This document shows, piece by piece, positions 1-44,640 of a DNA stretch of 44,640 nt. A program made the translations under genes and the position numbers. The notes below the pieces were generated by a model. The model had not been told where the DNA came from. It searched no databases and saw only the letters and a program-made list of their open reading frames with translations. Position 1 is the first letter of the stretch. Each line of letters opens with the position of its first letter. Source of the DNA: a virus; IMG/VR virus record IMGVR_UViG_3300048123_000070, positions 1-44,640 of that record; one strand, written 5' to 3'.

Positions 1-126
1 GTATTTAACGAGGAAGGCGGCTACGGCCGCCGCGTGGGTGCCGCCGGCACAGATGGTGGGCATCGGCTGCCGCGGATCCCGGCCGCCTCGCTCACTGCCT
101 TTGAGGTTCACCAAACTGACGGCCAC
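1..126. repeat. Terminal direct repeat, left copy (assembly overlap)
   Basis: Bases 1-126 are identical to 44478-44603. The methyltransferase gene reads through the joint in frame, so this is best explained as circular-assembly overlap and not as a packaged terminal repeat. Confidence 0.9.
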
Positions 127-1260
127 CGGCGCGTTGTGATCAGTGGCCGTGATCGTCGGCAGCGGCTTGCGCAGGTCGTCGCCGATCACACCGGTGTAAT
201 GCTTGGCCAGGAAGGCCGAGACCACGCCAATCGGGGCGCAGCCGCCGGGATTGGCCTTCGAGTTGTCGGCGTTGCTGTTGGCCGTGATGGTGTGCATCGG
301 CTCGTCGGCGCGATGGCCGACCGCGCCTGACCGGAACTTGGTGATGTGCGGCGCCACCACCGCGAAGCTGCCGCCCTTGGGCCAGGCCGTGACGGTGCGT
401 AGAGGTTCTCTTATGGCGTTGACCAACTCCGAGCCATTGCCGTAGTTGGCGATTGGCACGATGAAGGGGTCGCCACTCTCAACCACGTACCGCATCACGC
501 CCTTGGCAATGCGGCGCAGAGTGGCGTCGGCCAGGGGGCGCTGCCGCTCGAAAATGCTGGGACACGGGATCGACCAATCGATGCACTCCGCGGCGGTACA
601 CCAGGGCTGCAGCTTCCCCCTCCGAACGGCAGGCGAGCCCGGGTCGCCATGAGATGGCTTCGGCCACTTGATGGGCAGCCCATCACGGCGGGCCACCAGG
701 AACAGCCGACGGCGAATGGTTGGGGCTCCGAAGTCGCAGGCTTTCAGGATCCGCCAATCCACCTGGTACCCATGCCGGCGCAAGGCACGCACAAAGCCAT
801 TGAAGGTCTGCCCCTTTCGAGCTGGATCCGGCACCAATTGGCCCTTGGCGTTCTTGATCAGCGGGCCCCAGTCCAGAAATTCTTCGACGTTCTCCAGCGC
901 GATGACCCGAGGCTTCACCTTCGCCGCCCAGCGCGCGGCAACCCATGCCAGGCCGCGCACGCTCTTGCTGACCGGTCGCCCCCCTTTTGCCTTGCTGTGA
1001 TGGCGGCAGTCGGGCGAGAACCAGGCGAGCCCCACCGGACGACCAGCGGCGGCCGTCTCGGGATCGATGTCCCACACGTCAGCAACACTGTGCTCAGAGC
1101 CTGGGTGATTCGCGGTGTGCACGGCGATGGCCGTGGCGTCGTGATTGATGGCGAGGTCTACTGGCCGGCCCAGGGCCTGCTCGATCCCCTCACTGGCTCC
1201 GCCGCCGCCGGCGAAGTTGTCGACCACCAGCTCGTGGCCGAACAGGTTCAGACTGGTCAT
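1..1260 (-). CDS. Dcm-type DNA cytosine-5 methyltransferase, 5' part (continues at 44477-44142)
   Basis: This is the first 420 codons of a phage C5-cytosine methyltransferase that would methylate cytosines in phage or host DNA. The frame is open from ATG at 1260 (AGGAGG-type site 5-6 bases upstream) to base 1. It continues without a frame change at 44477 because base 1 equals base 44478; the whole protein is 531 residues. Seen: SAM-binding DNFAGGGGAS near residue 14, the catalytic loop FSPDC with Cys85 (Asp in place of the usual Pro, as in many phage enzymes), and ENV at 123-125. The variable region holds several degenerate internal repeats of the form AFLxKxYxG...PxxTIT. The start lies 8 bp after the rdgC stop, so the two genes are probably co-transcribed. 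No restriction nuclease is nearby, so it looks like an orphan enzyme protecting against host restriction. Confidence 0.9.
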   Translation of the reverse strand, partial: MTSLNLFGHELVVDNFAGGGGASEGIEQALGRPVDLAINHDATAIAVHTANHPGSEHSVADVWDIDPETAAAGRPVGLAWFSPDCRHHSKAKGGRPVSKSVRGLAWVAARWAAKVKPRVIALENVEEFLDWGPLIKNAKGQLVPDPARKGQTFNGFVRALRRHGYQVDWRILKACDFGAPTIRRRLFLVARRDGLPIKWPKPSHGDPGSPAVRRGKLQPWCTAAECIDWSIPCPSIFERQRPLADATLRRIAKGVMRYVVESGDPFIVPIANYGNGSELVNAIREPLRTVTAWPKGGSFAVVAPHITKFRSGAVGHRADEPMHTITANSNADNSKANPGGCAPIGVVSAFLAKHYTGVIGDDLRKPLPTITATDHNAPVAVSLVNLKGSERGGRDPRQPMPTICAGGTHAAAVAAFLVKY

Positions 1261-1268
1261 GGCTCCTC

Positions 1269-2213
1269 CTATCGAAGCAAGTCATCCTTGTGGCCCGCGC
1301 CGTACTGCTGGGCTTCGCCGCCCATCCACTCCACGACGCGATCCACGCTTTCGCCCAGGGCCTGAGCCATCAGCAGAAAGTCGGTCTCGAGGCGGGCTAC
1401 CGCGTCATCGCCGTCATCAGCCTCGTTCGCCTCGTCAATCAGCGTGTCATCGAAGCGAATTGCCTTGATGGCCAGGTCGTCGTGGAGCACGAAGGCCATA
1501 CGCCCCTCGAGCCCTAGGGCGAGCTTGCTTGCCTGGCGCCCGCTCTCCAGTAGGTGCTGCATGTCATCGCTGTCCAAGTCCACCTGGCGGCCGCGCACGA
1601 CTCCGTCATCACCTTTTGCCTTGAGCTCGACCTGATCCCCGATCTGCATGTCGGCCGGCCGGCTGCCGGGGTCCGTCAGCCAAGTCGTCATGGCGCGCAT
1701 CGGAAGGGTCTGCGTAGCAAGCGGCGTGACCTTGAGGCTGCCCAGCGTCTCGCGCATCAGGTCCAAGACTTCCTCTGCACGCTTGCGGCTCGAGGTAGCC
1801 ACGCCGATCAGATTGCGGTGCACGTCCCACCACACGTCGACTCGCTGCGTCCGCACGAATGCCCGCGGCAGCAGCTCCTCGTAGACCTGCTCCTTGATTG
1901 CCTGCTTCTCTTGGCGCCGCAGCTTTCTGCACTCCTCCGCCTCAATCGCCTCGACGCGCTCCTCGACTTCCTCTCGCACCACCGAGGCCGGAAGGATCCG
2001 CTCTTGCCGGCACATGCTCATGAGGAGATGCCCCTGGAGCTCATGCAGGTGGCGATCACCGCCGCGCCCGGCCGGCGGCCCCCAGCCGACGCGACGTGAT
2101 TCGCTGCCACTGAGGGGGCGCAACGCCTGCTCGCCCAGCGCTTGCTCGAGCCACTCCAGGCTTGAGATGTGGGCGCTGTGAACGCGGTAGAGGTGGAGAT
2201 TTTTGAACCACAT
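1269..2213 (-). CDS. rdgC: RdgC recombination-associated protein
   Basis: A 314-residue homologue of RdgC, the ring-shaped DNA-binding protein that modulates RecA loading in proteobacteria and is also found in some phages. The family start MWFKNLHLYR is present, followed by the typical body (EELLPRAF around residue 110, MTTWL, VELKAKGDDG) and normal length. The start at 2213 has GGGAGAAC upstream. The stop is 8 bp before the methyltransferase start. Its place in the left early operon, downstream of the ERF/exonuclease pair, suggests it supports phage recombination or protects phage DNA ends. The function here is inferred from the family. Confidence 0.93.
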   Translation of the reverse strand: MWFKNLHLYRVHSAHISSLEWLEQALGEQALRPLSGSESRRVGWGPPAGRGGDRHLHELQGHLLMSMCRQERILPASVVREEVEERVEAIEAEECRKLRRQEKQAIKEQVYEELLPRAFVRTQRVDVWWDVHRNLIGVATSSRKRAEEVLDLMRETLGSLKVTPLATQTLPMRAMTTWLTDPGSRPADMQIGDQVELKAKGDDGVVRGRQVDLDSDDMQHLLESGRQASKLALGLEGRMAFVLHDDLAIKAIRFDDTLIDEANEADDGDDAVARLETDFLLMAQALGESVDRVVEWMGGEAQQYGAGHKDDLLR

Positions 2214-2228
2214 GATCGTTCTCCCATG

Positions 2229-2254
2229 AAAAAGCCCCGGCGCGTGCCGAGGCT
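2229..2254 (-). terminator. Intrinsic terminator upstream of rdgC
   Basis: On the minus strand AGCCTCGG pairs with CCGGGGCT across a short loop, followed by TTTTT. It lies inside the leftward operon, so downstream expression needs read-through or antitermination. Confidence 0.75.
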
Positions 2255-2312
2255 GGAAAGAAATTGCCGCTTCACGTGCGGCACCCGGGTCGTCCCGGTA
2301 GTCGATGACGGG

Positions 2313-2903
2313 CTACAGGTAGTCCAAGGCCCTTTGGTCGCGGGCAGCCTGTTCAGCCTGCAGATACTCGCCGCCGGTAATCTCGACGAATTCTGCGCCT
2401 CGCTCCGGCGGCTGGCTGGCGACTACGTACAGCTCGCCGTTCCGCAGGTCTACAACCATGCTCGCACCGGAAAACATCAAATCTGACGTGATGTAGCCGC
2501 CGCACAGCCATTGGCCATCGAGCTCGCAAGGCCCTGGCGCCTCTTTGGCCCAGCGATCCAGCAACTCCTTATGGGCCTGCTTGAGCTCCTCGCCCTTCAC
2601 GCTGCGCGCCCCCTTGGCGCGAGGCCGGCGAGAGAATCTCGCCTTGGGATCGGGCTTCGTCCAGAGCTCCGGATGCTCCGGCTCGCCGTCGAAGTAGATG
2701 CCGTGCAGCGACAGCCTGGTCATCCCAGTGACATTGACGGCTGCACCGCCGAGCGACTTGGCGAATTCGGCAGCGCTTTCCTGAAAATCACGCTTTGCAC
2801 GAAGGTGAGCTTTCATTGCCTCAACGGGCTCGGTGTGGCCGTGATCGTCGTGGAGCGGGTTCCCGGGTAGCAGTTTGGTGATCTTGAAGTAACGCTTTGT
2901 CAT
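2313..2903 (-). CDS. Hypothetical phage protein (196 aa)
   Basis: I do not recognise this family. The start MTKRYFKITK at 2903 is chosen over an upstream start at 2966 because AGGGGAAGG precedes it at good spacing. The protein is soluble, with a charged first half (basic RFSRRPRAKGARSVKG stretch near residues 89-104) and no membrane segment. The C-terminal half (CGGYITSDLMFSGASMVV, then NGELYVVAS) looks like a compact mixed beta domain. It sits in the left early operon between a DNA-binding-like protein and rdgC. A 233-bp non-coding gap precedes it. Confidence 0.75.
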   Translation of the reverse strand: MTKRYFKITKLLPGNPLHDDHGHTEPVEAMKAHLRAKRDFQESAAEFAKSLGGAAVNVTGMTRLSLHGIYFDGEPEHPELWTKPDPKARFSRRPRAKGARSVKGEELKQAHKELLDRWAKEAPGPCELDGQWLCGGYITSDLMFSGASMVVDLRNGELYVVASQPPERGAEFVEITGGEYLQAEQAARDQRALDYL

Positions 2904-3136
2904 GGTGCCTTCCCCTGAATAAAGGTCGCCCCACCGACTGCAGGGCCAACGTAATTGATGCCCCATCTCGGAGGGGTGGCCGGCCCGCCCTGCCGCCTAC
3001 TGCTGTGCAGTGAACTCGCCCGCGCTCAGCACGGGTGGAGCTGAGGAGACGGCGGCCAGCGGGCTGACTCCGTTTTAAGGCACGGTGGCCTGGCCTCGTC
3101 CCGGTCATTCAGCGCCACCGGGCACGGCGCGTTTAT

Positions 3137-3553
3137 TCATGCCGCCCTGCGGCGACCTTTGATCCGTGAGCAGACAGCAGCGCGACGCCGGCTGCCATTG
3201 CGCTTGGCTCGGTTCTGTACCTCTGTTGGCATGCTGGCGATTCGCCGGTACACGCTTTGAACCGAGACCCTTTTCCCGATGCGGGCCAAGTGCTCAGCGA
3301 CTTGAGGCACCGTCATCAAGCTGGCCTCGAGACAATCGACGATGATGGTGTCGATCTCTGGCCAGTCGTCTCGCCGGTTCCAGAAGCTGGCAGGCCGGGC
3401 TTTGGATAGGCCAATGCGCTGAATGGCGCCGCGCACAGACAACAGTTCCCGCTGCATCTCGTCAGCGATGTCTTCGTCATGCCAGCCCGCCAGCACCAGG
3501 CGCTCGAGCATGTCGAGATCCTCGCGAGGCCAGCGGTGGTATTTGCGTGGCAT
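3137..3553 (-). CDS. Probable helix-turn-helix DNA-binding protein (138 aa)
   Basis: Start MPRKYHRWP at 3553 with GGGAGG upstream. Residues 4-55 resemble a Myb/SANT- or GcrA-like module (WPREDLDMLERLVLAGWHDEDIA...) and a second helix-turn-helix-like stretch lies around 75-105 (MTVPQVAEHLARIGKRVSVQSVYRRI). The C-terminus is very basic (RNGSRRRAAVCSRIKGRRRAA), fitting nucleic-acid binding. It is separated from its upstream neighbour by an intrinsic terminator. It is probably an early regulator, but the target is unknown. Confidence 0.75.
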   Translation of the reverse strand: MPRKYHRWPREDLDMLERLVLAGWHDEDIADEMQRELLSVRGAIQRIGLSKARPASFWNRRDDWPEIDTIIVDCLEASLMTVPQVAEHLARIGKRVSVQSVYRRIASMPTEVQNRAKRNGSRRRAAVCSRIKGRRRAA

Positions 3554-3565
3554 ACCGCCTCCCAC

Positions 3566-3589
3566 AAAAAAGGCCCCGGTGTGGGGCCT
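3566..3589 (-). terminator. Intrinsic terminator in the left operon
   Basis: Minus strand GGCCCC-loop-GGGGCC followed by TTTTTT, directly after the stop of the zinc-ribbon gene (3588-3770). Confidence 0.8.
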
Positions 3590-3770
3590 AAGCTGGTTTC
3601 AACGACTGGAATTGCTGCCTAGCCTGTGTGCCGGTGGCGACCAGGCGCCCCTTCGCGTAAAGCTCCTCACCGCCAACACGGCCACAGGAGCCGCACGCCT
3701 GATAGGTCAGGCTCACCCTCTTAACGGTTGCCGTTCGCGAGACAGTCGCCCCTCCGCATGGACACTGCAT
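3588..3770 (-). CDS. Small zinc-ribbon protein (60 aa)
   Basis: MQCPCGGATV... starts at 3770 with GAGGAGG upstream; the open frame extends further up but would overlap the exonuclease gene. Cys3, Cys5 and the CGSC at about 27-30 could form one zinc site. It lies 10 bp after the exonuclease stop. Such small zinc-ribbon proteins are common beside phage recombinases. No specific role can be assigned. Confidence 0.7.
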   Translation of the reverse strand: MQCPCGGATVSRTATVKRVSLTYQACGSCGRVGGEELYAKGRLVATGTQARQQFQSLKPA

Positions 3771-3780
3771 TCCTGCCTCC

Positions 3781-4392
3781 TCATGCCGCCAGTACGCGGC
3801 CCATTCGGGTTTCCATTTCCTCGTAGAACGCATCGACGCGCTCCGCGATGGTTCGGATCATCGTCTCGTCGCGATATGCCCGCTTCACGAAAAGCGGCAT
3901 CCCAGGCCAGTAGCTGACGAAGTCGATCCACTCTCGTTCCGAAACCCAGAGTCCGCCCTGGCACTGGGCGATGTGATCCTTGGGGATCTCACCTGCCAGT
4001 AGCACTTCTATCTGATGCTTCGGCTGTTTGGTCTTGATCTCAATCAGGCCGTCATTGCTCACGAGGCCATCCGGGGAATATCCCGCGCCGTGATTCAGGA
4101 TGATGCCCACTTCCTCGGCCTCGTTGCCGGTGGTGTCGGCGTAGAGTTGGCGTGCCAGCGGCTCAAGCTCGTGCCCGCGCTCAGTGTGGCGATTGCCTTG
4201 GAACGAATCATCCAGCTCGCCGGTGATCCGCTCCCCAATTAGCTGGTTCATGTAGGAGTAGGCGTCCTTGCCGAAGCCTGATGCGCTCTTACCGTTGACC
4301 AGCAAAGCGCTCAGCCGCGACATGGTGACGATGCCCAGCCTGGCATCCAGCCACTCGGGCGAGCCTTGCTCAAGCTCATGAATGATCTGCAT
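3781..4392 (-). CDS. YqaJ/lambda-type recombination exonuclease
   Basis: A 203-residue viral recombinase of the YqaJ/lambda-exonuclease (PD-D/ExK) family, expected to resect duplex DNA 5' to 3' so that the adjacent annealing protein can load. Catalytic residues are visible: Glu75 in GHELEP, Asp108 in GYSPDGL, then Glu118-x-Lys120 in IEIKTK, and the QCQGGLWV segment around 143-150. The ATG at 4392 has AGGAGG six bases upstream (a GTG sits one codon earlier). It overlaps the end of the ERF gene by 17 bp, so the two form a translationally linked recombination pair. Confidence 0.92.
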   Translation of the reverse strand: MQIIHELEQGSPEWLDARLGIVTMSRLSALLVNGKSASGFGKDAYSYMNQLIGERITGELDDSFQGNRHTERGHELEPLARQLYADTTGNEAEEVGIILNHGAGYSPDGLVSNDGLIEIKTKQPKHQIEVLLAGEIPKDHIAQCQGGLWVSEREWIDFVSYWPGMPLFVKRAYRDETMIRTIAERVDAFYEEMETRMGRVLAA

Positions 4393-5122
4393 CACCGGCC
4401 TCCTGGATGATCTTGTTGAGCTGCGCCATCATTCCGTCGAACTTGGTGCGCGGGACGCGGCTGGCGTCACCATAGGTCTCGGCAAACCATGTCTGAGTCT
4501 TCTCGGGACACTGGGCCAAGCTCTGTGCGATCTGCCCGGCTTGGAACGCCGTGACAGTCTTCGTCGGGGCTGCTGAATTGCCATCGTCATCTTCGCCGCG
4601 GGTTGTGATGTTGAGTAGCGAACAGAGGACGTAGCGCTTTCCGTAGCTGGTGGAAGACCCGAACGCCTGGACGGCATTCTTGCTGCCACTGGTATCGGCT
4701 GGCAGCAGCATTGCGGTCTCTTCGCGGTGGCCCCCGCGGTGCATAAGCACCCCAGTCACCTCCACGGCGCGATCAAGTGTCTTGACCCGGAAGCTCACAG
4801 CGAAGCCATACCGCTGCAGGATTGGCCGAACCTCGTCCACGATGTCCTCGAGCTTCGCGTACTTGCCGTTGTGGGATTCGCCGCGGCGGGTGATGCTCGG
4901 TATGTCCTGCTGCATGGCTGCCATTGCGGCGCTGTACTCAGCGGCCGCCTGGCGCTCCATGACGCGCTCCTGCATTTGCAGCAGGCGCTCCATCTTGTCG
5001 ATGTCGACGTCGGGATTCATGGCCGCCCGCTCGATCACCTGGATGATCGCTGCCGACTCGCTCACCTGCTGCGCGGGCGCCTGAACCGCCCCTTCCTGTC
5101 GTGTAGCCAATTCGGTATTCAT
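4376..5122 (-). CDS. erf: ERF-family single-strand annealing protein
   Basis: A 248-residue ERF-superfamily annealing protein. It would bind single-stranded DNA ends made by the partner exonuclease and catalyse homologous annealing and genome circularisation. The ERF core is clear at about residues 60-175: MQQDIPSITRRGESHNGKYA, LEDIVDEVRPILQRYGFAV, then the family signature around QAFGSSTSYGKRYVLCSLL. Start at 5122 with GAGGAGAGG upstream. The N-terminal 25 residues are Gln/Ala-rich and probably flexible. It is the first gene of the erf-exo pair. Confidence 0.92.
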   Translation of the reverse strand: MNTELATRQEGAVQAPAQQVSESAAIIQVIERAAMNPDVDIDKMERLLQMQERVMERQAAAEYSAAMAAMQQDIPSITRRGESHNGKYAKLEDIVDEVRPILQRYGFAVSFRVKTLDRAVEVTGVLMHRGGHREETAMLLPADTSGSKNAVQAFGSSTSYGKRYVLCSLLNITTRGEDDDGNSAAPTKTVTAFQAGQIAQSLAQCPEKTQTWFAETYGDASRVPRTKFDGMMAQLNKIIQEAGDADHS

Positions 5123-5188
5123 TGATCTATCCTCTCCTCGATACTGTTGGTATCCGCCCCAGTCCGACCGCCATCGGCTGGGGCTTCT

Positions 5189-5368
5189 CTATAGCTCTGC
5201 GTCAACCAGGCGCTCCCCCAGGAGGACTCGGGCCGGTATGACCGACTCGTCGAGCCCAAGCTGGGTCGCTATCTCCTGATTGGTGAGCCCCCTCTGTCGA
5301 AGCCGAAAGGCCGCCTTGGCTAACTTTCTGCTGCGGGCGTTCTGGCGCGCCTTACCACTGGCCCCCAT
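5189..5368 (-). CDS. Small basic helix-turn-helix protein (59 aa)
   Basis: Start MGASGKARQN at 5368 behind GAGGGAGG. The second half (RLRQRGLTNQEIATQLGLDE, about residues 22-41) reads as a helix-turn-helix of the sigma-region-4/resolvase type, and the N-terminus is rich in Lys/Arg. Probably a small DNA-binding regulator. The stop is 66 bp upstream of erf. Confidence 0.7.
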   Translation of the reverse strand: MGASGKARQNARSRKLAKAAFRLRQRGLTNQEIATQLGLDESVIPARVLLGERLVDAEL

Positions 5369-5378
5369 GCCTCCCTCC

Positions 5379-5636
5379 TCATGCCGCCCAGGCGTCCCGC
5401 TTCTCACGGTATTCGCCGAGCAGCCGGTCGTAGTCGTTGTCGGTCAATTTCTGCTCGAGCCACGCCGCCGGATAACCGCGGCGGTCGAGGATGTCGAACT
5501 CGAACTCCTCCGGCTCTGGCGGATCGGCGTCGCCAAACCCCGAGCCGGTGGTGCGCATCGGCACCCCGGGCTGGTAAAACGTCACGTCACACAGGCACGG
5601 GATGCCATGCACGCGTGTATGGAAGGTGAAGCTCAT
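5379..5636 (-). CDS. Hypothetical phage protein (85 aa)
   Basis: Start MSFTFHTRVHG at 5636 behind GGAGGAGGG; the ATG overlaps the previous gene's stop (ATGA). An acidic middle (DADPPEPEEFEFDI) is followed by a conserved-looking AAWLEQKLTDNDYDRLLGEY. No membrane segment. The function is unknown; its small size and coupling to neighbours are typical of lambdoid early accessory genes. Confidence 0.72.
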   Translation of the reverse strand: MSFTFHTRVHGIPCLCDVTFYQPGVPMRTTGSGFGDADPPEPEEFEFDILDRRGYPAAWLEQKLTDNDYDRLLGEYREKRDAWAA

Positions 5637-5884
5637 GCCGCCGCCCTCCTCCGGTAGTGCTGGTCCAGGGCGATCTCGATCGCTCGATTGACCTCCGAGC
5701 CGCCCCGATAACCGTTGCTCAGAAACACCTCGGCAACGGCCATGATCAAACCGTCCATCGATAGCTGGTCAGCCATCAGGGCCTCTTTGATCGCGTCATC
5801 GACCGGGTATGCTCCAGGCTCTTTGCCAGCTTCGCGCAAGGCTTCGATGTCGCGGCTGTGCTTGCTCCATCCGCTCGTGCACAT
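5633..5884 (-). CDS. Hypothetical phage protein (83 aa)
   Basis: Start MCTSGWSKHS at 5884 with AGCAGGAGG upstream. It is mainly helical and soluble and ends in a basic tail (QHYRRRAAA). The stop is coupled to the next gene by ATGA. Not recognised. Confidence 0.7.
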   Translation of the reverse strand: MCTSGWSKHSRDIEALREAGKEPGAYPVDDAIKEALMADQLSMDGLIMAVAEVFLSNGYRGGSEVNRAIEIALDQHYRRRAAA

Positions 5885-5886
5885 GC

Positions 5887-5973
5887 CTACCTCCTGCTGC
5901 TTATCACAGCGCCGATGAATGCCAGGGCGTAGAGAAGGGCCGCCACCGCGACCCAGCAAGAATCCGGTGTCAT
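5887..5973 (-). CDS. Tiny membrane peptide (28 aa)
   Basis: ATG at 5973 overlaps the TGA of the upstream gene (ATGA), and the stop overlaps the ribosome site of the next gene. The peptide MTPDSCWVAVAALLYALAFI... is one predicted membrane helix ending in SSRR. The tight coupling on both sides is the main support. Confidence 0.5.
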   Translation of the reverse strand: MTPDSCWVAVAALLYALAFIGAVISSRR

Positions 5974-6140
5974 GCCCTACCCCTCGTGCAGATCCACCCC
6001 AGCAGGCCAGCCAGGCCGCCCAGGGCTGTGAAGAAAGCGAAAAACGAGCCCATCACGGTGATGGCGATGGTCTCGTTCGATGCGTCAGGGGGCAGCATAC
6101 TGACCGCCCAGACGGCGAATTCGCGGATTGGGTTGGACAT
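5970..6140 (-). CDS. Small membrane protein (56 aa)
   Basis: MSNPIREFAVWAVSMLPPDA starts at 6140, 3 bp after the HNH gene ends. A hydrophobic helix at about residues 28-49 (AITVMGSFFAFFTALGGLAG) precedes a short basic tail, so a single-pass inner-membrane protein is likely. It is coupled to the 28-residue peptide by ATGA. Role unknown. Confidence 0.6.
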   Translation of the reverse strand: MSNPIREFAVWAVSMLPPDASNETIAITVMGSFFAFFTALGGLAGLLGWICTRGRA

Positions 6141-6143
6141 TTC

Positions 6144-6746
6144 TCACTCCGATACGGCTAGGGCCGGATGACGTTGCGGCGGGGCGAAAACGATTCCGTG
6201 ACGAGACGTGAAGCCAAAATCAAGGCGCGCCTCCATTACAGCCATGGCCGCTTCGTCAATTTCTCCAAAAATTCCGAGATGGATTTTTTTCCTATTTACG
6301 CGAACATGGGCTGCCCATTTGTTATATTTGGCCAAAAAGAAAACGCCAGTAACCCCGCTTGTATTATTTTTAAGCATCCTGACGTTCTTTGAGTTCTCTT
6401 TTGCTGAGACTGATCTAAGGTTTTCCCATCTATTATCAGTGGGATCTCCGTTAATATGATCAATGTGCGAACCGGCTTCTTCACCAGTCACCATTTTCCA
6501 AATAACTCTGTGCTCATGCAGATAGCGACCGAAAATATTTATTTTCCGACACCTATACCCTGCCTGGGAGGTCCACAGACCTCCCGCCCTTTTTCCAACC
6601 CATCTTGTATTTCTTGAGCGCAAGTGATGGCCGCACCTCCCTTCCGGGGCGGGCCTCTCCCTCCAAATCAGCGCCCCTGTCGAAGGGTCGTAATCTAGGA
6701 TTTCAAGAAGAGATTTCTGGCTGGGAGTGGGAAGAGCTTTAAACAT
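6144..6746 (-). CDS. HNH homing-type endonuclease with AP2-like C-terminus
   Basis: About 200 residues from MFKALPTPSQ (6746), preferred because GGAG lies at proper spacing; an ATG two codons earlier is too close. Seen in order: an N-terminal segment with LLEILDYDPSTGALIWRERP, the HNH core LHEHRVIWKMVTGEEAG then HIDHINGDPTDNRWENLR, and a C-terminal AP2-like DNA-binding part with SGVTGVFF, KWAAHVRVNRKKIHLG. This matches free-standing phage HNH endonucleases. The gene is clearly lower in GC than its neighbours, supporting recent gain as a selfish element. Confidence 0.9.
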   Translation of the reverse strand: MFKALPTPSQKSLLEILDYDPSTGALIWRERPAPEGRCGHHLRSRNTRWVGKRAGGLWTSQAGYRCRKINIFGRYLHEHRVIWKMVTGEEAGSHIDHINGDPTDNRWENLRSVSAKENSKNVRMLKNNTSGVTGVFFLAKYNKWAAHVRVNRKKIHLGIFGEIDEAAMAVMEARLDFGFTSRHGIVFAPPQRHPALAVSE

Positions 6747-6948
6747 AACCATTCTCCGGACTATTGCTATCAACCTCCGCATCGATACCAACCAGTAGGG
6801 ATAGTTCGTAAAGCGCAAGATCAAACTGGGCAGCAAATTCGACACCTCTTTCTTCATCGCCAGATGCAAAGCACTCCCAGTGCTTGGAGTTGGCAAGAAG
6901 AAGTCGCTGCAACAGTTCAGCCGGAACTTGAACAAGCCGTTCGCTCAT
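6739..6948 (-). CDS. Hypothetical early protein (69 aa)
   Basis: MSERLVQVPAELLQRLLLAN starts at 6948 with GGAGG upstream and overlaps the HNH start by 8 bp. Acidic and helical, with no clear domain. It lies just after an intrinsic terminator, so it should be expressed only by read-through or antitermination from PL unless a promoter lies in the gap above. Confidence 0.68.
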   Translation of the reverse strand: MSERLVQVPAELLQRLLLANSKHWECFASGDEERGVEFAAQFDLALYELSLLVGIDAEVDSNSPENGYV

Positions 6949-6973
6949 GTGCTGCCCTCCTTGAATGGGGCCT

Positions 6974-6998
6974 AAAAAAAGCCCGCACGATGGCGGGC
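6974..6998 (-). terminator. Intrinsic terminator early in the left operon (tL-like)
   Basis: Minus strand GCCCGC-CATCGT-GCGGGC followed by TTTTTTT. It follows the first two PL genes, the position of lambda tL1. Confidence 0.85.
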
Positions 6999-7294
6999 AA
7001 TGCAGGGAACAGATGGTGATGCGGTGGCCGGGGCCTATTCCGGCTGTCTTTCCCTTGCGGGTGAGGCATGACTTTCTCGCCCCTTGTCTCGCAGGCGGCT
7101 ATCCCGCGACATTGCTCACCGCATCGGGAATCCCTCGACTTAGCCTGACTGACGACGCCTTCTAGCCAGCAGCCAGGGCATGAATGCTCATGCTCAAGGG
7201 CTTTCCGATGGCCCCGTACTCTGGCCCGGGGCGGGGCGCTGGGCCTCTCTATCGCGGTGGATCGCGGCATGATGGCCTCATGCGGGGCTGGTTC
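6999..7294. other. Gene-free gap with inverted repeats
   Basis: No convincing gene. It contains two similar inverted repeats, GCATGA-ATGC-TCATGC at 7178-7193 and GCATGA-TGGCC-TCATGC at 7267-7283, and a GGCCC...GGGCC hairpin near 7222-7245. They could be protein-binding sites or RNA structures in the early leftward transcript. Confidence 0.4.
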
Positions 7295-7492
7295 TCATTC
7301 GGTGTAGATCACCCTTACTCCTCTCATTAGCGCATCTATCTCCCGATCCTTCCTTTCCAGCACTAGGCGCACAAGTTCGGCGGGCGGAGTTCCCAGTGGG
7401 CCGTGCTTCTCAATCATGCTGTCAGATAGATCAAGCTCGTTTACGACATCCTCGAGCATGTTTTCCAACTCAGGTTTCGACCAGCAACTCAT
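7295..7492 (-). CDS. Hypothetical early protein (65 aa)
   Basis: MSCWSKPELENML starts behind GAGGGGGAG. A predicted all-helical acidic protein with LVRLVLERKDREIDALM near the C-terminus, possibly a short coiled coil. Second gene after PL. Not recognised. Confidence 0.65.
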   Translation of the reverse strand: MSCWSKPELENMLEDVVNELDLSDSMIEKHGPLGTPPAELVRLVLERKDREIDALMRGVRVIYTE

Positions 7493-7528
7493 CACTCCCC
7501 CTCGCCCGCGGGCTCCGTCGTCAAGCCT

Positions 7529-7762
7529 TTAGCTAGCCAGCAACCTATCCTTGGCCCTTGTCAGTTCTGCCCGATCAATCCAGATGACCATCCCAAACTG
7601 CTTTGTCCCGTTGAGATCAAAATCTTGGTCAGTCGCGAACGCTAGCTCGTTGTGGTCTCGGCGTTTATTCATGCTGACCAGTGATTGATCGATTGGCTGC
7701 ATCAGCAAATTATCGTTCCCGATTTCCGCGATCAGTTCGGACAATCCGATTGGCTTGCTCAT
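7529..7762 (-). CDS. First gene of the left early operon, unknown (77 aa)
   Basis: MSKPIGLSELIAEIGNDNLL starts at 7762 behind GGGAGGAGGG, about 260 bp downstream of PL. Lambda N sits in this position, but this protein lacks the Arg-rich N-terminus of N proteins. Its sequence (LMQPIDQSLVSMNKRRD, then KQFGMVIWIDRAELTRAKDR) suggests a small mixed alpha/beta fold. The function is unknown. The possible antitermination signal lies in the leader RNA just upstream. Confidence 0.7.
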   Translation of the reverse strand: MSKPIGLSELIAEIGNDNLLMQPIDQSLVSMNKRRDHNELAFATDQDFDLNGTKQFGMVIWIDRAELTRAKDRLLAS

Positions 7763-7780
7763 ATTCCCTCCTCCCTTTGT

Positions 7781-7839
7781 CATCCATCAGCCCTCTCGGC
7801 GAGAAGGCTGGTGGATGACGCCCCGCTGTGCAGGGCGTC
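7781..7839 (-). promoter_or_regulatory. Two back-to-back hairpins in the PL leader (put-like antiterminator candidate)
   Basis: In the leftward RNA, GACGCCC (7839-7833) pairs with GGGCGTC (7823-7817). The next base starts a second stem pairing 7817-7806 with 7792-7781 (12 positions, one mismatch), topped by an inner GAGA/TCTC helix. Two stem-loops separated by zero or one base resemble the HK022 put RNA elements that make polymerase ignore terminators. That role is inference. Confidence 0.5.
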
Positions 7840-8030
7840 GGAATTCTTTCGCGTTTCCGGCACCGACTGAGGTTGACTCTCAAGACCGCTAGTCGGCTGG
7901 TGGCGGGGTCATCCCTCCGCTCTCCCCTCGGCTCCCCATCTCCGTGGCCTTTGCAGGCTGATGGATCAAAGCGTCCCCTCTGTGACCCCGAGGTGCGGAG
8001 CGGATGGCTGCTGCCCTGTCCACGCTTCCC

Positions 8031-8059
8031 AATTTAAGCATGCTGAAATGAATCGTCAA
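8031..8059 (-). promoter_or_regulatory. Promoter PL (leftward early)
   Basis: Minus strand TTGACG (8059-8054), 17-bp spacer, TAAATT (8036-8031). It is overlapped by two repressor operators (8033-8048 and 8058-8073) and directed towards the left early operon. Confidence 0.8.
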
Positions 8060-8093
8060 GCAGAATGCTTAAAGAAATTTCAGTTTACTGAAA
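8033..8093. promoter_or_regulatory. Left operators OL1-OL3
   Basis: Three 16-bp near-palindromes fit TTT(A/C)AG-N4-CT(G/T)AAA: TTTAAGCATGCTGAAA at 8033-8048, AAGCAGAATGCTTAAA at 8058-8073, and TTTCAGTTTACTGAAA at 8078-8093. Centre spacings are 25 and 20 bp. The same sequences recur between cI and cro. Confidence 0.82.
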
Positions 8094-8103
8094 CATCAGG
8101 CGC

Positions 8104-8134
8104 AAAAAAGCCCGCTCGGGGCGGGCGATTTTTT
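8104..8134. terminator. Terminator after cI (bidirectional)
   Basis: GCCCGC-TCGGG-GCGGGC is flanked by A6 on the left and T6 on the right, so it can act in both directions. It ends the cI transcript and separates it from PL. Confidence 0.85.
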
Positions 8135-8149
8135 AGTGCTGTTAAAGGT

Positions 8150-8848
8150 TTACGCGAAGACTTCCCACCAGAAGACCCGGCCAATGATTTTTGGCGCGTC
8201 AGGGTCGCTGATGCTGTACGTCTCTTCTGGATACTCGATCTGGTTGTCGCTCACCACGCGCATTCGGTTGAGCGGCGCGCGGTACAGTCGCTTCACTCGC
8301 AGCATGCCCCCGTGATCCAGGGCGTATATCTGACCATCAACAATGTGCGTGGTGCCTTTGTCGATGCCGATGGGCGAGCCATCCATGATCACCGGTTCCA
8401 TTGACGTGCCGGTAAGCGTGGCGCAGGCAGCATTATGGGGCTGGACACCGGCTCGAGCCAGGCGCGCCAGACTGAATTTCATGTACTGCCCATGGTTTTC
8501 AATGACCTGGGTGCGGCCGTCTCCGGCAGCCATCTCCACCTCCCTGAAGAACGGGATCTCGATCTCGTCGGGCGCCAAGGGCGCATCGTCCTCGACAATC
8601 TCGGTCTCATGGAACTCCAGCTCATCCTTGGGGCGCCCATGCATCAGCCCCTTCCCCTCGACGAGCCAGGTGTAGGACACGCCCGTAGCGCGAGCGAGCT
8701 TCAGCAGCTTCTCGGCTTTTGGCGCCTTGGTTTCGCCGCTCAGCCACTGGGTGACGGCGGACGGGCTGACCTGGCATCGCTTGGCAATCGCGCTCTTGGA
8801 CTGCCCGCTGTGCTCGATGGCCTGACGGATTCTGTCGCTGATGTTCAT
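8150..8848 (-). CDS. cI: S24/LexA-type phage repressor (CI)
   Basis: A 232-residue lysogeny repressor. Residues 2-65 form an XRE helix-turn-helix (SKSAIAKRCQVSPSAVTQWL); residues about 98-232 form the LexA/S24 dimerisation and self-cleavage domain. The cleavage bond Ala108-Gly109 (EMAAGDG), Ser149 (GTSMEP) and Lys186 (LRVKRL) are all present, so induction through RecA-stimulated self-cleavage is expected. The start at 8848 fits the family; no ribosome site is seen and the ATG abuts operator OR3, so the message from its maintenance promoter may be leaderless as in lambda. It lies opposite cro and faces the shared operator region. Confidence 0.94.
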   Translation of the reverse strand: MNISDRIRQAIEHSGQSKSAIAKRCQVSPSAVTQWLSGETKAPKAEKLLKLARATGVSYTWLVEGKGLMHGRPKDELEFHETEIVEDDAPLAPDEIEIPFFREVEMAAGDGRTQVIENHGQYMKFSLARLARAGVQPHNAACATLTGTSMEPVIMDGSPIGIDKGTTHIVDGQIYALDHGGMLRVKRLYRAPLNRMRVVSDNQIEYPEETYSISDPDAPKIIGRVFWWEVFA

Positions 8849-8911
8849 TTTAGCGAGCTTAAACCCATCGCCTTTCAGTATGCTTGCGGAAAGCACTTCA
8901 GCATGCTTAAA
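8848..8911. promoter_or_regulatory. Right operators OR1-OR3
   Basis: Three copies of the same 16-bp site: TTTTAGCGAGCTTAAA (8848-8863, abutting the cI start codon), TTTCAGTATGCTTGCG (8873-8888), and CTTCAGCATGCTTAAA (8896-8911, on the PR -10). Centre spacings are 25 and 23 bp. Confidence 0.82.
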
Positions 8912-8913
8912 TT
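8884..8913 (+). promoter_or_regulatory. Promoter PR (rightward early)
   Basis: TTGCGG (8884-8889) and TTAAAT or TAAATT (8907-8913), spacer 17-18 bp. The predicted start is about 10 bases before the CAGGAGG ribosome site of cro. Two operators cover the -35 and -10. Confidence 0.72.
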
Positions 8914-8933
8914 GCTGCATACAGGAGGTCCCC

Positions 8934-9110
8934 ATGACTACCGCAGACGCAATCAAGTATTTCGGCGGCAAGAAGATCGACCTGGCTCGAGCCATCGGAG
9001 TTTCCCCCTCAGCGATCACCCAGTGGGGTGAGGACGTTCCTACTCTCCGCCAGTACCAGATTGAGCGGTTGAGCAAGGGGAAGTTGAAGGCCCGGCCCAG
9101 TGCCGCCTAA
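8934..9110 (+). CDS. cro: Cro-like transcriptional repressor
   Basis: A 58-residue Cro-type protein: MTTADAIKYFGGKKIDLARA, then the helix-turn-helix IGVSPSAITQWGE at about residues 21-33 and a basic tail. It is the first gene of the rightward operon, with CAGGAGG just before the ATG. It is expected to bind the six shared operators and block cI synthesis during lytic growth. Confidence 0.9.
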   Translation: MTTADAIKYFGGKKIDLARAIGVSPSAITQWGEDVPTLRQYQIERLSKGKLKARPSAA

Positions 9111-9174
9111 CCACAACCACAGATTAGCCCCTCCACCGAAACAGTGAGAGGCAGCACCAGTAGGGAGTCCGGAC

Positions 9175-9621
9175 ATGGATTTATATACAGAAGGCATGAG
9201 GCAGGTGGTCAAGGAGCGCGGGTTCGCCACTGTGGCCCGCGGCCTGAAGATGGACGACTCCCGCCTGCACAAAAAAGTCGATCCGGACTACCCCGTCCGC
9301 CTGACCCTCGACGACTTCATCAAGATCGCCGTACTGACCAAAGATGCCCGTTGCCTGAGCGAGATCCTGGCTGACATGGAGCTGATGGCGGTTCCTGCCG
9401 ACAAGCCGGGCGACGACGCATCCCTGTGCGACCGGATCATCCACCAGCAGGTGGCAGTGGGCAACGTTGCCCAAGAGGTTCAGGCCGCGCTGGCAGACGG
9501 GAAGGTTGACGCCAATGAGGCGTGGGCCATCGACCGTGCTGTCGACGTAGCCATCGAGAAGCTGTGCGCGCTGCGCAGCGAGTTGAAGGAAATGGCCGAG
9601 CCGAGACTGGCCAAGGCCTAA
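9175..9621 (+). CDS. CII-like phage regulatory protein (CP76 family)
   Basis: A 148-residue protein similar to the phage regulatory CII/CP76 family: MDLYTEGMRQVVKERGFATV, a helix-turn-helix-like region at about 20-40 (LKMDDSRLHKKVDP), DDFIKIAVLTKDAR near 50, and a helical C-terminal half. GGGAG lies before the ATG. Its place directly after cro matches a lysogeny-establishment activator acting on repressor or integrase promoters. The CII assignment rests on family resemblance and position. Confidence 0.78.
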   Translation: MDLYTEGMRQVVKERGFATVARGLKMDDSRLHKKVDPDYPVRLTLDDFIKIAVLTKDARCLSEILADMELMAVPADKPGDDASLCDRIIHQQVAVGNVAQEVQAALADGKVDANEAWAIDRAVDVAIEKLCALRSELKEMAEPRLAKA

Positions 9622-9684
9622 ACGCAAAACGCCCGGCGTGCTGGGGAGCAAGGACCGGGCGCTTCACTACACAAAGGTGATGAC

Positions 9685-10167
9685 ATGAGCTTAAACCAAG
9701 AACACCGACCAGTCCAGACCGGCGATGTCTATCTAATCGGCAACCTTGCAATGCCTTGTCTGTACAAGATTGGCCACACGCAGCGCGGGGTGGAAGCCAG
9801 GATTGCTGAACTATCCCGCAGCACGTCCGTGCCGACATCCTTCTATCTGATCCTGGCTCTGCGCACATACCAGCCGCGCATCGTGGAAATGCAGGTTCAT
9901 TCCCGCCTGAGCGCCTACCGAGCCAACCGAGCGCGGGAGTTTTTCGAGTTCCCGGATGATCGAGATGCAGCTATTGCGTTCCTGACACAAGTTGTGGACT
10001 CCGGCGTCTATGAGCCCGTCACTCGACGCCCCCAGGTCGCCATTGATCCTGAGCCCGAAGAAATCCTCAGTGACGAGGAGCGGGCCAGGAGGATGCGTGA
10101 GATGCGCGAAGAAGGGAGAAGGCAGATTTCCCTCATGCGGGCTTGCCTCGAAGCAGGAGACGCCTAA
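9685..10167 (+). CDS. T5orf172/MUG113-type GIY-YIG domain protein
   Basis: A 160-residue protein with the T5orf172-type GIY-YIG fold: VYLIGNLAMPCLYKIGHT (about 15-32), RIAELSRSTSVPTSFYL, then VHSRLSAYRANRAREFFEF (about 75-93). The C-terminal 40 residues are a charged helix. Such domains occur as phage nucleases or as DNA-binding accessory modules. It is inserted between the regulator and replication genes, a place for accessory genes in lambdoid phages. Its stop overlaps the next start as TAATG. Confidence 0.8.
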   Translation: MSLNQEHRPVQTGDVYLIGNLAMPCLYKIGHTQRGVEARIAELSRSTSVPTSFYLILALRTYQPRIVEMQVHSRLSAYRANRAREFFEFPDDRDAAIAFLTQVVDSGVYEPVTRRPQVAIDPEPEEILSDEERARRMREMREEGRRQISLMRACLEAGDA

Positions 10168-11285
10168 TGAACAGCATCGCGTATTTCCCAGGCCACGAGC
10201 CAGAGTCGGCGTCGGTTCCCGAAGAGCAGCCAAGGGGGCCCCAATTGGAGAACGGTTACGTCCGTATCAGCCACGAGGTGATGCGTGCGTTGGGCAGGGC
10301 CCGTTTGCGCGGGTCTGAGTATCCCATCGTGCTGTTCGTCATCGACGAGACCTGGGGCTGGCACGTGAAGAACAAAGTCATGACCACGAACTACATCTCC
10401 GAGGGCCTTCAGATTCCCAAGGGGAAGGTCTCCACGGCAGTGGCTGAGCTGATCCGTCGAGGCATCCTGTACCGCGTTGGTGACAGCCAGGGGCCCATCG
10501 GATTCAACAAACATCACGACCAGTGGAAGGCGAAATCAAGCGCCTCGAAGACCGTAAAACGGGCAAATCCAGAATGGGAAATGATTCACCAAAATGGTGA
10601 ACGAATCGTTTCCCAAAATGGTGAACAAACCGTTCACCAAAACGGTGAATCTAATAAAGATAGGAAAGATAGGAAAGATATAACCCCTTTGTCGGACCAG
10701 TCCGACAGCGAGGCGCAGGCCGATCTGGAATCGTTGTTCGACGAGTTCTGGCAGGCAGGTCTCCGCAAGGACGGCAAGAAGCCTGCGAGGGAGAAGTTCA
10801 TTGCCCTGCTGAACAAGCAATCAGATCCCGCATCCTTCGCCCGCTGTCTGATCGACGACGTGCGCATCCGGCTGGATGCGGCGGTCCCTGGCTTCGACAA
10901 GCTCCACCCGAAAACCTACCTGAACCAGCAGCGCTGGCTGGACGACGTGCCGGAGCGCTGCCCTCACGCCGCGATCCTGGCCGCCTGGAACGAGGAGATG
11001 CCGGCGCACATCGAGAAGATCAGTGCTGACGACTGGACGCCTGAGAGCCGCGGATTCCAGGCCCTGGCCTCCGCTTGGGAGAACTTCAAGACCAAGCCCC
11101 GCGCCTCGACCGGCAAGCCGGTATTCACCGAGGAGCAGGAAGGCATCGAGTTCTACCGCGAAGTGTTCCGCCGGCTCGCCAAGGTCGACCGCGTGCAGAG
11201 CGAGGACGCCTTCCGGTGGTGCCGCCTGTCCTGGGCTGCCCAGCAGCAAGTGACCGTCCAGATCTTCAAGGGGGAAGTGGCATGA
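10167..11285 (+). CDS. Replication initiator (lambda O-like)
   Basis: A 372-residue replication protein. Residues about 25-125 form the winged-helix replication-protein-O-type domain (GYVRISHEVMRALGRARLRG, ETWGWHVKNKVMTTNYISEG, IPKGKVSTAVAELIRRGILY). A low-complexity linker at about 130-175 is encoded by 24-bp repeats (QNGE repeated) and is the likely origin. The C-terminal part would bind the helicase. The start MNSIAYFPGH overlaps the previous stop (TAATG), and the stop overlaps the helicase start (ATGA). It should bind the iterons and load the DnaB-type helicase encoded next. Confidence 0.85.
   Translation: MNSIAYFPGHEPESASVPEEQPRGPQLENGYVRISHEVMRALGRARLRGSEYPIVLFVIDETWGWHVKNKVMTTNYISEGLQIPKGKVSTAVAELIRRGILYRVGDSQGPIGFNKHHDQWKAKSSASKTVKRANPEWEMIHQNGERIVSQNGEQTVHQNGESNKDRKDRKDITPLSDQSDSEAQADLESLFDEFWQAGLRKDGKKPAREKFIALLNKQSDPASFARCLIDDVRIRLDAAVPGFDKLHPKTYLNQQRWLDDVPERCPHAAILAAWNEEMPAHIEKISADDWTPESRGFQALASAWENFKTKPRASTGKPVFTEEQEGIEFYREVFRRLAKVDRVQSEDAFRWCRLSWAAQQQVTVQIFKGEVA
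10585..10707. other. Probable replication origin inside the initiator gene
   Basis: Three iterons repeat every 24 bp: TTCACCAAAATGGTGAA (10585-10601), TTTCCCAAAATGGTGAA (10609-10625) and TTCACCAAAACGGTGAA (10633-10649), two of them palindromic. An A-rich tract follows at 10650-10682 with tandem GATAGGAAA units, then a perfect inverted repeat GTCGGAC-CA-GTCCGAC near 10691-10706. This is the iteron, AT-rich tract and inverted-repeat order of lambda ori. Confidence 0.75.
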
Positions 11286-12655
11286 TCTACAGCGAAGAAG
11301 CCGAAGCCAGCCTGATCGGGGCGTGCCTGCTCGACCCGTCACAGATGGACGCCGTGGCCGGCGAAGTGTCAGCCGAGGATTTCTATCTGACTCACTACCG
11401 CGCCATGTGGTCTGCCATGCAGCAACTGGCCATGGCCGGCACTGTTGACGTGATCTCGCTCCACGAGCTGGTCAGCAACATGGCTGACGAGTACGGCGGT
11501 CTGCCTGGACTGATCGAGCTGACCCGCAACACGCCGAACCCGCAGAACGCCAAGCACTACGCGGTCACGGTGCACGACAAGGCCCTGCGACGCCGCCTGC
11601 AAGTCGCGTTCGGCGAACTGAATGAACGGCTCGAGGCCCCGGGCGCGGAGCTATCCAAGCTGATCGACCAGGCGCAGGCCAAGCTGGCCGGCGTCATGGG
11701 CCAGCGCGCCGATGCCATCACCCCGGTCAAAGACTGGCTGACCTCATGGGTCGACGAGCTGGACGACCGATTCAATGGCCGCATCAACCCGATGGGCCTG
11801 TTGTTCAACCTGCCAGAGCTGGACGACATGACCAGCGGGATGCACCCCGAGGACTTGATCGTCCTGGGCGGCGAGTCAGGCATGGGCAAGACCGTAGTGG
11901 CGGCCCACATCCTCGACAGCGTGTGCCTTCGCCAGAACAAGCCGGCGGTGATGTTCCAGCTCGAGATGCGCAAGGAGCAGGTGCTCAACCGGGTCATGGG
12001 TTCGTACACCGGCGTCAAGCTGGACGCGCTCAAGAATCCTCGCAAGTACATGGACGACGAGGGCTGGAACAAGGTCGGCGCCGGCATGACGGCAGCCAAG
12101 GAGGCCGGGCTGGTGATCGACGACCGTCCGGGCCTGACGCCTACCCAAATGCGCGCCGCCGCCAAGCGCTGGAAGGAGCACTTCGGCGAACTGGGCTGCG
12201 TGATTATCGACCACGCCGGCATCGTTCAGCCTGATGACCGATCAGTGCCGCGAGAACAGCAGATGGCCGAGGTGTCGAAGGCCGGCAAGATCCTGGCCAA
12301 GGAACTGGGATGCCCCGTGATCCTGCTGGCCCAGATCAACCGCGAGAACACCAAGCGCAACGACAAGCGCCCGGTCATGTCCGACCTGCGCGAGTCAGCA
12401 TCCCTCGAGCACAACGCGGACATGATCTTGTTCATCTACCGCGACGCCAAGCACAACCCTGACTGCGAATACCCGGGTATCGCCGAGCTGATCGTGGCGA
12501 AGCAACGCGACGGCCAGGTCGGCAGCGTCTCGGTGGTGTGTGACCTCAGCCGGTCCCAGCTCTTGCCGGCCACCGCTGAGAATATCGCGAACTACCACCG
12601 TGAGTTCCCCCGCCAATCAACTGCGCCTGCCGCAGAAGACAAATTCGCCCTGTAG
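11282..12655 (+). CDS. dnaB: DnaB-type replicative helicase
   Basis: A 457-residue hexameric helicase. The N-terminal DnaB domain (residues 1-110) begins MIYSEEAEASLIGACLLDPS. The RecA-like motor follows, with Walker A GGESGMGKT (196-204), LEMRKEQVLNR (H1a region), Walker B CVIIDHAG (Asp309), QINREN and the DLRESASLEHNADMI motif. The start overlaps the initiator stop (ATGA). The phage therefore brings its own helicase in place of a lambda P-type loader of the host enzyme. Confidence 0.94.
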   Translation: MIYSEEAEASLIGACLLDPSQMDAVAGEVSAEDFYLTHYRAMWSAMQQLAMAGTVDVISLHELVSNMADEYGGLPGLIELTRNTPNPQNAKHYAVTVHDKALRRRLQVAFGELNERLEAPGAELSKLIDQAQAKLAGVMGQRADAITPVKDWLTSWVDELDDRFNGRINPMGLLFNLPELDDMTSGMHPEDLIVLGGESGMGKTVVAAHILDSVCLRQNKPAVMFQLEMRKEQVLNRVMGSYTGVKLDALKNPRKYMDDEGWNKVGAGMTAAKEAGLVIDDRPGLTPTQMRAAAKRWKEHFGELGCVIIDHAGIVQPDDRSVPREQQMAEVSKAGKILAKELGCPVILLAQINRENTKRNDKRPVMSDLRESASLEHNADMILFIYRDAKHNPDCEYPGIAELIVAKQRDGQVGSVSVVCDLSRSQLLPATAENIANYHREFPRQSTAPAAEDKFAL

Positions 12656-12664
12656 GAGGCCGCC

Positions 12665-12983
12665 ATGATCATCACCGACTTTGAGCGCGGCGTCCGCAGC
12701 CCCGCCGACTTCATTCAAGCACTCGCAGAATCCGGGCCGAAGCCCAAGCGCCGCAAGCGCGGTATCGACCTGGCCGTCAAGCGCCTGGGGCGGCAAGAGG
12801 TCGAGCGTCGCCGCTCTCTGGTGGTTGAGGCTGCCGCCGCCGCAGGTAGCTGCTCTCTGCTTGCGCAGCAGATCGGCGTCAACCGTAGCACCGTCTCCCG
12901 CTGGGCCGCTGGGCCGCTGGCGACGTGCCGGTGCTGGACAAGTACCTGGATGTCGTAGAGCAGAAAGCGAGGGCCGCCGCATG
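12665..12983 (+). pseudogene. Helix-turn-helix protein gene broken by an 8-bp tandem duplication
   Basis: The frame from ATG 12665 (GGAGG upstream) encodes a basic protein with a helix-turn-helix (LLAQQIGVNRSTVSRWAA) and then ends in a nonsense-like tail at 12958. The 8-bp unit TGGGCCGC occurs twice in tandem (12902-12909 and 12910-12917). Removing one copy restores RWAAGDVPVLDKYLDVVEQK and a stop whose TGA overlaps the next ATG, as at almost every junction nearby. The intact product would be about 103 residues. Either a real inactivating or phase-variable mutation or a sequencing error. Confidence 0.75.
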
Positions 12984-13211
12984 AACGCCGCTATCAAGTG
13001 CAACTACCGATCAACCATGACCGACTGCCCAGCGCACGCCGTGCACATGGCTGTGAACCGTGCCGAGATCAGTGGGAGGCGTTACGGCGTTTTCTCGTGC
13101 GGAGAAGGCAAGTTCCGTGTCCGCCGCGTCAAGGGCCGCCCTCAAAGCGCCCTGGAGATCATCACGCCCTCCTGGAGCTACGACAAAGCGTACCGCGAGG
13201 AGGTGGTATGA
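12981..13211 (+). CDS. Hypothetical protein (76 aa)
   Basis: MNAAIKCNYRSTMTDC... is coupled on both sides by ATGA overlaps. It contains three Cys residues and a GKFRVRRVKGRPQSALEI segment, and is basic and soluble. Not recognised; a typical small gene of the ninR-like cluster. Confidence 0.65.
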   Translation: MNAAIKCNYRSTMTDCPAHAVHMAVNRAEISGRRYGVFSCGEGKFRVRRVKGRPQSALEIITPSWSYDKAYREEVV

Positions 13212-13291
13212 CCCTATTTCTGATCGGCCTGTTCATTGGGGCCTCCCTGGGCGTTCTCACCCTGGCAGTGATCGCGGGAGGCAAGGGATGA
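13208..13291 (+). CDS. Tiny membrane peptide (27 aa)
   Basis: MTLFLIGLFIGASLGVLTLA... is a single hydrophobic helix ending GGKG, with ATGA overlaps at both ends. Confidence 0.55.
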   Translation: MTLFLIGLFIGASLGVLTLAVIAGGKG

Positions 13292-13746
13292 GCATCAACA
13301 TCCGGCTGAACGGCATTGCCGACCTCTCGCGGCTCAAGTGCGCCCTCCAAGAGAAGGGGTTCCCGTGCAACGTAAAGCTGACCGGCACGCGCCGGTCGCT
13401 CCCGCAGAATGCCCTATTCCACAAGTGGTGCGAGGAGATTGCAGGCTTCTTCGTCGCCAAGGGCAAGGCCTCATTCGCCGACGGCTCAGCAATGACCAAG
13501 GACGCCGTGAAGCGAAACCTAAAGCGCACGTTTCTCGGTCACGAGGAGGTCAGCGACATCGACCTGCGCACCGGCGTCATTGAGAAGCGCTACGAACTGC
13601 GCAAGACAAGTGATCTGGACGCAGGTGAGATGCACCAGTTCATGACCAAGATTGACGCCTGGGCAGCGGAGTACGGCATCCCTCTTACTCATCCGTTCGA
13701 CAGCGAATACATGGAGCTTGCCAGAGAATTTGGGGAGGCCGCATGA
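13288..13746 (+). CDS. ninB: NinB-like recombination protein
   Basis: A 152-residue NinB-family protein (lambda Orf homologue), a recombination mediator that helps load annealing proteins on SSB-coated DNA. The family pattern is visible: RRSLPQNALFHKWCEEIAGF (about 36-55), KDAVKRNLKRTFLG (71-84), YELRKTSDLDAGEMHQFMTK (102-121) and an aromatic C-terminal segment. It is coupled to both neighbours by ATGA. With ERF, exonuclease, RdgC and RusA it completes a phage recombination set. Confidence 0.9.
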   Translation: MSINIRLNGIADLSRLKCALQEKGFPCNVKLTGTRRSLPQNALFHKWCEEIAGFFVAKGKASFADGSAMTKDAVKRNLKRTFLGHEEVSDIDLRTGVIEKRYELRKTSDLDAGEMHQFMTKIDAWAAEYGIPLTHPFDSEYMELAREFGEAA

Positions 13747-13892
13747 ACCCGACGTTCGCCCTATTCGCCTTCGCCATCGTGACCTGCCTCGGCGCCTGCG
13801 CCGCCCTGGCTTGGGCGCAGCGCGAGGAGAAGCGCCGGGCCCGCGAGTCCATCCAGGAGCTGTTGGACAGGATCGACAGGAGGGATTCATGA
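13743..13892 (+). CDS. Small membrane protein (49 aa)
   Basis: MNPTFALFAFAIVTCLGACA forms one membrane helix, followed by a charged helix (QREEKRRARESIQELLDRID). ATGA overlaps at both ends. Unknown function. Confidence 0.6.
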   Translation: MNPTFALFAFAIVTCLGACAALAWAQREEKRRARESIQELLDRIDRRDS

Positions 13893-14026
13893 AGCGCATT
13901 CCATTCTGGCTCGTCATTGCGGGCACCGCTGCAGCCGCGGGGCTGTTCGTCTGGCAGATCGTCGAGCTGGCCCTGATCACCGACGCGCTGATTGATGCGC
14001 TGGCAGAAGCGAAGGGGGTGGAATGA
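13889..14026 (+). CDS. Small membrane protein (45 aa)
   Basis: MKRIPFWLVIAGTAAAAGLF... is one strong membrane helix with an acidic tail. GACAGGAGGG lies upstream and the gene is coupled by ATGA on both sides. Confidence 0.6.
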   Translation: MKRIPFWLVIAGTAAAAGLFVWQIVELALITDALIDALAEAKGVE

Positions 14027-14223
14027 AGAAAGCAAGCCTGCGGGGCGTTCGCCCCATCATCAAGAACCATCCAATTCTGGGGCGATTGCTGGTGGCCGCT
14101 TCACTGGTCACGGCTCCAGCCTTATGGGTAGCCCTGGCCCTCCGGGAGTCATGGCCGGAGTTTCGCCGGGAGTACGGCCAAGGGCTGCGACTCGCATTCC
14201 TGCCATGGGAGGACGACCGGTGA
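14023..14223 (+). CDS. Small membrane protein (66 aa)
   Basis: A basic N-terminus (MKKASLRGVRPIIKNHPILG), one membrane helix at about 22-41 (LLVAASLVTAPALWVALALR) and a soluble C-terminus. It overlaps both neighbours by 4 bp. With the two preceding peptides it makes three consecutive small membrane proteins of unknown role. Confidence 0.62.
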   Translation: MKKASLRGVRPIIKNHPILGRLLVAASLVTAPALWVALALRESWPEFRREYGQGLRLAFLPWEDDR

Positions 14224-14699
14224 AACGATCCGAGCTGAAGCGCAAGACCCCACTCAAGAGCCGCGGCCCCACTGAGCGCAAATCTGCGTTGAGTGCCGGC
14301 CGGCCGATGCAGCGCAAGCCCATGGCGCGCCGGACCAAGCCTCGGCGCCAGGCGGCCAGCGACAGCCGGTGGCGCAGCGAGGCCTATCTGCGCTGGGTGC
14401 GCACGCTGCCGTGCTGCGTCTGCGGCGCCCCGGCCGACTCGGCGCACCACCTGATCGGCATGTGGCAGGTCAGCGGCATGGGGCTCAAGGCGCCCGACAG
14501 CCTGGTGATGCCTGTTTGCGACGGCCCCGGCGGCTGCCATCAAGCGATCCATGCCAGCCCCGAGATGCAGGCCCGACAGCCAGGTTGGCTGACCGACACC
14601 ATAAACCATGGCCTCGACCACTTCACAGACGAGCCCATCGTCGGCGCCCTGGCCGATGCCCTCGAGTTCATCGCCGCCAAGGAGGATGCCCATGGCTGA
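14220..14699 (+). CDS. HNH/DUF968-like zinc protein (NinG/Rap position)
   Basis: 159 residues from GTG 14220, which overlaps the upstream TGA. A very basic N-terminal 50 residues (KRSELKRKTPLKSRG...) precede a Cys/His domain: PCCVCGAP (about 64-71), SAHHLIG, VCDGPGGCHQAIH (about 99-111). This resembles DUF968/recombination-nuclease-like proteins of lambdoid phages, in the place of NinG/Rap. A structure-selective nuclease role is inferred from family and position. Confidence 0.75.
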   Translation: MKRSELKRKTPLKSRGPTERKSALSAGRPMQRKPMARRTKPRRQAASDSRWRSEAYLRWVRTLPCCVCGAPADSAHHLIGMWQVSGMGLKAPDSLVMPVCDGPGGCHQAIHASPEMQARQPGWLTDTINHGLDHFTDEPIVGALADALEFIAAKEDAHG

Positions 14700-15084
14700 C
14701 CACATCGACAACGCCCTGCTCCGTCATGAGGAGACGCTCGTCAGCGTCAGGGATCTGGCCCGGCCAATTCGCATGGGTGACGAGAAGGCCGGCATGAAGT
14801 TCGACGGCGAGAAGCCCCGGATGGACCTGCTGGTCTCTGACATGCCTAGAGCCCTTGAGGCCATCGGCCACGTCCTCACCGCCGGCGCCGAGAAATACGC
14901 CCCAGGCAACTGGCAGTACGTCGAGAACGCTGACAGCCGATACCTGGCCGCCGCGCTTCGCCACGAGATGGCTCTCGCCAGGGGTGAGCAGAATGATCCC
15001 GAGACGGGCGTTCACCACCTGGCGCACGTCGCCTGCTGCGTCCTGTTCCGGCTTGAGCTGGCGATGCGGGAGGCTGCCCGATGA
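14692..15084 (+). CDS. dATP/dGTP diphosphohydrolase-like protein
   Basis: 130 residues from MADHIDNALL. The core KFDGEKPRMDLL (about 36-47), MPRALEAIGHVLTAGAEKY, GNWQYV and RYLAAALRHEMALARGE, then DPETGVHHLAHVACCVLFRL, matches the MazG-like dATP/dGTP diphosphohydrolase domain found in many phages. Related enzymes adjust dNTP pools during phage replication. It overlaps the previous gene by 8 bp and rusA by 4 bp. Confidence 0.85.
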   Translation: MADHIDNALLRHEETLVSVRDLARPIRMGDEKAGMKFDGEKPRMDLLVSDMPRALEAIGHVLTAGAEKYAPGNWQYVENADSRYLAAALRHEMALARGEQNDPETGVHHLAHVACCVLFRLELAMREAAR

Positions 15085-15434
15085 TCAGTCTCACCCTACC
15101 CTGGCCGCCCAGCACCAACACCGTCTGGCGCAACGTCCATGGCCGCACGCTGCTGTCCCGCAAGGGGCGGCAGTTCCGCAAAGACGTAGCTACCGCCGTC
15201 GCCGGCCAACACCGGGGCGAGCCACTGGCCGCCCGGCTGGATGTTGTCGTCACCCTGCTGCCGCCCGACCGCCGCAAGCGGGACATCGACAACCACGGCG
15301 GCAAGGCGCTTCTCGACGCGCTGACGCACGCAGGCATCTGGCTGGACGATGAGCAGATTGACCGGCTGACGATCATCCGGGGCGAGCGCATGGCTGGCGG
15401 CCAGTGCCTGGTCGAGATCAAGGAGGCCGCATGA
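15081..15434 (+). CDS. rusA: RusA-family Holliday junction resolvase
   Basis: A 117-residue RusA-type endonuclease that would cut four-way junctions from recombination and replication before packaging. LPWPPSTNTVWR (N-terminus), DRRKRDIDNHGGKALLDALT (about 68-87, with the catalytic Asp residues) and GIWLDDEQIDRL are all family landmarks. Normal length. Coupled by ATGA to both neighbours. Confidence 0.93.
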   Translation: MISLTLPWPPSTNTVWRNVHGRTLLSRKGRQFRKDVATAVAGQHRGEPLAARLDVVVTLLPPDRRKRDIDNHGGKALLDALTHAGIWLDDEQIDRLTIIRGERMAGGQCLVEIKEAA

Positions 15435-15502
15435 GCGACAAGCAGAGCGAGCGCCCGCCAGATCGGCGCTACCACCACAACGACCCGAGGCGCCGGTCGT
15501 GA
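15431..15502 (+). CDS. Tiny basic peptide (23 aa)
   Basis: ATG overlaps the rusA stop (ATGA), and its TGA overlaps the GTG of the next frame. Arg/His-rich (RPPDRRYHHNDPRRRS). Support is coupling only. Confidence 0.35.
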   Translation: MSDKQSERPPDRRYHHNDPRRRS

Positions 15503-15672
15503 AGTGGTCACGGCGCAGCTCGCACAGCATCCAGAGCGGCGAGTGGACGATCAGCAGGACACGCCATGAAGGGAAGGATCTTTTCACCCTGTGGCGGCAA
15601 TCAGAAGCAATCGGCATCTGCGGCACCGCCGACGAGGCCAAGGCACGAGCAAAACGGGAGAGCGCGGCATGA
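15499..15672 (+). CDS. Hypothetical protein (57 aa, GTG start)
   Basis: VKWSRRSSHSIQSGEWTISR... runs from a GTG overlapping the previous stop to a TGA overlapping the next ATG. The pattern (SGEWTISR, EGKDLFTLWR, GTADEAKARAK) resembles the very small DUF2188-like proteins that end in an Ala-rich helix. Not firmly recognised. Confidence 0.6.
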   Translation: MKWSRRSSHSIQSGEWTISRTRHEGKDLFTLWRQSEAIGICGTADEAKARAKRESAA

Positions 15673-16391
15673 TGGCAGCGATCAAGCAATGGCAGCACGA
15701 CTACGGGCGCATGAGCATGAGCGATCTGCGCGACCATGCCAAACAGACGCACCCAGAGCACACGGATGACGCAGCGCGGGCTTACGTTGACCGCCTGATC
15801 GACTTAGAACTGGAGCGACGCCTCGACCTGCTCCATCGGCGCCCGGGCTGGCACGCGCACTCGCCCGTGGCCATGATCGGTTGCGGTGGCGGCGGTGGTG
15901 GCCGGCATGACCAGATGCTCGTGGCCTACGAGAAGGGAATCCTGAACAGCTACTGGCACGAGGTGGCCAGGGTGGTACTGGGCAAACTGCCCACCCGTCG
16001 GTTAATGGCCCTGATGATCAAGGCGGCGAAGATGGATAGCCGGCTCGAGGGCCCCTGGTGTGCCACCTTCGATCAGGTGGCCGCCGCCCTGGGCAGCTAC
16101 GCCCAGATGCTTGGATGGCCTGGTGCATGTGTCGACGCGGCGCAGACGGTCGTATCGGTAGTCGAGACCGAAGTGCCGCGCAGTCACCGCAACAGCCAGC
16201 ACGTCTTCCCCATGCGCCCCGACGACGCAGAGCGCGAGCTGGCCCGCATCGAGGCCGCCAAGGAGCCACGTAGGGAGCGGCGGGAGACCAAAGAGCGAAA
16301 GCCGATGTTCAAGGACGGCCAAGCGATCAAGGATGCTGCCAAAAATGCGCGAATCGAAGCAATTCTGATGGCAAAAGCAGGAATCGCTTGA
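15669..16391 (+). CDS. Last gene of the right early operon; candidate late antiterminator (Q-like by position)
   Basis: 240 residues; I do not recognise the family. It has a charged N-terminal region, a striking Gly run (IGCGGGGGGRHDQM, about 75-88), a helical middle (ILNSYWHEVARVVLGKLPTR; LEGPWCATFDQVAAALGSYA) and a very basic C-terminal 70 residues (EPRRERRETKERKPMFKD...). Its stop codon lies inside the -35 of a strong promoter followed 55-75 bp later by an intrinsic terminator. This is exactly the lambda Q, pR', tR' order, so a Q-type role is proposed from position only. Confidence 0.6.
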   Translation: MMAAIKQWQHDYGRMSMSDLRDHAKQTHPEHTDDAARAYVDRLIDLELERRLDLLHRRPGWHAHSPVAMIGCGGGGGGRHDQMLVAYEKGILNSYWHEVARVVLGKLPTRRLMALMIKAAKMDSRLEGPWCATFDQVAAALGSYAQMLGWPGACVDAAQTVVSVVETEVPRSHRNSQHVFPMRPDDAERELARIEAAKEPRRERRETKERKPMFKDGQAIKDAAKNARIEAILMAKAGIA

Positions 16392-16415
16392 CATTTTCCA
16401 TTCGCAACCTACAAT
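16388..16415 (+). promoter_or_regulatory. Probable late promoter (pR'-like)
   Basis: Consensus -35 TTGACA (16388-16393), 16-bp spacer, TACAAT (16410-16415). It is the best promoter match seen ahead of the late genes, which follow in the same direction. Confidence 0.78.
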
Positions 16416-16467
16416 TCATGTAGGCTCGCAGTACGACCGTCAAGAGCCAGCAGTATCAAATATCAAG

Positions 16468-16492
16468 GCCCGCCCTCACCGGCGGGCTTTTT
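16468..16492 (+). terminator. Terminator just after the late promoter (tR'-like)
   Basis: GCCCGCC-CTCACC-GGCGGGC followed by TTTTT, about 50 bases after the predicted start site of the late promoter. Confidence 0.85.
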
Positions 16493-16645
16493 CGTTCCTG
16501 CGCCCTGGCCTCCCGCCGGGGCGTAGTTCGTTATGCCGCCCCGCGAGCCCTGTCCCTCGCCATCGAGTGGGCGGCGCCCTTTCCCGTGATGACGCCGCCA
16601 CCTGGTGTCTTTGCCCGTTCCTGCGGGCTGTTTTATTCGAGGTGC

Positions 16646-17203
16646 ATGATGATGGCGCTCCAGACACAGACGCTGTTCATCAGCGCCGGCCACTCGATGT
16701 CCGATCCTGGCGCAACCGGTAACGGCCTGACCGAGGCTGACGTGGTGCTCGACTTCCGCGACCGGCTATGTGACTACCTCGCCGACAAGCTGGTATTTGG
16801 CCGAGATGGGCAGCCGGGCCAGAACCTGCCGCTACGCCAGGCATGCGAGATGGCGAAGCGTCACGACGTCGCTGTCGAGTTCCACTGCAACGCCTTCTCC
16901 AAACCCACCGCCACCGGTGTCGAAACACTGTCGGATGCGAGCGGTAAGCGGCTAGGCGCCCTCCTCTGCCACTCAATGGCGAGTGTCATGGGCATCGCCA
17001 ACCGCGGCGCGAAAGGTGAGGGCTCTGGTCAGCACAGCCGGCTGGCCTTCGTTCGCGCCGGCGGGATCATCGTCGAGCTGTTCTTCATCACGAACCCGAA
17101 TGACCTGGCTGCATACCGCGACAACCTCGATGCCCTGGTGACCGAGGTCGGCCAAGTGCTGATCGCCGAGGTGTGCGAGCCCGAGTATTCCGACGCTGCC
17201 TAA
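16646..17203 (+). CDS. N-acetylmuramoyl-L-alanine amidase (endolysin)
   Basis: About 185 residues of the zinc-dependent Amidase_3 family, which cuts the bond between MurNAc and L-Ala in peptidoglycan at lysis. Seen: LFISAGHSMSDPGA with the zinc His near residue 16, VVLDFRDRLCDYL, VEFHCNAF with the second His, and the catalytic Glu in IIVELFFITNPND. No signal peptide, so release needs a holin. Three consecutive ATGs (16646, 16649, 16652) follow GAGG; the first is reported. It is the first gene after the late promoter. Confidence 0.92.
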   Translation: MMMALQTQTLFISAGHSMSDPGATGNGLTEADVVLDFRDRLCDYLADKLVFGRDGQPGQNLPLRQACEMAKRHDVAVEFHCNAFSKPTATGVETLSDASGKRLGALLCHSMASVMGIANRGAKGEGSGQHSRLAFVRAGGIIVELFFITNPNDLAAYRDNLDALVTEVGQVLIAEVCEPEYSDAA

Positions 17204-17273
17204 GAGCGGCGCGGACACAACACTTGAATACGCAGACCGCGAAAGCGGAAAACACACCAGCCCGAGAGCTCCT

Positions 17274-17504
17274 ATGGCTGAACAAGACGATCCTCTCGAA
17301 AGGCTGGAGCGCCGCGTCTGCACTGACCCCCAGTTTTCAGAACAAGACGTCGCCCTGATCCACGAGGTGCTGCGAGCCTATCGCGGCTGGAAGTCCCTCG
17401 GTTGGGCCGCCAAGTGGGTGACGATGATCCTGGCCAGTCTTGCGGGCGCTCTGATGGCATGGAAGACCGTAGCCGAGGAGATACGCAAATGGCTGACCGG
17501 ATAG
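17274..17504 (+). CDS. Small membrane protein, holin candidate (76 aa)
   Basis: A charged N-terminal half, then one membrane helix at about 44-63 (WAAKWVTMILASLAGALMAW) and a basic/acidic C-terminus. Immediately after the amidase and overlapping the next gene, the usual place for a holin or holin partner. Confidence 0.68.
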   Translation: MAEQDDPLERLERRVCTDPQFSEQDVALIHEVLRAYRGWKSLGWAAKWVTMILASLAGALMAWKTVAEEIRKWLTG

Positions 17505-17929
17505 CACGCTGGGCCCTTAGCTGGCCCGCCTTTTTCCTGGCCCTTGGCTGGCTTGGGCTGTTCTCGCAGACAGACACCGCTGCACGACTCCATGGGTCGG
17601 TGCTCCCGGTGGTCACCGAGATGCAGATCGAGAGCCTGACCGAGACGGAATACCTGGGCCGCCCCGCCACGATCGTGAGCGGTTCAGCAGTGAAGAATCG
17701 GGAGTGCAGCTTCCGAGGCGTCGAATGGGCGCTTGAGGGTCAGGCCGGCATGGACGTAAAGGTCGACGCCTTCTTCAAGGATGCCCCAATGATCCGCGGT
17801 GAAGGCGTGCAGCACTGGCAGGCGCTGATCATTGGCGTTCCACCTGACCAACTACCCGATACCCGGGGCATCGTCCGGCATGAATGCGGGCGCTTCCCTG
17901 CTATCACGTCGCTTTACAGCGGCGAGTGA
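17489..17929 (+). CDS. Membrane-anchored or exported lysis-region protein (146 aa)
   Basis: MADRIARWALSWPAFFLALG... gives an N-terminal membrane anchor or uncleaved signal (residues 8-27), followed by about 115 residues that should lie in the periplasm, with two Cys (NRECSFRG, RHECGRF). It is not recognisable as Rz/Rz1. Its position between two holin-like genes suggests a spanin-like or lysis-accessory role, which is inference. Confidence 0.65.
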   Translation: MADRIARWALSWPAFFLALGWLGLFSQTDTAARLHGSVLPVVTEMQIESLTETEYLGRPATIVSGSAVKNRECSFRGVEWALEGQAGMDVKVDAFFKDAPMIRGEGVQHWQALIIGVPPDQLPDTRGIVRHECGRFPAITSLYSGE

Positions 17930-17936
17930 GGCAAGC

Positions 17937-18524
17937 ATGAACTGGAGCGACGTTGGTGGATTCCTCTCAGAGATCGCACCGAGCGTTGGCCAAGCGCTCA
18001 AAGAGGCTGCCCCTGGCATGGCGCAGGTGGCCGTCACAGCGGCTGGCAATGCCGTTGTACCTGGCGCTGGTGGCTTGGTCGGTGCTGCTCTGGGTAAGCG
18101 CGTCGCTGACGCTCTGGGCACTAACGCCACGCCGCAGGCGGTAGTGAGTCACGTACAGGCTGATCCGGAAGCGGCCAAGGCCAAGCTGCGCGAGCTCGAC
18201 ATCGAACTGACCCGTCTCTACCTGCAGGACCAGCAGGACGCCCGGGCGATGCAGGTCGCCACGCTCCAGGCTGACAACGCCGGCTGGCTGGCCCGCAACT
18301 TCGTGTACCTGCTCGGCACCCTGGTGATCGTCGCAGTGTTCGCCTACATCGGCGCGGTGACGTTCGTGGAGCTGACGCCCACCGGTGAGCGGTATGCCGA
18401 CATCGCGGTGACGGGTATTGCCGCAGGCCTGGTCAGCAGCGTGATGGGCTTCTTCCTCGGCAGCCGGCAGCGGCAAGAGAGCAGAGCGCCCCGTACATTC
18501 ATGGACGCGATTAGAACAAAGTGA
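17937..18524 (+). CDS. Holin-like protein (GTA holin type)
   Basis: 195 residues from MNWSDVGGFLSEIAP. An Ala/Gly-rich amphipathic N-terminal region is followed by a helical stretch (KLRELDIELTRLYLQDQQDA) and two membrane helices at about 122-145 (NFVYLLGTLVIVAVFAYIGA) and 155-178 (IAVTGIAAGLVSSVMGFFLG). This layout resembles 3TM gene-transfer-agent holins. It lies at the end of the lysis cassette. Confidence 0.75.
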   Translation: MNWSDVGGFLSEIAPSVGQALKEAAPGMAQVAVTAAGNAVVPGAGGLVGAALGKRVADALGTNATPQAVVSHVQADPEAAKAKLRELDIELTRLYLQDQQDARAMQVATLQADNAGWLARNFVYLLGTLVIVAVFAYIGAVTFVELTPTGERYADIAVTGIAAGLVSSVMGFFLGSRQRQESRAPRTFMDAIRTK

Positions 18525-18537
18525 GCCCGACGGGTAT

Positions 18538-18711
18538 TCAGTCTGCTTCGCTATCGCGGTTGAGTTTTTCGGCTTCTCGTTCAGCTGCTTCGCAGTCGTG
18601 GTAGGAAGCGATCACGTCGTCGTTCAGGTGCGTATCGACCACCTGCCAGTAATCGACCTTGGTGCTGTCGGGGTCGGTGAGCACTGAGCGAACCTGAAAT
18701 CTAGCAGGCAT
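18538..18711 (-). CDS. Small moron protein (57 aa), member of the local W-VV family
   Basis: MPARFQVRSVLTDPDST... starts at 18711; an alternative TTG lies at 18729 behind no better site. The pattern FQVRSVL...YWQVVD...AAEREAEKLN resembles the next gene and 41297-41500. It is opposite in strand to the late operon, with a TATGCT-like -10 upstream, as expected for a prophage-expressed moron. Function unknown. Confidence 0.6.
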   Translation of the reverse strand: MPARFQVRSVLTDPDSTKVDYWQVVDTHLNDDVIASYHDCEAAEREAEKLNRDSEAD

Positions 18712-18754
18712 TGTGGAGCTACCTCGCAATCACAAGGGTCACCCCTAGCATAGC

Positions 18755-18937
18755 CTAGGTGGCAGGCTCCACATTGAACGCTAGAGCTGCCGCTTCGGCA
18801 CGGGCTTCTTCCTCGAGGGCATGCCGCGAAACAACCTCTCTGGATTCTTCATTGTAGTGCTGAGAAAGCTTAACTACCGCCCACCGCACCCGCCGGCTCT
18901 TAGCGGTTAGGTAGCTCTCGACCAAATACTTGTCCAC
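18755..18937 (-). CDS. Small moron protein (60 aa, GTG start)
   Basis: MDKYLVESYLTAKSRRVRWA... from GTG 18937 with TAGGAG about 8 bases upstream. It has the same layout as its neighbour and as 41297-41500: a beta-like VESYL, a central W-x-VV, then an Ala/Glu-rich helix ending in AFN. A promoter lies about 35-60 bp upstream. No membrane segment. Confidence 0.62.
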   Translation of the reverse strand: MDKYLVESYLTAKSRRVRWAVVKLSQHYNEESREVVSRHALEEEARAEAAALAFNVEPAT

Positions 18938-18972
18938 CTCCAGGTCTCCTACAGATCGACTAAGGCGGTGGC

Positions 18973-19001
18973 AGAGTATGCTGAGAACGAACCTATGGCA
19001 A
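18973..19001 (-). promoter_or_regulatory. Promoter for the minus-strand moron genes
   Basis: Minus strand TTGCCA (19001-18996), 17-bp spacer, TACTCT (18978-18973), pointing at the gene starting at 18937. Confidence 0.6.
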
Positions 19002-19318
19002 CAGCCTACTCATCGGTATAGCAACAGTTTCGATGCACGCCCATGCCCAAGGCTGATGTAAGACGCTTGAGCTTAGCGGTCGCTCCGTACGCACCCAGCC
19101 CCTAGCTCGGCACGCTAAACACCCTGCAGCACCCGGAGGTGGTCCCCACCTACCAAGGGCGGACGCTGTGAAGCGCTGCACTCCGTACCAGCCGTCTGAG
19201 AAAGCTCAGGCGGTCCCTATTCAGCCTGCCGTGTTGAGGAATTCACTACACCAGCAGCGGATGGCAGAAAAAACACCGGCGATATACTCGCCTTGCGTCA
19301 AGTAAAAAGAACCACTCA

Positions 19319-19345
19319 AGCCCTGGCATCCGCCGGGGCTTTTTT
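19319..19345 (+). terminator. Intrinsic terminator
   Basis: AGCCCTGG pairs with CCGGGGCT (one mismatch), followed by TTTTT. It lies in the gap upstream of the KilA-N gene. Confidence 0.75.
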
Positions 19346-19388
19346 GTACCTGCGCCACGCACGGCGCGATAACCCAAGAGCCTTTCAG

Positions 19389-19465
19389 AAAGAGCCCAGG
19401 TGAAGCGTCGGTAAAAGCTGGCGAGCTTCTCTTGGGGCTGGCGTTTCTGTGCGACTGGGCTCTTT
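19389..19465. repeat. 11-bp inverted repeat enclosing a structured leader
   Basis: AAAGAGCCCAG (19389-19399) is the exact reverse complement of CTGGGCTCTTT (19455-19465), with a smaller AAGCT-GGCG-AGCTT hairpin inside. It ends 20 bp before the KilA-N start and could be a folded leader RNA or protein-binding site. Confidence 0.55.
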
Positions 19466-19484
19466 GCTAAAAGGAAAACGAACC

Positions 19485-19976
19485 ATGCCGAACGTTGTTC
19501 CCTTCGAATACCAGGGCCAGTCAGTCCGTTTCAACACTGATGGCTGGATCAATGCCACCGACATCGCCAAGCGCCATGGCAAGCGTCTTGACCTCTGGCT
19601 GAGGAACATTGAGACGCAGCAATACATGACTGCCTTGGCAAGGCATTTAAATACCGCGAATCCGAGGGATTTGATTCGGACCCAGCGCGGCCGTGGTGGC
19701 GGCACATGGCTTCACCCAAAGCTATCCGTTGTATTCGCTCGCTGGATTGACGTCGATTTCGGCGTATGGGCAGACATGCTCATCGACGACATTGTTCATG
19801 GCCGCGCCACTCTTCGCCAGCAGCTAGATGATGCTTGCCGGGCATTAGATGATCAGAAGCAGCGCGGCAGTATGGCCGGCAGCGAGCTAGCCCGACATCG
19901 TTGGGTCAAGCCGCCGCTGGAGCAGAGAGTCGCCTATCTCCGCGACCAGATGCAGCTCAAGCTGGACGTGGCATAA
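19485..19976 (+). CDS. KilA-N domain DNA-binding protein
   Basis: 163 residues from MPNVVPFEYQ (AAGGA upstream). The KilA-N fold covers about residues 8-105: VRFNTDGWINATDIAKRHG, LDLWLRNIETQQYM, GGGTWLHPKLSVVFARWID and FGVWADMLID. The rest is a charged helical tail. KilA-N proteins are phage DNA-binding regulators or antirepressor-like factors. It lies alone between the long non-coding gap and the terminase genes, so it may regulate late or packaging functions. Confidence 0.88.
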   Translation: MPNVVPFEYQGQSVRFNTDGWINATDIAKRHGKRLDLWLRNIETQQYMTALARHLNTANPRDLIRTQRGRGGGTWLHPKLSVVFARWIDVDFGVWADMLIDDIVHGRATLRQQLDDACRALDDQKQRGSMAGSELARHRWVKPPLEQRVAYLRDQMQLKLDVA

Positions 19977-20129
19977 GCAAACGGGGGTCAATCTGACCAC
20001 CCCTCACGATCCAGGTCCGCATGCTCGAGGATCAGATGCAACTGCGCCTGCTTGCATGACCGTATTGCTCACGGTGGCTGGCAAGTCCGTCCGCCGTGAG
20101 CTCAGCACCGCTTATTCAATGAGGCACTC
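19977..20129. other. Gap before the small terminase gene, with inverted repeats and a gene remnant
   Basis: Contains GGTCA-ATC-TGACC near 19986-19998, an 8-bp inverted repeat GCTCACGG/CCGTGAGC (20067-20074 and 20094-20101), and a short frame ending EDQMQLRLLA at about 20059 that resembles the end of the KilA-N protein (RDQMQLKLDVA). A cos or pac site could lie here, but none is proven. Confidence 0.4.
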
Positions 20130-20606
20130 ATGGCAGCACCTAAAGGCAACCAGTTCTGGAAAGCCAGGACCAAGCACGGCCGCGACAAGCTATTCGCCAG
20201 TGCCGACCTGCTTTGGGAAGCCTGCTGCGAATATTTCCATTGGGTGGAGAAGCACCCGCTGTGGGAGTCCAAGGCGTTCCACAATCAGGGGGAAGTCGTG
20301 ATGGCGACTATCCCGAAGATGCGGGCCATGACCATCGACGGGCTGTGCATCTTCCTTGATATAGACACGATGACCTGGCGCCGCTGGCGTGATGACGATG
20401 ATTTTTGCGCAGTCGTCACGCGAGCAGAGTCGATCATTCGAGATCAGAAGTTCTCCGGTGCCGCCGCTGACCTGCTCAACGCCAACATCATCGCCCGAGA
20501 CTTGGGCCTCAAGGATGGTCACGATCACACCTCGAGCGACGGCAGCATGACGCCGAAGCCGACCACCATCCAGCTCGTGGCCCCCAATGACGACAACGAC
20601 GCTTGA
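20130..20606 (+). CDS. terS: Terminase small subunit
   Basis: A 158-residue DNA-recognition subunit of the packaging motor. The typical start [20 protein letters not shown] is seen, then [17 protein letters not shown] with a helix-turn-helix around 60-80 (WRRWRDDDD), and a helical middle leading to [18 protein letters not shown]. It overlaps the large subunit by 20 bp. It would bind the packaging site and hand DNA to the large subunit. Confidence 0.88.
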
Positions 20607-21852
20607 GATACCTCCGAAGCTGATACCGGTATTCACGGACAAGCCAGGTGAAAGCATCCGCTACCGGGGCGCCTATGGCGGACGGGGCAGCGCCAAGACG
20701 CGGACCTTCGCCCTCATGTCGGCCGTTCGGGCCTACATGTTCGCGGAAGCCGAGGTCTCCGGCGTGATCCTGTGTGGCCGTGAGTACATGAACAGCTTGG
20801 AAGACTCCTCAATGGAGGAGGTCAAACAAGCGATTCGATCTGTTGACTGGCTCAACGACTACTTCGACATCGGCGAGAAGTACATCCGCACTCGGAATCG
20901 GCGAGTGTGGTACGCCTTCGCAGGCCTCCGCCACAACTTGGATAGCATCAAGTCCAAGGCGCGCATCCTGCTGGCCTGGGTTGATGAGGCTGAGAACGTC
21001 AGTGAAATCGCCTGGCAGAAGCTCAATCCAACCGTGCGCGAAGAGGGGTCGGAAGTCTGGATTACCTGGAACCCCGAGCTGGATGGAAGCCCTACCGATC
21101 AGCGCTACAGGAAGAACGCCCCGGCCAGCGCCAAGATCGTCGAGATGAACTACGAGGACAACCCCTGGTTTCCAGAGGTGCTCGACCAGGAGCGGATCAA
21201 CGACCGCGACACCCTGGACGACCAAACCTATGCCTGGATCTGGGAAGGCGCCTACCGGGAGAACAGCGAGGCACAGATCCTTGCTGGCAAGTACCGGGTG
21301 GCTGAATTCGAGCCTGGCTCCGACTGGCATGGGCCTTACCACGGCGTCGACTGGGGCTTCTCCCAGGACCCGACGGCGGCTATCAAGCTGTGGGTGCATG
21401 ATCGCCGGCTCTACGTCGAGCACGAGGCCGGCAAAGTCGGGCTCGAGAACGACGACATCGCCAAGTTCCTCAAGGACCGAATACCTGGTATCGACAGGCA
21501 CGTCGTGCGAGGCGACTCGGCGCGCCCCGAGACGATCAACCATGTTCGTTCCGACGGCGATGGCCGGCGCGACAACCTGCCCCGCCTGGAGCCGGTCGAG
21601 AAGTGGCCGGGAAGCGTCGAGGACGGCATCGCCCACCTGCGAAGCTACCAAGAGATCGTTATCCACCCGCGCTGTACCGAGTTTCTCAAAGAGGCTCGGC
21701 TTTACAGCTACAAGGTAGACCGCCTGACCGGCGACGTGCTGACAACCATCGTCGACAAGCACAACCACTACATCGACGCCGCCAGGTACGCTCTCCAGCC
21801 GATGATCGGCGGCAACAACTATCGCCAGCGCTTCGCCGCGATGGCGTCATAG
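20587..21852 (+). CDS. terL: Terminase large subunit (PBSX/Terminase_3 type)
   Basis: A 421-residue packaging ATPase/nuclease. Walker A GGRGSAKT (31-38), Walker [11 protein letters not shown] (127-136) and the coupling motif ITWNP near 159-163 are seen. The RNase-H-like nuclease follows, with Asp255 in HGVDWGF, GDSARPE near 307 and a late Asp in [10 protein letters not shown]. Length and motif order fit the PBSX group. It uses ATP to pump DNA into the prohead and cuts at the end of each headful or at a cos site. Confidence 0.95.
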
Positions 21853-21860
21853 GAGACACC

Positions 21861-23105
21861 ATGTCGAACATCCACGAGGACGGCTATCGCTCGGCGCTGC
21901 TGGGCGAACGCCGCCGTCAGGTCGCACCCACCGATCAGGCGACCATGTACGCCCGGGGCGGGATTGCGGCTCGGGTGATTGACCTGCCCGCTGATCTGGC
22001 CATGTCTCGGGGCGTCGAAATTGAGGGCGATGATGATCGAGTGATTGCCGAGGAGCTCCAGCGCCTCGACCTTGTGGGGAACATGTCTGATGCCCTGCGT
22101 TGGTCGCGTCTCGATGGCGGCGCAGCGCTGATGTTGCTGACCGATACCGGCACCTTGGATGAGCCCCTGCCGGAGAGTGTTGGCCAGATCACCGAGATCC
22201 GCGTGATTGAGCTACCCCAGCTCTCCGTGGCGCCGGGGGGCTATTACGACGATCCCGGCGAGCCGACCTACGGCCAACCGGAGTATTACCATGTCCGCCC
22301 CATCACCGCTGGCAACAGCGGCTCCACGGGTTTTTTCGTAGTCCACGAGTCGCGACTGTTGCCGGTGTATGGCGACCCGCTGCCATCCAGGTTGCGAGTT
22401 GGCGCCTCTGTGCCCTGGTCAGGGCGCTCTGCTGCGACCGCACCATTCCGATCCATCGAGCGCTACGAGAAGGCGTTGACGCTTTCGCTGGAAGTGCTCA
22501 AGCGCAAGCAGCAGGCCGTCCATCGCATGAAGGGGCTGGCCGAACTGATCCAGAACGGCCAAGAACACCTCGTCCGCAAGCGCGTTGATCTGGTGGATGA
22601 GGTGCGCAGCCTGATGAATGGCGTGGCCGTCGATGCAGAAGATGATTATCAGGTCTATGACCAGAACGTATCCGGCATCAAGGACCTGATCGCCGAATTT
22701 CAGATGGCCGTGTCTGCTGATACCGGCATCCCGGTGACGGCGCTGTTTGGGCGTGCTGCCGCTGGCCTGAACGCTACTGGCGAGAACGACCTGGAGGGGC
22801 TCTACGACCTATGCGAGGGCATTCAGCAGACGTGCGCGCAGACGGCCATCAATCGCCTGATCGAGGCAATCACCCGACAGTCGGGTATCGACGCCCCAAG
22901 GCAGTGGCGCATCAAGTGGCCGTCGCTGTGGACGCCGACTGACGCCCAGCAGGCAGAAACAAGACTGAATAACGCCCAAGCCTCTCAAGCTGAGGCCGCC
23001 GCACGGCAGATCGACCTCGACACCGGCACGGTGAGCGGTGATGAGGTGCGACAACATATGGCCCGCGATGGCCTGTATGGGCTGGAGGTAGATGATGGCG
23101 CCTAG
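21861..23105 (+). CDS. Portal protein (DUF1073 family)
   Basis: 414 residues from MSNIHEDGYR with AGGAGACACC upstream. Family landmarks: MYARGGIAARVIDLPADLAM, LRWSRLDGGAALMLLTD (about 80-96), a long helical stem around YEKALTLSLEVLKRKQQAVH, and DTGIPVTALFGRAAAGLNAT GENDL near 295-319. It would form the dodecameric ring at the capsid vertex and follows terL directly. Confidence 0.92.
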   Translation: MSNIHEDGYRSALLGERRRQVAPTDQATMYARGGIAARVIDLPADLAMSRGVEIEGDDDRVIAEELQRLDLVGNMSDALRWSRLDGGAALMLLTDTGTLDEPLPESVGQITEIRVIELPQLSVAPGGYYDDPGEPTYGQPEYYHVRPITAGNSGSTGFFVVHESRLLPVYGDPLPSRLRVGASVPWSGRSAATAPFRSIERYEKALTLSLEVLKRKQQAVHRMKGLAELIQNGQEHLVRKRVDLVDEVRSLMNGVAVDAEDDYQVYDQNVSGIKDLIAEFQMAVSADTGIPVTALFGRAAAGLNATGENDLEGLYDLCEGIQQTCAQTAINRLIEAITRQSGIDAPRQWRIKWPSLWTPTDAQQAETRLNNAQASQAEAAARQIDLDTGTVSGDEVRQHMARDGLYGLEVDDGA

Positions 23106-23955
23106 GCTTCAGCAGCCGGTCGGCATTGAACGCCAGTATGCCAAGGCGCTGAAGCAATACGCTCGCCGACTTGGCAAGGCCTGCAATCTGATCCTTATCC
23201 CCGAGGTGCCGCGCCTGGTTGAGTCTGCCAATCGTTACCGCCCCGACGATGCAGCCACTCCGGTAGCAGGACGGTCCTGGGTCGATCTTCTGGCCGGGTT
23301 GCTCGAGTCCACCTTGGGTGTTGTGACAGGCGTGCAAGATGTTGGCCTGGCAGCAGTCATTGGGAGCAACCAGCCGGAAGTCGAGGCACTGCCCGGGCCA
23401 TCGTCCGCAGACGAGATAGGCGTTGTGGTTTATGCCGAGCAGATCAGCGAGCACGGCTTGCGACAGATCAGGCGGATGACCAAGGCCCAGTATGGCGAGC
23501 AGTACGCCAAGGATGAGCCGTGGCTGACCGACATGCTCAGGGCATGGGAGGCGCAGAATCTGTCACTGATTCGGTCTATCCCCGAGCGCTATGTGGAAGA
23601 GCTCCAGGGCACAGTTATTCGAGCAATTAACGAAGGCCAATCAGCAACGGATCTAGCCGCCACCATCAAGGGGACCTATGACAAGCCTGTCAAGCGTGCC
23701 CAGCTCATCGCCGACGATCAGGTTGGCAAGCTGCACAGCCAGCTAGCCCAAGCCAGGCAGCAGGCCATCGGCGTCAAAGAGTACGCCTGGCGCGGCATCC
23801 TTGATGCTCGGGAGCGCCCCGAGCACCGGCGCCGAGAGGGGCGCACCTACCAGTGGTCGAATCCACCCAGTGATGGCCACCCTGGCTCTGCGGTTAGGTG
23901 CCGCTGCTACGGCCAGCCGATATGGCCCCCACGCGACAAGGTAACGCTGACATGA
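23095..23955 (+). CDS. Mu F/SPP1 gp7-like head morphogenesis protein
   Basis: About 286 residues. ATG 23095 has GGAGG at six bases; an ATG one codon upstream is closer to it. A helical N-terminal half is followed by the minor-head domain: TVIRAINEGQSATDLAATIK, RAQLIADDQVGKLHSQLAQA and the metal-like cluster ending GSAVRCRCYGQPIWP. It overlaps the portal end, and its stop is coupled to the next gene by ATGA. A minor capsid protein, probably ejected or near the portal. Confidence 0.88.
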   Translation: MAPRLQQPVGIERQYAKALKQYARRLGKACNLILIPEVPRLVESANRYRPDDAATPVAGRSWVDLLAGLLESTLGVVTGVQDVGLAAVIGSNQPEVEALPGPSSADEIGVVVYAEQISEHGLRQIRRMTKAQYGEQYAKDEPWLTDMLRAWEAQNLSLIRSIPERYVEELQGTVIRAINEGQSATDLAATIKGTYDKPVKRAQLIADDQVGKLHSQLAQARQQAIGVKEYAWRGILDARERPEHRRREGRTYQWSNPPSDGHPGSAVRCRCYGQPIWPPRDKVTLT

Positions 23956-25031
23956 CGGTCAATCGCTACGACCGAGCGCCTCTCAAGGCCCGGTATGACG
24001 AAAACGGCTACCTCGAAGACTCGCCCGTGCTGACCCGCACGGGCGTTTTTGAATACCGCGACGGCAAAGGCGGGGTTCGTCGTGAACTGCGCCGCGCCGA
24101 GGACGTGTTTTCCGAGGACTCCCTGTCCTCGTACCGCAACAAGCCCATCACCAAAGGTCACCACGGAAAAATCGATGCGGCGACAGTGAAGCGCCACCAA
24201 ATCGGCACCGTGACGACTCACGGGCGACAAGACGGCGAAAACGTCATCAGCGACATCGTGATCCACGACCCACGCGTCATCAAACAAGATGGCTGGAAAG
24301 AGCTGTCTGTCGGGTACTCGGTCGACCTGATCGAGGAGCCCGGCGAGTACAACGGAGAGCGTTACGACGCGATCCAAACCAACATCCGCGTAAACCATCT
24401 CGCGGTTGTCCCGGTAGGCAGGGCCGGTAATGCCCGCCTCAATCTCGACGCGGCCGATGCCGCAACACCAACCGACGACGATGAAGGTGAATTCACCATG
24501 AAAAAAGTCCGTCTCGACAACGGCATCGAGTACGACGCCGCGCCCGAGGTGGCTCAGGCCTACGATCAGGCCCGCGCCGACCTTGGCGATGCCACCACCA
24601 AGCTCGAGCAGGAAAAGGCCCGCGCCGATGCTGCTGAGCTGGCCAAGAAAGAAGCCGAGGACAAGGCCGAGCAGATCAAGCAAGGCGCTGTCGATCAGGC
24701 TCGTGCACGCCTTGAGCTGGAAGCCGTAGCCAAGGAGCACAAGGTCAAGTTTGCCGAGGATGCCGCTGACCGCGATATCAAGGTCGGCGTCATCGCTGCC
24801 GTGCGTGGCGATGCCGTGGACCTCAAGGATAAGCCCGAGGCCTATATCGACGCTGCCTACGACTATGCGGTGGCCGACGCTGGCAAGCGCCGGGACGACG
24901 CCGCCGACCAGCGCAAGAAGGCTACCTCGCGCGCCGATGGTGCAGAGTCCAAATCTGGCGGCGGTTCCGCTGATGCCCGTGAACGCATGGCCGCCCGAAT
25001 GCGCGGCGAGAAAGTGGAGGATGACCAATGA
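23952..25031 (+). CDS. DUF2213 prohead protease with scaffold domain
   Basis: 359 residues in two parts. Residues 1-175 are the DUF2213 protease-like domain (LTRTGVFEYRDGKGGVRREL, ALGHHGKI-like TKGHHGKID, ELSVGYSVDL, NHLAVVPVGRAGNARL). Residues about 183-359 are a charged coiled coil rich in Ala, Lys and Glu, typical of scaffolds. An in-frame ATG at 24498 with GAAGGTG upstream begins MKKVRLDNGIEYD and may give a separate scaffold. Coupled by ATGA before and after. Confidence 0.9.
   Translation: MTVNRYDRAPLKARYDENGYLEDSPVLTRTGVFEYRDGKGGVRRELRRAEDVFSEDSLSSYRNKPITKGHHGKIDAATVKRHQIGTVTTHGRQDGENVISDIVIHDPRVIKQDGWKELSVGYSVDLIEEPGEYNGERYDAIQTNIRVNHLAVVPVGRAGNARLNLDAADAATPTDDDEGEFTMKKVRLDNGIEYDAAPEVAQAYDQARADLGDATTKLEQEKARADAAELAKKEAEDKAEQIKQGAVDQARARLELEAVAKEHKVKFAEDAADRDIKVGVIAAVRGDAVDLKDKPEAYIDAAYDYAVADAGKRRDDAADQRKKATSRADGAESKSGGGSADARERMAARMRGEKVEDDQ
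24498..25031 (+). other. Possible internal start for a separate scaffold protein
   Basis: In frame with the DUF2213 gene (codon 183), preceded by GAAGGTG at 9 bases. The product would be the 177-residue coiled-coil part alone, as in lambda C/Nu3. Confidence 0.55.
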
Positions 25032-25453
25032 TCTATGAAATGGACAAGGCCCGCGCGGGCATGAAGGCCGATGCTGGCTTTGATCGCGTAGAGTCGCTTC
25101 CTGCGGCAGAGGCAATCCAATTCGGCCTAGTGGTCGGCGAGGATGCACAGGGCCGCGCAGTGCCTGGCGGCGGCACCCGAATTGCCGGCATTTCGCTGCA
25201 CACCCACACCAAGATGGGCGGCTACGAACAGTACGACGACGTGAGCATCGAGACCAACGCTCCGGTATGGGCCCAAGTGATCGACGCCGGCACCGTGACA
25301 GATGGCGGTGATGTCGAGTTCGATGCCGCTGGCCGCGTGCAAGATGCCGATGTCGGCACCGCCCTCCCCAACGCGATCTTCCGATCCGATGCCATCACCC
25401 TCTCGGATGGCAGCGTCATCGCGCTGGTTCAGCTCGCCAACCCGTTCAAATAA
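25028..25453 (+). CDS. Capsid decoration/cement protein
   Basis: A 141-residue, mostly beta protein: QFGLVVGEDAQGRAVPGG, GISLHTHTKMGGYEQYDDV, APVWAQVIDAGTVTDGG and an AIFRSDAITLSDGSVIALVQ ending. It matches the structural cement proteins that sit between the scaffold/protease and the DUF2184 capsid gene in this head type. Start overlaps the previous stop (ATGA). Confidence 0.8.
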   Translation: MIYEMDKARAGMKADAGFDRVESLPAAEAIQFGLVVGEDAQGRAVPGGGTRIAGISLHTHTKMGGYEQYDDVSIETNAPVWAQVIDAGTVTDGGDVEFDAAGRVQDADVGTALPNAIFRSDAITLSDGSVIALVQLANPFK

Positions 25454-25465
25454 GGACCGCTGACC

Positions 25466-26434
25466 ATGAGCAAGAAGCATATGCACTATGACGCCGCAGA
25501 CCTGGCGGCAGTGATGGATGCCGGCGATCGTCTGGGCATCGAGCGCGAGGATGAGGGCATCTTCCTCGCCCGCCAGCTGGACTACGTAAAGACCCGTATC
25601 TACGAGGTCGCCACTCCGAGCCTGACTGGTCTGCAACTGGTTCCGGTCTCCACCGAAGTGCCCGAGTGGGCCGAGTCGTTCACGTACCGCGAGTACGATG
25701 AGGTCGGCATGGCCAAGTTCATCTCGAACTACGCGGACGATCTGCCGCGTGTGGACGTGATTGGAACTGAGAAGACCCTCAAGCTCAAAAGCATGGGTGA
25801 CTCCTACGGCTACAGCTTGGACGAGATGCGCCTGGCCAACGCCATGGGCACCAATCTCTCCGAGCGCAAGGGCCGTACCGCACGCCGCGCCATCGACCAG
25901 CTCACCAACAAGGTGGCCCTGGTGGGCGACGAGAAGCACGGTTTCTACGGCTTCACTAACCACCCGAACCTGGGTGAAACCGCCGTCACCGGCGACTGGA
26001 CTAACCCGGCCACCACCGGCCAGCAGATCCTCGACGACCTGCTCGCCATGTACGACGCCGTGCAGATCCAGTCCTACGACTACCACAAGCCGACCACCCT
26101 GGCGCTGGCTCCGACCCGTCGCTCTGCGCTGATGCGCAAGAACGTCAACGAGGGCGGCAACTGGGAGAGCGTGATGGCGCGCTTCAAGTCGCTCTATCCG
26201 GACGTAAGCATCATCGCCTCCACCGAACTGGAGCCGAGCGCTGCGAACGGCCAGGAGTCCACCGCCGTCATGTACGAGCGTGACGTCGACAACCTGTCGA
26301 TTGAGATCCCGCGCCCGTTCGAGCAGCTGCCGGCCGAGAAGCGCAACCTCGAGATGGTGATCGACTGCATCGCCAAGTGCTCCGGCGTGGCGATCTACCG
26401 TCCGCTGTCACTCACCAAAGCCGTGGGGGTTTGA
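25466..26434 (+). CDS. Major capsid protein (DUF2184 family)
   Basis: A 322-residue HK97-fold capsid protein of the DUF2184 group: an N-terminal arm (DAADLAAVMDAGDRLGIERE), FLARQLDYVKTRIYEV, VPEWAESFTYREYDEVGMAK, SMGDSYGYSLDEMRLA, GFYGFTNHPN, and an IEIPRPFEQLPAEKRNLEM stretch near the end. It follows the cement gene by 12 bp. Codon use and strong spacing fit a highly expressed structural gene. Confidence 0.93.
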   Translation: MSKKHMHYDAADLAAVMDAGDRLGIEREDEGIFLARQLDYVKTRIYEVATPSLTGLQLVPVSTEVPEWAESFTYREYDEVGMAKFISNYADDLPRVDVIGTEKTLKLKSMGDSYGYSLDEMRLANAMGTNLSERKGRTARRAIDQLTNKVALVGDEKHGFYGFTNHPNLGETAVTGDWTNPATTGQQILDDLLAMYDAVQIQSYDYHKPTTLALAPTRRSALMRKNVNEGGNWESVMARFKSLYPDVSIIASTELEPSAANGQESTAVMYERDVDNLSIEIPRPFEQLPAEKRNLEMVIDCIAKCSGVAIYRPLSLTKAVGV

Positions 26435-26436
26435 TC

Positions 26437-26733
26437 ATGGCCAAGTACCGCAACGAGAGCCTGGGCGTCGTCAACGTGGGCGGCCAGTTCGCCGCTCCGA
26501 AGAAGACCCTCGAGGTCGACGAAAAGGCGCCGGGGCTGACCCGGCTGGTCAAGCGCGGCATCCTGGCCAAGGTGGACGGGGCTCCGCAAGCCTCCGAGGG
26601 TGGCGATGACGAGCGCGAGGCGCTGGCCGCCCAATACGAGGAACGCTTCGGCGAGAAGCCTCACCACGCCATGAAGGCCGACACCATCCGGCAGAAGCTG
26701 GACGAGGCTGGCGACACCAAGCCCGCCGAGTAA
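26437..26733 (+). CDS. Small head protein with HeH/LEM-like tail (98 aa)
   Basis: MAKYRNESLGVVNVGGQFAA starts two bases after the capsid stop. The C-terminal ALAAQYEERFGEKPHHAMKA...RQKLDEA resembles HeH/LEM-like helix-extended-helix motifs found after capsid genes. A hairpin GAGGCCC-TGC-GGGGCCTC without a T-run follows the stop. Probably a minor structural or assembly protein. Confidence 0.7.
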   Translation: MAKYRNESLGVVNVGGQFAAPKKTLEVDEKAPGLTRLVKRGILAKVDGAPQASEGGDDEREALAAQYEERFGEKPHHAMKADTIRQKLDEAGDTKPAE

Positions 26734-26772
26734 CCCGAGGCCCTGCGGGGCCTCCCTAATACCGAGGCTGTC

Positions 26773-27174
26773 ATGACGCAATACGTGACTGTCGAAGACG
26801 TCGACGGAAAGCTGGGCCCAGACTGGGCCCCAGACGCCGATAAGGCCCGATTCGTGGCAATGGCCAACGCCTATCTGTCGTCGCAGCGCATCCAGCTACC
26901 TACCCCTGTGCCTGACGAAATCATTATGGCGGGGGCAGAGCTGTCGGCGGCGGCGGCTGATGGGCAGCTCTACGCCCAGCACACCGAGGGCGTCATGACA
27001 CAGAAGCGAGTCAAGGCCGATACCGTCGAGAGCGAAAAGCGCTACTCCGATGTATCGGCTTATGGCGAGCATGCCGCTCTCCCCGAGCGAGTGCAGTTCG
27101 CACTGGCGCTGATCGAAGCGTACCGGACCATTCCGATGGGTATTACCGTGGGGTATGGCTATGGGGCTACGTGA
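26773..27174 (+). CDS. Head-tail connector (adaptor)
   Basis: 133 residues, helical: YVTVEDVDGKLGPDWAPDAD, ANAYLSSQRIQLPTPVPDEI, GAELSAAAADGQLYAQ, then a C-terminal helix. It resembles the adaptor/DnaT-like connector proteins that follow DUF2184 capsids. The stop overlaps the next gene's start region by 14 bp. Confidence 0.75.
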   Translation: MTQYVTVEDVDGKLGPDWAPDADKARFVAMANAYLSSQRIQLPTPVPDEIIMAGAELSAAAADGQLYAQHTEGVMTQKRVKADTVESEKRYSDVSAYGEHAALPERVQFALALIEAYRTIPMGITVGYGYGAT

Positions 27175-27517
27175 CGAGCTTCAGGCAGATATCGCCGAGG
27201 CGTTTGACGAGGACCTGGCTGACGCGGTGATGACGTTCACCGGCTCGCGCACTGTCGTATCGGGCGAGTTTGACCCCGTCGAGGGTACCTATCCCGAGAC
27301 GACTGTGACCTACTCCGGGCGCGGCGTGTTCGGCGGGTACTCGATCCAAGAGGTCGACGATCAGCACATCCGGCGCACCGACGTGAAGCTGACCGCGCTA
27401 CAGGATGAGGTGAGCGACACCCCGGCGATCGACGACACCATAGACGGCATGCTGGTGGTCAACGTAGGCGCCGACCCGGCCAAGGCCACTTGGACGGTTC
27501 AGCTCAGGAGGAACTGA
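27161..27517 (+). CDS. Head closure/stopper-like protein (118 aa)
   Basis: MGLRDELQADIAEAFDEDLA starts at 27161 (GGGG upstream; an earlier ATG is too close to it). A beta-rich middle (VTYSGRGVFGGYSIQEVDDQ) and a WTVQLRRN end fit head-closure proteins by position between the adaptor and neck protein. The stop overlaps the next ATG. Confidence 0.7.
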   Translation: MGLRDELQADIAEAFDEDLADAVMTFTGSRTVVSGEFDPVEGTYPETTVTYSGRGVFGGYSIQEVDDQHIRRTDVKLTALQDEVSDTPAIDDTIDGMLVVNVGADPAKATWTVQLRRN

Positions 27518-27906
27518 TGGCTAAACGAGGATGGTCCAAGTCTCTCGCAGGATTCGCCGACCAGGTTCGCGAGGAAGAGTTGGCGCGGCTGGTCGATATG
27601 TCAGAGCACCACGTCCGCGGCGTTATCTACGGCTCGCCCAAGGACACCAGTCGATTCCTGGCCAACAACAATTTCTCGGTCAACAGCCCCGATGAGGGCT
27701 ACGACCCAGAAAAGAGGGACCCGTCGCGGACGACGACCCTGGCCAATGCGCGAGCGGCGATGGCCTCACTGCGTTACGGCGACGTGTTTTACATCGTCAA
27801 CACCACCCCCTACGGGGAGATGCTGGAGCACGGCCATTCCGGGCAGGCCCCTCAGGGCATATTCCAGATCGCTGCGAACAACGCTAGGGAGTATGCCAAC
27901 CGATGA
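27517..27906 (+). CDS. HK97 gp10-like neck/tail-completion protein
   Basis: 129 residues: MAKRGWSKSLAGFADQVREE, then DTSRFLANNNFSVNSP and the characteristic VNTTPYGEMLEHGHSGQAPQ G near 95-115, as in gp10-like connector proteins. GGAGG lies before the ATG, which overlaps the preceding TGA. Confidence 0.82.
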   Translation: MAKRGWSKSLAGFADQVREEELARLVDMSEHHVRGVIYGSPKDTSRFLANNNFSVNSPDEGYDPEKRDPSRTTTLANARAAMASLRYGDVFYIVNTTPYGEMLEHGHSGQAPQGIFQIAANNAREYANR

Positions 27907-28301
27907 CCTTCGACGAGATCCGCATCGCCATCACGACACGGATGGCGGCCTGGGATGGTGTGCCTGTGGCCTATGACGGCGCTCCCAACGGTGACGCAGT
28001 AGATACGGCCATCGCCAACCAGGAGGCCTGGGTGAGGCTGACCATCCAGCACGGCGACAGCTTCGTCGCTGGTCTCGGCTCCGAACCCTGCGTTCGCCGC
28101 CCCGGACTGATCATGTGCCAGGTGTTCACCAAGGACAATCAGGGCAGCCGGCAGGCGTACCAGATCGCCGACTCCCTGGCTGCGCAACTGCAGTTCTGGC
28201 GCACTGGCCACCTTGAGACGCTCGCCTCCTCAATGCAGCGCGCAGGCCCCTCTGACGGCTGGTATCAACTGAACGTATCGACGCCCTTCCGCGTCGGCTA
28301 A
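27903..28301 (+). CDS. Tail terminator-like protein (DUF4128 type)
   Basis: 132 residues: MTFDEIRIAITTRMAAWDGV, WVRLTIQHGDSFVAGLG, PGLIMCQVFTKDNQGSRQAY, YQLNVSTPFRVG. This matches tail-terminator proteins that cap the tail tube. Coupled by ATGA to the previous gene and followed by an intrinsic terminator. Confidence 0.8.
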   Translation: MTFDEIRIAITTRMAAWDGVPVAYDGAPNGDAVDTAIANQEAWVRLTIQHGDSFVAGLGSEPCVRRPGLIMCQVFTKDNQGSRQAYQIADSLAAQLQFWRTGHLETLASSMQRAGPSDGWYQLNVSTPFRVG

Positions 28302-28323
28302 ACCGCCCCACCGCCCACCTCCG

Positions 28324-28345
28324 AGCCGCCTTGAGCGGCTTTTTT
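28324..28345 (+). terminator. Intrinsic terminator between head-tail joining and tail tube genes
   Basis: AGCCGC-CTTGA-GCGGCT followed by TTTTT. Confidence 0.85.
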
Positions 28346-28364
28346 CATGCCTGGAGAAAATCCC

Positions 28365-29276
28365 ATGCAAGACAGCGGCTCTACAATCCGTATCGCCTAC
28401 CGTAAGGACGGCTCGACCGATCCCTGGGAAATCCTGCGCCGCGCCGATGGCGGGCCCACCATTACCGTCAACACCGAGGGTGCTGGCGAGAACCTGGGGC
28501 GCCGGGAGGAAACCGACGAGGTTCGGCTGTCCGACGAGGTCGGTGGCGACGTCAACTTCAATTTCTCGGCACAGTCGTTTGACGATTTCATTGCTGCGGC
28601 GTTCTGTAACGACTGGAACCCCACCACCGGCGAATTGGTCGCGGGTGGCAATGCCGACAAGGCGTTCGAGATTCTGGTGAGCTACCAGGAGATCGGTAAG
28701 CACGTCCTCATGACCGGCATGCGCGTATCCACGCTCGCTCTGACCATCGAGGCCGGCGCCAAGATCACTGGGTCCATCGGGTTCGCCGGTACCGGCTATG
28801 ACCAGGACTACGACGCCAGCGGCGACACGTTCAACACCGCCACCACAACGGCGGTCATGTCGGCAGCTACCAATGGCGGCGACGTCCAGATCGACGGCGC
28901 AGTTCTCGACGGCACCTGTATCGCCACCTACGGCCTCAACCTGGACAACCAGTATGAGGCCCAGCTGTGTATCGGTCGCGCCACCCCGGGCCGCCAGGTG
29001 AAGGGCATGCTGGACGTGACTGGCAACATTTCGTTCGCCTTCACCGCCGATGGCTTCAACCTGTGGTCCAAGACGATCACGCGCGTACCGGTGACCACCT
29101 CGTTCGAGATGAGCGACGGCACGACCACCTATCTGCTGGAAACAGCGAAGACCTGCCTGTCCGGCGACATGCCAATTCCGTCCGGCAGCGATCCCGCTGT
29201 TGCCGAGCTGGATGCCCAGCACCGCCTGGATGTGACCGCCGGCTATTCCGTCCGCATCACCCGTACGCCGGCATAA
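28365..29276 (+). CDS. Major tail (tube) protein
   Basis: 303 residues from MQDSGSTIRI, chosen because GGAG stands at 8 bases; an ATG 18 bp earlier lies inside the terminator tail. Beta-rich: GGDVNFNFSAQSFDDFIAAA, GMRVSTLALTIEAGAKITGS, TGNISFAFTADGFNLWSKTI and TTYLLETAKTCLSGDMP resemble phage tail-tube proteins of the Phage_tube type. It is followed by the tail chaperone pair, the expected order. Confidence 0.85.
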   Translation: MQDSGSTIRIAYRKDGSTDPWEILRRADGGPTITVNTEGAGENLGRREETDEVRLSDEVGGDVNFNFSAQSFDDFIAAAFCNDWNPTTGELVAGGNADKAFEILVSYQEIGKHVLMTGMRVSTLALTIEAGAKITGSIGFAGTGYDQDYDASGDTFNTATTTAVMSAATNGGDVQIDGAVLDGTCIATYGLNLDNQYEAQLCIGRATPGRQVKGMLDVTGNISFAFTADGFNLWSKTITRVPVTTSFEMSDGTTTYLLETAKTCLSGDMPIPSGSDPAVAELDAQHRLDVTAGYSVRITRTPA

Positions 29277-29286
29277 GGAGACCCCG

Positions 29287-29661
29287 ATGGCATTCAACGC
29301 AAAGCGAAACGACAACGACAAGGCGCTGCACGGCGCCTGGTGCAGCATCATGGGCGGCCAGTTCCTGATTGCCCGAGCAGGCAATGAGAACTACCTGGCT
29401 GCCCAAGAGCGCAACGGCAAGCGCAAGGCCAGCACCCCAGGGGAGCGTCAGCGCGCGCTGTACAAGTCCATCGCTGAGGGCATTCTGCTGGACTGGCGGG
29501 ACGTCACCGACGATCAGGGGCAGCCCATCCCCTACAGCGTCGATGCTGCCGTCGAGGTCCTGATGGACAATCCGGAGCTGGTCGCGGCCATCATGGCCGA
29601 GGCCAACGACTTCGAGAACTACCGCCGCGACGACATTGAGCAGCAGGCAAAAAAGCAGTAG
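29287..29661 (+). CDS. Tail assembly chaperone G
   Basis: 124 residues: MAFNAKRNDNDKALHGAWCS, ERQRALYKSIAEGILLDWRD, VEVLMDNPELVAAIMAEAND. Position and size match lambda gpG. The last codons GCA AAA AAG CAG TAG contain a slippery run from which about one ribosome in many would shift to -1 and make the longer G-T fusion. Confidence 0.82.
   Translation: MAFNAKRNDNDKALHGAWCSIMGGQFLIARAGNENYLAAQERNGKRKASTPGERQRALYKSIAEGILLDWRDVTDDQGQPIPYSVDAAVEVLMDNPELVAAIMAEANDFENYRRDDIEQQAKKQ
29649..29655 (+). other. Programmed -1 frameshift site (A AAA AAG)
   Basis: The heptamer AAAAAAG lies in the right frame two codons before the G stop. Shifting -1 there opens a frame from 29655 to 30062. The position is the same as lambda's G/GT slip site. 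Confidence 0.82.
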
Positions 29662-30062
29662 CCGCCCTGCTCTATGATCTACGGTGGGCCGGGCGGGAAA
29701 AAGAGCGCGACCTACTCGAGCGGCGATTCGGGACTGGCGCCGCAGGAGAGCCGCCCGAGGCGGATGACCGAGTTCTGTTCTGGCTCCACGTTTTCCGCCT
29801 CCTCTCCCCGTCTCGCCCCGAGGGCCAGGCCGCCATTCGCCCCATCCCGTTGACCGAGATGGCTGCACTGCGCCAAATGCTGGTGCTACCCTGTGATGCT
29901 GACGAGTACGTGGCCATCATGCGGGAGATGGACTCGGCATTTAGGGATCATCTCTCGAAAAAAGGGGGCGGGAATGAAGGGAATGGCTCTCATCCTGGCG
30001 GCAGCGCTTCTGCTGGCGGGTTGCGCAAGCAGCGGTACCAAAATGGACGCCGCAAACCTTGA
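29655..30062 (+). CDS. Tail assembly chaperone T extension (expressed as GT fusion)
   Basis: The -1 frame has no start of its own near the slip site. It reads AVAALLYDLRWAGREKERDL, then VLFWLHVFRLLSPSRP, MAALRQMLVLPCDADEYVAI and MREMDSAFRDHL. The fusion would be about 258 residues (123 from G plus 135). Its last 89 bp overlap, in another frame, the start of the lipoprotein gene, and the final 35 residues look low-complexity, as if extended by that overlap. GT guides tape-measure and tail tube assembly. Confidence 0.8.
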   Translation, partial: AVAALLYDLRWAGREKERDLLERRFGTGAAGEPPEADDRVLFWLHVFRLLSPSRPEGQAAIRPIPLTEMAALRQMLVLPCDADEYVAIMREMDSAFRDHLSKKGGGNEGNGSHPGGSASAGGLRKQRYQNGRRKP

Positions 30063-30300
30063 GCGGATCGAGGTTGGCCAGACGACGCAACAAGAGATGG
30101 TGCAGATGTTTGGTCAGCCCCTGGCGCAGCAGTATTCATCCGAAGGCCACTTGACGCTGACATGGCACTACGTCCACGTGGGGCCGTTTGGCTCCAACAT
30201 GCAGCAGCAAAATCTCGTTGTCCAGTTCGATAACGAGGGAAAGGTCGAGCGTTACAACATGCTCGACGGGTCCCCCAGCGGGACGAGACTCGGCTACTAG
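29974..30300 (+). CDS. Small lipoprotein, SmpA/BamE-like
   Basis: 108 residues. MKGMALILAAALLLAGCASS is a clear lipoprotein signal with the lipobox Cys at 17. The mature part (ERIEVGQTTQQEMVQMFGQP ... LTLTWHYVHVG ... VVQFDNEGKVERY) matches the SmpA/OmlA fold of BamE-type proteins. AAAGGGGGCGGG precedes the ATG. It starts inside the T frame and lies between tail chaperone and tape measure genes, an odd place for an envelope protein. A superinfection-exclusion or conversion role is plausible but unproven. Confidence 0.82.
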   Translation: MKGMALILAAALLLAGCASSGTKMDAANLERIEVGQTTQQEMVQMFGQPLAQQYSSEGHLTLTWHYVHVGPFGSNMQQQNLVVQFDNEGKVERYNMLDGSPSGTRLGY

Positions 30301-30322
30301 CGAACACCTACAACGACCATGA

Positions 30323-30346
30323 GCCCGGCCAAGCGCCGGGCTTTTT
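30323..30346 (+). terminator. Intrinsic terminator after the lipoprotein gene
   Basis: GCCCGGC-CAAGC-GCCGGGC followed by TTTTT. Confidence 0.85.
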
Positions 30347-30363
30347 CATGCCCGGAGATCGTG

Positions 30364-32958
30364 ATGCCTTATTCCAGCCGCCTTGAGTTGGTGATCGACA
30401 GCCGTAGCGGTGAGCGGTCGTTGAAGCGCGTGGAACGGGGTTTGTCCGACGTCGATCGCGCTGGAGATCGAGCTGCTGGGAGCCTCAGCGGAGTAACTGC
30501 AGAGACGTCCCGTCTTCGCGGCGTTGCCCTGGCCGCATCCGGTGCGCTTGCGGGCCTTGTGGGGGCGGCCGGCGCTGGCGAGGTGATTCGGTACGCCGAC
30601 GCCTGGGCCAACACCGCAAACCAGATTCGTCAGGTGACCAGCTCCAGCGACGAGCTTGCCAAAACGCAGCGTGAGCTGCTCCAGATCGCCAACGACTCGC
30701 GCTCGGCTTACGAGTCAACCGTGGATCTGTACACGCGCCTGGAGAAATCAACCCAGGGGCTGGGCATTTCAAGCGAACGCCTGCTTGGTATTACCAACTC
30801 CATCAACAAGTCGTTCGCGCTGTCCGGCGCGACCGCAGATGAGTCTGCCGGCGCTATCACTCAGCTCGCCCAGGGCCTGGCTGCCGGGGCGCTTCGCGGC
30901 GATGAGTTCAACTCGGTAGCCGAGCAAGCGCCCGAGATCATGAGGGCCATCGCTGACTCTCTCGGCATGACCATTGGCGAATTGCGGGACTTCGCCGCTG
31001 AGGGCGGCATCACTGCCCAGGTCATCATCGACGCCATGGAGGGGGCCGCAGCCAGTATCGACCAGGCTTTTGGCCAGTCGATCGCGACGTTTGGCCAGAA
31101 AGTGGCCGTGTCACGAAACAACATTCTCGAATGGGTGGGCGCGAGCGATGAGCTGAACGATGCTGTCGGGCTCGCAGGTGATGCCATCGTTGGCCTGTCG
31201 GGAAACATCGACACGCTGGTGGATGGTGCGCAGTTTCTGGCTGTGCTGATGGCGGGCCGCTTGTCCGGGTCGTTGGCAACTGCTACTGCCGCCAAGCTGG
31301 CGGCCACGCGACAAACTATCGCCTACCAGGCCGCACTCGCCCGCATGGCGGGCGTCAGTGGCACAGCGGCTACTGCTCAGCTCGCTATGGGCGCGGCGGT
31401 ACGGACAGCGTCTGCCGCCATGGCAGTGGTAGGAGGGCCAGTCGGCGTTGCGGTCCTGGCTGCGGGAGCGATCTATGCCTATCGGGATGAGCTTAGTCAG
31501 ATACCCGGGCCGGCGATGCGGGCAACGCAGGCACTTGACGGCTTGACCGACGCGCTGAATGACAACAGCGAGGCAGCGATCAAGAACCGTCTGGCCGAGA
31601 TCGCCACCAAGATGTCAGAACTGGAAACGCAGGCGACATCCGCTCGCCAAGAACTCGAGCGAATCAACGAGGTTTCGACAGACCCCGGGCCATTCCGGCA
31701 GTCAGCAGTAATGGGCGTGGATGCGCCCGCCCGGGCGGAGGCGTACGGCCAGCTGAACGAGGCCGCCGAGCAACTCGATGTACTGACGATTACTGCGGAT
31801 CGTCTCGAGGGCCAGCTTGACCAGCTGGGCACGTCAGAACGCGCCCTGACAGACAACACCCGCGACCTTGCAAGCGTTGCCGCCGGCGCCGCCAGCGACG
31901 TGAGCCAGCTTTCTGATGATGCAGACAATCTGGCCGACTCACTGCAGCGCCTCCACGATCGCCTGTTTCCCGTAGAGGCCCTGCAGCGCCAGTATCGCGA
32001 AGAACAGGCCCTTCTTACGCAGGCCTGGAACCAAGGGATCATCACGGCGGATCGCTATGCTGAGGCAATGCGTCGGCTTGAACAGGCGCAGCTGCAGCAG
32101 CAATCGCCAGGACAGGTTTATGGATCTGGCGGCGGGGTGGCCGGTGGTCTACCTGGCGGCTTTATCTCCCAAGTCGGGCCCCGTGAAGGTGGTGTCGAGC
32201 AGGATCAGACCGGCTGGGAGCGATGGCTGGAGAGTGCGCAGACTGCCTTCACCGACTTTGACGCCATGGCAGCGAGCACCGCAGAAAATTTCCAACGAGG
32301 ATTCGGCCAGGCCTTCGAATCAATGATCTTCGACAGCCAAAGCTTTGGCGACTCCATGTACAGCCTTTTTGACGGCATAGCGCGAACCCTAGTGCAGTCG
32401 CTGGGCGAGATGGCTGCGCAATGGGTGGCCTACCAGGCTGTTCAGTTGGCCCTCGGGCAAACGACGCAGGCCACCACGGCAGCCACTGCGGCGGCGACCG
32501 GCGCAAGCATCGCAGCAGCCTACGCGCCTGCAGCAACCATGGCCTCTCTTGCCTCTTTCGGCGCCAATGCTGCGCCGGCCATGGCGGGCATTGCCTCAAC
32601 CAGTGCGCTGAGCCAATCACTCGCATCAGCTACAAATTTTGCCGGCCTGTTCGACAACGGCGGCAACATACCCACCGGCAAATGGGGCATCGCTGGTGAA
32701 TACGGGCCCGAGATTATCGAAGGCCCTGCCAGGGTGACGTCCCGCAAGCAGACGGCGGAGATGCTTGGGCAGCAAAGCCAAGGCAATCACACCACCGTCA
32801 ACGTCATCGAGGACGCCAGCCGTGCCGGCCAGGTCAACGAACGGCAAGACACTGACGGCAAGACCATCATCGACGTGGTCGTGGCCAACATCACTGGCGA
32901 CGGCCAGATACACAAGGCCATGTCCGGCAAATACGCACTGAGCACCAAGGGGCGCTAA
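30364..32958 (+). CDS. Tape measure protein
   Basis: 864 residues, the second longest gene, from MPYSSRLELVIDSRSGERSL (GGAG upstream). The Tape_meas_lam-type N-terminal domain (about 60-270) has DAWANTANQIRQVTSSSDEL, ELLQIANDSRSAYESTVDLY, AGALRGDEFNSVAEQAPEIM and MTIGELRDFAAEGGITAQVI. Hydrophobic Ala/Gly helices lie around 275-385, coiled-coil regions at 400-600, and an Ala-rich stretch follows near 700. It sets tail length and is ejected with the DNA. Confidence 0.93.
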   Translation: MPYSSRLELVIDSRSGERSLKRVERGLSDVDRAGDRAAGSLSGVTAETSRLRGVALAASGALAGLVGAAGAGEVIRYADAWANTANQIRQVTSSSDELAKTQRELLQIANDSRSAYESTVDLYTRLEKSTQGLGISSERLLGITNSINKSFALSGATADESAGAITQLAQGLAAGALRGDEFNSVAEQAPEIMRAIADSLGMTIGELRDFAAEGGITAQVIIDAMEGAAASIDQAFGQSIATFGQKVAVSRNNILEWVGASDELNDAVGLAGDAIVGLSGNIDTLVDGAQFLAVLMAGRLSGSLATATAAKLAATRQTIAYQAALARMAGVSGTAATAQLAMGAAVRTASAAMAVVGGPVGVAVLAAGAIYAYRDELSQIPGPAMRATQALDGLTDALNDNSEAAIKNRLAEIATKMSELETQATSARQELERINEVSTDPGPFRQSAVMGVDAPARAEAYGQLNEAAEQLDVLTITADRLEGQLDQLGTSERALTDNTRDLASVAAGAASDVSQLSDDADNLADSLQRLHDRLFPVEALQRQYREEQALLTQAWNQGIITADRYAEAMRRLEQAQLQQQSPGQVYGSGGGVAGGLPGGFISQVGPREGGVEQDQTGWERWLESAQTAFTDFDAMAASTAENFQRGFGQAFESMIFDSQSFGDSMYSLFDGIARTLVQSLGEMAAQWVAYQAVQLALGQTTQATTAATAAATGASIAAAYAPAATMASLASFGANAAPAMAGIASTSALSQSLASATNFAGLFDNGGNIPTGKWGIAGEYGPEIIEGPARVTSRKQTAEMLGQQSQGNHTTVNVIEDASRAGQVNERQDTDGKTIIDVVVANITGDGQIHKAMSGKYALSTKGR

Positions 32959-33419
32959 TGGCTATCGAATACCCCAAGGGCCTCCCCCTGCCGCTGCGTG
33001 AGGGATACGGCCTCAATCACGTCGATCCTGTGCAGCGCACCGACATGGCCAGCGGGCGATCCCGCATGCGGCAGCGGTTCACGTCCGTGCCGTCGCGGGT
33101 CAGCGTCTCGTGGCTGCTCACGACGCCCGAGGCGCAGCTGTTCGAGGGGTGGCACGCCCACACACTCAAGAGCGGCGCCGAGTGGTTCGACTGGCCGACG
33201 CTGACGCCGATGGGCCTCAAGAAGTACGAGGCCCGCTTCATGCAAATGTACGACGGCCCTCAGCTCGTGGGCCTCGACTCATGGCGCATCACCGCTCAGG
33301 TAGAGCTGTTCGAGCGGCCGCTCATGCCAGCCGACTGGATCGAGATCGCGCCCGACTTCATTCTCGGCAACAGCATCTTCGACAAGGCCATGAATCGCGA
33401 ATGGCCGAAGCCTAATTGA
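32958..33419 (+). CDS. Minor tail protein (153 aa)
   Basis: MAIEYPKGLPLPLREGYGLN overlaps the tape-measure stop (TAATG). RFTSVPSRVSVSWLLTTPEA and GAEWFDWPTLTPMGLKKYEA are typical of the small tail protein located after the tape measure in this tail type. It probably forms part of the distal tail complex. Confidence 0.75.
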   Translation: MAIEYPKGLPLPLREGYGLNHVDPVQRTDMASGRSRMRQRFTSVPSRVSVSWLLTTPEAQLFEGWHAHTLKSGAEWFDWPTLTPMGLKKYEARFMQMYDGPQLVGLDSWRITAQVELFERPLMPADWIEIAPDFILGNSIFDKAMNREWPKPN

Positions 33420-33464
33420 TTCAATTTTGATACGCTTTTGGCATCCCTAATCAAGAGGTGCCTT

Positions 33465-35648
33465 ATGCGTCGTCGCTCATTCCTAAAAGGCGGGCTGGTC
33501 CTGTCCGCCGCCTACCCCTACACGGTGAGCTCAAGCATGACTACGTATAACACTGGAAACCCGATTGGTTCAGAGTCTCCCAGGGACCTGTATGATAACG
33601 CACAGAATCTCGACATCCTGCTGAATCACCCGACCAAGACCGAGCACCCCGACCGCCTGGGCGTTCCGCGCAAAACATGGCACGGCATGGAGGCTGGCTA
33701 TGAGCGCATTTCCCAAGAGGGCCTTGACCGCATCTCACAGGCCGTCGCATCGGCCGGCTATCAGTATATTGATGCTCCTTATGGGGGCAGCATCACTGTA
33801 GATTCCTACAATCAGGTTATCCGGGCCCAAACCCCCGGTGGCGAGTATGAGCTTTGGAAGCTTTCTGCTGACACCCCAGTGCCTTACGTTACTACCGGCG
33901 CAGGGATGCCAGAAGGTGGTGCATTCGTCAGCGTGGGCGATGCTGCGTTGCGGTCCGAGCTGGCTAATCAGAGTGACGCTGAGCCAGGATCCTCGCTGGT
34001 TGGCCATAGGGGAGAAAGTGTAAGCGATGCTATAAACAAGCGAACGGTTTACGTAGAGAACATCTCTGAACTCAACAGCATTCCTCCCGAAAGCATGGTT
34101 GAAGGCCAGGAGGTGTATGTCAAAAGCGTTTCTCGACATTACACGTGGAATGGAAACGACTTTGGTCTTAGTTATGACTTGTTTATTATTTATGGCCAAT
34201 CCAATGCGGTAGGTCAGGCAACCGCATCTTCGGACAGCTCAAGGCCCGCCGACTATCCAGACAACATTGATGATTCAATGGTGCTTTACTGGGACAAGAG
34301 AATCCAGGAAATTGTCCCAGTAACATATAACATGATTCACGCTATGCATGGAATAGCTCGTGGTCATGCATGGGCGGCCTTCGCAAATCGATATGTTTCA
34401 GAAACTGGAAGAGGATGCCTCTTTCTTCCCGCGGCTCAGGGCGGTCTTGAAATAAGCGAACTAGCCAAAGGGGGTACTTTTTACACAGCCCTGGATAGCG
34501 AGCTTTCTGCATTTGATTTGTCGCTTTCCGCACAAGGCTACGTGGTAAATTCTAGAAATCTCTTGTTTCATCAGGGTGAAACCGACCAGCTAAACCAAAC
34601 GCCTCGCGATGTTTATCAGGATGCGTTTAGCACGCTGCTTGATAACATTAGAACAGACTTCTCGGTAGGCAAGTCGTTCATTGCTTTGGTTGGAAATCCG
34701 CAAAATCGAACAGAAAGAACTTGGAGCGCGATTCAGGTCGCCCAGGAGTACGTGTGCACATCTCTTCCTCACTATGTTTTGGCGTACACGAAATTCGGAT
34801 CATTTACTCTTGAAAACGGATTGCTTCGCGACGGTGTTCACGCAACCCAGAACGGCTACAATTTCATGGGTGAAGGAATGGCCGATGCGGCGGTCGACGC
34901 TATTAGCTACGATCTGGGCACTAGCAAGAATGCTCAGCAGCGCTATGGTGTAGTAAACGCGCCTGAGGACCAAATTTGGAGGCAGGTGAGTGCGACCTTT
35001 GTTTTTGACGGCACAACCGGGGAGTGGGTTCTTCAAGACAAGGATAATAGCGCCTTTAGAATTGCCTCTGTTGGGGGCGTCCAGGCACTACCTGTAGCAT
35101 CCCCGGACAGGCTTCGGATATTCCTAACGCCACGAGCAACTGCTGTTTTGGGTATCACGGCAACCCCAAATGTTAGGATGGTTGACGATGGCGTGCAGAC
35201 GCTTTCCGCGGATCTCGTGACCAATGCTCAGGCCGATATATTTCAAGGCTCTGGTTACGCTATCGATGTAAGAATCTATCAGAACATCAGTTTTGTAGTT
35301 AATACCGACGGTTATCTAAGGTCATATCCCGACGTATCGAACACACTCCCCCCCTGGTTGACCGGTATAAGTGCCGACCTACAGCCGGACAACTCAGTAG
35401 TAATAAGTCATCCGGCGTGTCGTCAAATCCCTGTAGTAACTCAGCTAGCGGCACCAGACTTTTCAAATGCCGCATACGTAAGCTTTGGTGACAGCCAGAG
35501 AAGCGACACAACGCTAAGTTACAAGGTCTCGGGCGGGCAAAATACAGCGTGCGCTGTTTGCTTGCCGCACACGAAGCTGAATCCGGAGAATGCTGTTGAT
35601 CTCTGGTCGTTCACGGTGACTGGCATTATTGCCGAAGCCCGGTACTAG
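33465..35648 (+). CDS. Tailspike/tail fibre with SGNH (sialate O-acetylesterase-like) domain
   Basis: 727 residues if started at ATG 33465 (AGAGG at good spacing), 703 if at 33537. The first 24 residues, MRRRSFLKGGLVLSAAYPYT..., look like a twin-arginine leader. MTTYNTGNPIGSESPRDLYD is the usual head of phage tailspikes. A hydrolase domain follows: YGQSNAVGQ (Ser246), FHQGETDQL and LRDGVHATQNGY (Asp456, His459), the SGNH pattern. The C-terminal third is beta-rich. It probably binds and deacetylates a surface glycan. Lower GC than its neighbours suggests exchange. Confidence 0.85.
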   Translation: MRRRSFLKGGLVLSAAYPYTVSSSMTTYNTGNPIGSESPRDLYDNAQNLDILLNHPTKTEHPDRLGVPRKTWHGMEAGYERISQEGLDRISQAVASAGYQYIDAPYGGSITVDSYNQVIRAQTPGGEYELWKLSADTPVPYVTTGAGMPEGGAFVSVGDAALRSELANQSDAEPGSSLVGHRGESVSDAINKRTVYVENISELNSIPPESMVEGQEVYVKSVSRHYTWNGNDFGLSYDLFIIYGQSNAVGQATASSDSSRPADYPDNIDDSMVLYWDKRIQEIVPVTYNMIHAMHGIARGHAWAAFANRYVSETGRGCLFLPAAQGGLEISELAKGGTFYTALDSELSAFDLSLSAQGYVVNSRNLLFHQGETDQLNQTPRDVYQDAFSTLLDNIRTDFSVGKSFIALVGNPQNRTERTWSAIQVAQEYVCTSLPHYVLAYTKFGSFTLENGLLRDGVHATQNGYNFMGEGMADAAVDAISYDLGTSKNAQQRYGVVNAPEDQIWRQVSATFVFDGTTGEWVLQDKDNSAFRIASVGGVQALPVASPDRLRIFLTPRATAVLGITATPNVRMVDDGVQTLSADLVTNAQADIFQGSGYAIDVRIYQNISFVVNTDGYLRSYPDVSNTLPPWLTGISADLQPDNSVVISHPACRQIPVVTQLAAPDFSNAAYVSFGDSQRSDTTLSYKVSGGQNTACAVCLPHTKLNPENAVDLWSFTVTGIIAEARY

Positions 35649-35656
35649 GAGAGGTC

Positions 35657-36148
35657 GTGGTTAAAATAGAAGCTCAGTATGCGTCCGCGCCTCATGGCCA
35701 AGTCTCCATCTCCACCCTCGAGATCACGCACCCCTCGTTCCCGGCAATTCGGACGTGCTCAGGATTCGCAGATCAGACCGTAACGCTTGAGACAGGCGAG
35801 GTGGTCACTTTCAAGGCCTCGGCCCTGGACGTGTCTCTGCCTGCCCGTGACGCCACGGGTCAGCAGAACCTGCAGTTCGCCATCGAGAACGTCACCGGCC
35901 AGGCGCAGAACGCCATCCTGGCCGTGATCGACAGTGACGACCCGGAACCGGTGACGGTGATCTACCGTATGTATCTGTCGAGCGATCTGACGGAGCCAGC
36001 TGAGCCGCCGCTACGGATGGTGCTGGTGGCTCCGGAGTTCAAGGGGGCGACTATGCAGGTGGTCTGCTCCTACCTCGACATCATCAACATGGCCTGGCCG
36101 CGAGACCGATATACGACCGATTTCGCTCCCGGTTTGAAATACCTCTGA
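35657..36148 (+). CDS. DUF1833 tail protein
   Basis: 163 residues from GTG 35657 with AGGAGAGG upstream. EITHPSFPAIRTCSGFADQT, FKASALDVSLPARDATGQQN LQFAIENV and VIYRMYLSSDL are DUF1833 landmarks. The family lies between the tape measure and NlpC/P60 genes in many siphophages; here the tailspike is inserted just ahead of it. Confidence 0.86.
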   Translation: MVKIEAQYASAPHGQVSISTLEITHPSFPAIRTCSGFADQTVTLETGEVVTFKASALDVSLPARDATGQQNLQFAIENVTGQAQNAILAVIDSDDPEPVTVIYRMYLSSDLTEPAEPPLRMVLVAPEFKGATMQVVCSYLDIINMAWPRDRYTTDFAPGLKYL

Positions 36149-36149
36149 C

Positions 36150-36177
36150 GCCCCGCCACTGAGCGGGGCTTTTCTTT
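36150..36177 (+). terminator. Intrinsic terminator after DUF1833
   Basis: GCCCCGC-CACTGA-GCGGGGC followed by TTTTCTTT. Confidence 0.85.
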
Positions 36178-36185
36178 GGTGCCCC

Positions 36186-36581
36186 ATGATCCAGCCCTAC
36201 CTGATGAGCGCCTACCGCGATGGTGGGCGAGGCGAAGCCGTGTCTGGACGCCTGGCATATGACTGCTACGGACTCGTCCGCGCCGTGCGTAACGAGCTGT
36301 TCGGCCTCCCCCTGCTGCCGAGCTACGGCGCCATCTCGCCCGACGACAAGCGCGGCCTGACGGACGCTTACCAGGCCGAGGTCGATGCCTTTGCCGAGGG
36401 CCCGCCGGTGCCTGGCGCGATCGCCACCGTCTGGAAATTCAGGCTTTGCGTACACGTTGGCGTGTGCGTCGAGGTCAACGGGCGCCTTGGGGTGCTGGAG
36501 ACTGGCCGCAAGATCGGCTGCCGCTGGCTGAGCATCGCCGACTTCGAAAGCAAGTACATGACCGTGAGGTACTATTCGTGA
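36186..36581 (+). CDS. NlpC/P60-type tail assembly peptidase (lambda K-like)
   Basis: 131 residues with the cysteine-peptidase pair: Cys27 in YDCYGLVRAV and His90 in VHVGVCVEVNG. The family cuts peptidoglycan cross-links or helps assemble the tail tip. The stop overlaps the tail tip start (GTGA). Confidence 0.88.
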   Translation: MIQPYLMSAYRDGGRGEAVSGRLAYDCYGLVRAVRNELFGLPLLPSYGAISPDDKRGLTDAYQAEVDAFAEGPPVPGAIATVWKFRLCVHVGVCVEVNGRLGVLETGRKIGCRWLSIADFESKYMTVRYYS

Positions 36582-39241
36582 TTCGCTTCTATCCCAGCGT
36601 CCTGCCCGGCGAGCCATTGATCATTGACGAGCCGCGTGGCCAGTCGGTGCGCGAATGGGTCGACGCCCGGGTGCCAGAAGTAGCCCGCGAGCGGGCCACC
36701 GTCAAGGTCGATGGACAGTTGCTCGACAAGGTTGAGTGGGCTACAACCAATCTGCACCCCTGGCACGACGTCGAGATTCGCCCGCAGCCGGGTGGCGGGG
36801 CAACGTTGATAGCGGCCGTCGTGGCCGCTGTCGTGGCGGTAGCGGCCACGTTCCTGCTCAAGCCATCGATCCCCAGCCAGTCGAACAAGACTGGCGGCAA
36901 GGGCAGTTCGCTGCTCGAGGCGTCCGCCACGGGCAACAAGGTCAAGACGGGCGACGTGATCCCCGAGCTGGCCGGCCGGCACCGGCGCTTCCCCGACTAC
37001 CTCACCGCTCCGCGCCGCCGCTTTGTGGAGCCCAAGGTGCAGGCCCTGGATCTGCTACTGTGCGTCGGCAAGGGTGAGTACGAGATCGACCCCGAGGAGA
37101 TCCGTATCGGCAACACCAGGATCGGGGCTCTCTCCTCGGCTGTCGCCTACCAGATTTTCGGCCCGAGCGAGACAGTCACCGGCCACTCTGCGCATCAGAA
37201 CTGGTACAACACGCCCGAGGTCGGGCCCAGCGTTGGCGCCAACGGCATCCGGCTGCCATCCAACCGGGATGCCGACAAGTCTTGGCCCGGCCAGCTGACG
37301 TTCAGCGGGGACGAGATCACCTCATCAGGCGAGCTGCCCAATGGCTGGCTGGCCGGCGCCGTCATCGACATCGCTATCCCCCAGTCGGTCACGATCAGCG
37401 ACCCCGGGGCTGGTGCCGACATCATCGAGGGTGATTTCGATTATCTGATGCTGAGCCCAGGTAGTGCGCTCGAGATTGACGGGCTGGACGATGCCTCCTA
37501 TCGCGTCCTCGACTACACGCCAGGCACCCCTGGTCAGCTGACTCTCGAAGTGTTCGTCATCAACCAGGGGTGGCTGCCAGCTTCTGGGCTCCCCGAAGGG
37601 AGTCGATCCATCACCATCACTCGCAATGGCTACGACTATGAGGTCGTGGAGACGGTGACCGACGGGCTCAAGATGACCGCTCGCGGCACCACCGGCTGGC
37701 CGGGGTTCCCGACGATCACCACCAGCAATGCCTCAGTCACTATCTCGTCCGATGAGCTGGTCGGCTACTGGACTCTGCCGTTTACCGCTTGCCCCGAGGG
37801 CGAGGTGACCAACACCCTGGAGTGGGACATTTTCGCCCCCCAGGGGCTGTGCGAGATCGGCGAGTCGAGCGGGAACATCTACCGGCTGTACCGCGACATC
37901 GAGATCCGCTATCGGCCTGTCGGCGGCACCACCTGGACCACGCTAGGCCAGTCAGTCACAGGCCGAACCCGGGACCAGATCGGGTGGACGTTCCGGCTCA
38001 CCCTGCCCTACGCTATGCGCCCCGAGGTGCAAGTGCGTCGCGTCAAGGCCGAATCGAACGACATCCAGGTTGTCGACCGCCTGGAGTGGTACGGGCTGCG
38101 CGCCAGGTTCGATAATGCACCGAGCCGGTATGAGGGCGTGACGGTGATCGCCCTCACGGTGACTGGCTCCGACGCTATTGCCAGCCAGACCGAGAACCAA
38201 GTATCCGTGGTCGCCACCCGCAAACTCCCGGTACGTGAGAATGGCGCATGGACAGCGCCGCAGCCGACCCGCGACATTGCCCCCTGGTTCGCCCATGTCG
38301 CCCGGAGCGTGGGCTACACCGACGCCGAGATCGACCTGGATGAACTGGACCGTCTTGATGCCATCTGGAAAGCCCGCGGCGACCAGTTCAACTTCATCGA
38401 GGCTGACGACTCTACCGCAAAGGAATCGCTGAACCGTTGCCTGATCGCCGGCATGGCCGAGCTGACCATTGCCGCTGGCAAGCTGAGCCCGGCGCGGGAC
38501 GAGCCCCAGGCAGTCGTGGAGCACTCCTACAGCGCGCAGAACGTAGTGAGCGATATCTCGTTCGGCATCACCATGCCTCGCCCTGACGATCATGATGGCG
38601 TCGACGTGGAGTTCATCAACGAGACGACGTGGGAAGAAGACGAGGTGCAGTGCCGCCTGCCGGGCGACCAGGGCTTTAAGACCGAGAAGCTGCGCCTTGA
38701 TGGCGTGACCAGCCGCACCCAGGCGTACCAGATCGGCATGCGCCGCCGGCGGGAGCTCAAGTACCGGCGCAAGGAGTTTTCGTTCTCCACCGAACTGGAC
38801 GCGCTCAACTCGAGGTACATGCGCCGCAATGCGCTGATCACCGACGTGCCCGGTCAGGGGCAGTCAATGCTGCTGGAGGGGTTCGAGGACATGGGCGGGG
38901 GCGACTACCGGCTGTTCGTAACCGAACCTCTGGACTGGTCTGCCGGCGGCGCGCATGTCGTGGCTTGGCGTCGTGCTGACGGCACTATGGCCGGCCCGTT
39001 CCCGGCTGACCAGGGCAGTGCCGAGGACGAGGTGATCATGCAGGGCGTCACGGCTGAGGAAGACGAGCCGGTGATCTACCCCAGCATGGAGCCGCCGCAC
39101 GTCTATTTCGGCCCCGAATCATCATGGAGCCATGACGTGCTGATCACCGAGATCGATCCCAACGGCTTCGAGTCAGTCGACGTCAAGGCTGTCGGGTATG
39201 ACCCGAGGGTCTATCTGGATGACGACAGCGTGCCGGCGTGA
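36578..39241 (+). CDS. Tail tip/host specificity protein (J-like)
   Basis: 887 residues from GTG 36578. The N-terminal part has a membrane-like segment fused from a lambda-I-type region (ATLIAAVVAAVVAVAATFLL, about 75-94), then the J core: GDVIPELAGRHRRFPDYLT, VEPKVQALDLLLCVGKGEYE, YWTLPFTACPEGEVTNTLEW, ARKLPVREN-like VATRKLPVRENGAW. Near 700-760 come RTQAYQIGMRRRRELKYRRK and EFSFSTELDALN. It forms the central tail tip and contacts the receptor. Last gene of the late operon. Confidence 0.9.
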   Translation: MIRFYPSVLPGEPLIIDEPRGQSVREWVDARVPEVARERATVKVDGQLLDKVEWATTNLHPWHDVEIRPQPGGGATLIAAVVAAVVAVAATFLLKPSIPSQSNKTGGKGSSLLEASATGNKVKTGDVIPELAGRHRRFPDYLTAPRRRFVEPKVQALDLLLCVGKGEYEIDPEEIRIGNTRIGALSSAVAYQIFGPSETVTGHSAHQNWYNTPEVGPSVGANGIRLPSNRDADKSWPGQLTFSGDEITSSGELPNGWLAGAVIDIAIPQSVTISDPGAGADIIEGDFDYLMLSPGSALEIDGLDDASYRVLDYTPGTPGQLTLEVFVINQGWLPASGLPEGSRSITITRNGYDYEVVETVTDGLKMTARGTTGWPGFPTITTSNASVTISSDELVGYWTLPFTACPEGEVTNTLEWDIFAPQGLCEIGESSGNIYRLYRDIEIRYRPVGGTTWTTLGQSVTGRTRDQIGWTFRLTLPYAMRPEVQVRRVKAESNDIQVVDRLEWYGLRARFDNAPSRYEGVTVIALTVTGSDAIASQTENQVSVVATRKLPVRENGAWTAPQPTRDIAPWFAHVARSVGYTDAEIDLDELDRLDAIWKARGDQFNFIEADDSTAKESLNRCLIAGMAELTIAAGKLSPARDEPQAVVEHSYSAQNVVSDISFGITMPRPDDHDGVDVEFINETTWEEDEVQCRLPGDQGFKTEKLRLDGVTSRTQAYQIGMRRRRELKYRRKEFSFSTELDALNSRYMRRNALITDVPGQGQSMLLEGFEDMGGGDYRLFVTEPLDWSAGGAHVVAWRRADGTMAGPFPADQGSAEDEVIMQGVTAEEDEPVIYPSMEPPHVYFGPESSWSHDVLITEIDPNGFESVDVKAVGYDPRVYLDDDSVPA

Positions 39242-39261
39242 GATGGGCGCCAGGGAAGGCG

Positions 39262-39771
39262 CTACAACTCACCAGCAATTACCATCTTCTTGATCTTCTC
39301 GATGTCCTTTGCTTTTCTCTGCATGAATTCCTTGCTGGCATCACTTGGCCCTGAATTATGGTCTCGATACTGCTGGTAAACGATGATATAGACCCTTTCG
39401 TCCTCTGTTTGGTCGCAATACCAGTCATTGACTAGTTTGTTTACGCTAGAGTCCAAATAAAGGAGTGAATCCTTAGCCTTTTCAAATCTCGATACCACCT
39501 CTCGACGCACTTCATATCCATTCGAAGCAGATTTTTTGGGACGACCGGAAAAGAAACCAACACAACCATGGATGGTATCAAGTGCATCAAGCACGGGCCG
39601 CTTCACGGTCCGGACCTCCTCAAGTCTTTTTATTTCACCTTGTAGCTTAAGTGACAACCTGGCTGTTTTGGCTGAGCTTATCCCGGCCCAGGCAGCGAAT
39701 CCAGTTGAAAAAGCTGCCAAGATGGCAGGAAAAAGCTCGATCCAGAAAGCCAAAGATTTCAACTCGCCCAT
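39262..39771 (-). CDS. Membrane-anchored moron protein (169 aa)
   Basis: Not recognised. MGELKSLAFWIELFPAILAA is the start of one N-terminal membrane helix (about 8-30). The rest is a highly charged, mostly helical cytoplasmic domain with likely coiled coil around 35-55 (SLKLQGEIKRLEEVRTVKRP) and at the C-terminus (EFMQRKAKDIEKIKKM). It runs opposite to the late operon in a lower-GC island next to attP. The layout suits a prophage-expressed exclusion or defence protein; this is inference. Confidence 0.72.
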   Translation of the reverse strand: MGELKSLAFWIELFPAILAAFSTGFAAWAGISSAKTARLSLKLQGEIKRLEEVRTVKRPVLDALDTIHGCVGFFSGRPKKSASNGYEVRREVVSRFEKAKDSLLYLDSSVNKLVNDWYCDQTEDERVYIIVYQQYRDHNSGPSDASKEFMQRKAKDIEKIKKMVIAGEL

Positions 39772-39797
39772 GCGCTCACGCTCCTAAAGCTTCCTTC

Positions 39798-40070
39798 TCA
39801 CTTGCCCCCCTTCTCCTGCTGATCCTTCGCCAGCCGCCACACGTCATCGCTGATGCCGTGCTTGCGTGATAGCAGGTACTGCGGTGTGCCTGGTTCCCAC
39901 CGGTCACCCGCGGGCTCGTCGCCCAGCCGGCAGCGCCCGCTGATCAGCCAACCCTGCCAGACAACGTGATACTCGACCAGCCTGTCGATCGGCGGCGATG
40001 ACCGGCTCAGGCCGAGCCAGCCCTTGCGCTCGAGGCGTTTGCGCCACTGGGTAATCTCGTGCTCGCTCAT
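39798..40070 (-). CDS. Hypothetical protein (90 aa)
   Basis: MSEHEITQWRKRLERKGWLG starts at 40070; an upstream TTG could extend it by 17 residues. The sequence contains RLVEYHVVWQGWLISGRCRL and a C-terminal KHGISDDVWRLAKDQQEKGG. It is GC-rich, unlike the island genes around it. Unknown function. Confidence 0.6.
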   Translation of the reverse strand: MSEHEITQWRKRLERKGWLGLSRSSPPIDRLVEYHVVWQGWLISGRCRLGDEPAGDRWEPGTPQYLLSRKHGISDDVWRLAKDQQEKGGK

Positions 40071-40159
40071 TGGCACCACTAGATCATGCTGGGCGCTGGC
40101 CGGAATGGCCGTGCAAGACAATCAGTACGGGCACGAGTCAGCCCTACGAAGGGTGGCGC

Positions 40160-40372
40160 TCAATCCGGTTGCAGTGAGTTCCGGATAGCCTCGCGGCCGC
40201 ATGAGCGGCATTTAATAAGGTAGCACCTACCGTTGGGCCCGCCCGTCCGGATCTCAAACTGGCTCCACGGTGAGCGATCAGTGACGTTGAACTCGGCAGA
40301 GTGGCATTTCAGGCAGTACATTTCCCAGCCGCCTTCCACGGTCGCAAAATTGATCATCGGCATGTCCAACAT
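40160..40372 (-). CDS. Zinc-ribbon moron protein, paralogue 1 (70 aa)
   Basis: MLDMPMINFATVEGGWEMYC... has two CxxC knuckles, CLKC (about 20-23) and CRSC (about 55-58), separated by EF...SPWSQFEI and GRCYLIK, and ends NSLQPD. The same order of features occurs in the next two minus-strand genes. AGGA precedes the ATG. It probably binds one zinc ion. It stands alone between gaps of about 90 and 190 bp, so it likely has its own promoter. Function unknown. Confidence 0.7.
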   Translation of the reverse strand: MLDMPMINFATVEGGWEMYCLKCHSAEFNVTDRSPWSQFEIRTGGPNGRCYLIKCRSCGREAIRNSLQPD

Positions 40373-40564
40373 GACTATCCTACGTCTAGCCTCCTAGTGC
40401 TTAGCGTAGAACATGATGTCAGCTTCTGTGCCGAAGCGGTACTAGCCGAGTAAGTCTGTGCAGGCTCAGCCGTCTGCCTGCTGACTACCAAAGACACCAG
40501 GCTCACGAGCACCGGGGCTCATTGAGATGGCGTCACAGCATGATGTCGTAGCTGACTGCCCACC

Positions 40565-40783
40565 TCAGCCATACCAGTCAGGCTGCATAGAGGCGCGCAG
40601 GTTCTTGTGGCCACAGGTCCTGCACGTAATGATGAAGCATCTTCCCCAAGGACCGTCTGGCACCACTTCGAAAAGCCTCCAGCCTTGCCGCCCTGTCTCC
40701 TGAAATTCGACGGTCTGACACACCAGGCAACGCATTTCCAGCCCGCTCTCCACAACCTGGTAACTGATCATCTGCGTGAGCAT
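40565..40783 (-). CDS. Zinc-ribbon moron protein, paralogue 2 (72 aa)
   Basis: MLTQMISYQVVESGLEMRCL... with CLVC and CRTC knuckles, VEF, GWRLFEV, GRCFIIT and ASMQPD aligning along the full length with 40160-40372 and 40907-41131. AGGAG lies at good spacing before the ATG at 40783. The paralogues are clearly diverged at protein level, so the duplication is old or the genes were gained separately. Confidence 0.7.
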   Translation of the reverse strand: MLTQMISYQVVESGLEMRCLVCQTVEFQETGRQGWRLFEVVPDGPWGRCFIITCRTCGHKNLRASMQPDWYG

Positions 40784-40906
40784 CCCTGTCTCCTGAAAGC
40801 AAAGTGCTTGGCTCAGCGTAGATCAGAGCGGTACGAGGTGCGATCCACAATCTACGATCTGCTATAACCTTTCCGCCAGCGCCACTACCTTGCTCGCAAC
40901 CCGAAT

Positions 40907-41131
40907 CTAAGATGGTCGAAGACTACCCGGATGCAGCGATTTTCGTCGCGATACATGGCGGCATACGCGGCACCTGACGGTGTAGCGTCCCCCATTTTTT
41001 GTTTCAGGCTGAATTTCGAATTGGAGCCACGGAGAATCTGAGTAGTGGTTAAACTCTAGCGTGTAACAGTTTCTACAGAACAGCTCCCATCCACCATCTA
41101 CAGCTGTAAAGCTTATTATTTCTTCTCTCAT
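40907..41131 (-). CDS. Zinc-ribbon moron protein, paralogue 3 (74 aa)
   Basis: MREEIISFTAVDGGWELFCR... starts at 41131, behind AGGGGCAGGG. Knuckles CRNC and CRVC, LEF, SPWLQFEI and GGRYTVRC, then KSLHPG, follow the layout of the other two. Lower GC than the phage core genes. Confidence 0.68.
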   Translation of the reverse strand: MREEIISFTAVDGGWELFCRNCYTLEFNHYSDSPWLQFEIQPETKNGGRYTVRCRVCRHVSRRKSLHPGSLRPS

Positions 41132-41296
41132 GAGCCCTGCCCCTGCGAGCCAAAATTCACTGACCTGTGCTCGAACGCGCCGCAACCAGGCCTTAAAACT
41201 ATCTTTTTTCACTTCTCTATGCTGGTCCGAGCGTGAGCATCCCAATGTCTCAAAATACTGTTACACTCAGGAACATAGAAGACTTGGAGAGACGCT

Positions 41297-41500
41297 ATGA
41301 ATGTCACAACATCCATCAAGGTAGAAGCGCATTACAGCGAGATTGGGTCAGAAATCGAGTGGGACATTGTGGAGTACAAGCCGGGTGCCCAACGACATGT
41401 ACTTGATACACTCGAAAGTGAGGTTGATGCTCGCTGCAAAGCAGCCTGCATTGCCTTTGAGACTTATATGAAATCAGTGGGAATTTCTACGCAAAAATAG
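41297..41500 (+). CDS. Small moron protein (67 aa), W-VV family
   Basis: MNVTTSIKVEAHYSEIGSEI... with GGAGAG before the ATG; the only plus-strand gene in the island. KVEAHY, IEWDIVEY, then EVDARCKAACIAFE aligns with VESYL, VRWAVVK, EEARAEAAALAFN of the protein at 18755-18937. It may be a prophage-expressed regulator or effector; unknown. Confidence 0.62.
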   Translation: MNVTTSIKVEAHYSEIGSEIEWDIVEYKPGAQRHVLDTLESEVDARCKAACIAFETYMKSVGISTQK

Positions 41501-41539
41501 GCAATACATTATCTTTAACTATCTCCATTCCCTGCATCA

Positions 41540-41761
41540 TCATTGTTGATGACCATCACGCCGCCTCTGTGACGTGAAGTCTTCTATAACATCGATGAGA
41601 AGCATGCCAGTATGAGACAATCGCCCAATTCTCACCCTGTTTCTATCATCTCGCCAATCGGTAGACTTAGATATAATTTCTATAGAAGACAGTATCTCCC
41701 TGAGCAGCTCTAACTTTTCCTTAAGCTCATCTTGCTCGCAACCATCAGTTTCTTCTAACAA
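41540..41761 (-). CDS. Small helical protein (73 aa, TTG start)
   Basis: A helical acidic N-terminal region (EQDELKEKLELLREILSSIE, likely coiled coil), then a C-terminal IGRLSHTGMLLIDVIEDFTS. The TTG start has AGGA about 7 bases upstream; there is no in-frame ATG near it. Low GC. Moderate support only. Confidence 0.5.
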   Translation of the reverse strand: MLEETDGCEQDELKEKLELLREILSSIEIISKSTDWRDDRNRVRIGRLSHTGMLLIDVIEDFTSQRRRDGHQQ

Positions 41762-42152
41762 AAGCGTTCCTGTTTCAGCAATTCATATAGTATATGCTGA
41801 CATAGCAAAGCTCGTAGGACCACAACGTTGCTCACACCTGCACAATTCTGGAAAATCACTCCGTAAAAGTAATAAAAATCAACTAGACAACTCATAAAAG
41901 AAGCTAAGCAATGACTAGATCTCTAGTACATTGCTTGTGAAAATACCAGTCAGATGCTTTGCTAGACGCCTTTGTCCCGTTCCTAAGTAAAAGTCGTTGT
42001 CACCAAGAAATCTCACCGTACCTTAATATGGTCGCAATTTGGTCGCACAGTCAATGCCTGAGAGGCAGCTATGTCCAGCATTACGCAACTTTAAGTGACT
42101 GATTTTCATAAAAACCGCATTGCAAGCGCGGCCGCCAATTAGATCAGATCGA
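41762..42152. other. AT-rich non-coding attP arm
   Basis: No gene seen. It holds a long hairpin (41906-41936: AAGCAATG-ACTAGA pairs with TCTAGT-A-CATTGCTT), one of two 19-bp repeats flanking the attP core (42029-42047), and AT-rich stretches suitable for integration-host-factor binding. Confidence 0.6.
42029..42047 (+). repeat. 19-bp direct repeat, copy 1 (integrase arm site candidate)
   Basis: TGGTCGCAATTTGGTCGCA is itself a tandem TGGTCGCA pair and is repeated exactly at 42256-42274, one on each side of the attP core. Confidence 0.7.
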
Positions 42153-42208
42153 ACTTAAAATCCCTCGGTGGCAACACCGTGCCGGTTCGAGCCCGGCTCC
42201 GGGCACCA
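42153..42208 (+). other. attP: attP core: 3' end of a tRNA-Leu(UAA) gene
   Basis: From the anticodon loop CTTAAAA through the 3' anticodon stem TCCC, a long variable arm (CTCGGTGGCAACACCGT), the T-arm (GCCGGTTCGAGCCCGGC) and the acceptor end CTCCGGGCACCA. No 5' half is present, so it is not a working gene. Integration would restore the host tRNA gene. It lies 6 bp from the integrase stop. Confidence 0.9.
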
Positions 42209-42214
42209 ATAGTT

Positions 42215-43246
42215 TCAATGCCTTACGCTACCTAGTCCCTCGACACCCTCCTCTCTGGTCGCAATTTGGTCGCAAAGCTTCGGCAACCTGCCAGCCACTT
42301 GATCCAAGCGCGAGTCGAACATATGCGCGTACCGGCTGGTCACCACCAAGCTGCTGTGGCCAAGTAGCGCCTGCACCGTCGTCATCACCTCCCCCGCCTC
42401 AGCCAGCAGGCTGGCGTAGGTGTGGCGAAGGTCATGAAAGCGCAGATCATCACGCTTTATAGCCCGCCGGGCAGCTTCAAACGCCTTACGCAATTGATGA
42501 GCGTCAGATGCAAACGGCAGGTTGGCCACCAATGCCGCACCATCCTCCGGCAGCGGCACGACCCTGGCCTTGCCACTCTTGGTCTGCCCTGGTCGCAACA
42601 CGATGCGACCACCCTGGATGTTGCCAGGGTCCAGCGACAGGAGTTCGCCGCGGCGCAGTCCCGTCAAAGCAGCCAGCGTGATGATTCGCCGCTCCTCCGG
42701 ATACTCTTCCGGCACAGCCTCAACCAAACGCCGAATATCCCCTGCGGTCAGGTAGACGTGGCGCTCGTTTTTCGGGGTGGGCTTGCGCAGCTTGCCGTCC
42801 AGCGGCTGATCCAGCCAATCCCACTCCCGATACGCCAGGCTCAGAACTCGCTTGACCACCTGGGTCCGGTTGTTGATTGTGCTTTGGCTGAGCCGCTTCC
42901 TACGCATATCCTTCTGCATCGACCGGGCTGCATCCAACACCTCTTGACCAAGAGGCACGTCTTGCGCGTTCTCGTCGAACCAGCGGGCAACTGCACGAAT
43001 GCTCGCGCCCTGGCTGTTCGTGTCGTACTCGTCGACCCAGCGCAGAAGACCCTCCATGAAGGTCCTCCGCTCCTGCCGGCCCATGAGGCCATTGAACTGA
43101 GCCTCGTTTAGTTCAGCCTCTCGCTTCGTGGCGAACTGCCTTGCTTCCTTTTCCGTGATAAACGTTCGCTGATATCTGCCGCGCTCACCCGACTCGGTGA
43201 CGACCCACCTGTTCCGAGATGCGCGGTATCGAACCGTGATACCCAT
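42215..43246 (-). CDS. int: Tyrosine integrase
   Basis: A 343-residue phage integrase. An arm-binding N-terminal domain (about 1-55, MGITVRYRASRNRWVVTESG), an SAM-like core-binding domain (about 60-155) and the catalytic domain are seen, with Arg198 (TGLRRGEL), a Lys near 223-226, His271/Arg274 (HDLRHTYAS), His297 (LGHSSL) and the nucleophile Tyr306 (SRYAHMF). The 3' end contains the second 19-bp repeat. It recombines attP with the tRNA-Leu gene. Confidence 0.95.
   Translation of the reverse strand: MGITVRYRASRNRWVVTESGERGRYQRTFITEKEARQFATKREAELNEAQFNGLMGRQERRTFMEGLLRWVDEYDTNSQGASIRAVARWFDENAQDVPLGQEVLDAARSMQKDMRRKRLSQSTINNRTQVVKRVLSLAYREWDWLDQPLDGKLRKPTPKNERHVYLTAGDIRRLVEAVPEEYPEERRIITLAALTGLRRGELLSLDPGNIQGGRIVLRPGQTKSGKARVVPLPEDGAALVANLPFASDAHQLRKAFEAARRAIKRDDLRFHDLRHTYASLLAEAGEVMTTVQALLGHSSLVVTSRYAHMFDSRLDQVAGRLPKLCDQIATREEGVEGLGSVRH
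42256..42274 (+). repeat. 19-bp direct repeat, copy 2 (inside the int 3' end)
   Basis: An exact copy of 42029-42047, 227 bp away, on the other side of the attP core. Confidence 0.7.
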
Positions 43247-43431
43247 TTTTGTTGCTCCCCTCGTGAGGGGCCGCGCTTGCAGCTCTCAATGTAAGCGTCG
43301 ACCGCCTCTCGCTCAAACCGTACGTTGCCGCCCAGGGCGACATAGCCAATCAGGTGCTTGATCGCGTAGACCTTGCGCTCACTGATGGCCAAGAGTTCCG
43401 CCACCTCGCTCGGCGGCATCAGGGGTGTCAT
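43108..43431 (-). CDS. Excisionase-like helix-turn-helix protein overlapping int
   Basis: 107 residues from MTPLMPPSEVAELLAISERK (GGAG upstream). Residues 5-55 are a MerR/excisionase-type DNA-binding fold (VYAIKHLIGYVALGGNVRFE REAVDAYIESC). The Ser/Arg-rich remainder overlaps the integrase start by 139 bp in another frame, so expression of the two is probably linked, as for lambda xis-int. Directs excision or activates int. Confidence 0.78.
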   Translation of the reverse strand: MTPLMPPSEVAELLAISERKVYAIKHLIGYVALGGNVRFEREAVDAYIESCKRGPSRGEQQKWVSRFDTAHLGTGGSSPSRVSAADISERLSRKRKQGSSPRSERLN

Positions 43432-43452
43432 GATCAAGCTCTCCTTCAAGGC

Positions 43453-43477
43453 AAAAGAAAGCCGCCTCGAGGGCGGC
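43453..43477 (-). terminator. Terminator at the end of the left early operon
   Basis: Minus strand GCCGCC-loop-GGCGGC followed by TTTCTTTT, directly after the last small gene and before xis-int. Confidence 0.8.
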
Positions 43478-43479
43478 GG

Positions 43480-43587
43480 TTATCGTCCGGTTCCGTTTCT
43501 CTGTTCATCGAGCGCCCGCCTCGCTTCTCTCAGGACCAGCGCCCCGCCGGCCATGATGAGCAGGCCGAGAATGATGGCCGCGATCAT
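43480..43587 (-). CDS. Small membrane protein (35 aa)
   Basis: MIAAIILGLLIMAGGALVLR... is one membrane helix and a charged tail. The ATG overlaps the upstream stop (ATGA), and the stop runs up to the terminator. Confidence 0.58.
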   Translation of the reverse strand: MIAAIILGLLIMAGGALVLREARRALDEQRNGTGR

Positions 43588-43802
43588 GTCGCCACCAGGA
43601 TGATCTTCTTCTCGGGGCCGCAGTGCGCAACACAGGCCCAGGCCTCAATCGTGTCGTACACTCCTGCCTCGCTCTGGTTCGGGGTGTAGCCGCGAGCATC
43701 TGGCCGCCACCACATGTGCCATTCGCCAGACCAGATCCGCACTTGGTCGAATCGTCCCAGCTTCTCGGGGTGCTTCTTGAGGTGCTGCTGTGTCAGCTTC
43801 AT
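43584..43802 (-). CDS. Hypothetical protein (72 aa)
   Basis: MKLTQQHLKKHPEKLGRFDQ starts at 43802 behind GGAGGAAGG. Trp-rich centre (IWSGEWHMWWRPDARGYTPN) and CVAHCGPEKKI near the end. Not recognised; coupled by ATGA to the membrane peptide. Confidence 0.68.
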   Translation of the reverse strand: MKLTQQHLKKHPEKLGRFDQVRIWSGEWHMWWRPDARGYTPNQSEAGVYDTIEAWACVAHCGPEKKIILVAT

Positions 43803-44044
43803 CCCGCCTTCCTCCAAGCCGGTATCCCGTCGAGCGTGCCGTCGCGCTGAATCCGCCCGTGCTCGTGCCACTGCCGGATCGCCTCTTGCGCTGCCTCCGG
43901 CGCTTTCACCAACCGGTACTGGCCCATCACGGCGCCGAGGCCCGCCGCCACATGCCGGGCGCTGAACCGCACGGGCAGTCCTTCCCGCACCCTGATCTCC
44001 TGCTGCACGGACACCAGGCCGCGCAGCCTGTCTACTCGCTGCAT
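43799..44044 (-). CDS. Hypothetical protein (81 aa)
   Basis: MQRVDRLRGLVSVQQEIRVR starts at 44044 with GGAGGGAG upstream; contains PVRFSARHVAAGLGAVMGQY and AQEAIRQWHEHGRIQRDG. Overlaps its neighbours. Not recognised. Confidence 0.66.
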   Translation of the reverse strand: MQRVDRLRGLVSVQQEIRVREGLPVRFSARHVAAGLGAVMGQYRLVKAPEAAQEAIRQWHEHGRIQRDGTLDGIPAWRKAG

Positions 44045-44145
44045 ACCCACTCCCTCCACATCTGATCGGCCAGCGCCTGCTCGACAGCCCTGGCGCCGAC
44101 CTCGCCCCAAACCTCGATGTCGTTGATCCACTCGGCTGGTGTCAT
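44032..44145 (-). CDS. Small protein after the methyltransferase (37 aa)
   Basis: MTPAEWINDIEVWGEVGARA... starts at 44145, overlapping the methyltransferase TGA (ATGA), and ends 13 bp inside the next gene. Helical and acidic. Supported by coupling. Confidence 0.55.
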   Translation of the reverse strand: MTPAEWINDIEVWGEVGARAVEQALADQMWREWVCSE

Positions 44146-44477
44146 GCGGCCTCCCCTTGCTCAGTTGCCGGCATGAACCGACGCTCGTGTGTGAAGTTCG
44201 CCTCGACGATGGCCTTGGCCAGCGGCGGGCACACGCTATTGCCGATCAGCCGAACCTGCTGATACTTCGGCACCGGCTTGCCGTTGACCTGGGCGAATTC
44301 GTAGTGATCTGGAAAGCCCTGCGCTGCAGCCAGCTCATGGGGCTGCAGCATCCGCATGCCGATGTCGACGATGGCGTACTGTTCTCCGGCGATGGTCACG
44401 GTGACCAAGCCAAAGCGGTCCCGGGTCGGCATGGTGTGAATTGGGTCTTCCAGGCATTGCCCGACCCCGCGGCCATA
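44142..44477 (-). CDS. Dcm-type DNA cytosine methyltransferase, 3' part (continues from position 1)
   Basis: The last 111 codons plus stop of the gene whose start is at 1260. They include LEDPIHTMPTRDRFGLVTV, MLQPHELAAAQGFPDHYEF (target-recognition end and motif IX region) and motif X LIGNSVCPPLAKAIVEANF, as in C5 methyltransferases. The stop at 44142 is coupled to a 37-residue gene by ATGA. Confidence 0.9.
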   Translation of the reverse strand, partial: YGRGVGQCLEDPIHTMPTRDRFGLVTVTIAGEQYAIVDIGMRMLQPHELAAAQGFPDHYEFAQVNGKPVPKYQQVRLIGNSVCPPLAKAIVEANFTHERRFMPATEQGEAA

Positions 44478-44640
44478 GTATTTAACGAGGAAGGCGGCTA
44501 CGGCCGCCGCGTGGGTGCCGCCGGCACAGATGGTGGGCATCGGCTGCCGCGGATCCCGGCCGCCTCGCTCACTGCCTTTGAGGTTCACCAAACTGACGGC
44601 CACTGATCACAACGCGCCGGTGTAATGCTTGGCCAGGAAG
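44478..44640. repeat. Terminal redundancy (126 bp exact) plus 37-bp rearranged tail
   Basis: 44478-44603 equals 1-126. Beyond this, 44604-44622 is the reverse complement of 124-142 and 44623-44640 matches 197-214. Compared with the left copy, 64 bp are replaced by 13 inverted bp, which puts an in-frame TGA into the methyltransferase. Confidence 0.88.

Follow-up and report, generated by a model that had tools for sequence, protein, structure and literature searches.

Predicted left and right operators of a P22-like immunity switch flank the repressor gene of a temperate Halomonas-type phage

The window analyzed here, a 44,640-base IMG/VR virus record with an integrase at 42314-42754, carries two clusters of 16-bp palindromes that flank the gene of a CI prophage repressor, and these sites very probably serve a temperate Halomonas-type phage as the left (OL) and right (OR) operators in a lysis-lysogeny switch of the lambda/P22 type (Table 1). 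Each cluster consists of two good palindromes and one half-good site. The left sites are located downstream of cI and over the leftward promoter PL, and the right sites are located between cI and cro, over PR; the TTAAAT −10 elements of the two promoters overlap the best left site and the best right site, as the preliminary description of this DNA had proposed. Judged from the sequence, the switch is of the lambda/P22 type and its specificity resides in the CI N-terminal domain together with the operators. By the same measure, the operator type is not new but already known from P22, a phage of Salmonella, and from numerous prophages of Pseudomonas. An immunity assignment is reasonable as a prediction, but for a type that is not unique.

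Table 1 Features of the predicted switch region (window coordinates) and palindromes found around cI in relatives with a different repressor N-terminal domain
Feature	Location	Strand	Basis and remarks
PL promoter	8032-8059	-	Sequence; TTGACG (8059-8054), 16-nt spacer, TTAAAT (8037-8032)
OL1, strong operator TTTAAGCATGCTGAAA	8033-8048		0 mismatches; overlaps PL −10
OL2, weak operator AAGCAGAATGCTTAAA	8058-8073		3 mismatches; single perfect half-site (CTTAAA); alone not significant
OL3, strong operator TTTCAGTTTACTGAAA	8078-8093		0 mismatches; 28.3 bits
Bidirectional terminator-like hairpin between cI and OL	8110-8126		Terminator scan, both strands; T tracts on both strands
cI, prophage repressor, 232 aa	8150-8848	-	Pfam, HTH_3 and Peptidase_S24; recognition helix VSPSAVTQW
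OR3, operator TTTTAGCGAGCTTAAA	8848-8863		1 mismatch; 17.0 bits; abuts cI start codon
PRM promoter, proposed	8858-8886	-	−10 TTTAAG within OR3; position inferred from annotated P22 PRM
OR2, weak operator TTTCAGTATGCTTGCG	8873-8888		3 mismatches; left half good, right half over PR −35
PR promoter	8884-8912	+	Sequence; TTGCGG (8884-8889), 17-nt spacer, TTAAAT (8907-8912)
OR1, strong operator CTTCAGCATGCTTAAA	8896-8911		1 mismatch; 27.3 bits; overlaps PR −10
cro, 58 aa, P22_Cro family (PF14549)	8934-9110	+	Pfam, E 7e-23; recognition helix VSPSAITQW
CII-like regulator, Phage_CP76	9175-9621	+	Pfam, E 7e-21
Swapped palindrome ACAAG-N5-CTTGT	L006, L097
Swapped palindrome ATAGG-N4-CCTAT	L098, L106
Swapped palindrome TTAGC-N5-GCTAA	L103, L104
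Swapped palindrome TTACC-N4-GGTAA	L105

All six sequences listed in the preliminary description were found at their positions when the window was checked directly. Compared with the consensus TTTMAGNNNNCTKAAA, the sites at 8033 and 8078 have no mismatch and those at 8848 and 8896 have one; the claim that all six sites fit the consensus thus held for these four, while 8058 and 8873 have three mismatches each, with one perfect half-site in each. Within two mismatches, the window contains seven matches against 1.7 expected, a number reached in none of 100 shuffles, and matches with at most one mismatch number four against ~0.33 expected. Matches with three mismatches, in contrast, occur at the chance level (14 against ~17 expected), and therefore 8058 and 8873 are not claimable from the consensus alone; neither of the two reaches significance by itself. 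A weight matrix built from 93 sites, all from contigs of other phages, ranks 8033, 8078, 8896 and 8848 as the four best matches in the window. OL1 is the top match with 32.1 bits, followed by OL3 (28.3), OR1 (27.3) and OR3 (17.0), whereas the null maximum over 20 simulated windows was 12.5; three of the four are far above chance. From these mismatch counts and matrix scores, we rejected a chance origin for the four sites. The strongest sites were also described as near-reverse complements of each other, and 8033 indeed matches the reverse complement of 8896 at 15 of 16 positions. The centre-to-centre spacing is 25 and 20 bp in the left cluster and 25 and 23 bp in the right one.

Two further operator-like sequences were noticed in the window. 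One, TTTAAGCATCCTGACG at 6369-6384, is isolated ~1.6 kb to the left of PL, is identical to OL1 at 14 of 16 positions and could be due to chance; it was left out of the operator set because it is far from the switch and its score (12.6 bits) is at the null maximum. The other, TTTTAGTGCTGTTAAA at 8131-8146, is flanked by the terminator hairpin and the stop codon of cI. It has two mismatches, and one in the 92%-identical L027, but was not counted as a fourth OL site because it is absent in L028, L029, L031 and L020.

In the window, cro is followed by the CP76 regulator, a T5orf172/MUG113-domain protein, replication protein O and DnaB, and the closest solved relative of the window Cro is P22 Cro (1rzs, E 1.2e-6). 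A scan with the promoter consensus called PL with a 17-nt spacer and only PL reached its threshold, PR falling below; PR and PRM are both weak matches. The site at 8848 touches the start codon of cI at its first base, and a cI transcript from the proposed PRM would be near-leaderless. The terminator-like hairpin is found in most relatives. On the minus strand at 6144-6770, we also observed an HNH endonuclease gene with a weak AP2-domain match, beside a comparatively AT-rich stretch; the gene resembles a homing-type endonuclease insertion into the early region transcribed leftward.

Both OL1 and OR1, along with the overlapping promoter hexamers, are conserved in L027, L028, L029, L031 and PAShipCat1; in the alignment OL1 is also conserved in L020, and OR1 across all aligned relatives. 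The −35 and −10 elements of PL are conserved among relatives, and L028 and L029 also preserve PR. OL1 and OL3 are separated by 44-46 bp in nearly all relatives; for the outer OR sites the separation is either 48 or 56-57 bp. OR3 is at the same position in L028 and L029. The middle sites retain one half-site at the same offsets: the OL2 half-site is kept at an equal distance from the PL −35 in L028, L029 and L043, and in the same three OR2 is conserved as TTWMAGNATGCTTGCG or near it. The right half of OR2 may be degenerate because it overlaps the PR −35 element (TTGCGG).

A scan of viral contigs on DNA alone, requiring a pair of sites at 24-36 bp, yielded 50 contigs, and a CI or Cro relative adjoins the paired sites in 44 of these. 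In most of these contigs, CI and Cro alike contain SA[VI]T[QM]W helices. A few contigs with only TTTAAG-N4-CTTAAA carry other helices (SSPAVTNW, SSSAVTLW and AGGAISQW), indicating that helix and operator do not pair in a strict one-to-one manner. When loci were collected by protein similarity only, the matrix detected paired sites in all seven distinct loci with an S[AS][VI][TS]QW helix and in 0 of 39 loci with other helices, where the effective number is smaller because the helix class was defined after the data were seen, many of the 39 loci are closely related to one another and the repressor identification is uncertain in a few of them; the separation is still complete. The CI and Cro helices covary across relatives. 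In three loci (L067 355-587, L082 3739-3971 and L043 3643-3900), the operator pairs are only ~110-135 bp apart; cro is present but a full-length cI cannot fit between the pairs, and most of the repressor gene may have been lost there naturally.

Among the closest relatives of the region is a prophage of Halomonas litopenaei SYSU ZJ2214 (L021/L095; also L005), in which the CI protein is 100% identical, the OL and OR core sites are identical and the DNA is 92% identical over 1.4 kb, with largely different flanks. Exact matches to the sites occur only twice in the 4.8-Mb H. litopenaei genome, both in OL of this prophage, and among 275 host-family genomes the exact paired-site pattern was found only in H. 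litopenaei. This pattern is stringent, since L096, from the same genus, has operators with mismatches; L096 retains both the helix and the operator type of the window. CI relatives are present in 10 of 90 genomes of the genus, and most of them have a C-terminal domain ~60-80% identical to that of the window CI, but their N-terminal domains are unrelated to it and the palindromes on either side of cI differ (Table 1). Some of these palindromes are only modestly above shuffled controls, the clearest being ACAAG in the metagenomic viral contig L006 (score 16 against at most 6). In L006, the ACAAG-N5-CTTGT set is found at 2366-2449 and 3305-3360, flanking cI. The exchange of the HTH together with the palindromes, and the retention of both in L096, provide the best evidence that the HTH domain reads the sites. 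A precedent is phage epsilon34, in which the C-terminal domain is conserved but the N-terminal domain and the putative operators both differ (PMC2629481). The operators and the repressor HTH very likely set the window phage apart from those relatives, which are predicted to be heteroimmune.

That the sites are chance AT-rich palindromes or belong to a host regulator is extremely improbable. Although one further fairly good match is present at 6369 (far from the switch), such an origin is at odds with the mismatch and matrix statistics, the conservation with fixed spacing, the co-occurrence with CI and Cro and the absence of exact matches elsewhere in the H. litopenaei genome. It is conceivable, though we doubt it, that only OL1, OL3, OR3 and OR1 are true operators and that 8058 and 8873 are chance half-matches or the −35 context of the promoters. 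The three mismatches in each, the chance rate of such matches and their matrix ranks in the window (8th and 9th) are what this would predict, but perfect half-sites have chance probabilities of ~0.04 and ~0.02 in the respective gaps, their positions are conserved in relatives and the 20-25 bp spacing is that expected for cooperating dimers.

In the switch that we favor, with both middle sites included as weak operators, CI dimers would bind the predicted operators through the SPSAVTQW recognition helix and, by analogy with lambda and P22, would pair cooperatively inside a cluster and perhaps loop the ~815 bp between clusters. CI covering the −10 elements would turn off PL and PR, and CI on the right operator may support its own promoter PRM, with its −10 in OR3, as in lambda and P22. 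Cro, with a nearly identical helix, would bind the same sites, OR3 first, and thereby stop cI. The S24 motifs of CI (EMAAGDG, TSMEP and RVKRLY) are compatible with self-cleavage, which upon SOS induction would release the prophage. Immunity specificity would then follow from the CI/Cro helix paired with the half-site TTTMAG, a pairing that may be exchangeable independently of the CI C-terminal domain. Hall and colleagues, as cited in PMC4997575, predicted contacts between Cro recognition-helix residues and operator half-sites in lambdoid phages. In phiKO2, Cro binds only OR3 and CB binds all five operators (PMC4997575), so shared binding by CI and Cro is not to be assumed here. An arrangement as in phiKO2 and PY54, with CI on all sites, Cro on one or few, and a lambda-like layout without lambda-like operation, is nevertheless unlikely for the window phage: the precedent in phiKO2 is a demonstrated one (PMC4997575), but the helices of CI (VSPSAVTQW) and Cro (VSPSAITQW) are nearly identical and covary across relatives.

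For poorly studied Halomonas phages, the region provides an immunity assignment in which the window phage is predicted to be homoimmune with the H. litopenaei prophage and heteroimmune with relatives that differ in the HTH while sharing the CI C-terminal domain. The preliminary description had predicted a distinct immunity type, and this stands, as a prediction, with respect to lambda and some Halomonas relatives, but not with respect to Pseudomonas-type prophages and the H. litopenaei prophage, with which the operator consensus and the helix class are shared. The loci collected here are a compact natural data set linking the recognition helices of repressor and Cro to operator half-sites outside enterobacteria. 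As a speculation that we would not expect to hold, the TTTMAG/SA[VI]TQW pairing might be common to so many Halomonas, Pseudomonas and P22-like phages that operators would be recognized across genera by phages whose repressor C-terminal domains are unrelated, and immunity types within Halomonas prophages might arise when the CI N-terminal domain, cro and operators are exchanged as one cassette while the C-terminal domain stays constant.

The lambda OL/OR layout has three plus three sites, with CI between the clusters and PL and PR overlapped. The arrangement in the window is lambda-like, as the preliminary description had noted, with two strong sites and one half-degenerate site in each cluster and with the promoters overlapped; its Cro is in the P22 family, and lambda operators are unlike those of the window in sequence and length. 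The annotated putative operators of phage D3 (ATGGG-type) are unrelated to the window sites, and a near-identity DNA search of named phages with the immunity region of L040 found none. N15, a relative of phiKO2, has a Cro with a P22-Cro-like fold (PMC4997575). The Pseudomonas phages PAShipCat1, vB_Pae_LC3I3 and BUCT566 and their prophage relatives share the operator consensus and the OL layout with the window; the CI of this group is 45% identical over its length, with the helix APSAVTQW in PAShipCat1 and LC3I3. They differ in host genus and in the distance between the outer OR sites (56 bp against 48), and PAShipCat1 has an Ant antirepressor gene downstream of cro.

The P22 immC region (c2, cro and OL/OR) has several features in common with the window. 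Shared are the half-site TTTAAG with N4 spacing, operators flanking the repressor gene on both sides, OR3 abutting the repressor start codon, a PRM (proposed in the window) within OR, outer OR sites 48 bp apart, a PL with TTGAC, a 16-nt spacer and TTAAAT, and a P22_Cro-family Cro divergent from a c2/CI-type HTH repressor. P22 operators, which are of the TTTAAG type, reach 17-24 bits when the matrix of the present family is applied, and the window sites at 8032 and 8895 have one mismatch each to the P22 18-mer. In contrast to P22, the middle sites of the window are half-degenerate, the OL spacing differs, position 4 of the 16-mer can be A or C where most P22 sites have A, and full-length CI shows only weak similarity to P22 c2 (alignment score 77). 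Based on the P22_Cro-family Cro, the TTTAAG half-site and the OR3 abutting the start codon, the closest model for this switch is P22 immC rather than lambda.
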